Below are positions 1-32,228 of a DNA stretch of 32,228 nt, piece after piece. The DNA comes from Candidatus Methylomirabilota bacterium. Lineage in GTDB: Bacteria > Methylomirabilota > Methylomirabilia > Rokubacteriales > DASRDR01. How positions within the stretch are numbered: position 1 is the first letter of the stretch; each line of letters starts with the position of its first letter. The translations under genes and the position numbers were made by a program. The stretch lies in the NCBI GenBank assembly GCA_036005065.1, contig DASYQW010000221.1, positions 1 to 32,228 on the forward strand. Reading direction: 5' to 3'. The notes beneath the pieces are model-generated. The model made no database searches. It saw only the letters and a list, made by a program, of their open reading frames with translations, and was not told the DNA's origin.

Positions 1-926
1 TCCCACAGGCGAGTCGAGAAGTAGCGCTCCCCGATGTCGTTGAACACCGTCACGAAGCGGCCCCGCCGCTCGCGACGAGCGACGCGCTCCACGCCCACCA
101 TGTAGGCGCCCGAGGACTGCCCGACGAAGAAGCCGGCCCGCGCCAGGCGCGCGCACATGGCGTAGGTCTCGTCGCTGGTGACGGGGATCCGCTCGTCGAT
201 GACGCGCTCGTCCAGGATCGCCGGGATGATGTCCTCGGGATGCCCGAGCGGCTTGAGGCCCTCGATGCCGGGAAAGGCGTCCGGGATGACGCAGACCAGG
301 CGGATCGCCGGATCGTGCTCCTTGAGGCGGCGCCCCACGCCCGTCACGGTGCCGCCGGTCCCGACCCCGAGGACGAGGTGGGTCAGGCGGCCCGAGGTCT
401 GGGCGAGGATTTCCTCGGCTGTCGTCTCGTAGTGCGCGCGCCAGTTGTCGGGGTTGCCGTACTGGTCGCAGAAGAAGTACCGGCCGGGGTCGGCCTCGTA
501 CCGCCGGCGGACTTCCCGGAGCGCTTCGTCGTAGCCCTGAATCGCGTCGGTGAAGATGAGCCGGGCGCCGTGCGCCTGCAGCCGCTTCTTGCGCTCCAGG
601 CTGGCGTTGTTCGGGATCACGATCTCGACCGACAGGCCGAGGATCCGGCCGACCATCGCGTAGGCGATGCCCGCGTTGCCGGACGAGCTGTCGAGAACGG
701 TCAGCCCGGGCTTGAGGCGGCCGTCGGCCAGCGCCCCCAGCAGCATGCGGACCACCGGGCGGTCCTTGAGCGAGCCTCCCGGGTTGAGCGACTCGAGCTT
801 CGCCCATACCTCGACGTCGGGGAGCTCGTCGCCGAAGACGTCGACCGGCACCAGCGGCGTGTTCCCCACGGCCCGGAGGGCCGGGTAGCGGGCCAGGAGC
901 GGCTCGATGCTAGGGTCCCAGGGCAT
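1..926 (-). CDS. Cysteine synthase family PLP enzyme (3' end beyond window)
   Basis: Read on the minus strand from the ATG at 926, this gives at least 308 residues and runs off the left edge. It matches fold-type II PLP enzymes of the cysteine synthase (CysK/CysM) group, which replace the O-acetyl or related group of serine with sulfide to make cysteine in the cytosol. Visible marks are NPGGSLKDRP (residues 48-57) with the Schiff-base Lys54, the substrate loop SSSGNAGIAYA (80-90), the phosphate-binding loop GVGTGGTVTG (187-196) and the late SSG at 271-273 that holds the pyridine ring. NDIGERYFSTRLW at the edge resembles the family's C-terminal stretch, so little is missing. No strong Shine-Dalgarno site precedes the ATG. 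It lies 77 bases downstream of the amidohydrolase and may be co-transcribed. Cystathionine beta-synthase is an alternative, but no CBS domains are seen in the part present. Confidence 0.93.
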   Translation of the reverse strand, partial: MPWDPSIEPLLARYPALRAVGNTPLVPVDVFGDELPDVEVWAKLESLNPGGSLKDRPVVRMLLGALADGRLKPGLTVLDSSSGNAGIAYAMVGRILGLSVEIVIPNNASLERKKRLQAHGARLIFTDAIQGYDEALREVRRRYEADPGRYFFCDQYGNPDNWRAHYETTAEEILAQTSGRLTHLVLGVGTGGTVTGVGRRLKEHDPAIRLVCVIPDAFPGIEGLKPLGHPEDIIPAILDERVIDERIPVTSDETYAMCARLARAGFFVGQSSGAYMVGVERVARRERRGRFVTVFNDIGERYFSTRLW

Positions 927-1003
927 GGCGGTCCAGCCCCTAGTATGCCCCAGGGTCTCGGCGCGTGCCGGAGTAACCACACGCCGCCGATGGCCCGACC
1001 GCC

Positions 1004-2170
1004 TCACGCGGCGGCCGTGCCCCCCTCGAGTGGGCCGGCGGCCGGCAGACCGTACAGCGCCAGCGCGTTCCCGGCCAGGATGCGGCGGCCCGCGTCGCGC
1101 GCCTCGTCGGCGCGGAGCTGGCCTCGCTCGACGAGCCAGCCCAGCGCCTCGCCCAGGGCCTCCCGCGCCCAGGCGGCCACCAGCGGAAAGAGCTCGGGAA
1201 TCCCGCTCACGTCGGAGCCGTAGAGCAGCTTGCTGGCCGGCGCCAGGGCCAGCGTCTCGATGAGCGGGGAGACGCTGCCGGCCCCGAGGAAGGGGAGGGC
1301 CAGCGACAGGTCCACGTGGACCTGGGGCCACACCGCCGCCATGAAGGCGACCTCACGGGCGTAGGGGTAGGCCAGGTGCAGCAGCACCAGCCGCACGCTC
1401 GCCCATCGGGGGTCCTCGAGGATCGGGCGGAGCAGCAGCGGGTTCGCCTGGATCAGGTCGATGTCCGGGTCGCCGAAGCCCGTGTGGAGCTGGAGGGGAC
1501 GTCCCGTCGACCGCGCCACCTCCAGTGCCTCGGCGACCAGGGTATCCAGGAGCGGCTTCTCGGTCAGGCGCCGTGACCCGCCGCCTCGGACCCGCGCGCT
1601 CACGCGCCGATAGCTCTCGGCCACGTCGGCCTCGGCCCAGTCCCGAAGCGCGAGCCCCGAGCGGTAGGCGACGATCGTCTTCAACGCCACGCACCGCGTG
1701 GCCGCCGCCCGGAGCTCGCTCCGGAACGCCTCCCGGAATTCTTCCCACGGGAGGGCCCGGGCCAGGAGCGCCTCGGCGCAGGTCTCGATCCGGAAGACCT
1801 CGTGGACCCGACACGGCAGGAGCTCCCTCATCTCGACGAGCGACATCGCCTCGGCGGGATAGCCCGTGTCGACCAGGAGGGCCGTGATGCGCTGCTCGGC
1901 CCAGAGCCGCCGGGCCGCCTGGCGACCGCCGACCGGTCGGCGCGCCAGCACCGCCTCCACCGTGGGCTCGACGCCCAGGCCCTCCGCGAGCCCTCGGAGC
2001 GCGCGGCGGTAGTAGGCGACGTGGGGGATGTGGGCGGCCATGGCTCCCGGCCGCCCTTCGCTGAAGAGGTTGGCAAATCGATCCGGCGCGACCCTCCAGG
2101 GATCGACGAAGAATGGATGACAGTGGCCATCCACGACCGCGAGGTCCGAGAGGTCGATTGCGGGCGGCAC
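1004..2170 (-). CDS. Amidohydrolase family protein (FluG-type TIM barrel)
   Basis: A 388-residue protein starting with GTG at 2170. It is a metal-dependent TIM-barrel hydrolase of the amidohydrolase_2 group. Residues expected for metal binding and catalysis are present: HCH at 16-18, Lys164 (in ALKTIVAY), His229 (LQLHTGFGDPD), His265 (LLHLAYPY) and Asp320 in LLYGSDVSG. The pattern QLHTGFGDPDIDL followed by SDVSGIPE resembles the N-terminal hydrolase half of FluG/nodulin-like proteins, here without the glutamine-synthetase half. The substrate is unknown. The dodecin gene lies 145 bases upstream on the same strand, with a strong hairpin (2192-2219) between them, and the cysteine synthase follows. 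The family call is firm; the substrate cannot be read from the sequence. Confidence 0.88.
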   Translation of the reverse strand: MPPAIDLSDLAVVDGHCHPFFVDPWRVAPDRFANLFSEGRPGAMAAHIPHVAYYRRALRGLAEGLGVEPTVEAVLARRPVGGRQAARRLWAEQRITALLVDTGYPAEAMSLVEMRELLPCRVHEVFRIETCAEALLARALPWEEFREAFRSELRAAATRCVALKTIVAYRSGLALRDWAEADVAESYRRVSARVRGGGSRRLTEKPLLDTLVAEALEVARSTGRPLQLHTGFGDPDIDLIQANPLLLRPILEDPRWASVRLVLLHLAYPYAREVAFMAAVWPQVHVDLSLALPFLGAGSVSPLIETLALAPASKLLYGSDVSGIPELFPLVAAWAREALGEALGWLVERGQLRADEARDAGRRILAGNALALYGLPAAGPLEGGTAAA

Positions 2171-2191
2171 GGGGGCCGCGGCTACGGCATG

Positions 2192-2219
2192 TCGGGGGGG
2201 TCTCGGAGGACCCCCCCGA
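2192..2219 (-). terminator. Perfect 11-bp GC hairpin between dodecin and amidohydrolase
   Basis: The arms 2192-2202 and 2209-2219 are perfectly complementary (TCGGGGGGGTC against its reverse complement) around a 6-base loop. There is no T tract, so intrinsic termination after the dodecin gene is only likely, not certain. It could instead be a leader or mRNA-stabilising structure for the amidohydrolase, whose GTG begins 22 bases downstream. Confidence 0.45.
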
Positions 2220-2315
2220 TGCCCCCCCGTCGTGGCGGCGGCAAAGCCGACGCTCGGACGCTAGTCGACGCATTCCGTGATGGGGTCATCGGCGGCTGAT
2301 TACTCCGACACACGG

Positions 2316-2546
2316 CTAGTCTTTCCCGAGCTCCTTGTCGTCGAGAATCCGGAAGCCCACCTTCAGTGTGACCTGGAACCGGGTCACCTTGTTGCTCTCG
2401 ATGACGCCGCGGATCTCGGTCACCTCGAACCAGTCGAGATTGCGCACGGTCTTCGTCGCCCGGGCGATGGCGTTCTTCACCGCTTGATCCACGCCGCGGT
2501 CCGACACTCCGACCAGCTCGATCAGCTTGTATGTCTTCTCCGGCAT
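2316..2546 (-). CDS. Dodecin family flavin-binding protein
   Basis: A 76-residue protein from the ATG at 2546. Dodecins form hollow 12-subunit shells in the cytosol that store or buffer FMN, riboflavin or lumichrome. The family pattern is complete: YKLIELVGVSD near the N-terminus, the VKNAIARATKTVRNLDWFEV helix-to-strand segment with the flavin-stacking Trp, and RFQVTLKVGFRI with the conserved Gln. The length is typical. A longer reading from a GTG at 2555 is possible, but that GTG lies inside the ribosome-binding site AGGAGG (2554-2559), which sits 7 bases from the ATG at 2546, so the shorter start is preferred. It follows a receiver gene by about 180 bases and is probably its own unit. Confidence 0.95.
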   Translation of the reverse strand: MPEKTYKLIELVGVSDRGVDQAVKNAIARATKTVRNLDWFEVTEIRGVIESNKVTRFQVTLKVGFRILDDKELGKD

Positions 2547-2553
2547 CGCGCTC

Positions 2554-2559
2554 ACCTCC
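2554..2559 (-). promoter_or_regulatory. Shine-Dalgarno site fixing the dodecin start
   Basis: Consensus AGGAGG on the minus strand, 7 bases before the ATG at 2546. It overlaps the alternative GTG at 2555, which would therefore have no ribosome-binding site of its own. Confidence 0.8.
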
Positions 2560-2728
2560 TGGTCAGCATTGACGCAGAACCCCCGTGGAATGCGGCACCG
2601 GGCACAGTGCGGGCCGAGCCTCCGCGACCGGATCGCGTCGATTCATGGCAGCCGGATCGTAGCACGGAATGCGGGCGCCGAGACGATGGGCGGGGGCCAA
2701 TCGCGAACGGGAAGGACTGTCGGAGCCT

Positions 2729-3121
2729 CTACGGCCGCGGCCGCGCGATGACGGCCGCGACGTGGTCGAGGAGCGTGTCCAGAGATGTCGTCTTGGGCAG
2801 GATCCCGGCGATCCGGAGCGACGCCGCCCCCGGGGCGTCGATGGAGTCCCGGAGATGCTCCCCGAGCGCGGAGACGATCAGAACGGGTACATCTCTCCGC
2901 GCGGAGCTCGCCCGAAGACGGGCTAGGAACTCGAATCCATCCATCTCCGGCATCGCCATGTCCAGGACAATGAGATCGGGGCCGATCTCCTCGAGGCGAC
3001 TCAGCGCCTCGACACCCGCCGCCAGGCCGACGACACTGTACCCCGCACGTTCCAGCGCGTCGACGAACGTCTCCCGCACGGCCTCATCGTCGTCGAGAAC
3101 GAGCACTTGCGCTCCAGGCAT
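2729..3121 (-). CDS. Single-domain response regulator receiver
   Basis: A 130-residue CheY-like receiver from the ATG at 3121. It shows the acidic pair in VLVLDDDEAV, the phospho-acceptor Asp in LIVLDMAMPEMDG, the switch Ser in LIVSALG and the conserved Lys in ILPKTTS. Nothing follows the receiver, so it has no DNA-binding or enzymatic output and must act by contacting a partner or relaying phosphate. The frame stays open upstream to 3241, but that would overlap the end of the big hybrid kinase gene; the ATG at 3121, 29 bases after that gene's stop, aligns with the normal receiver start. Its position just behind the kinase makes that kinase the likely phosphate donor. Confidence 0.9.
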   Translation of the reverse strand: MPGAQVLVLDDDEAVRETFVDALERAGYSVVGLAAGVEALSRLEEIGPDLIVLDMAMPEMDGFEFLARLRASSARRDVPVLIVSALGEHLRDSIDAPGAASLRIAGILPKTTSLDTLLDHVAAVIARPRP

Positions 3122-3150
3122 CGCGGCCCCCGGGGGGTTGTCCCTCGACC

Positions 3151-6100
3151 CTACGGGCCTCGGTTCTCGCGCCGCCAGCTCGCCAGGGTGATCATCTCGC
3201 CGACCAGCTGAATCGCTCGGCGCAGATCCGACGGGGCGCACGGCTTGGCCAGCATCATCGCCCCGGTCTTCTGGAGAAACTCCTGGGTCTCGGAATTGAC
3301 GGTGTCGCCGGTCAGGAAGATCATGCGGCGACAGAGCTCCGGCTGGCGGCGCTCCAGGGCTCTGAAGAGGCCAGGCCCGTCCAGTCCCGGCATCCGGATG
3401 TCACTCAGGATGACGTCGTAGCTCCGCTCTTGAAGCTTCTCGAGCGCCATGAGCCCGCTGGAGGTCGTGTCGATCTGATGGCCGTCGTTCGACAGGACCT
3501 CGATCATCAGCTCGAGAAAGTCCGGCTCGTCATCGATGACGAGGATCGTCCGGGGTGTCGTCCGCACCGCCGCGCTGCGTTCGGGGACCTTCGGGGGTTC
3601 GGGCGGCGTGATCGGAAGCTCGATCCGGAACACCGTCCCCTCGCCTGGTGCGCTCTCCAGCCGAATCGAGCCGCCATGTCCCTCGACGATCCCTCGGCAG
3701 AGGGAGAGGCCCAGACCCGTGCCTTGCCCGATCGGCTTGGTCGTGAAGAAGGGCTCGAAGACGCGGGCCTGGTTCTCCGGGAGGACGCCCGGTCCATTGT
3801 CCGCGACCTCGATGAAGATACGTCCCCGGGCTCGGTCGTGGCGCGTCGTGCACCGGAGCTGGCGCGGGGTGCTCACCTCGCGCAAGGCCTGGAGGGCGTT
3901 CGAGACGAGGTTGACGACCAGCTGGTGGAGCTGCTGGGGATCCGCCTGGAGCACCGGAAGCTCGGCGTCGAGGTCCAGGGTCACGCTGACCTCGTCCACC
4001 CGCAGCGGGTAGGCGAGAAGCTCCACCGCCTCCTCCACGACCTCGTTGAGTCGCACCTCCCGCTGCTCGGGCTTGCGCTGGCGCGCCAGGGCCAGGAAGT
4101 TGCGGACGATACGCGCGCACCGATCGGCCGCCTTCACGATCCTCTGGGCCCGGGTCTCGAGCGGCCCGCCGGCCGCCGCTTGCCGGAGCATGGTGGCCTG
4201 GCCCATGACGACCGCGAGGGGATTGTTCAGCTCGTGGGCGACGCCTGCCAGCAGTGAGCCCATGGCGGCCAGCTTCTCGGCCTGATAGCGCGCCTCGCGT
4301 TGTCGCGCGAGCTCTTCCTCCGCGTGGTGCCGTTCGGTCGTATCCTGCGCCTGGACGATGAAATAGCTGGGAGCTCCGGTCGCCCCCCGCACGAGCGACA
4401 CGCTGGCCAGCACCCAGACGAGGCGTCCCGACTTGTGGAGGTACCGCTTCTCCCGCTGGTAGGAGTCGACCTCGCCGGCCAGCATCCGGCGGTCGTGTTC
4501 GTGATCCAGGGCAACCTCGTCGGGATGCGTCACCGTGTCGAAGCGGGCGGCCAAGAGCTCGCGCTCCGAGTAGCCGAGCAATGCGCACAGCGCACGGTTG
4601 ACCCGCAGGTAGCGCCCGTCGAGGGTCTGCAGCGCCATGCCGGTGCCCGAGTGTTCGAAGGCACCGCGGAACCGTTCCTCGCTGTCCCGCAGCGCCTCTT
4701 CGGCCCGCTGGTGCGCGGCGATGTCGTCTCTGACTTCCCGGTAGAGTCGAAGGTTGTCGAGCGCCACCGCGGCCTGGGAGGAGAAGGCGGTGGCGATGGC
4801 CTGATCCTCGGCCGTGAAGCCGTCTGCGCGCTTCGTCCGGATGCTGAGCACCCCGATCACGCGCTCGGCGAGCTTCACCGGAACGGCGAGGATGGCCCGG
4901 TATCCGAGACGCTGGAGGGTCTCCCGATGTCCGGGGATCAAGCGCCAATCACTGAAGGGGTGCCCCACCACGAGGGGTTCCCCGGCGGCCGCCACCCAGC
5001 CGCTCACGCTCTCACCGATCTTGAGCGGTTGCCACGGCGTGGGGTCGTCTTCGCTCCCCCAGGTCCCGGTGACGACCAGGGCGTCCCCCTCCCGGAGTCG
5101 GAATCCCACCGCATCGGCCTGGAGCAACCGCCCGCACGCTTCGGCGATCTTGCCCAGGAGGGACTCGGCCGGCTGCAGTCGGGAAAGTTCGCGGCTGAGC
5201 TCCAGGAGCGCTTCGAGGCGCGACTGCCGGGTCTTCACATCCTGAACGAGCCGGGCATTTTCGATGGCCACCGCCGCCTGGCGGGCGATGGCCTCGACGA
5301 GCTGAAGCTCCTCGGAGGTAAACGCATGCGACTCGCGCAGCCAGGCGATGCCGAACCCGCCGATGACGCGTTCCCGCGCGCGCATCGGAAGAACGAGCAG
5401 GGACTTGTGCGGCAACAGCCGGGCCCATGCGTGGTCGAGCCGGGGGTCACCTTGGCTCTCGCTCGCATAGACGGCGCCCTCCAGCCGTTTCGCGTGTTCC
5501 ACGAGGGGTCCCGACAGGGTCGCCGGGCCGATGGCCGCCAGGACGGCGGGCGGAACGTGATAGCCTGCCAGCGGAATGAGCTGGTCGGCGCCCGGGCTGA
5601 AACCCCACGCTCCGCCCACGTCGGCTCCCAGGACGCGCACCATCTGGCGGGTCGCACGCCGGACGATCTCAGTGAGCTCCAGGGTGGAGCCGAGGGCCTG
5701 GCTGACGGCCAAGAGGGTGTTGGTCTGGGCGAGCTGCCGCTGAGCTTCGTCGTAGAGCCGCGCGTTCTCCAGTGCCAGGGCTGCCTGGTCCGCAAAGGCC
5801 TGCGCGAATCGGATCTCCTCGGCACTGAACGCGCGGCCCAGGCGGTCGCCGATGGCCAGCGCCCCGATCACGCGGTCCCGGACCAGGAGCGGCACCGCGA
5901 GGACCGCGCGATAAGGGGTGGCCTCGGCGCGCACCCGCAAGTCGGGCGTGAGCCGGACCCGCGGGTCGGACAGAACATCGGTGGTGGCCGCCGGGCGACC
6001 TTCGGCCGCGGCCAGGCCGGCCACCCCGGTGCCCTCTTCGAGGACCACCCCGACCCTGACCGCGCTCGAATCTCCCGCGACGGCCATGGCCATGAGGTCT

Positions 6101-6801
6101 CGAGTGTCGGCGGCGCGCCGGTAGAGGACCGCCATCTCGGCTCCATACACCTCGAGGACCCGCTCGACGATACACCGGCCGACCTCACTCGGGTCGAGGG
6201 ACTGGGCGAGGAGGCGGCCGACTTCGGCGAGGGCCTCGGCCGCTTGGCGGCGCGCCTCGCTCGCCCGGAGGTCCGCCTCCGCTCGTCGGAGCCGCAAGAG
6301 GGCGTTGACGGTCGCGACCAGTTCGGTGGTGTCCACCGGCTTCGTCAGATACCCGTCGGCCCCCGCATCCAGCGCCCGCACGCGGTCGCCGACCTCGCGA
6401 AAGACCCCCGAGAGGAGCAGCACCGGAATCGCGCGAGTCGCCGGATCGCCCTTCAAGTGATGACAGACCTCGACGCCGTCCGTGTCGGGCAGGCGGACGT
6501 CGAGGACGATCAGCGCGGGCTGCTGCTCAGCGGCCCAGCGGAGCGCCTCGGCGCCGGTGGCGGCCTCTCGAACGTCGAAGCCCGCGTCCGCCAGGAGGAT
6601 GCCCATGGCTTCCCGCCAGTCCTGTGCATCGTCGACGAGAAGGAGCATCGGCTTGGGCTCACCGGGCACGGCGGATCCCGTCAGTGCCGCGGCCACCGGC
6701 GGTCGCCGCGTCACAGAGGGACCGCCGCCGGCGCGCGGTAGCGGAGACGCTCGCTGTCCCCCGCCCCGATCGATTCGAGCCGGCCGCACGTCGCTGTCCA
6801 T
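3151..6801 (-). CDS. Hybrid histidine kinase REC-GAF-GAF-GAF-PAS-HisKA-HATPase-REC
   Basis: A 1216-residue soluble sensor kinase with no membrane segment or signal peptide. Domains in order are: receiver 1 (about 52-170; Asp101, Lys154), three GAF sensor domains (about 205-345, 370-520, 540-690) joined by helical linkers, PAS (about 707-825), HisKA with phospho-acceptor His856 in GVAHELNNP, and HATPase_c with N-box Asn964/Asn968, DNGPG (1001-1005) and GTGLGLS (1027-1033). Receiver 2 follows (about 1085-1205; Asp1134, Lys1186). The ATG at 6801 has no clear Shine-Dalgarno site. The first 50 residues are Arg/Gly/Pro-rich, so a start at an internal GTG (6669) or ATG (6648), just before receiver 1, is quite possible. 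Having a receiver at each end suggests input from another kinase plus internal relay. The lone receiver at 2729-3121 follows in the same direction. The signal sensed is not deducible. Confidence 0.93.
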   Translation of the reverse strand: MDSDVRPARIDRGGGQRASPLPRAGGGPSVTRRPPVAAALTGSAVPGEPKPMLLLVDDAQDWREAMGILLADAGFDVREAATGAEALRWAAEQQPALIVLDVRLPDTDGVEVCHHLKGDPATRAIPVLLLSGVFREVGDRVRALDAGADGYLTKPVDTTELVATVNALLRLRRAEADLRASEARRQAAEALAEVGRLLAQSLDPSEVGRCIVERVLEVYGAEMAVLYRRAADTRDLMAMAVAGDSSAVRVGVVLEEGTGVAGLAAAEGRPAATTDVLSDPRVRLTPDLRVRAEATPYRAVLAVPLLVRDRVIGALAIGDRLGRAFSAEEIRFAQAFADQAALALENARLYDEAQRQLAQTNTLLAVSQALGSTLELTEIVRRATRQMVRVLGADVGGAWGFSPGADQLIPLAGYHVPPAVLAAIGPATLSGPLVEHAKRLEGAVYASESQGDPRLDHAWARLLPHKSLLVLPMRARERVIGGFGIAWLRESHAFTSEELQLVEAIARQAAVAIENARLVQDVKTRQSRLEALLELSRELSRLQPAESLLGKIAEACGRLLQADAVGFRLREGDALVVTGTWGSEDDPTPWQPLKIGESVSGWVAAAGEPLVVGHPFSDWRLIPGHRETLQRLGYRAILAVPVKLAERVIGVLSIRTKRADGFTAEDQAIATAFSSQAAVALDNLRLYREVRDDIAAHQRAEEALRDSEERFRGAFEHSGTGMALQTLDGRYLRVNRALCALLGYSERELLAARFDTVTHPDEVALDHEHDRRMLAGEVDSYQREKRYLHKSGRLVWVLASVSLVRGATGAPSYFIVQAQDTTERHHAEEELARQREARYQAEKLAAMGSLLAGVAHELNNPLAVVMGQATMLRQAAAGGPLETRAQRIVKAADRCARIVRNFLALARQRKPEQREVRLNEVVEEAVELLAYPLRVDEVSVTLDLDAELPVLQADPQQLHQLVVNLVSNALQALREVSTPRQLRCTTRHDRARGRIFIEVADNGPGVLPENQARVFEPFFTTKPIGQGTGLGLSLCRGIVEGHGGSIRLESAPGEGTVFRIELPITPPEPPKVPERSAAVRTTPRTILVIDDEPDFLELMIEVLSNDGHQIDTTSSGLMALEKLQERSYDVILSDIRMPGLDGPGLFRALERRQPELCRRMIFLTGDTVNSETQEFLQKTGAMMLAKPCAPSDLRRAIQLVGEMITLASWRRENRGP

Positions 6802-7136
6802 GTGTGCCAGACAGGTCTAGAAGTGTCCTGGACCCAAGCCCCGGCGCGGGCCGAAGTCCCAACCAGGCCATCGCCGGACGGAGAGACAGTCCTCGCCCAT
6901 GCAAGATCGATGCTAGGAGTGCCCGGGCCGCAGATCGACGATCTTACCGGGAGTTATGTTCGAGCCCAGGCGGAAGCCGGCGAATCCGGCTGACGAGGCG
7001 CTGACCAGCGATCCATTTCTGACCGGCATCCTGACCCCTGGGCGCGACGCAGGACCGCTTCACCGGCGTGACGCGCGCTCAGGCGGATGCCGGTCGCGCG
7101 AGGTCAGCGCCCGGTGCCCATCGTGCGCGCCCGATC
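6802..7136. other. Intergenic stretch, no gene seen
   Basis: 335 bases between a receiver stop and the hybrid kinase start. The only structure noted is a small perfect hairpin, AGCCGG (6975-6980) with CCGGCT (6986-6991). I could not find a convincing promoter for the kinase in it. Short open frames here have no recognisable protein character. Confidence 0.5.
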
Positions 7137-7664
7137 TCAGCCTCGCCGGCGGCGAACGGCGGCCTGGAGGGCCCTGGCGAGCACCTCTTGCTCAATCGGC
7201 TTCGTGAGGTGGGCGTCGAATCCCGAGGCCCACGTCTCGAGGTAATGGGCGTCGTCGCCGAGGGCGGTGGCGGCGAGAATGGGGACGTTCGCCCACCGTG
7301 GATTACGTCGAACTCGCCGGGCAAAGGCCACTCCATCCATCCGCGGCATGAGCAAGTCCGCCACGATGGCATCGGGCTTCACCCGCTGAAGGGCCCGCAG
7401 CCCGGCCAGTCCGTCTTCCGCGACCCGAACACGAGCGCCGAGACCCTCCAGCATCCGGCGTAGCAGGTCGCGGATGTCCGGGTGATCCTCGAGCACGAGC
7501 ACGACGAGGTGGTCGAGCCGTGGACCCTTGCCGCGGCGTCGTGGCCCTCGGGAAGTGCTCGTACCACGCGGCCACTGCCCGAACAGGCTCCCGGCCGGAA
7601 CGTTGCCGCGACGCCGTTGGCCCGAGGAGTCGGCCAGGGAGGGCATCGAGACCTCACCGTTCAT
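7137..7664 (-). CDS. Response regulator receiver with basic N-terminal extension
   Basis: A 175-residue protein. Residues about 52-172 form a CheY-like receiver: Glu59/Asp60 in VLVLEDHPDIR, phospho-acceptor Asp103 in IVADLLMPRMDG, switch Thr in AATALG, and Lys155 in HLTKPIE. The first 50 residues are Arg/Gly/Ser-rich, without predicted structure, and there is no C-terminal output domain. The ATG at 7664 lies 3 bases after the TGA of the upstream small gene (7668-7991), which argues for translational coupling and supports this start, although an internal ATG at 7646 is also possible. It belongs to the same minus-strand signalling series as the 1216-residue kinase. Confidence 0.88.
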   Translation of the reverse strand: MNGEVSMPSLADSSGQRRRGNVPAGSLFGQWPRGTSTSRGPRRRGKGPRLDHLVVLVLEDHPDIRDLLRRMLEGLGARVRVAEDGLAGLRALQRVKPDAIVADLLMPRMDGVAFARRVRRNPRWANVPILAATALGDDAHYLETWASGFDAHLTKPIEQEVLARALQAAVRRRRG

Positions 7665-7667
7665 CTG

Positions 7668-7991
7668 TCAGTCGAGCGAGGACGCGGGGACGGGAGCCCG
7701 CACCGCACGCGCGACGAAGAATCCGCGCGTGTTCAGGATAGCCGTCGAGTCGACGGAGAACCGGCGTGGCCCACGCCGGCGCTCGACGGACACTTTCCGA
7801 ACCGTCCGTCGCCGATCTTCGATGATGCGACGGTCCCAGATCACTGCGGTGGTAGGGTCATCCGCGTAGCGGGCCCGGAGCACCTGAAACAGCTCCGGAG
7901 CGCCGCGGCGGACGATCACGAGGCGCGCGACCGGCGGCTCCATTTGCCGCTCAGGCCTAGCACCTCCCATGCCACGCAGCGGCCCACTCAT
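7668..7991 (-). CDS. Small DRR/ERR-rich conserved hypothetical protein
   Basis: A 107-residue protein of unknown function. A hydrophobic N-terminal strand (ARLVIVRRGAPELFQVL) is followed by AVIWDRRIIEDRRRTVRK and VERRRGPRRF, then a C-terminal GFFVARAV strand. I recall similar short proteins with repeated DRR/ERR motifs from environmental GC-rich bacteria, commonly unannotated; that is memory, not a search. The start may be the ATG at 7991 or at 7943 (MEPPVARL). Its stop lies 3 bases before the receiver ATG at 7664, so the two are probably made together. The Arg-rich centre could bind nucleic acid or an acidic partner, but there is no direct sign of either. Confidence 0.7.
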   Translation of the reverse strand: MSGPLRGMGGARPERQMEPPVARLVIVRRGAPELFQVLRARYADDPTTAVIWDRRIIEDRRRTVRKVSVERRRGPRRFSVDSTAILNTRGFFVARAVRAPVPASSLD

Positions 7992-8353
7992 GCAGGCCGC
8001 TTTTCGTGGGCATTTCCGTCGCTGGCCCGGCCGCCGCCCGCCGCGTCCTGGCCAGTTTTGGGCCGATCGCGGTGAAAGCCTGACCGCTCTATTGGGGCGG
8101 CTGGGCCGTCAGTACTTGTAGTTCACCGGGCCCCATCAACGTGTCGCCATGATGCGACCCACGAGGTTGCAGACCGCGGCAAAACGCGGCGCGACACGCA
8201 ACCCCCGCGCAACCAGCATGGCCTCTCCCCCGGGGGCACTGGGCACGACCCCCCGGGGGGCACGCGCGTGGGCGGGGGCCCCAGGGCGCACCTTGAGTCG
8301 CCAATCACGGTCCAACCGCCCCGGGTGGGCTGGCGGCGCGCACCGAGGGTGAG
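7992..8353. other. Intergenic region with GC palindromes
   Basis: 362 bases between divergent small genes. It holds GTCGC-N6-GCGAC (around 8144-8159) and two self-complementary C/G runs near 8227-8262 (CCCCCGGGGG and CCCCCCGGGGGG). These could be structured leader or terminator elements. No gene, tRNA fold or good promoter was recognised, although the divergent promoters of the genes at 7668-7991 and 8354-8728 must lie within it. Confidence 0.4.
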
Positions 8354-8728
8354 ATGACTAACGAACAGGCCACGGCGTTCCAGCACCTCCGACGACTGGC
8401 CCGGCCGTGTCGCTTCCGGGTGATCGCGGACGCGGAGGGCTTCCCGATCATGCCGGGCCGGCTCGGGCAGCTCGAATACCACGACGGCCGGGACCTGGCG
8501 GCCTTCACCGACCGCCCGCGGCTCCACGGGACGCTCTGGGCGATCCCCGGCGTCCGCCGGCACCAGACGGGCGACCGCGAAGTGCGCGCCGTCTTCCCGC
8601 CCGAGGCCCTCGAGCAGGTCGCCGGGGTGATCCGAGCGAAGCGCCGACGGCCGGGCCGTCCGCTGAGCCCTGAGGCCGTCCGGAATCTTGCCCTGGGGCG
8701 ACGTATTAGAGCGACTTCCCGCCTCTAG
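8354..8728 (+). CDS. Hypothetical protein, 124 aa
   Basis: The ATG at 8354 is preceded by GAGGG (8345-8349), four bases upstream. The frame has the strong third-position GC bias of real genes in this window. The protein contains RFRVIADAEGFPIMPGRLGQ, YHDGRDLAAFTDRPRL, LWAIPGVRRHQTGDREVRA, then a basic tail (KRRRPGRPL) ending RIRATSRL. No domain is recognised. The central WAIPGVRRHQTGDRE block looks conserved in style, and I have the impression of similar short proteins in related metagenome genomes. It is the only plus-strand gene in an otherwise minus-strand 1-11 kb block, so it is probably an independent insertion or unit. Confidence 0.65.
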   Translation: MTNEQATAFQHLRRLARPCRFRVIADAEGFPIMPGRLGQLEYHDGRDLAAFTDRPRLHGTLWAIPGVRRHQTGDREVRAVFPPEALEQVAGVIRAKRRRPGRPLSPEAVRNLALGRRIRATSRL

Positions 8729-8996
8729 GATCGCGTCGGGCCCGGTGAGGCATGGAGAGAGCCGCGGAGCACGGGTCGGCCTCGTCTGGCCGGGCTCCGC
8801 GTGGCGAGACTTTGGTCAAAGGAGTCCGGGGCGCGGACCATCAGCCGGTGAGCGCTGCCCTCATGATGTTGCCGCACTGGCGGTACGCGGTGGGGAAGGC
8901 GGCCTTCTTGTCTCCCTTTTTCAGGTGTGGAGGTGTGGAGGGCGGCATGGGTCCTACGATACGCGCGAGGTGGGCGCCCCGTCCCTTTTCCAGTTC

Positions 8997-11318
8997 TCAG
9001 GGCATCGGGTGTCCAGACGGTGGTGCCGGTGGCATCGTGAGCCGGAACGTCGTGCCCTGGCCGGGCTCGCTGTGCACCGTGATCCCGGCCCCGGGCTGCT
9101 CGGCGACCAGCGACCGGACGATGGAGAGGCCGAGACCCGTCCCCTCGGGCTTGGTGGTGTAGAACGGTTCCCAGATCGTCTCGAGCGCATCGGGGGGAAT
9201 TCCGGGACCTGTGTCCGACACCTCCACGATGACGGATCGGGCGGCATTCTCACGATGGTCGTCGTCAACCCGTGCCCGGAGCACGAGTTGCCCGCCGGCC
9301 TCCCCCATCGCCTCGATCGCGTTCGTCGCGAGGTTGAGGAGGATCTGCATGAGCTGACTTCGATCGGCTCGCACGGGCGGAAGGTCCGGCCCGACCTCCG
9401 CGGCTACCGTCACGCCGGCCTTGCGAGCCGCGTATGCAACGAGTTCGTGGATGGCCGCGAGCAAGGGCCCCACCTCGAGCCATTGGGGTTCCGCCTTCGG
9501 CGGCTTGCCATAGGTCGACAAGCCCTCGACGATTCGATGCATTCGCTCCACCGCATCGCCCAAGCGGCTCAGGTGGCTGAGCGCGCGCTCCCGCTGGAGC
9601 GAGCCGGTGGCCTCAAGTTGCGTCCGCAGGAGATGCATCCGCCCGGAGACCACCATCATCGGATTCCGCAACTCATGCGCGACTCCGGCCGCGAGCCGGC
9701 CCAGCGCAGCGAGGCGCTCGTGGACGATCACGCGCTCGCGGTCCACGGCGTGGGATACCGCAAGGCCGAGCTGTGTCCCCACCGACGTGAGGAGCGCGAG
9801 CATCGAATCCGTCGATGGCACCGGCTGCCGACTCAGGAGGCTCAGTGCCCCGAACGCCACGCCGTGGGCCACCATCGGGGTCGAGGCAATACTCTGAAAC
9901 CCGGCCTCTCGGATGGCGACAGCCCCGCGCGGGATGAGCTCGCCGGGGTACGCCTGCACCGGGACCACGAGCGCCCGCCGCTCGCTCACCGCTCGCCCCG
10001 CTGCCCCTGCTCCGACCGGGATCGTGGCGATGCCCGCCTCCACGGCCGGCGGCAGCTCCCTCGCATGGATGAGGCGGAGCGTCTTGCCTCGCGGGTCGAG
10101 GAGGAACGCGGCGGCGGCGGCGAAACCGAGCAGGGGCAGGACATGCTCGACCGCGAGGCGGACGATGTCCTCGACCCGGTTGCCTTGCGCTAGCGCCCGG
10201 TCCAGCGCAAAGAGCACTTCCAGCTCTTCTTGCCGCACCTTGATCGTCTCCGCCATCGCCCGAGCATTCTGACCGATTCGCTCGAGCTCGCGGATACGCA
10301 GCCGAGGCATCGCCGGCAGATTCATGCCCGGAGCGTCGGCTAAGCGGCGCAAATAGTGCCGGAGCGTGTCGAGTTGCCCCTGCGCGAGCCGTCCTCCGAC
10401 GAAGGCCGTCCCCACGCTCAGCGCGACGGCCAGGAGCCCGGCGATGAGAATTCCGCGCACGACGACATACCGGCCGCCGGCCAGGACGTCAGCCGAAGCC
10501 GCTTCGATGCCAATCGTCATGCCGAGAGCAGGGATCGCTCCCCAACTCACGATCCGTTGTTGGCCGTTCACCGTCACCAGCCGTGCGTCGTGGCCGGACT
10601 GCCCCAGACCGGTGAGAGGTGAACCATGCCAGTCCTCGAGGACGGGATCCGTCTCGCCTGAGTTGACACGGAATCCATGCTCCTGTCGATCGAGCAGAAA
10701 GATGCGCCCCAAGTGACGGGGCTCGTACCCGCGAAGCGCCTCGGTGATCGTCTTGAGTTGAATCCCCATGGCCGCCACGCATACCACCTGATCGCCGTCG
10801 CGGACCGGCGTCATCAAGGTGAGCACCGGGTGCCTGGTACGACGACTGATGAGCAGTGGCGACACGGCGGGCGCATGCCGCGCAAGCACGTCCTGAAAGG
10901 GCGGCCGGTCCGCATAGTTCCGCCCCACCGTCGACTGGCCGCTGGCCTCGTCGATGGCGGGACTGAAGGCCATGGCGCGACCGGCCGGGTCCAGGACAAA
11001 GACTGCGAGCGCGCCGGAGATTGGGCGCGCCTCTTCGAGCTTCTGCTGCAAGAGGCCTGGCTGAAGGCAGAGTCGCTCCTGTTCGATTCGGCGGGCAAGC
11101 CCTTCGAGGACCTGGACGCGGTCCGCACCCAGGGCCTGGACGATCGCCGCCAGGGTCTCGACAGTCGCCGCCTGCTGGAGACGAAACCGCTCGGCCACCT
11201 GCTCGCGTTGTCCGGAGAGCCAAAGGGCCGACAGAACGCCGATCGGGAAGATCCCGACGAGGAGGACGAATGGTAAGTGAAACCAAATAAAGCTCAGTGG
11301 GCCGTTCCGAGGCCGCAT
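8997..11318 (-). CDS. Membrane sensor histidine kinase (Cache-GAF-HisKA-HATPase)
   Basis: About 773 residues from the ATG at 11318; a TTG at 11345 would add nine. Numbering from the TTG: TM1 about 18-44, an extracytoplasmic double-Cache-like sensor about 48-285 (includes FVLDPAGRAMAFSPA and GRNYADRPPF, typical of Cache domains), TM2 about 293-318, a linker helix, and GAF about 390-535. HisKA follows with His557 in GVAHELRNP, then HATPase_c with Asn671, DTGPG (711-715) and GTGLGLS (735-741). It is a complete, non-hybrid kinase, so it needs a separate receiver; no receiver gene is directly attached, but lone receivers lie downstream on the same strand. Cache domains usually bind small organic ligands such as amino acids or carboxylates; the ligand here is unknown. 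Confidence 0.93.
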   Translation of the reverse strand: MRPRNGPLSFIWFHLPFVLLVGIFPIGVLSALWLSGQREQVAERFRLQQAATVETLAAIVQALGADRVQVLEGLARRIEQERLCLQPGLLQQKLEEARPISGALAVFVLDPAGRAMAFSPAIDEASGQSTVGRNYADRPPFQDVLARHAPAVSPLLISRRTRHPVLTLMTPVRDGDQVVCVAAMGIQLKTITEALRGYEPRHLGRIFLLDRQEHGFRVNSGETDPVLEDWHGSPLTGLGQSGHDARLVTVNGQQRIVSWGAIPALGMTIGIEAASADVLAGGRYVVVRGILIAGLLAVALSVGTAFVGGRLAQGQLDTLRHYLRRLADAPGMNLPAMPRLRIRELERIGQNARAMAETIKVRQEELEVLFALDRALAQGNRVEDIVRLAVEHVLPLLGFAAAAAFLLDPRGKTLRLIHARELPPAVEAGIATIPVGAGAAGRAVSERRALVVPVQAYPGELIPRGAVAIREAGFQSIASTPMVAHGVAFGALSLLSRQPVPSTDSMLALLTSVGTQLGLAVSHAVDRERVIVHERLAALGRLAAGVAHELRNPMMVVSGRMHLLRTQLEATGSLQRERALSHLSRLGDAVERMHRIVEGLSTYGKPPKAEPQWLEVGPLLAAIHELVAYAARKAGVTVAAEVGPDLPPVRADRSQLMQILLNLATNAIEAMGEAGGQLVLRARVDDDHRENAARSVIVEVSDTGPGIPPDALETIWEPFYTTKPEGTGLGLSIVRSLVAEQPGAGITVHSEPGQGTTFRLTMPPAPPSGHPMP

Positions 11319-11465
11319 TCTGTCACTCGCCGGTATGAAGCCCAACCGATGACTCGGCGTTCCGGCGGCTTACGAGCCGACAGAGCAGGAGCACACGGCG
11401 GTCCGAAGCTCTTTTCACCCACATGTCGGCCGGCATGCCCATACCGCCTGCCAGGGTGTCCGCTC

Positions 11466-11582
11466 CTAGGCTGAGCCCACGGCCCCCGTAATCGAATGCG
11501 CCCGACCGGCCGCGTAGAACGTGGCCCGCCAGCCCTCGTCGCCGTAGCGGGGGAGCTGGAGGTCGTACCTTTGGCGCGCCAT
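11466..11582 (-). CDS. Very small hypothetical protein (38 aa), possibly a fragment
   Basis: The ATG at 11582 opens a 38-residue frame beginning MARQRYDLQLPRYGDEGW and continuing RATFYAAGRAHS to a TAG at 11466. The amino acid make-up looks like a genuine protein, unlike the other frames here. The same frame upstream, before an in-frame TAG at 11610-11612, reads WVDS, and further back joins the shifted frame of the preceding small ORF, so this may be the C-terminal part of a broken gene. No Shine-Dalgarno site is visible. Function unknown. Confidence 0.4.
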   Translation of the reverse strand: MARQRYDLQLPRYGDEGWRATFYAAGRAHSITGAVGSA

Positions 11583-11609
11583 GCCGCTGTCGATGAGGCC
11601 GAGACCGGT

Positions 11610-11709
11610 CTACGAATCGACCCAGCGGCGGAGGATGGAGAAGATCCCCGGCTCCGGACCGGATCACGTAGATGAGACGCGCCCGGCGGCGCAGCTCGAG
11701 GTCATCCAT
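11610..11709 (-). pseudogene. Small ORF with apparent one-base frameshift
   Basis: The ATG at 11709 overlaps the stop of the upstream gene in the form ATGGATGA, a classic coupling arrangement. The start of the frame, MDDLELRRRARLIYVIRSGA, looks like a real protein. After a GGGG run near 11651 the frame turns into Pro/Arg-rich nonsense, while the neighbouring frame continues sensibly as IFSILRRWVDS and then a TAG at 11610. The simplest reading is a one-base insertion in the G run, either a real mutation or a sequencing/assembly error. If uncorrected, the open frame runs on to 11323. Confidence 0.35.
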
Positions 11710-11935
11710 CGGGCGCTCCCGCAGGCACCGCCGATAGATCGATCCACCACACGGCCATCGGCCGCCCCTTGGCATCGAAGACGTCGATCCGTCCCGTCGT
11801 GGCGTCCACGATCGCCGAGCCGGCGCGCGTGCCGGCCGCGGCGAGGAAGCTGAGGCACCGCGCGTCGACCCAGGCGTGCGGGCCGCAGCCGGTCATGACG
11901 AGCGAGGCGCTGACGGCGTACTGGTCGGTGGTCAT
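11702..11935 (-). CDS. Small hypothetical protein, 77 aa
   Basis: A 77-residue frame from the ATG at 11935, with GGAAG about 9 bases upstream. Recognisable protein texture includes MTTDQYAVSASLVMTGCGPH, then SFLAAAGTRAGSAIVDATTG and GRIDVFDAKGRPMAVWWIDL. No domain was identified. The stop overlaps the start of the next small ORF (ATGGATGA at 11702-11709), implying a short polycistronic unit of tiny genes on the minus strand. The function cannot be inferred. Confidence 0.5.
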   Translation of the reverse strand: MTTDQYAVSASLVMTGCGPHAWVDARCLSFLAAAGTRAGSAIVDATTGRIDVFDAKGRPMAVWWIDLSAVPAGAPDG

Positions 11936-12182
11936 GGTCGTTGGCTTCCGGGCAGCGGGCCGGGGCGTCAGGGCACCGGCTCAAGTCCCTGACGCTGGGA
12001 ATCGTGGAGAACGGCCCGGCCCCGGATGTCGGGACTGTAGGCGGTCCGGTGGCGGGCTGTCAAGAGTGCCCGGCCTACGGCTTCCGCGAGGGCTGACTCC
12101 GTGTCTTCCCCCTCACCCAGGCTCGAAGTTCAGCCCAACGGGGGCGGTACGTACTCGACGGAGATGCTCGGGTGGTGTCTGT

Positions 12183-12377
12183 ATGTCGAGGATGGGGCTC
12201 ATGGTTCGTGGTACGCCGCAGGCGGGGTCCGGGATACCATGCTGCGGGGCGTGCGGCACGCTACTGGAGCGGACCCGGCAGGTTTGGGAGGCCGAGCTCC
12301 GGCGGCTCCTGGCGGCGGTCCAGGCGAGCCTGGCGGAGGCGGAGCGGGTCCCACGCGGGGGGCTTGACACCAAGTGA
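12183..12377 (+). CDS. Small Cys-motif helical hypothetical protein (possible frameshifted gene)
   Basis: A 64-residue frame from the ATG at 12183. The second half is convincing: GIPCCGACGTLLERTRQVWE, with a CCxxC knuckle, runs into an amphipathic helix rich in Ala/Leu/Glu (EAELRRLLAAVQASLAEAER). The first 20 residues are less convincing. In another frame, from a GTG at 12101, the text TYSTEMLGWCLYVEDGAHGS looks protein-like up to about 12220 and then degrades. The two halves may be one gene split by an indel near the GGGG at about 12224. The stop codon (12375-12377) sits inside the operator of the following XRE gene. Function unknown; a Cys knuckle suggests metal binding. Confidence 0.4.
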   Translation: MSRMGLMVRGTPQAGSGIPCCGACGTLLERTRQVWEAELRRLLAAVQASLAEAERVPRGGLDTK

Positions 12378-12392
12378 ACAATACTTCACTAT
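12364..12392 (+). promoter_or_regulatory. Sigma70-like promoter of the XRE gene
   Basis: Perfect -35 TTGACA (12364-12369), a 17-base spacer, and CACTAT (12387-12392) as a modest -10. Transcription would start near 12399, downstream of the ATG at 12391, which favours the second ATG at 12418 for translation from this promoter. The operator palindrome lies in the spacer. Confidence 0.5.
12373..12390 (+). promoter_or_regulatory. Palindromic operator, likely XRE autoregulatory site
   Basis: AGTGAA (12373-12378), six bases, then TTCACT (12385-12390): a perfect 6-bp inverted repeat directly before the XRE ATG and within the promoter spacer. This placement is typical for an autorepressor of the XRE family. 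Confidence 0.65.
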
Positions 12393-12597
12393 GACACCGA
12401 CACCGAGGCAACTAGGGATGAGGTTGAAAAGGCTCCGCGAGGAGAAGCACCTGAGCCAAGAGGCGCTGGCCAAGAAGGCTAGGGTCACCCGTGAGTACGT
12501 AAACAAGCTTGAGGCAGGGAAGCACGACCCGACGCTGGGCGTGCTCCAGCGCCTCGCGAAGGCCCTTGGCGTGCCGGTGACGGAGCTGTTGGAGTAG
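12391..12597 (+). CDS. XRE-family HTH transcriptional regulator
   Basis: A 68-residue protein made almost entirely of a Cro/C1-type helix-turn-helix: LGMRLKRLREEKHLSQEALA, KKARVTREYVNKLEAGKHDP, then TLGVLQRLAKALGVPVTELL. LSQEALAKKARVTREYVNKL is the DNA-reading helix pair. The first ATG (12391) directly abuts the palindrome and overlaps the putative -10. An in-frame ATG at 12418 has GAGG 9 bases upstream and still leaves the whole HTH (59 residues), so it may be the true start. No toxin or antitoxin partner was recognised next door; the small Cys-motif gene lies just upstream. It probably represses itself through the palindrome at 12373-12390. Confidence 0.9.
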   Translation: MTPTPRQLGMRLKRLREEKHLSQEALAKKARVTREYVNKLEAGKHDPTLGVLQRLAKALGVPVTELLE

Positions 12598-12697
12598 AAG
12601 ACCCGTGCGGGGATGCCGCGGCCCACACACACGCGAGGGTGGATGGTCCGGGACCGCGCGGATGGCACTCCCACGGCAGGCTCTTGCCGCACATTGC

Positions 12698-12703
12698 TAG
12701 AAT
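12698..12703 (+). promoter_or_regulatory. Extended -10 element (TGC-TAGAAT)
   Basis: TAGAAT preceded by TGC gives an extended -10. No -35 is seen at the proper distance. Seven bases later is a GTG (12711), in frame with the small membrane protein, so the transcript could be leaderless. The same TAGAATGGGG string recurs at 14528. Confidence 0.4.
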
Positions 12704-12914
12704 GGGGGCTGTGGCCTCGCTCCGGCTGGCATACCTGGCGCTGGCCGGCGGCTTGCTCGCGTACGGCGCCAGCCTCATCTGGCTCGGGCTCCGCCGCGCC
12801 CGCCGACCGGCCGGGCTCACGCTGCGCATCCTGATGGTGCTGGCGGTGCTGATCGCCGTCGCGGGCACCGTGGCGGCGGTGATTCTCGAGAGGCGCGCGG
12901 CGGCGCCGTGGTGA
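12702..12914 (+). CDS. Small two-helix membrane protein, 70 aa
   Basis: A short frame, MGAVASLRLAYLALAGGLLA onward, with two clear membrane segments (about residues 8-29 and 42-63) separated by a basic loop (LRRARRPAGLTLR). This gives a hairpin topology with the positive loop probably in the cytosol. The start could be the ATG at 12702 or the GTG at 12711; the latter fits a leaderless transcript from the -10 at 12698-12703. It converges with the M23 peptidase gene, whose stop is at 12961. No family was recognised. Confidence 0.55.
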   Translation: MGAVASLRLAYLALAGGLLAYGASLIWLGLRRARRPAGLTLRILMVLAVLIAVAGTVAAVILERRAAAPW

Positions 12915-12960
12915 TGGTGGGACCCCCGGCCATCGTCTCGCGCGTGGCCCGGGCGCGCGG

Positions 12961-14391
12961 TCAGCGAGCGCGGGCGCGCCGGCCGCTTCGGGGCGCCGCC
13001 GGGGTGGAGGCGGCCGCCGGCGCCGGGGCGAGCGCCCCGTCGGTGACACCGGCGACGGCGATGCCGGCGTCGGCGAGCGGCTTGGCGATCCGATCCCGGA
13101 TCCAGTGCTCGTCCCACCACTCGAGCGGCGACGTGTACACGCCGTGAATCAGCATCGCGAAGTGCAGGTGATCGCCGCCGGCTAGCCCGGTCTCTCCGCT
13201 CCGCCCGAGCGCCTCGCCCTTGGCGACCGTCTGGCCCGCCTTCACGGCGATCTCGGAAAGATGCCCGTAGAGCGTGAAGAGGCCCAGGCCGTGGTCCAGC
13301 ACGACCATGTTGCCGTAGATTCCGTTGAATCCCGTGAACACGACGCGTCCCGCGTTCGAGGCGTCTACGGGACTCTGCTTGCGCGAAGCGAGGTCGATCC
13401 CCAGGTGCCACTGGGTGTCCACCGTCCGCCCGTCGGCGAGGTAAGTGCGCTCCTCCGGGAAGTTCGCGAACACCTTGGTGTTGGGCTGCTGGCGGAACAC
13501 GCCCTGCCACAGGGGCTTCGGAGCGCTCCCGGTCTGGGAAAGCTCGCGGATCTTCGCCTCGGCGGCCTTTCGACCGTCCCGGTTTACCGTGAGGAACGCC
13601 TGGAGGAGCTGCTCGCCCGTCGCCGTGCCGGGCGTCTGGGGGGCGAGCTCGGGCACCTTGCGCTGGAGGAACGCCTCGGTCAGGCGGATCGTGTCCTTCG
13701 GGAAGCGCACCGGGAGGAAGGTCACCGGCACCCCGATCAGACGCTGATTGCCCGCCTCGTCCTCGGCGAAGAGGCTCGGTGGCGTCTGGGCGCCGTGGTA
13801 GGGGATCGTGAACAGTGCGACGTGCACCGCCGGGTCCTGGGTGAGGCCGGCGACCCCGGGAAAGAAGGCGGCTCCGACCTGGACGCCCGAGCGGCTCGCG
13901 CCCGCCACGCGGTAGACGGCGATCCCGGCGCCTGCGTGCTTGATATAGCCCGTCGCCGACCGGAGCTCGAGCGTCGGCGGGGTCAGATCGACAGCGAAGC
14001 GGTGGGTGAGCCGCGGGCCCGGGTCCTGGCGGAGGCGCCACACGGTGTCGCGCGCGAAGACCTGGAGCTCGGCGTCACCCTCCTTGAGACCGAGGGCGGC
14101 CGCTTCCAGGTTGAGGGGCCGGTCGGCCTCTCGCGGTGCCGGCGACGCGAACGCTTCGGTCAGGACCACGCGCGCCGTCCCCCCCTGAATCACTCGCGCC
14201 TCGACGGAGCGGAGGCCGCCGGCCGGGGCCCGCAGCCGCATGGTCACGGTGCGCTTGGGGTGGCCGAGGGCGGTGAAGGCAGGGTCGAGGTTGACCGCGA
14301 CGAGCGGCTGGCGCTGGCGCCACAGGACGAACCCACCGGCGAGACCCAGCAGAACGAGCAGGACGATCCAGACCTTCCAAACGCGGAACAT
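12961..14391 (-). CDS. Membrane-anchored M23 (LytM-type) metallopeptidase
   Basis: A 476-residue protein with an N-terminal signal anchor (about residues 7-24, followed by WRQRQ), so the bulk lies outside the inner membrane. The C-terminal third is a peptidase M23 domain with all zinc and catalytic residues: HLGID (His329, Asp333), LYGHLS (His377) and GGDHLHF (His408, His410). M23 enzymes cut peptidoglycan cross-bridges or act as cell-wall hydrolase activators. The preceding 300 residues contain beta-rich segments (AAFFPGVAGL, DEAGNQ) resembling Ig-like or sensory folds. The C-terminus is a low-complexity Ala/Pro/Arg tail. A good promoter (14400-14428) ends only 8 bases before the ATG, suggesting a leaderless mRNA. 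Confidence 0.93.
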   Translation of the reverse strand: MFRVWKVWIVLLVLLGLAGGFVLWRQRQPLVAVNLDPAFTALGHPKRTVTMRLRAPAGGLRSVEARVIQGGTARVVLTEAFASPAPREADRPLNLEAAALGLKEGDAELQVFARDTVWRLRQDPGPRLTHRFAVDLTPPTLELRSATGYIKHAGAGIAVYRVAGASRSGVQVGAAFFPGVAGLTQDPAVHVALFTIPYHGAQTPPSLFAEDEAGNQRLIGVPVTFLPVRFPKDTIRLTEAFLQRKVPELAPQTPGTATGEQLLQAFLTVNRDGRKAAEAKIRELSQTGSAPKPLWQGVFRQQPNTKVFANFPEERTYLADGRTVDTQWHLGIDLASRKQSPVDASNAGRVVFTGFNGIYGNMVVLDHGLGLFTLYGHLSEIAVKAGQTVAKGEALGRSGETGLAGGDHLHFAMLIHGVYTSPLEWWDEHWIRDRIAKPLADAGIAVAGVTDGALAPAPAAASTPAAPRSGRRARAR

Positions 14392-14399
14392 CAGGTCGC

Positions 14400-14428
14400 A
14401 TCGTACACAGGCGGTGCTCCGCCGTCAA
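14400..14428 (-). promoter_or_regulatory. Promoter of the M23 peptidase gene (near-leaderless)
   Basis: Minus strand: -35 TTGACG (14428-14423), a 17-base spacer, -10 TACGAT (14405-14400). The start codon at 14391 is 8 bases beyond the -10, so the transcript would begin almost at the ATG. Confidence 0.6.
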
Positions 14429-14504
14429 ACTTTCGGAAGCCCGTAGGGAAACTCGCCGGGCTGCCCCGCTTCGGCGGCCGCCTCGGCGAAGCGGTGCGAC
14501 CGGC

Positions 14505-14533
14505 TTGAGCCGGCCAGGCTTCTCTCGTAGAAT
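14505..14533 (+). promoter_or_regulatory. Promoter of the candidate selenoprotein gene
   Basis: -35 TTGAGC (14505-14510), a 17-base spacer, -10 TAGAAT (14528-14533). It would give a leader of about 48 bases containing the GGAGG ribosome-binding site (14578-14582). Confidence 0.6.
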
Positions 14534-14587
14534 GGGGCCGGCCATTCCCCTATCCCTGTACACCACACACACATCACGGAGGTCCTC

Positions 14588-14887
14588 ATGGCTCAGATGA
14601 AGGAGTTCGCCGGCGTCTACTATCGGGAGGGCGCCCTCGATCCCAAAACGATGCAGCTCGTGGCCCTCGCGGCGATGGCCGCGGCCGGCTGTACCTCCTG
14701 AGTGCCGGGACGCTTCGCGGCTGCGAAGCAAGCCGGCGCCACCGACGACGAGCTCAGCGAGACCCTCTACTACGCGATGCGGGGGGCCGCCCGCGCGACG
14801 TGGAGCACCATCAAGCACATCGACGGGATCGAGGATCTGAACAAGGACTGGAAGACCAAGTTCGAGCGTGAGAACGGCAAAGCCTAG
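14588..14887 (+). CDS. Carboxymuconolactone decarboxylase/AhpD-family candidate selenoprotein (TGA = Sec38)
   Basis: The ATG at 14588 has GGAGG five bases upstream and a good promoter. The frame reads MAQMKEFAGVYYREGALDPK, then TMQLVALAAMAAAGCTS, an in-frame TGA (14699-14701), then VPGRFAAAKQAGATDDELSE, TLYYAMRGAARATWSTIKHI and on to a TAG at 14887: 99 residues if TGA is read. In the CMD/AhpD family this helix carries a redox C-x-x-C followed by AGATDDEL-like text; the TGA falls precisely on the second Cys, giving C35-T-S-U38. A hairpin with bacterial SECIS geometry follows at 14704-14737. CMD/AhpD proteins act as thiol peroxidase partners or decarboxylases. Standard gene calling would keep only 14702-14887 as a truncated 61-residue ORF. 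The alternative is a Cys-to-stop mutation. The usual His four residues after the second Cys is Arg here. Confidence 0.8.
14704..14737 (+). promoter_or_regulatory. Bacterial SECIS-like hairpin
   Basis: Directly after the in-frame TGA, GCTTCGC (14712-14718) pairs perfectly with GCGAAGC (14723-14729) around the loop GGCT. Below a 3x3 internal loop, GCCGG (14704-14708) pairs with CCGGC (14733-14737). The apical loop begins with GG, 17 bases after the TGA. This agrees with the known bacterial SECIS pattern (G at the start of a small apical loop, roughly 16-37 bases from UGA) and resembles the spacing in E. coli fdhF. It lies inside the coding region, as bacterial SECIS elements do. Confidence 0.7.
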
Positions 14888-14927
14888 CCCCAATCGGCAA
14901 ATTGCCGAAGCGCGTTTGCCCCCAATT

Positions 14928-14955
14928 TCCCTCTCCCCCACCGGGGGGAGAGGGA
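14928..14955. terminator. Perfect 12-bp hairpin after the selenoprotein gene
   Basis: TCCCTCTCCCCC (14928-14939) pairs with GGGGGAGAGGGA (14944-14955) around the loop ACCG. There is no T tract on the plus strand. Such CCCTCTCCCC palindromes are common as dispersed intergenic elements in GC-rich genomes. It may terminate the selenoprotein transcript or be a REP-like repeat. A smaller palindrome, GGCAAATTGCC, precedes it at about 14896. Confidence 0.5.
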
Positions 14956-15043
14956 GCGGATAGGAGCGGCCGGGTTACTCGGACACACGCCTTGTGCGCC
15001 GCTAGTCCGCCAGCCTGGTAGGTCGCCAGAGGCCAGGAGGACC

Positions 15044-15901
15044 ATGCCGTACGCCAGGACCGACGATCGTGTGCGGATTTACTACGAGGAGGACGGATCG
15101 GGCAGCCCGCTGGTCCTGGCGTACGGCATCGGGGGCAACACCGACATGTGGAACACCAACGCGGCCGCCCTCGCCGCCCGGCATCGACTCGTCCTCTGGG
15201 AGCCGCGGGGCCATGCTCGCTCCGACAGTCCCGAGGATCCGGCCCGGTATTCGTTCCAGCGGTGGGCGCTCGACCTTCGCGATCTGCTCGATCACCTGAG
15301 GATTCGGAGGGCTCACGTGGGCGGGCTCTCGCTGGGCGGCGGCATCGCGACCCGGTTCGCGCTCCGCTACCCGGGCCGGGTCCGGTCGCTCATCGTCACC
15401 AACTCCTCCTCGGCGTCCGGGCTTCCGCTGTCCGTGGAAAACCTCGTGATGCGGGCCCGGAGCATCGAGATCACCCTCGACCAGGGAATGGACGCCATGG
15501 CCGAGTACGCCATGACGGGCAACCCCAACGTGGCCGGGCGCCTCGCCCTGGACCCGGGCGCCAAAGCCGAATTTTACGAAGAGTATCGGCGGCTCAGTCC
15601 CATCGGCTATGCCAACTCCCTCCGGAGCCTCATCGCCATGGACCACATCACCGGCGACCTTCACCGGCTGCACCGGATCCCGGTGCTGCTGGTCGGCGGG
15701 GACCAGGACCCGTCGCTCGGCCCCATGAAGGTCATGCACCGAAAGATCCGGGGCTCGAAGCTCGTCGTGCTCTCCCCGGCGAGCCACTTCGCCAACCGGG
15801 ATCAGCCCGAGGCCTGGAACCGCGCGGTCCTCGCCTTCCTGGCCCGGTGCGACCGGCCCCGCCGCACCGGGCCGGCCCGCTCGCGCGCCGGCCGGGGCTG
15901 A
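15044..15901 (+). CDS. Alpha/beta hydrolase
   Basis: A 285-residue alpha/beta-hydrolase fold enzyme starting at the ATG at 15044, preceded by AGGAGG at a good distance. The catalytic triad is visible: nucleophile Ser96 in GGLSLGGG (93-100), Asp222 in VGGDQDPS and His248 in SPASHFAN. The oxyanion-hole region is YGIGGNTDMW (27-36). The overall pattern resembles 3-oxoadipate enol-lactonase and related esterase or C-C hydrolases, but the substrate cannot be fixed. There is no signal peptide, so it is probably cytosolic. The C-terminal 15 residues are Arg/Gly-rich and probably disordered. It converges with the ABC substrate-binding protein gene, whose stop is 61 bases away. Confidence 0.93.
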   Translation: MPYARTDDRVRIYYEEDGSGSPLVLAYGIGGNTDMWNTNAAALAARHRLVLWEPRGHARSDSPEDPARYSFQRWALDLRDLLDHLRIRRAHVGGLSLGGGIATRFALRYPGRVRSLIVTNSSSASGLPLSVENLVMRARSIEITLDQGMDAMAEYAMTGNPNVAGRLALDPGAKAEFYEEYRRLSPIGYANSLRSLIAMDHITGDLHRLHRIPVLLVGGDQDPSLGPMKVMHRKIRGSKLVVLSPASHFANRDQPEAWNRAVLAFLARCDRPRRTGPARSRAGRG

Positions 15902-15962
15902 GCCGGCCCGGTCGCGCCGCGCGACGCATCCCGGGGCTTCCGACGGCGTTCGCTCGTTTCGG

Positions 15963-17513
15963 CTACCTGTCGTCCTTGAACGCCATGTCGGAGGCCTTGA
16001 TTACCTCGTCCCCGCGCGCCTTCCAGACGAGGCGGCGGTTCACGCCGTAGAGGTCGACCTGCTGGTAGAGGGGCATGGCCGCCGCCTCTTCCACCCAGAG
16101 CCGGTTGATCCGGTGGTAGAGCTCGAGGCGCTTCTTTTCGTCCATCGTGCCCTGCGCCTCGTCCACCAGCCTGTCGAACTCGGGATTGTGGTAATTGACG
16201 AAGATCCCGCCCGTCCGGAACAGCGGGACGTAGATGCTCTCGGCGTCGTAGGTACCCGCCCCCCAGCCGATGAGCCACACCGGTCCGGCCTTGTGGACGT
16301 AGGCCATGCTGTTGAGGTAGTTGCCCCACTCGTAGGTGCGGGGCGTCGTGCGGATGCCGGCCCGCGTGAGCTGACCGCTCACGGCCTCGGCCACCTCCTT
16401 GTCGCGGACGTACCGGCCCTGGGGACTGTTCAGGACGATGTCGATCCCGTTGGGGTGGCCGGCCTCGGCCAGGAGCCTGGCGGCCTGGGCCGGGTCGGGC
16501 CGGAGCGGCTTGAGCTCGCGATCGAACCCGAAGTGCCGGTCCGTCAGCATGGTGGCGACCCGGACACCCTTCCCGTCCAGGACGGTCCGGATGAGCTCGT
16601 CCACGTCGACCGCGACGTTCATGGCCCGACGCACGCGGCGGTCCACGGTCGGCCCCGCGTAAGGGCCGACCACCTTGTGCTGGGCGTCCATCTGGTGGGT
16701 GTAGTACAGGAGCTGGATGGTCCGCACACTGGGAGCCGTGGACAGGGTGACGCGCGGATGGCGATCGATGACGGGCGCCAGATGGGGCGGAATGTTGACG
16801 GCCAGGTCGATCTCGCCGTTTTGCAGCGCGGCCACCCGCACGGCGTCGTCGGGGATCGGCCGGAACACGACCGTCTTGATCTTCGGCGCGCCCCGCCAGT
16901 ACTGCTCGTTCGCCTCGAGGACGATCTCCTCGTCCTTCGCCCACCGGACGTACCGGTAGGGACCGGTGCCGATCGGGTTCTTCGAGATGTATGTCGAGTC
17001 CTTCCCTTCGTACGCCTTCGGGGGATACATCGCGGCCTGGGCGAAGGCCATGGCCTTCGCGAAGATCGGCCAGGGCTTCCGGGTATGGACGCGGACCGTG
17101 TGGGGGTCGACGATCTCCACCCGGTCGATCGGCACGAAGTTGGGAGTGGCGCGGAGCTTGTTGGCGGGATTCGCCAGGCGCTCGAGGCTGAACTTCACCG
17201 ATTCGGCCGTGAACTCCTCGCCGTTATGGAAGCGGACGCCCCGCCGCAGCTTGACCTCCCAGGTCGTCGGCGCCACGGTCTTCGGCAGCTCCACGGCCAG
17301 CGCCGGCACGAGGTCGAGGTTCTGGTCCCGCATGACGAGCCCCTCGTAGAGATGGCGGGCCAGGTTGGAGGCCGGCGTCTCCTGCTGGTTCATCGTGTCG
17401 AGGCTCGTCGGATCGACGCCCTGGGCGATGACGACGCGGCCGGACGGCGCGGCCGCCGCCGTCAGGGGAAGGGCGAGGAGGAGGAGCGACGAGGCGATTC
17501 GTCGGACGAGCAT
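15963..17513 (-). CDS. ABC transporter family 5 substrate-binding protein
   Basis: A 516-residue exported solute-binding protein of the peptide/nickel/glutathione (DppA/OppA, SBP_bac_5) group. It has a signal peptide of about 22 residues (basic start, then a Leu-rich core ending AAAAPSG) and no lipobox Cys. Family hallmarks include LARHLYEGLV, the KLRRGVRFHNGEEFTAESVK segment (about 88-107), NPIGTGPYRY and RRAMNVAVDVDEL. GGAGG lies 7 bases before the ATG at 17513, and a promoter is visible at 17557-17586. No permease or ATPase genes are adjacent, so it is an orphan that must share a transporter encoded elsewhere. The ligand may be a peptide, glutathione or another compound. Confidence 0.95.
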   Translation of the reverse strand: MLVRRIASSLLLLALPLTAAAAPSGRVVIAQGVDPTSLDTMNQQETPASNLARHLYEGLVMRDQNLDLVPALAVELPKTVAPTTWEVKLRRGVRFHNGEEFTAESVKFSLERLANPANKLRATPNFVPIDRVEIVDPHTVRVHTRKPWPIFAKAMAFAQAAMYPPKAYEGKDSTYISKNPIGTGPYRYVRWAKDEEIVLEANEQYWRGAPKIKTVVFRPIPDDAVRVAALQNGEIDLAVNIPPHLAPVIDRHPRVTLSTAPSVRTIQLLYYTHQMDAQHKVVGPYAGPTVDRRVRRAMNVAVDVDELIRTVLDGKGVRVATMLTDRHFGFDRELKPLRPDPAQAARLLAEAGHPNGIDIVLNSPQGRYVRDKEVAEAVSGQLTRAGIRTTPRTYEWGNYLNSMAYVHKAGPVWLIGWGAGTYDAESIYVPLFRTGGIFVNYHNPEFDRLVDEAQGTMDEKKRLELYHRINRLWVEEAAAMPLYQQVDLYGVNRRLVWKARGDEVIKASDMAFKDDR

Positions 17514-17556
17514 GCGGCGCCTCCGAGTCGGAATGTTGGGGGCAGCGATGAACGTT

Positions 17557-17586
17557 ACTCTAGCCGGCCCGCGCGGCGCCGGTCAA
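17557..17586 (-). promoter_or_regulatory. Promoter of the substrate-binding protein gene
   Basis: Minus strand: -35 TTGACC (17586-17581), an 18-base spacer, -10 TAGAGT (17562-17557), followed by a leader of about 35 bases with a GGAGG site before the ATG at 17513. Confidence 0.55.
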
Positions 17587-17611
17587 GGCGCTGTCCTCAT
17601 GTGATTCGCAG

Positions 17612-17617
17612 TATGAT
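17612..17617 (+). promoter_or_regulatory. -10 element of the acetyltransferase gene (leaderless)
   Basis: TATGAT ends 6 bases before the ATG at 17624, so transcription would start at or next to the start codon. No clear -35 is seen, and there is no Shine-Dalgarno site before the ATG. Confidence 0.4.
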
Positions 17618-17623
17618 GACGGC

Positions 17624-18403
17624 ATGAGCCATTCCACGCTCTGGCGGACGTTCACGCTCCGTGATCGACCCGAGCTGGAGCCCGAGTTCGAGCGACTCGC
17701 CGAGGAAGGATGGCCCCGCTTCATGCGCCAGCGAGACGAGCTCGGCTGCGGACGCTACTGGCCGGCGCTCTTCACCGAGTTCGCCGACTGGCAGCTCGCG
17801 GTGTGCGGTCAGTTCGGCCGGGTCGTCGCGGTCGGGCACGCGATCCCATTCGTCTGGGGCGGCCAGGCCGACGCCCTTCCCCCCAGCATCGCCGGGATCA
17901 TGGAGAATGCGGCGCACGCACGGGCGCACGGCCGCCCGCCGACGACGCTCTCCGCCCTCGCCGTGCTGGTGGACCGGCGCCATCGTGGGGAGGGGCTCAG
18001 CCGGGCCGTCCTGACCGCGATGGCGCAGCTGGCGCAGGGAAAGGGCCTCGAGGCGTTCGTGGCCCCCGTCCGGCCGACGCTCAAGGCCAGCTATCCGCTC
18101 GCGGGCATGGGGCAATACGTCAAGTGGACGGATGGCGAGGGGCTGCCGTTCGATCCGTGGGTGCGTACTCACGCGAAGCTCGGAGCCGAGATCGTCGGCG
18201 TGCTCCCCCGGGCGATGGTCATCGTGGGAACGGTGGGGGCGTGGGAGGAGTGGACGGCCATGCGCTTCCCCGACTCCGGGACGTACGTCGTCCCGGGCGC
18301 GCTTCAGCCGGTCACGATCGATCGCGATCGGGACGAAGGACGCTACGAGGACCCGAACGTCTGGATGCGGCACCCGATGTCGGAGCGGAGGGCCGGGCGA
18401 TGA
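17624..18403 (+). CDS. GNAT-like N-acetyltransferase
   Basis: A 259-residue protein with a GNAT acetyl-CoA-binding motif: LSALAVLVDRRHRGEGLSRA (about 109-128), in which RHRGEGLS matches the R/Q-x-x-G-x-G/A loop, followed by a helix (VLTAMAQLAQ) and a strand (LEAFVAPV). The long extra N- and C-terminal parts are unusual for small GNATs, and the acceptor is unknown. It begins leaderlessly from the -10 at 17612-17617. Its last codon overlaps the start of the oxygenase gene (ATGA at 18400-18403), so the two are translationally coupled and probably act on the same compound or pathway. It is divergent from the substrate-binding protein gene. Confidence 0.8.
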   Translation: MSHSTLWRTFTLRDRPELEPEFERLAEEGWPRFMRQRDELGCGRYWPALFTEFADWQLAVCGQFGRVVAVGHAIPFVWGGQADALPPSIAGIMENAAHARAHGRPPTTLSALAVLVDRRHRGEGLSRAVLTAMAQLAQGKGLEAFVAPVRPTLKASYPLAGMGQYVKWTDGEGLPFDPWVRTHAKLGAEIVGVLPRAMVIVGTVGAWEEWTAMRFPDSGTYVVPGALQPVTIDRDRDEGRYEDPNVWMRHPMSERRAGR

Positions 18404-19437
18404 ACATCTTCAAAGCCATGGCCGTGAGGAGCGTCGAGGAAGCGACGCGGGCGATCCCCGTCATCGACTTCGGTCCCGCGCTCCGAGGCCAGCCGGGTGG
18501 GCTCGACGCCGTCGCGGGCGAGGTGCGGCGCGCCTGCGAGCAGGTCGGCTTCTTCTACCTCGCCGGTCACGGCGTGCCCCCGGCGGTGGTCGATGCCGCC
18601 TTCCGGGCCGCGCGCGAGTTTCATGGGATGCCGCTCGAAGAGAAGCTCGCGCTCAGGATCAACGAGAACAACATCGGCTACCTGGCGGTGAACCAGAGCA
18701 TCCAGGGGGCGTCCACCGTCCACAAGGCCACTCGACCGAACTACAACGAGAGCTTCTTCATCAGCCACGACCGGGACGCCAGCCACCCCGATGTCCTCGC
18801 CGGTACTCCGCTCCGCGGCCGCAACCAGTGGCCCGAGGGGCGCGAGGGGATGCGGTCCGCGATGGTCAGGTACTTCGAGACCCTGGAGGGGCTGGGCGAG
18901 GGGATGCTGCCGGTGCTCGCGCGGGCGCTGGACATGCCGCCCGGCCACTTCAGCCCGTTCTTCCGGAACGAGGCGCACATCAACCTGCGCTTCCTGCACT
19001 ACCCGCCGCAGGACACGGAGGACGACGAGCAGTTCGGCCAGGGGCCCCACACCGACAACTCGTTCGTCACCATGCTCGCCCGAGAGGATGTTCCCGGGCT
19101 CGCCGTCCGTCTCCCCGGCGGGGAGTGGCTGGCCCCGCCGGTGATCCCCGGGACGTTCCTCGTCAACCTCGGCAACATCATGAAGCGGTGGTCGAACGAT
19201 CGCTTTCTCTCGACCCCCCACGGGGTGCTGAACGATTCGGGTACGGACCGCTACTCGATCGCCTTCTTCTACAGCCCGAACGTGGAGACGGTCATCGAGT
19301 GCTTGCCGACGTGCGTCGGCCCCGGCGATCCGGCGCGATACCCCCCGGCCGTGTATCGCGACCTCGTTCTGGAATTCTACAACGCCAACTACTTCCACCG
19401 TCAGGCCTACGCCGGAAGCCCGCAGACCGCCGGCTGA
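18400..19437 (+). CDS. Isopenicillin N synthase-family Fe(II)/2-oxoglutarate oxygenase
   Basis: A 345-residue protein from the ATG at 18400, overlapping the acetyltransferase stop. It has the N-terminal DIOX_N region (IPVIDFGPAL, CEQVGFFYLAGHGVP) and the 2OG-Fe(II) oxygenase core. Metal ligands are His217 and Asp219 (GPHTDNSF) and His274 (STPHGVLN); Arg284-x-Ser286 (RYSIAFFY) would bind the 2-oxoglutarate carboxylate. The family hydroxylates, desaturates or cyclises small molecules; plant and bacterial relatives act on hormones, amino acids or antibiotics. The substrate here is unknown. The frame remains open far upstream (to 17710), but that part is a shadow of the acetyltransferase gene. 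Coupling to an acetyltransferase suggests a two-step modification of one substrate. Confidence 0.93.
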   Translation: MNIFKAMAVRSVEEATRAIPVIDFGPALRGQPGGLDAVAGEVRRACEQVGFFYLAGHGVPPAVVDAAFRAAREFHGMPLEEKLALRINENNIGYLAVNQSIQGASTVHKATRPNYNESFFISHDRDASHPDVLAGTPLRGRNQWPEGREGMRSAMVRYFETLEGLGEGMLPVLARALDMPPGHFSPFFRNEAHINLRFLHYPPQDTEDDEQFGQGPHTDNSFVTMLAREDVPGLAVRLPGGEWLAPPVIPGTFLVNLGNIMKRWSNDRFLSTPHGVLNDSGTDRYSIAFFYSPNVETVIECLPTCVGPGDPARYPPAVYRDLVLEFYNANYFHRQAYAGSPQTAG

Positions 19438-19476
19438 GCGGCCGGCCCTCGTCCACCGTGCGCGCGCCGGCTCGCG

Positions 19477-20490
19477 TCACGCACGCCAGAAGCCCCGGAC
19501 GAGCTGCCCGAGGACGTAGACCATGGCGGCGCCCACCACCAGCTTGATGCCGGCCGGGCCTACCACGAACGGGATGCCGAAGATGCCGAACGTCATGAGC
19601 AGGCCGCCCGTCAGGATCACGAACATTCGCCGCCAGCGCCGACTGCGTCGCCAGGCACCCGAGCGCCAGGCGGCCTTGATCTCGGAGAACGAAGCCGCGT
19701 CCTCGGCCTGGGCCCCGACCGTCCGGCCGCGGATCCGATACGTGGACCGACGCCAGACGTAGGGTCGCGCGGACAGGTCCCGGCTCTGGCGGGCCATCTC
19801 CTCGACCTCTACGTGGGTCATCGGCTGGCCCCCGGTGAGCATCAGGTGGATGAGGCCGCCCATGAACAGCACGAAGCCCAGCGCCGCCATGCCGATGGCG
19901 ACGGCCAGCAGCGGAGGCTGGTGCCGCGCCATGACGTCCTCGAGTGCCTTCATGGCCGGAGACAACTCGCCGAGGGTGATGGCGAGCAGCGCGACGGCCA
20001 CGGACGCCCCCCACCCGAGGGCCTGTCGTACGCCGCCGGGCGTGCCGGCTGCTCCGGTCGAGAGGGCGGACGGCGCCTCAGGCGCCACCGGCCCCGGCGC
20101 TTCCGACTCCTCCTCCTCTCCGGCTGGCGCCGGTGGGCCGGCAGCCGCTCGGGCGTTGGCGCGGCCGATGGCCCGGCCGAAGGCGATGATGAGCGCGTGC
20201 AAGCCCCACCATCCCCCCACCACGAGGGCGAGCATGCCGAGGTTGCGCGCGGTGAATCCGCCTTCGGCGCTCCCGAGGAAGCGGGCGAACAGGAGGAGGA
20301 TGACGAGCCAGCAGCCGACGTAGGCGGCACCCCAGCGGCGACGGCGGGACCACCCCGGTGGCGGCGGCTCGAGGTCGAGCAGGGTCTCGCTCCACTGGAC
20401 CATCGCGTAGACCATCACCAGCGACACGACGGCCAGCGGAAGGACGAAGGCGAGTAGCAGCTCGGCGGTGCCGGGCGCCCCGGACATCAT
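19477..20490 (-). CDS. Multi-pass membrane protein of unknown function
   Basis: A 337-residue membrane protein with about six or seven hydrophobic helices (roughly 10-32, 53-72, 83-105, 158-177, 192-217, 289-310, 312-333). A charged, Pro/Ala/Glu-rich cytosolic loop (about 112-150, with EEEESEAPG) and a basic stretch (WRSGAWRRSRRWRR) lie before the last helices. No transporter or enzyme motif was recognised. The start is ATGATG at 20490/20487. It is the last gene of the minus-strand signalling operon, 45 bases after the cyclase stop, so it may be a target or membrane partner of that system; this is inference from position only. Confidence 0.75.
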   Translation of the reverse strand: MMSGAPGTAELLLAFVLPLAVVSLVMVYAMVQWSETLLDLEPPPPGWSRRRRWGAAYVGCWLVILLLFARFLGSAEGGFTARNLGMLALVVGGWWGLHALIIAFGRAIGRANARAAAGPPAPAGEEEESEAPGPVAPEAPSALSTGAAGTPGGVRQALGWGASVAVALLAITLGELSPAMKALEDVMARHQPPLLAVAIGMAALGFVLFMGGLIHLMLTGGQPMTHVEVEEMARQSRDLSARPYVWRRSTYRIRGRTVGAQAEDAASFSEIKAAWRSGAWRRSRRWRRMFVILTGGLLMTFGIFGIPFVVGPAGIKLVVGAAMVYVLGQLVRGFWRA

Positions 20491-20535
20491 CCGCTCGATC
20501 CGATCCCGGATCCCCGCGGGCTGGGCGGCGAGACG

Positions 20536-22146
20536 CTATGCCCCGGCCGGGCCTCGGTCGCCGCGCGTGAGGCGGAGCACGTTGAAGGTCGGGACCGGCC
20601 TGAGGAGTCCCTTCAAGACGAGAGGGCCCACCTCCTCGGTCTCGGCCAGATCCTCGAGGGCGGTCGCCACCCGGGCGGCCACGAGGATCTGTCCGGCCTT
20701 CGCCTCGCCGCAGAGGCGCGCGGCGAGGTTCGTCACCGTCCCGATGGCGCCGTAGTCCCAGCGCCCTTCGAAGCCGATGGCGCCGAGGGTCGCGTAGCCC
20801 TGGGCGATTCCGACGCCGAGGTCGAGATCCCATCCGCGTTTGCGCCATCCCGCGCTGAGCGCCTTGACCCGATCGCGCATCGCCACCGCCATCCGGATGG
20901 CACGCTCGGCGGGATTCGACACCGGGACGGGGTCATTGAAGAAGACCATCATCCCGTCGCCGGTGAAGCGCTCGAGCGTCCCCTCGTGCTGGAGAATCAG
21001 CTGGCCCATCTCGGCGTGGTACTGGCGGAGGACGCCCATCACCTCCTCGGGCTCGGACGTCTCGGCGAATGCGGTGAACCCGCGGAGATCGAGAAACACG
21101 ACCGTGACCTCCCGGCGGTGCGTCTTCAGGGGATCGTCGGCATCACCGGCCACGATGAGATCGGCCAGCTGCGGCGAGAAGAATCGCTTGAGTCGACCGA
21201 GGCGCTCGACCTGAGCGACCTGCTCCCGGACGCGCTCTTCGAGCGTCCGGTTCCACTCCGCCAGTTCCCTGAGGTGCCGCACCTCCTGGTCGCGCAGGCG
21301 TTTCTTCTCGAGACAGGCGCCGATCCGGGCCCGGAGGAGCACGGGGTCGAAGGGCTTGGCCAGGTAATCTTCCGCGCCCAGCTCGATGCATCGCACGACG
21401 CTCGCGATCTCGTCGAGCGCCGAGATCATCAGGACGGGGATGTCGCGCAGCGCGGAATCGGCCTTGAGGCGCTGGAGGACCTCGTAGCCGTCCATCTCCG
21501 GCATCATCACGTCCAGCAGCACGAGATCCACCGGCTCGGTCCGGAGGGCATCGAGGGCCTGGCGGCCGCCGGCCGCCATCCGGACCCGGTAGCCCTGTCG
21601 GGCGAGCCGCCGCGCCAGCATCTCGCGGTTGCTCTCGTTGTCGTCGACGACCAGGATCGCCCCGTGCTCAGGCGACGCGACGGGGGCCACGGCCCGGGGG
21701 GCCGAGGCGTCCGGGGCCCGCCCGCCGGCCCCGGACCGCTCGTCCCCCGGTCGCGGCACGCCCTGCCGGATCAACGTGCGCAGGTGGTCCGCCGCGGTGC
21801 TGATCCGGGCCAGGTCCGGCAGCAGGCTGACCGAGCCGGCCGGGGCGGCCTGGGCGCTGAGGGCTTGAGCGGTGGCGATGATCCGCTCCAGCGGCTCGGT
21901 CAGCTCGGCCGCCGCGCGCTCGAGATCCACGGTGCCCGCCTCGGCGCCGGGCGCGGCCAGCACCTCATTGATGCGGGCGAGGAGCCACCGGGAATCCTCC
22001 TGGATGCGGCGGAGCCCGGGCGCCAGGTCGGCTCCGCTGGCGGCCTCGAGGTCCTCCAGCAGCATCTCGCTGTAGCCGATCATGTGGTTCAACGGCGTCC
22101 GCAGCTCGTGGCGGAGGTAGGCGAGGCTGGTGGGCTCGGGCGTCAT
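20536..22146 (-). CDS. HisKA-REC-class III nucleotide cyclase fusion
   Basis: 536 residues from the ATG at 22146, which overlaps the previous stop (ATGA). Residues about 5-65 are a HisKA-like helix pair with the phospho-acceptor motif [10 protein letters not shown] (His13), but no HATPase domain follows. Next is a receiver (about 163-282: Asp212 in LLDVMMPEMDG, Lys264 in LAKPFDP), a coiled-coil linker (283-318) and a class III adenylate/guanylate cyclase domain (about 343-530). The cyclase has metal Asp353 (FLDLRGF) and Asp397 (FTGDGMM), plus Asn473 and Arg477 (NLAARL). The usual base-reading Lys is replaced in LERFTGDG, so cAMP versus cGMP cannot be called. It must be phosphorylated in trans, most likely by the hybrid kinase two genes upstream. 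A longer frame to 22230 lies over the preceding gene. Confidence 0.92.
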   Translation of the reverse strand: MTPEPTSLAYLRHELRTPLNHMIGYSEMLLEDLEAASGADLAPGLRRIQEDSRWLLARINEVLAAPGAEAGTVDLERAAAELTEPLERIIATAQALSAQAAPAGSVSLLPDLARISTAADHLRTLIRQGVPRPGDERSGAGGRAPDASAPRAVAPVASPEHGAILVVDDNESNREMLARRLARQGYRVRMAAGGRQALDALRTEPVDLVLLDVMMPEMDGYEVLQRLKADSALRDIPVLMISALDEIASVVRCIELGAEDYLAKPFDPVLLRARIGACLEKKRLRDQEVRHLRELAEWNRTLEERVREQVAQVERLGRLKRFFSPQLADLIVAGDADDPLKTHRREVTVVFLDLRGFTAFAETSEPEEVMGVLRQYHAEMGQLILQHEGTLERFTGDGMMVFFNDPVPVSNPAERAIRMAVAMRDRVKALSAGWRKRGWDLDLGVGIAQGYATLGAIGFEGRWDYGAIGTVTNLAARLCGEAKAGQILVAARVATALEDLAETEEVGPLVLKGLLRPVPTFNVLRLTRGDRGPAGA

Positions 22147-22520
22147 CCGGCGGGCCTGCTGGACAGCAGCGCTTCGATCTTGGCCAGCAGCCGGGGAAAC
22201 TCGATCGGCTTGGTATCGAAATCGTCGCACCCGGCCTCCAGCGCCTTCTCGCGGTCACCGGACATGGCGTGGGCGGTGAGGGCGATGATGGGAATGTCCC
22301 GCGTCGCCGGCGCGGCCTTGAGCCGCCGCGTCGCTTCCCAGCCGTCCAGCCCGGGCAGGCTCATGTCCATGAGGATGAGCGCCGGCCCCTCCGACTGCGC
22401 CCGCTCGACGCCTTCCTGCCCATCGACGGCCAGGACGACCTCGTAGCCTTTCCGCTGCAGCCGCCGGGACAGCATGTCCCGGTTCATCTCGTTGTCCTCG
22501 ACGAGGAGGATCTTCGGCAT
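22143..22520 (-). CDS. Single-domain response regulator (DivK/CheY-like)
   Basis: A 125-residue stand-alone receiver: VEDNEMNRDM with the acidic pair, phospho-acceptor Asp52 (LILMDMSLPGLDGW), switch Thr82 (ALTAHAM) and Lys104 (DTKPIEF). The MDMSLPxLDGWE style is that of DivK-like relay receivers paired with hybrid kinases. The ATG at 22520 lies 9 bases after the hybrid kinase stop, whose TGAGG also supplies the ribosome-binding site. Its own stop overlaps the next gene's start. This tight packing shows one operon of kinase, receiver and cyclase. It probably shuttles phosphate between them. Confidence 0.95.
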   Translation of the reverse strand: MPKILLVEDNEMNRDMLSRRLQRKGYEVVLAVDGQEGVERAQSEGPALILMDMSLPGLDGWEATRRLKAAPATRDIPIIALTAHAMSGDREKALEAGCDDFDTKPIEFPRLLAKIEALLSSRPAG

Positions 22521-22529
22521 GACCTGTCC

Positions 22530-24971
22530 TCAGGTCGTCCGGGGGCGGGCGGAGGCGGTCACCATGTCGCGCACCTCGCGGAGCAGGTCGTCGCGGCTGT
22601 ACGTCCCCTTCTGGAGGACCCTTTCCACGTAGCCGTTCAGGCGTTGCCGGTCCTCGGCCGACAGGTGCTTGGCGGTCACGACGACGATCGGGATCGCGCG
22701 CCAGGCGTCACGCTTCCGGACCTCGGCGACGAACTCGAATCCGTCCATTTCCGGCATCATCAGGTCGAGCAGGATCAGTCCGGGTGCCCGGGCCTGCAGG
22801 TACTCGAGGGCGGCGCGCCCGTGCTCGGCCTCGGCCACCGTGTATCCCTCCCGTTCCAGGGTCCGGCGGATCAGCTGCCGCACGTCGGGGTCGTCGTCGA
22901 CGACGAGGATCGGGAGGTCGCGCCGGTACTTGTTGAGGACGGTGACGAGGCGCTCGCGATCGAGGGGCTTGATGAGGTAATCGGTGGCTCCCAGCGCGTA
23001 CCCGAGGTTCTTGTCGTCCACGATGGTCAGCATGATGACGGGGATGTCGGCGAGATCGGGATCCGCCTTGAGGGCCGCCAGCACGGTCCAGCCGTCCAGG
23101 CCGGGCATCATCACGTCGAGCGTGATCACCCGGGGTCGCAGCGCCTTGGCCACTCGGAGACCTTCCTCACCGCCGCCGGCGGTCACGACCCGGAAGCCCT
23201 CCTTCCCCAGGAAGCGCTGCATCAGGTCACGGACGGCCGGGTCGTCGTCGATGACCAGCACGGTATTGGTCCCGTCAGCGGGCGCTTGGCCGGGGGCGGG
23301 CGTCTCCGGCAGGGGCTCGGCGGCGCGGGCCGGCAGGCGGATGGTGAAGGTGCTGCCCGCGCCCGGCACGCTTTCCACGGTGAGGTCGCCGCCCATGAGC
23401 CGGCACAGGCGACGGCTGAGGGCCAGGCCGAGCCCGGTGCCGCCGTATTTGCGGGTCGTGGAGGCGTCGGCCTGGGAGAACTCCTGAAAGAGCCGGCCCA
23501 GCTGCTCGGCCGTCAGGCCGATTCCGGTGTCCCGCACGCTGAAGGTCAGCCACTCTCCGGCGGGCTCCGTCTGGCGGCTGACCGTCAGCGTCACCGTCCC
23601 GTGGTCGGTGAACTTGCAGGCGTTGCTCAGGAGGTTGAACAGGGCTTGCCGGAGCTTGGTGAGATCGGCCCGCATGCTGCCGACGGCGGGATCGCACTGC
23701 ACCTCCAGCCGGTTTCCGTTCTTATCCGCCAGGGGTTGAATCACGGCCGCGATGTCCCGCACGACGGCCGGCACGCCGAAGGTTTCGAGGTACAGATCCA
23801 TCTTGCCGGCCTCGATCTTGGAGAGGTCGAGCACGGCGTTGATCAGCTCCAGCAGGTGCTTCCCCGCCGCGTTGATCTTCTGCAGGTCGGGCACGGACCG
23901 GGGATCGCCGGCCTCCACCGCCTCTTCCTGCAGCATCTCGCTGTAGCCGATGATCGCGTTGAGGGGCGTGCGCAGCTCGTGGCTCATGTTGGCGAGGAAG
24001 TCCGATTTCGCCTGGCTCGCGCGCCCGAGCTTCTCGTTGAGGATCTGGAGCTCCTGGCCGGCTTCGCGCTGGCGCTCGTAAAGCCGATGAAGCTCCCGGC
24101 TCATCTGATTCATCCGGGCGGCCAGAGCTCCGAACTCGTCACGATTGGGGACATCGATGACGCTGCCGAAGTCCCCTTTGGCCACCCGGCTCAGGAACCC
24201 GTCCGCCTGGCGCACGGGCAGGATGAGGGACCACGAGATCACGAACCCGAGCAGGAGGGCGAGGACGAGCGACCCTCCCACGAAACTCGCCACCAGGACG
24301 AGCGCCCGGCGGTTGGCGGCCACCACGCTGCGCCGCAGGCTGGCCATCCCGTCCTCTTCCGACTTGACGACCTGCTCGACCAGGCCCTCGATCCGCTCGT
24401 AGAGAGGCGATCCCTGGTTCAGGTGCAGTCGCATCGCCTGGTCGAGCTTCCCCTCCCGGAGGAGGTTCGCGATGTCGGCGACGGTGGTCAGCACCTCGTC
24501 CTGCGTCGCACGGATGCGCTGGATCGTCTCCCGCTCCTCCGACGGGGCGGCTTCCTCGACTCGGGCCAGCATGTCGTTGAAGCGGTTGTTCTCGCGCAGG
24601 ATCTTCTCGATCGTCCCTTCGTCCTTGAGGAGCAGGGCCAGCGCCGTGAAGTTCATCTGCCGGGCCAGGGCCTCTTGGACCTGGCGCGAGGCATCGACCC
24701 GCTGGTGTCGCTCGTCGAGCAGGCGGCTCTGCCGGGACATCCCGGCCATCGTCTGAAGGCTCATGATCCCCATGACGATGAACAGGAGCGCCACCAGCAA
24801 GAACCCCCCGAGGAGCTTGGTGTGGACCGAGGCCCGGATGGCGGCGACCCCGCGCACCAGCCGGCCGACAGGCGAGCGGGTGAGCACGACATCGGCGAAC
24901 CGCTCGCCGAGGCCGGAGCGCCAGGCGCGCTCCGCTCCGTGTTCTCCTCGAGGTCCATGATCCCGCGACAT
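22530..24971 (-). CDS. Membrane hybrid histidine kinase with two receivers
   Basis: 813 residues. There is a cytosolic N-terminus of about 50 residues, TM1 (53-75), a periplasmic helical sensor (about 76-223) resembling four-helix-bundle chemoreceptor-type domains, TM2 (224-250) and HAMP (about 250-302). HisKA has His331 in [12 protein letters not shown]; HATPase_c has Asn446/Asn450, DTGIG (481-485) and GGTGLGLA (510-517). Receiver 1 has Asp619 and Lys668; receiver 2 has Asp736 and Lys788. It heads the operon with the receiver at 22143-22520 and the cyclase fusion. A promoter with a perfect TTGACA lies at 25053-25081. The signal is unknown. Two receivers in series suggest a branched or multi-step relay ending in cyclase control. 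Confidence 0.95.
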
Positions 24972-25052
24972 GCAACGGCTCCCAGGCGGCTCCAGAAGGG
25001 CCCGCGTCCGGCCGGATCGAGCGCCGTCACGCGGGCGCCGGCGCCTCTGACG

Positions 25053-25081
25053 AATCTGTGCTGACGTGCCCCGATTGTCAA
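25053..25081 (-). promoter_or_regulatory. Promoter of the kinase-receiver-cyclase operon
   Basis: Minus strand: perfect -35 TTGACA (25081-25076), a 17-base spacer, -10 CAGATT (25058-25053). It gives a leader of about 75 bases before the ATG at 24971. Confidence 0.5.
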
Positions 25082-25141
25082 CGCGTTTCTTGAGTCAGCC
25101 GCCGCCGGGCGCCGGCCGCGCCCGAAACCGCTCGGGGCGCC

Positions 25142-25171
25142 TTGACCGGTGCCGACCGCCCGGACTAAGCT
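25142..25171 (+). promoter_or_regulatory. Promoter of the cupredoxin gene
   Basis: -35 TTGACC (25142-25147), an 18-base spacer, -10 TAAGCT (25166-25171), 67 bases before the preferred ATG at 25239. It lies back to back with the kinase-operon promoter. Confidence 0.4.
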
Positions 25172-25238
25172 GCAGTCGGAGCTCACGACTCAGCCGACCG
25201 TTCAATCTGGCGGGACCGCCTACGAGGAGAGCGCACTG

Positions 25239-25967
25239 ATGCGGAGAGGCCTCGCTCGGCCGACGCGACGGGCTCGGACCCGATCGGCCGCCCTGGTCGC
25301 CGGCCTGATCGCGTGGGGACTGATGCTGGCCGGCCCGGCCTGGGCGACCACCATCAAGGGCACGGTCCGCTACGTCGGTGGCCCGGTCGAGCAGCGCAAG
25401 GTCCCGGTGACGATCGACCAGTACGTCTGCGGGAAGGAGAAGGAGGCGGAGCACCTCGTCCTGTCCGCCGACCGAGCGATCCGGTATGCCGTGGTGTCCC
25501 TGCAGACGCCTCCCGCCGGGGCGAAGTGGGACGCGCCCCTGCCCTCAGCCCAGATGGACCAGAAGCAGTGCGCGTTCGCGCCGCGGGTCGTCGTCGTGCC
25601 GGTGGGCGGGACGGTTGAGTTCTTGAACAGCGACCGACTCCTGCACAACCTGCACAGCCGGAGCAAGGAGAACGCGACCTTCAACCGCACCCAGCCGAAG
25701 GGACGATCCATTCCGGTCGCCTTCAAGAGGCCCGAGATCGTCCGCGTGGACTGCGATCTCCACTCCTGGATGCGGGGCTGGGTCGTCGTGGCCGAGCATC
25801 CCTTCTACGCCGTCACCAACGAGCAAGGCGAGTTCGTCCTCAGCAGCGTGCCGCCCGGCAAGTACACGCTCGAGGTATGGCAGGAGAGTCTCGGGACGGT
25901 CAGCCGGGAGATCACGGTTCCGGAAACCGGGATCTCCACGCTGACCCTCGAGATGGGCAAGAAGTAG
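25239..25967 (+). CDS. Exported cupredoxin-like protein with C-terminal carboxypeptidase-regulatory-like domain
   Basis: 242 residues from the ATG at 25239; GAGGAG lies 9 bases upstream, so this start is preferred to one at 25149. The Arg-rich N-terminus plus hydrophobic core ending GPAWATT is a signal peptide. The middle is a cupredoxin fold: VVVVPVGGTVEFLNSDRLLH places His136 as the first copper ligand, and DCDLHSWMRG gives Cys172, His175 and Met178, a complete type I copper site. Cys64 and Cys111 could form a disulfide. The C-terminal GEFVLSSVPPGKYTLEVWQE is a carboxypeptidase-regulatory/Ig-like beta domain. Such proteins occur beside periplasmic electron-transfer and methylamine-utilisation-type systems. 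It probably carries electrons or copper in the periplasm; the partner is unknown. Confidence 0.88.
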   Translation: MRRGLARPTRRARTRSAALVAGLIAWGLMLAGPAWATTIKGTVRYVGGPVEQRKVPVTIDQYVCGKEKEAEHLVLSADRAIRYAVVSLQTPPAGAKWDAPLPSAQMDQKQCAFAPRVVVVPVGGTVEFLNSDRLLHNLHSRSKENATFNRTQPKGRSIPVAFKRPEIVRVDCDLHSWMRGWVVVAEHPFYAVTNEQGEFVLSSVPPGKYTLEVWQESLGTVSREITVPETGISTLTLEMGKK

Positions 25968-26088
25968 CCGGCGCCCCGACCTCAGGGCGGCGAAGACATC
26001 CCTTCAAAGGTCTGACCTCGACCCCTCACGGCCTGGTTTCTCGCAGCGCCCGTGGCGTTAACCTCGCGTCCCGGTCGTTCCGCTTCGA

Positions 26089-26107
26089 GCGGCGGCTTCG
26101 CCGCCGC
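26089..26107. repeat. GC hairpin with TTC-type loop
   Basis: GCGGCGGC and GCCGCCGC flank a 3-base TTC loop, giving a perfect 8-bp stem. It sits in the convergent intergenic space just before the stronger terminator hairpin and may assist it. Confidence 0.4.
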
Positions 26108-26126
26108 AATGTTCCCGGGGGAGGTT

Positions 26127-26155
26127 CCGGAGGGGGCCGTCGAGGCCCCCTCCGG
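26127..26155. terminator. Bidirectional terminator hairpin
   Basis: CCGGAGGGGGCC (26127-26138) pairs perfectly with GGCCCCCTCCGG (26144-26155) around the loop GTCGA. It lies between the convergent cupredoxin (stop 25967) and SOR-like (stop 26161) genes, so it can serve both strands. The T tract is weak (TTCAT on the plus strand). Confidence 0.65.
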
Positions 26156-26160
26156 TTCAT

Positions 26161-26610
26161 CTAGGGCACCACCGCGATCTTCTTCGACGTTTCCCACGCC
26201 GCGGAGTGGTTCGGCTCCGCGAGCGCCCGTAGCGTGCCGCCTTCGTCGAGCGCGATCGTGAAGGTCACCTTCGGGAACGAGAAGACCGGGTGGAGGTAGA
26301 CGCGGGCGATCTCGGCCGAGTCCTTGTAGAGGGCGATGTACCGGATGAAATGCTCGCCGAGCGACGGGTGGTCGCCTCCGACCCCCACCTGGATCGTGAC
26401 GTCGAACCACTCACCGCGCCGCACCGAGTCGGGCGCCTCGATCCGGGCCGAGTGCTTGGGGTCGATCGAGGTCCGCACCTCCCGGTATTCCGGGGTGAAC
26501 TGCTCCTCCTGACCCGCCGTCGCCGGGTGCCGGTCTCCCCAGCCGAGCAAGGTCCCGAGTGCCAATCCCGCGACCACGGCGGCCCCGCGCCGCGCCCTGT
26601 CGACTTTCAT
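26161..26610 (-). CDS. Exported superoxide reductase-like protein lacking the Cys ligand
   Basis: 149 residues from the ATG at 26610, with AGGAGG 7 bases upstream. The N-terminus (RARRGAAVVAGLALGTLLGW) is a signal peptide with some Tat-like character. The rest aligns by eye with the desulfoferrodoxin/superoxide reductase iron-binding domain: KHSARIEAP (His53), VTIQVGVGGDHPSLGEHFIR (His81, His87), and LAEPNHSAAWE (His135). In active superoxide reductases the last motif is C-N-x-H-G-x-W, with Cys as axial iron ligand. Here the Cys position is Glu132, and the protein has no Cys at all. All four His ligands appear kept. It could be a His-only metal site with another role, such as metal binding or sulfur-compound carrier, rather than superoxide reduction. 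Confidence 0.75.
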   Translation of the reverse strand: MKVDRARRGAAVVAGLALGTLLGWGDRHPATAGQEEQFTPEYREVRTSIDPKHSARIEAPDSVRRGEWFDVTIQVGVGGDHPSLGEHFIRYIALYKDSAEIARVYLHPVFSFPKVTFTIALDEGGTLRALAEPNHSAAWETSKKIAVVP

Positions 26611-26660
26611 GCTCGTTCCTCCTGGCCGCGCGGTATCTCACGAGCGCGCGGCCGTCAGGC

Positions 26661-27413
26661 TCAGCGTGTGCCCGGCACCCGCCGGAAGCAGGCCACGAGC
26701 TGGTGTCGGTAGTAGTAGAGGGGCAGCGCCACCGCCGCCACCACCGCCGTCACCAGGACCATGTCGAGGTAGTGGCCGGTCGCGGTCCTCGCGCCCTGGG
26801 CGGACAGCGCCCAGGTCCCGGGCAGGCGGCCCACCGTGGAGACGAGGGCGAAGAGGCGGAACGGCATGGGACTGAGACCGAACAGATAGCACGCGATGTC
26901 CTTCGGCAGGCCGGGGATCAGGTAAACGATGAAGCAGAGGAGGGCACCCTCGGCCTTGACGAGGAACCCCATGCGATCCCACGTCTCGGGGGCCACGAGC
27001 CGGCACACGAACGGCGCGCCGAGCCAGCGCCCCACCGCGAAGGCGAAGAGCGATCCGGCCGTCAGCCCCAGGGTCGAGTACACGAAGCCCAGGGCCTCCC
27101 CGAACAGGAAGCCGCCCAGAAAGCCCGTGATCTCGCCGGGAAAGGGAGCGATCACGACCTGGAGCGCCTGCACGGTCCCGAAGAGACCGGGCGCCCAGAC
27201 ACCCCAGCGGCGGAGCGCGTCCTGCAGGAGCTCCCGGTCCCGATAGACCCGGAGCAGCGCGGCGGGCACGGTGCTGTCGGAGATCAGGAGCCAGAACGTG
27301 AAGCCGGCCAGCGCCGTCAGCCCGAGCCAGACGAGTCGGCTCGATCGGAATCTGGCCGTGGCTGTCGGGTCGTGTTCGACCGCGTCCGGCGCCGGCAGTA
27401 GGTCACCGAGCAC
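26661..27413 (-). CDS. TVP38/TMEM64 (DedA-like, SNARE-associated) membrane protein
   Basis: 250 residues from a GTG at 27413, with AAGGG about 7 bases upstream. About six membrane helices are present. The family signatures are GEITGFLGGFLFG and the C-terminal IVYLIPGLPKDIACYLFGLS, where the F/Y-x-x-R/P-PGxPxDxxxYxxG pattern is typical of the VTT domain. Family members act as lipid scramblases or flippases and in membrane integrity; the specific role here is unknown. It lies directly upstream of the SOR-like gene with the same orientation (50 bases apart), so the two may share a transcript. Confidence 0.9.
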   Translation of the reverse strand: MLGDLLPAPDAVEHDPTATARFRSSRLVWLGLTALAGFTFWLLISDSTVPAALLRVYRDRELLQDALRRWGVWAPGLFGTVQALQVVIAPFPGEITGFLGGFLFGEALGFVYSTLGLTAGSLFAFAVGRWLGAPFVCRLVAPETWDRMGFLVKAEGALLCFIVYLIPGLPKDIACYLFGLSPMPFRLFALVSTVGRLPGTWALSAQGARTATGHYLDMVLVTAVVAAVALPLYYYRHQLVACFRRVPGTR

Positions 27414-27604
27414 GCGTCACCCTTGCGAGGCCGACGAGAATGCGCGCCCCGAGGTGTGGCGCCAACAGCGCGAAGCCCCGCATGGTGCGGGGTAGAGTAT
27501 ATGATCTTCCGGTCGCCGTCAACGCCGGAGACCTCGTCGGAGACCGCGCGGACCGCGGCCGGGCGCGCGACCGCACCGCGGGCCAGCCAGTCGGCCCGGG
27601 CGCG

Positions 27605-28900
27605 CTAGAGCCACTTCGGGACGAGGAGTCTCGGGATCGCCAGGACCGTCCAGGGGACGAGGGCGCAGACGAGGATGATGACGATGATGGCGATCATCAT
27701 GATGTGGAGGAGCTTCAAGATCCGCGTCACCGGGATGCCGGCCACCGCGCAGGCTGTCAGCGAGCAGAGCCCATAGGGCAGGGTCAAGAGACCGAGCGCC
27801 AGCGTCATGACGATCACCACGCCGAGGTGGACCGGATGGATGCCGACCTGGAGGGCGACCGGCTGGAGGATGGGCACGAAGATGAGAATGGCCGGGATCG
27901 CATCCATGAAGGTGCCGAGCACGATGTAGAGGAGCACGATCAGGAGCATGATGAGGCGCCAGTCGGTGGTCAGGCCGAGAATGAAGCTGGTCACGAGGTC
28001 CGGCACCCGGTAGAAGGCCAGCAGCCATCCGAAGATCGACGCCCCGGCCACGCAGAAGAGCACCTGAGAGAACTGGACGACGGTGTCGGCGAAGAGCCGC
28101 GGCAGCATCCCCCAGGCCAGGCTCCGGTACAGGAGGAGCGTGATACCGAGCGCGTAGACCGCGGCCACCGATGCCGCCTCGGTCGGGGTGAAGATCCCGA
28201 TCACCATCCCGCCCACGATGATGACGGGCACGCCGAGCGGCCAGATGCCCTCCTTGGCTCCCTCCCAGATGGCCCGGGGGCCGAGGAAGCGCGGGTGCTC
28301 GCGGGGGAAGTCGTACTTGAGCGCGAAGAAGTGGGACTGGATCATGAGGGCCAGTCCCATGAGGACCCCCGGCAGGATGCCGCCGATGAGGAGGGCCCCC
28401 GTCGAGGTCTCGGCGGTCGCCCCGTAGACGACCATCAGGATGCTCGGCGGGATCACCACGCCCATCGTCGAGGTGCAGGCGGTGAGGCAGACGGTGAAAT
28501 TCTCGTCGTAGCCCCGCCGCTTCATGGCTGGGATGAAGACCGTCCCGATCCCGGCCGCCTCGGCGGTGCTGCTGCCGGAGATGCCGGCGAAGAACATCCC
28601 CACCACCACGTTGACGTGGGCGAGCCCGCCCCGGAGGTGGCCGACCAGGGCCATGGCCAGCTTGACCAGGCGCTCGGAGATCCCGCCGGCGTTCATCACG
28701 TTGCCGGCCAGGAAGAAGAAGGGGAGGGCCAGGAGCGTGAAGCCGTTGATCCCGGTGAACATCTGCTGGACGACCACCGCCGGGGGCAGCCCCTCCTGGA
28801 GCACGACCAGGAGCGAGGCGAGGAGGAGCGCGTAGGAGATCGGGATCCCGAGGACGAGCGCCCCGGCGAACGTCCCGAACAGCACGGCCAGGGGGTGCAT
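27605..28900 (-). CDS. dctM: TRAP transporter large permease (DctM)
   Basis: 431 residues from the ATG at 28900, which shares its A with the TGA of the small permease (TGATG). It is a hydrophobic DctM-type subunit with about 12 helices. Typical blocks are LALPFFFLAGNVMNAGGISE, MFFAGISGSSTAEAAGIGTV, STMGVVIPPSILMVVYG and GIFTPTEAASVAAVYAL. It forms the ion-coupled channel of a tripartite periplasmic transporter, driven by a sodium or proton gradient. The open frame extends upstream to 29227, but only as a shadow of the small permease. With dctQ and dctP it makes a complete system. The substrate is likely an organic acid, as for most of this family. Confidence 0.97.
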   Translation of the reverse strand: MHPLAVLFGTFAGALVLGIPISYALLLASLLVVLQEGLPPAVVVQQMFTGINGFTLLALPFFFLAGNVMNAGGISERLVKLAMALVGHLRGGLAHVNVVVGMFFAGISGSSTAEAAGIGTVFIPAMKRRGYDENFTVCLTACTSTMGVVIPPSILMVVYGATAETSTGALLIGGILPGVLMGLALMIQSHFFALKYDFPREHPRFLGPRAIWEGAKEGIWPLGVPVIIVGGMVIGIFTPTEAASVAAVYALGITLLLYRSLAWGMLPRLFADTVVQFSQVLFCVAGASIFGWLLAFYRVPDLVTSFILGLTTDWRLIMLLIVLLYIVLGTFMDAIPAILIFVPILQPVALQVGIHPVHLGVVIVMTLALGLLTLPYGLCSLTACAVAGIPVTRILKLLHIMMIAIIVIILVCALVPWTVLAIPRLLVPKWL

Positions 28901-29388
28901 CAGGCGCTCTCCGGCGTGCCGAGCGCGACCTGGCGGCCGTCGCGCAGCGCGTCGACCGCGGCCGCCAGGATCATGTAGGCCGCGCTGACCGGGATGATCA
29001 GGGTGGGGACGAACATGGTGATGCCGAGCCCCGGTGACAGGCGCTTGAGGCCGAGCACGGCGAACTCGTAGCCCTTGACGAGCATGAAGATCGAGAACCC
29101 GAGGACGATCAGGTCGACCAGCAGCCGCTGGGCGGCGGCCGCCCGCCCCCGGAGGAGCCCGGCCAGGAAGTCGAAGCTGAAATGGGAGCGGCGGCGCGTA
29201 TTGACCGCCGCTCCCAGGAACACGCACCAGATGAAGGCGAAGAGGGACAGCTCCTCGCCCCAGATGAACGCCACGCTGAACAGGTAGCGCAGGCAGACCT
29301 GGACGAAGATGCCGAGCGTGATGAAGGCCAGGAGCGCGGCCAGGAGCGGCAGCAGCCCGCGCTCGATGGCGATCAGGAGCCGGGCCAT
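28900..29388 (-). CDS. dctQ: TRAP transporter small permease (DctQ)
   Basis: A 162-residue, four-helix membrane subunit. The hallmark is the second helix RYLFSVAFIWGEELSLFAFI followed by WCVFLGAAVNTRRRSHFSFD, the standard DctQ motif (WxEExxxxxxxWxxxxGAAxxxRxxxH). It holds the large subunit and contacts the binding protein. The start at 29388 follows dctP by 67 bases and lacks a strong ribosome-binding site. Its stop overlaps the dctM start, which indicates coupled translation at fixed stoichiometry. Confidence 0.95.
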   Translation of the reverse strand: MARLLIAIERGLLPLLAALLAFITLGIFVQVCLRYLFSVAFIWGEELSLFAFIWCVFLGAAVNTRRRSHFSFDFLAGLLRGRAAAAQRLLVDLIVLGFSIFMLVKGYEFAVLGLKRLSPGLGITMFVPTLIIPVSAAYMILAAAVDALRDGRQVALGTPESA

Positions 29389-29455
29389 CAGGGGGGCGCC
29401 CCGGGGCCCGGGCGGCCCTTCCGGGCCGTCGTCGACGCGCGCGACACGGACAGGG

Positions 29456-30454
29456 TTACTTGGCGTGGCTCCGGACGATCCCGAGGATGTCCGTCACCTT
29501 GAGCTCCCGGGCCACCTCGTCCTGAACGGGGGCGATCAGCGCCACGAACTTCGTCTTCTCCGGCGTGGTGAGAACGGCGCCCTTGGCCTTCAGGCGGTCG
29601 ACCGCGGCCGCGACGAACTCGGCGTCCTTCTTCCGTTCGTGCACCGAGGCCTCCTTGCCCGCCTCCAGGACGATCTTCTGGAGGTCGGCCGGCAGGCTGG
29701 CGAGCTTCTTCTCGTTGATGTACAGCGTCGACAGGTTCCGCTGGTGCTCGGTCTGGGAGATGTACTTCGCCGCCTCGTAGTGCTTGTTCGACTCGATGAC
29801 GGCCAGGCCATTCTCGGCGGCGTCGATGACCCCGGACTGGAGGGCCTGGTAGACCTCGCCGAAGTTCATCGGGGTCGGGATCGCCCCCAGGGTCTTCCAC
29901 ACCTTGACTTCCACCGGGTTGTTCTGGACCCGGATCTTCAGGCCCTTGAGGTCGTCGGGGCTCGCCACCGAGCCCTTGCGGCTGTAGATGTTGCGGACGC
30001 CGGCCGCGTAGTAACCCGCCACCTTGATGCCCACGCCCTTGCTGGCCACGATCTCGTCGATCCGCTTCTGGAAGGTCGGGTCGTTTACGACCCGCTCGAA
30101 GTGCGGGATGTCCTTGAACAGGTAGGCGACGCTGAAGAGGCCCAGTTCGGGGATGACCGTGGCCGCGTTGGGGGCGTTGGCGCAGATGACGTCGATGGAC
30201 CCGAGGCGGAGCCCCTCCATCATGGCCACCTCGGAGCCGAGCTGGGCGGCCGGGAACACATCGACCTTGATGCGCCCCTGGCTCCGCTCCTCCACGAGCT
30301 TCTTGAACATCTTGTGGCCTTCGTCGTACATGCTTCCGACCGGCTGGTCGTGGCCGGCCCGGAGCTTGATCTCCTGGGCGCCGGTCGGCCCGGCCACGGC
30401 GCAGAGCCCGAGCGCGACGAGCAGGGCGAGCGCGAGCGCGGCGACAGACTGCAT
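29456..30454 (-). CDS. dctP: TRAP transporter substrate-binding protein (DctP)
   Basis: 332 residues from the ATG at 30454. AAGGAGGG lies 7 bases upstream, which decides against the longer frame from 30532. The signal peptide is about 26 residues, ending PTGAQ. DctP-family features include QLGSEVAMMEGLRLGSIDV, KGLKIRVQNNPV with the ligand-carboxylate Arg175, and FGEVYQALQSGVIDAAEN (198-215). It captures the ligand in the periplasm and passes it to DctQM. The promoter is at 30523-30551. The ligand is probably a carboxylic acid, because Arg175 is kept. Confidence 0.97.
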   Translation of the reverse strand: MQSVAALALALLVALGLCAVAGPTGAQEIKLRAGHDQPVGSMYDEGHKMFKKLVEERSQGRIKVDVFPAAQLGSEVAMMEGLRLGSIDVICANAPNAATVIPELGLFSVAYLFKDIPHFERVVNDPTFQKRIDEIVASKGVGIKVAGYYAAGVRNIYSRKGSVASPDDLKGLKIRVQNNPVEVKVWKTLGAIPTPMNFGEVYQALQSGVIDAAENGLAVIESNKHYEAAKYISQTEHQRNLSTLYINEKKLASLPADLQKIVLEAGKEASVHERKKDAEFVAAAVDRLKAKGAVLTTPEKTKFVALIAPVQDEVARELKVTDILGIVRSHAK

Positions 30455-30522
30455 GAGCCTACCCTCCTTGGCCAGGGGTGGGGAGAGTGCGTCCTCGAGA
30501 CGGATGCCGGCGAATGCCGGTA

Positions 30523-30551
30523 TGTCTAGCATGCCCCGGGCGGCCTGACAA
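30523..30551 (-). promoter_or_regulatory. Promoter of the dctPQM operon
   Basis: Minus strand: -35 TTGTCA (30551-30546), an exact 17-base spacer, -10 TAGACA (30528-30523). A leader of about 60 bases follows, with the AAGGAGGG site before dctP. A direct repeat ATGCCGG-cga-ATGCCGG (30503-30519 region) lies in the early leader. Confidence 0.5.
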
Positions 30552-30572
30552 GGGCGCCCGGGCGCGGGGTCC

Positions 30573-30594
30573 CGCGGCCGCCCCGGGGGCCGCG
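30573..30594. terminator. GC hairpin after the HTH gene
   Basis: CGCGGCC (30573-30579) pairs with GGCCGCG (30588-30594) around an 8-base loop, directly beyond the stop of the HTH gene at 30602. There is no T tract, so termination is only plausible. Confidence 0.35.
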
Positions 30595-30601
30595 CTCGGC
30601 G

Positions 30602-30889
30602 TCAGTCGTTGATCCAGGATTCGGCGAGCGGGATCTCCGCCGGTCGGCCCCGCCGGCCCCGGGGGCTCGCCCTTCCCCGACTCACGCCCGCGCTCGGCTG
30701 GAGCCGGAGCAGGCGCTCGACGTCGGCCCGGCGGTAGAGGCGCTGGCGCTTGATGCCCTGGCGGTAGCTCGGGAGAAATCCTCGGCTGACGTACGCGTAG
30801 AGCGTCGCGCGCTTCACACCGAGGAGGCGGGCCGCCTCCTCGACGGTCAGGTACTCGTCACCGCCCAGCACGATCACCGGCTCGACCAT
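30602..30889 (-). CDS. Excisionase/MerR-type HTH DNA-binding protein
   Basis: 95 residues from the ATG at 30889; an upstream start at 30928 would run through the palindrome at 30891-30910. YLTVEEAARLLGVKRATLYA followed by YVSRGFLPSYRQGIKRQRLY and RRADVERLL is a complete HTH_17 winged-helix domain (about 12-62), followed by a basic tail (SRGRASPRGRRGRP). It is not accompanied by an integrase, so a phage excisionase role is unlikely. It is divergent from a citrate synthase. Some bacterial citrate synthase-family proteins carry this same VKRATLYAYVSRG type of HTH fused at their N-terminus, which supports a functional link. It probably regulates the neighbouring gene and itself. Confidence 0.88.
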   Translation of the reverse strand: MVEPVIVLGGDEYLTVEEAARLLGVKRATLYAYVSRGFLPSYRQGIKRQRLYRRADVERLLRLQPSAGVSRGRASPRGRRGRPAEIPLAESWIND

Positions 30890-30890
30890 A

Positions 30891-30910
30891 ACAGGTCGGC
30901 CCGGACCTGT
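30891..30910. promoter_or_regulatory. Palindrome ACAGGTC-N6-GACCTGT, likely operator
   Basis: A perfect 7-bp inverted repeat one base from the HTH gene start codon. It would block the start region of the HTH gene and is a natural candidate for its autoregulatory site. Confidence 0.5.
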
Positions 30911-30921
30911 CCAGGCTGGTA

Positions 30922-30950
30922 AAGACAAATATAGTTAAATCAACTATAAT
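30922..30950 (+). promoter_or_regulatory. Citrate synthase promoter with embedded palindrome
   Basis: -35 AAGACA (30922-30927), a 17-base spacer, consensus -10 TATAAT (30945-30950), in a strikingly AT-rich island. The inverted repeat TATAGTT (30930-30936) / AACTATA (30942-30948) covers the spacer and -10 and is well placed for a repressor or activator. Confidence 0.65.
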
Positions 30951-31008
30951 CAATCTTAGGCAAGGGATGAGAGGTTCGACCCTGTTGCGCACTGCAGAGG
31001 AGGCGGCT

Positions 31009-32178
31009 ATGGAAACCACCTGGAAGGCGGGGCTCGAAGACGTCATCGCGGCCCGCTCGGCCATCTGCGCCATCGACGGGGAGGCGGGCCGACTCTACTA
31101 CCGCGGCTACGAGATCGGCGACCTGGCATCCGCCGTGAGCTTCGAGGCGGCGACGCATCTGCTCTGGTTCGGCGAGCTGCCCGAGCATGCCGAGGCCTTC
31201 TCGGCCCGGCTCGAGGGGGGGCGCGGGCTGCCGGCGCCGGTGCTGGCCATGCTCCGCTCGCTGCCCCGCGACTGCCATCCCCTCGACGCGCTGCGAACCG
31301 GTGTGTCGCTGGCGGCGGCGCTGGATCCCGACGTCCGCGCCGGCGACCGCGAGGCCAACCTCCGGAAGGCGACCCGGCTGATGAGCCTCGTCCCCGAGAC
31401 CGTGGCGGCCTGGCATCGCCTCCGTCGCGGGCTGGAGCCCTTGCCGGCTCGGCCCGGCGGCTCGCACGCCGCGCACTTCCTCTACCTCCTGGAGGGCCGG
31501 GAGCCCTCTCCCGAGATGGCCCGGGTGCTGGACGTGATCCTCACCCTCCACGCGGATCACGAGTTGAACGCCTCCACCTTCGCCGCCCGGGTGGCGGTGG
31601 CGACCCTCGCCGACCTCCACGCCGCCGTCGTGGCCGCCATCGCGACGCTCAAGGGGCCGCGACACGGCGGCGCCAACGAGGACGTCCTGGCGATGCTCCT
31701 CGAGATCGCCGAGCCCTCGAGGGCCGAGGCCTTCATCGACGCGCGGCTTCACGCCCATGCCGCGCTGTCCCGGCCCGAGCGCGCCGATCCCCGGGCCCGG
31801 GTGCCGGGATTCGGTCATCGCGTGTACAAGGTCGACGACGCGCGGGCGCGGGTCCTGCGCGGGATGGCCAAGTCGATGGCCGAGGCCACCGGCCACACGC
31901 GGCTCTTCGAGGCCGCGGAACGCGTCTACGAAGCGATGAAGGTCCGGACGAGCCTGCCGGTCAACGTCGACTTCTTCTCGGCCGTGGTCTACGACGCCCT
32001 CGGGATCTCGCCGGACTTCTGCACGTCGATCTTCGCCGTCGGCCGCGTGGCCGGCTGGTGCGCCCACGCGCTCGAGCAGTATGCGGACAACCGCCTGATC
32101 CGCCCGCGCGCCGAGTACGTGGGGCCGGCGCCCCGGGGACTCGGCCGGGCCGCCCGGGGTCTCGGAGTGGGCCGCTGA
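31009..32178 (+). CDS. Citrate synthase / 2-methylcitrate synthase family
   Basis: 389 residues from the ATG at 31009; GAGGAGG lies five bases upstream, favouring this start over the ATG at 30967. The enzyme condenses acetyl-CoA (or propionyl-CoA) with oxaloacetate. Catalytic and binding residues are present: HADHELNAST (His184), GPRHGGANED (His219), GFGHRVYK (His270) and NVDFFSA (Asp321). The N-terminal GLEDVIAARSAICAIDGEAG and YYRGYEI are typical. The length is that of the short Gram-positive/archaeal-type and 2-methylcitrate enzymes, without the extra N-terminal domain of E. coli GltA. No prp genes are nearby, so citrate versus methylcitrate activity is open. The control region contains a consensus promoter and palindromes shared with the divergent HTH gene. 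Confidence 0.95.
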   Translation: METTWKAGLEDVIAARSAICAIDGEAGRLYYRGYEIGDLASAVSFEAATHLLWFGELPEHAEAFSARLEGGRGLPAPVLAMLRSLPRDCHPLDALRTGVSLAAALDPDVRAGDREANLRKATRLMSLVPETVAAWHRLRRGLEPLPARPGGSHAAHFLYLLEGREPSPEMARVLDVILTLHADHELNASTFAARVAVATLADLHAAVVAAIATLKGPRHGGANEDVLAMLLEIAEPSRAEAFIDARLHAHAALSRPERADPRARVPGFGHRVYKVDDARARVLRGMAKSMAEATGHTRLFEAAERVYEAMKVRTSLPVNVDFFSAVVYDALGISPDFCTSIFAVGRVAGWCAHALEQYADNRLIRPRAEYVGPAPRGLGRAARGLGVGR

Positions 32179-32193
32179 GGCCCCCTCGGCGCG

Positions 32194-32228
32194 TCACGAG
32201 TGGCGGAAGCGCGGCGGCTCCTTCGCGA
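32194..32228 (-). CDS. C-terminal tip of a minus-strand gene (partial)
   Basis: The minus strand reads AKEPPRFRHS and then TGA at 32196-32194. The composition and the KEPPRFR ending resemble the C-terminus of enoyl-CoA hydratase-type proteins, and the convergent placement 15 bases from the citrate synthase stop is normal. Only about ten residues are visible, so this is tentative. Confidence 0.3.
   Translation of the reverse strand, partial: AKEPPRFRHS

Follow-up and report, generated by a model that had tools for sequence, protein, structure and literature searches.

Selenocysteine (Sec)-containing AhpD/CMD proteins with a CxxU motif have been reported since 2005-2008 (PMC1088965, PMC1794560, PMC2398784), among them the GSU3128 family, which Zhang et al. 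2006 described as a 'distant AhpD homolog' (seleno)protein (PMC1794560). A recent review gives CxxU AhpD and CMD families among its selenoprotein families and refers to a Methylomirabilota MAG with 63 predicted selenoproteins (PMC13188914). The family described here may already be contained in the supplement of the primary survey behind this number. Sec-containing AhpD-like proteins thus have the precedent that was claimed for them in a sequence-only reading of the DNA stretch analysed here, which pointed to a candidate of this type. We refer to this stretch of 32,228 nucleotides, which belongs to a Rokubacteria-group bacterium of soil/groundwater, as the window. Its relevant features are as follows:

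14528..14533, + strand: TAGAAT, a -10-like hexamer of a likely own promoter; a TATAAT/TAGAAT-like hexamer lies upstream in most orthologues
14578..14582, + strand: Shine-Dalgarno sequence GGAGG; an AGGAGG-type site precedes the orthologue starts
14588..14887, + strand: predicted selenoprotein gene, CMD/AhpD fold, 99 aa with U38, TAG stop; 43 distinct orthologues
14690..14701, + strand: redox motif C35-T-S-U38 (TGT ACC TCC TGA); C35 and U38 invariant in the alignment
14699..14701, + strand: predicted Sec codon TGA; TGA in 43/43 distinct orthologous sequences
14702..14739, + strand: putative SECIS with lower stem, 14702-14708 paired with 14733-14739; pairing across orthologues
14712..14729, + strand: upper hairpin of the putative SECIS, GCUUCGC-GGCU-GCGAAGC; fits the published bSECIS model (PMC13188914)

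As had been proposed, the ATG at 14588 is preceded by a GGAGG site and a -10-like hexamer. It opens a frame that begins MAQMKEFAGVYYREGALDPKTMQLVALAAMAAAGCTSUVPGRFAAAKQAGATDDELSETL, has a single in-frame TGA at the U of this sequence and ends with a TAG at 14887. Gene calling of the window with table 11 yields solely a 61-aa ORF (14702-14887) starting at the GTG directly after the TGA, which is the truncation that had been foreseen; in standard annotation, this conserved gene thus loses its active site and shrinks to a fragment. When the TGA is read through, the product scores 53 bits with Pfam CMD (PF02627; cut-off 23, E 3.6e-14), in agreement with the claim that both sides of the TGA encode a CMD/AhpD-like protein, and, with Cys in place of Sec, it exceeds the curated cut-off of TIGR00778, the AhpD core domain (29.4 vs 27.8 bits). 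By E-value, the best single NCBIfam match is the GSU3128 family (NF041047, E 1.2e-13), although the score of 50.9 bits stays below the cut-off of 110, which is reached in 0/95 genomes of the phylum. The window protein is outside this curated Sec-AhpD family and forms a separate, lineage-specific subfamily of the phylum. An AlphaFold2 model is helical and of the CMD-type fold (pLDDT 92); the closest PDB chains are RclX (7y4r), TTHA0727 (2cwq) and 3bey, with Foldseek E-values of only about 3e-3.

A single genome is insufficient to argue against a decayed gene or a sequencing or assembly error, in which case the TGA would terminate translation or stand for a TGC/TGT that was read wrongly. Orthologues were collected by scanning 84,980 species genomes and in a separate search of 95 genomes of the phylum. 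The scan returned 30 orthologues, nearly all from Rokubacteria/Methylomirabilota MAGs and one from a MAG labelled Nitrospinota, and the TGA is present at the motif in 30/30, including an orthologue whose N-terminus is one residue shorter (L033). One sequence is out of frame in its upstream extension only (L037), and two end at contig edges (L035, L038). In the 95 phylum genomes, matches of at least 57% identity that span the Sec codon contain exactly one TGA each, while the stop-free partial matches, one in G007 and fragments in G067 and G078, do not extend to this codon. Taken together, we obtained 43 distinct orthologous sequences that cover the Sec codon and are 64-91% identical; all of them carry TGA and none carries Cys. 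The TGA had been placed at the second Cys of the family's CxxC motif, and this position is kept throughout. Among 14 representatives with 66-91% identity to the window protein, the invariant residues include K5, E6, F7, A8, Q23, L24, C35, U38, R42 and W72, so that the Arg42 noted earlier in place of the family His is a fixed feature.

The suggested search for CTSC homologues, with U replaced by C, returned orthologues, of which those that cover the Sec codon all carry TGA; no CxxC (CTSC) orthologue was found in the phylum. Among homologues free of a stop, the closest are CxxC CMD proteins of the ordinary kind with at most about 46% identity, and a plasmid collection held CMD proteins of 33-35% identity only. 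The subfamily is thus apparently Sec-only in this phylum. Instead of unrelated stops or decayed frames, the relatives have open frames in which this very codon is TGA. Tens of genomes that were assembled independently share the TGA, which excludes an erroneous base call at 14699. G007 does have only a 5'-truncated copy of the gene (L094), in which the promoter-like region is fused straight to about codon 41; it reflects either a deletion or a misassembly, and the genome in question has 10% contamination. With the same TGA and an intact frame in the 43 distinct orthologues, and purifying selection on both sides of the codon, we consider decay or error extremely improbable.

The genes selA, selB, selC and selD, whose presence the earlier reading had named as a check, all occur in the genome to which the window belongs (5.6 Mb, 419 contigs, 98% complete). 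selA (602 bits), selB (364 bits) and selC (76 bits; a tRNA-SeC by ARAGORN) are clustered on one contig (C299), and selD (389 bits) is located on another (C222). The selD gene is itself predicted to encode a selenoprotein, with an in-frame TGA in the motif HGAGUACK (L048). Since 83/95 genomes of the phylum have selA, which makes it near-universal, its co-occurrence with the gene within the phylum is uninformative. An open frame under the assumption that TGA encodes a residue leaves the identity of this residue unspecified, and UGA might be read as another amino acid such as Trp, by a code change or plain readthrough. However, several genes of the window end with TGA as a normal stop, the four sel genes are present and the position is that of the family's redox Cys; we regard such a decoding as extremely unlikely.

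We then considered the RNA downstream of the UGA. The bSECIS model specifies a stem of 4-16 bp and a spacing of 16-37 nt, with a loop of 3-9 nt that has G in its first two positions (PMC13188914); the energy threshold is an MFE of at most -7.5. The upper hairpin of the window gene has 7 bp and a 4-nt GGCU loop, its apical loop begins 17 nt past the UGA and its energy is -10.5 kcal/mol, all of which lies within these limits. Including the lower stem, the 50 nt after the UGA fold with -27.6 kcal/mol (z -2.9). A scan of the window against Rfam at gathering cut-offs gave no matches. An equally good hairpin follows 65/712 TGAs of the GC-rich window (9%), and we rejected the hairpin alone as proof of Sec. 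By itself it is weak evidence; its weight comes from conservation, and the constraint on the hairpin is therefore the key test.

The stem codons 42, 43, 44, 46 and 47 (CGC TTC GCG. GCG AAG) are identical in 43/43 sequences, while the loop codon Ala45 varies among GCT, GCC and GCA, and codons for Arg, Phe, Ala and Lys do show synonymous variation in other parts of these genes. Among 26 invariant residues with multiple codons, the positions with zero variation are exactly the five stem codons (P about 1.5e-5 for the choice of 5 from 26, which ignores relatedness, although relatedness acts on all positions alike). For comparison, the Gln48 codon is CAA in 38/40 and the Gln23 codon is CAG in 37/41 sequences. 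Pair counts in the upper stem are uninformative on covariation because the stem hardly varies; in the lower stem, 86% of cells are paired, with several pair types, as opposed to 22-45% when the stem is slid. These data also bear on a two-part gene, in which translation would stop at the TGA and reinitiate at the adjoining GTG (14702) to give two short peptides. A GTG, which is a possible start, does directly follow the TGA in most orthologues, but the corresponding codon is GCA, GCC or GCG, none of them a start, in L087-L090, and GTA in L034. Moreover, the frozen codons coincide with a hairpin 11-28 nt downstream that would be needless for reinitiation, and the split would break one CMD domain apart midway through its redox motif. 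Reinitiation is thus very improbable. Based on the frame, the TGA conservation, the RNA-level constraint and the sel genes, the gene at 14588-14887 almost certainly encodes a selenoprotein.

According to this model, SelB with Sec-tRNA(Sec) would read the UGA at 14699-14701, helped by the downstream hairpin, and the product would be an all-helical protein of 99 residues that has the CMD/AhpD fold and a C-T-S-U centre. Its exposed Sec38 is the probable nucleophile and might attack a peroxide or disulfide; Cys35 would then resolve and release Sec38, and a cellular thiol donor would re-reduce the centre. Fold and motif suggest that the protein is probably a thiol/selenol peroxidase or disulfide reductase. 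In the alignment to AhpD, Cys130 and Cys133 correspond to Cys35 and Sec38, while Glu118 and His137 of the proton relay correspond to Gln23 and Arg42, so that the AhpD set of four residues is not conserved in the window protein; the replacement of the Glu by the invariant Gln23 is a point that the earlier reading did not contain. A selenol is ionised already at neutral pH. Because of this, the relay, which activates Cys in AhpD, would not be needed, and the invariant Gln23 and Arg42 in its place fit a selenolate nucleophile. In a first sample, consisting of matches to the window protein, Glu and His occur in 23/23 CxxC proteins and His in 0/40 Sec forms, an association that comes down to no more than 2-3 changes on a tree of poor resolution. 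The idea of a general rule linking Sec to loss of the relay His was refuted on a Pfam-based sample, in which several Sec-containing CMD proteins keep the His (L199, L201, L203, L206, L210-L212).

An alternative is that the selenoprotein uses its selenol and thiol for metal or metalloid handling, by analogy with AhpD-arsenite methyltransferase-like fusions. NCBIfam matches to the AhpD domain of ArsM_AhpD_UU (E 1.5e-13) and to that of MduS (3.1e-12), both below cut-off, come close to the match with the GSU3128 family, and the lack of the AhpD proton-relay residues also speaks for such a role. However, a partial survey revealed neither arsenic nor metal genes adjoining the gene in the window or recurring beside orthologues, and we consider this function unlikely, if worth keeping in mind. 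The gene lies by itself, with a divergent gene for an M23 peptidase on one side and a co-directional gene for an alpha/beta hydrolase on the other. A search for a conserved operon partner among the window neighbours in relatives found none and gave no hint of a substrate; a few relatives have an ABC-transporter gene downstream in common. As neighbours are not common to relatives while the TATAAT-like box and AGGAGG are kept before the start in most orthologues, a monocistronic gene is suggested.

Other CMD-type proteins with in-frame TGAs were also observed. Five of the 11 CMD-domain matches in the window's genome have one TGA at the second Cys (CTSU, CWEU, CDYU, CEYU and CPFU; contigs C160, C221, C50 with two, and C269), and on this sequence pattern, Sec is predicted to be used on a large scale in the CMD superfamily of this genome. 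A second CMD-fold family of the phylum, of about 85 aa with the motif GNTHU (L096, L111-L121, L123-L128), has Asn at the first redox Cys, TGA at every Sec position and a strongly conserved, CGACCUGGCAGGUGCCAGG-like downstream RNA. This family was not found in the window's genome, and the review makes no mention of NxxU (PMC13188914). Furthermore, a CMD-type protein with two in-frame TGAs has the motif U-L-P-U (L122), and two others (L213, L216) have APYU and VAYU, that is, a predicted Sec without a partner Cys. A broader picture seems possible, and we offer it tentatively: Rokubacteria would widely carry a Sec-only CMD subfamily that has Sec in place of both the catalytic Cys and the whole Glu/His relay, and that therefore lacks a functional Cys form, within an unusually large conversion of CMD/AhpD proteins to Sec in the phylum. 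The phylum comprises uncultured soil/groundwater bacteria, for which a very large selenoproteome has recently been reported (PMC13188914). A family with a strong SECIS is now available for selenoprotein models, and the combination of no Cys form and no proton-relay residues makes it possible to test why Sec is retained in a lineage.

While CxxU AhpD/CMD selenoproteins as such are already known, the lineage-specific subfamily in this phylum is new. Like the GSU3128 family, the window protein is a small CMD/AhpD-fold protein with CxxU and Sec at the second Cys, but it remains at 50.9 bits where that family demands 110. It has the Pfam CMD domain, CxxU and a SECIS directly behind the UGA in common with CMD and AhpD-like selenoproteins from surveys of the Sargasso Sea and GOS data (PMC1088965, PMC2398784). 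According to their description, the latter come from marine reads and have reported Cys homologues, whereas the window family is so far confined to Methylomirabilota-type MAGs, with no Cys orthologue seen. The AhpD domains of ArsM_AhpD_UU (NF041537) and MduS (NF045649) are likewise of the AhpD type with CxxU; they are C-terminal parts of multi-Sec methyltransferase fusions, in contrast to the stand-alone window protein of 99 aa. Finally, M. tuberculosis AhpD and PA0269 (PMC3141380) share with it the CMD fold core and a redox pair on the same helix with the second residue aligned, but where AhpD combines Cys-x-x-Cys with the Glu118/His137 proton relay, the window protein has Sec, Gln23 and Arg42.
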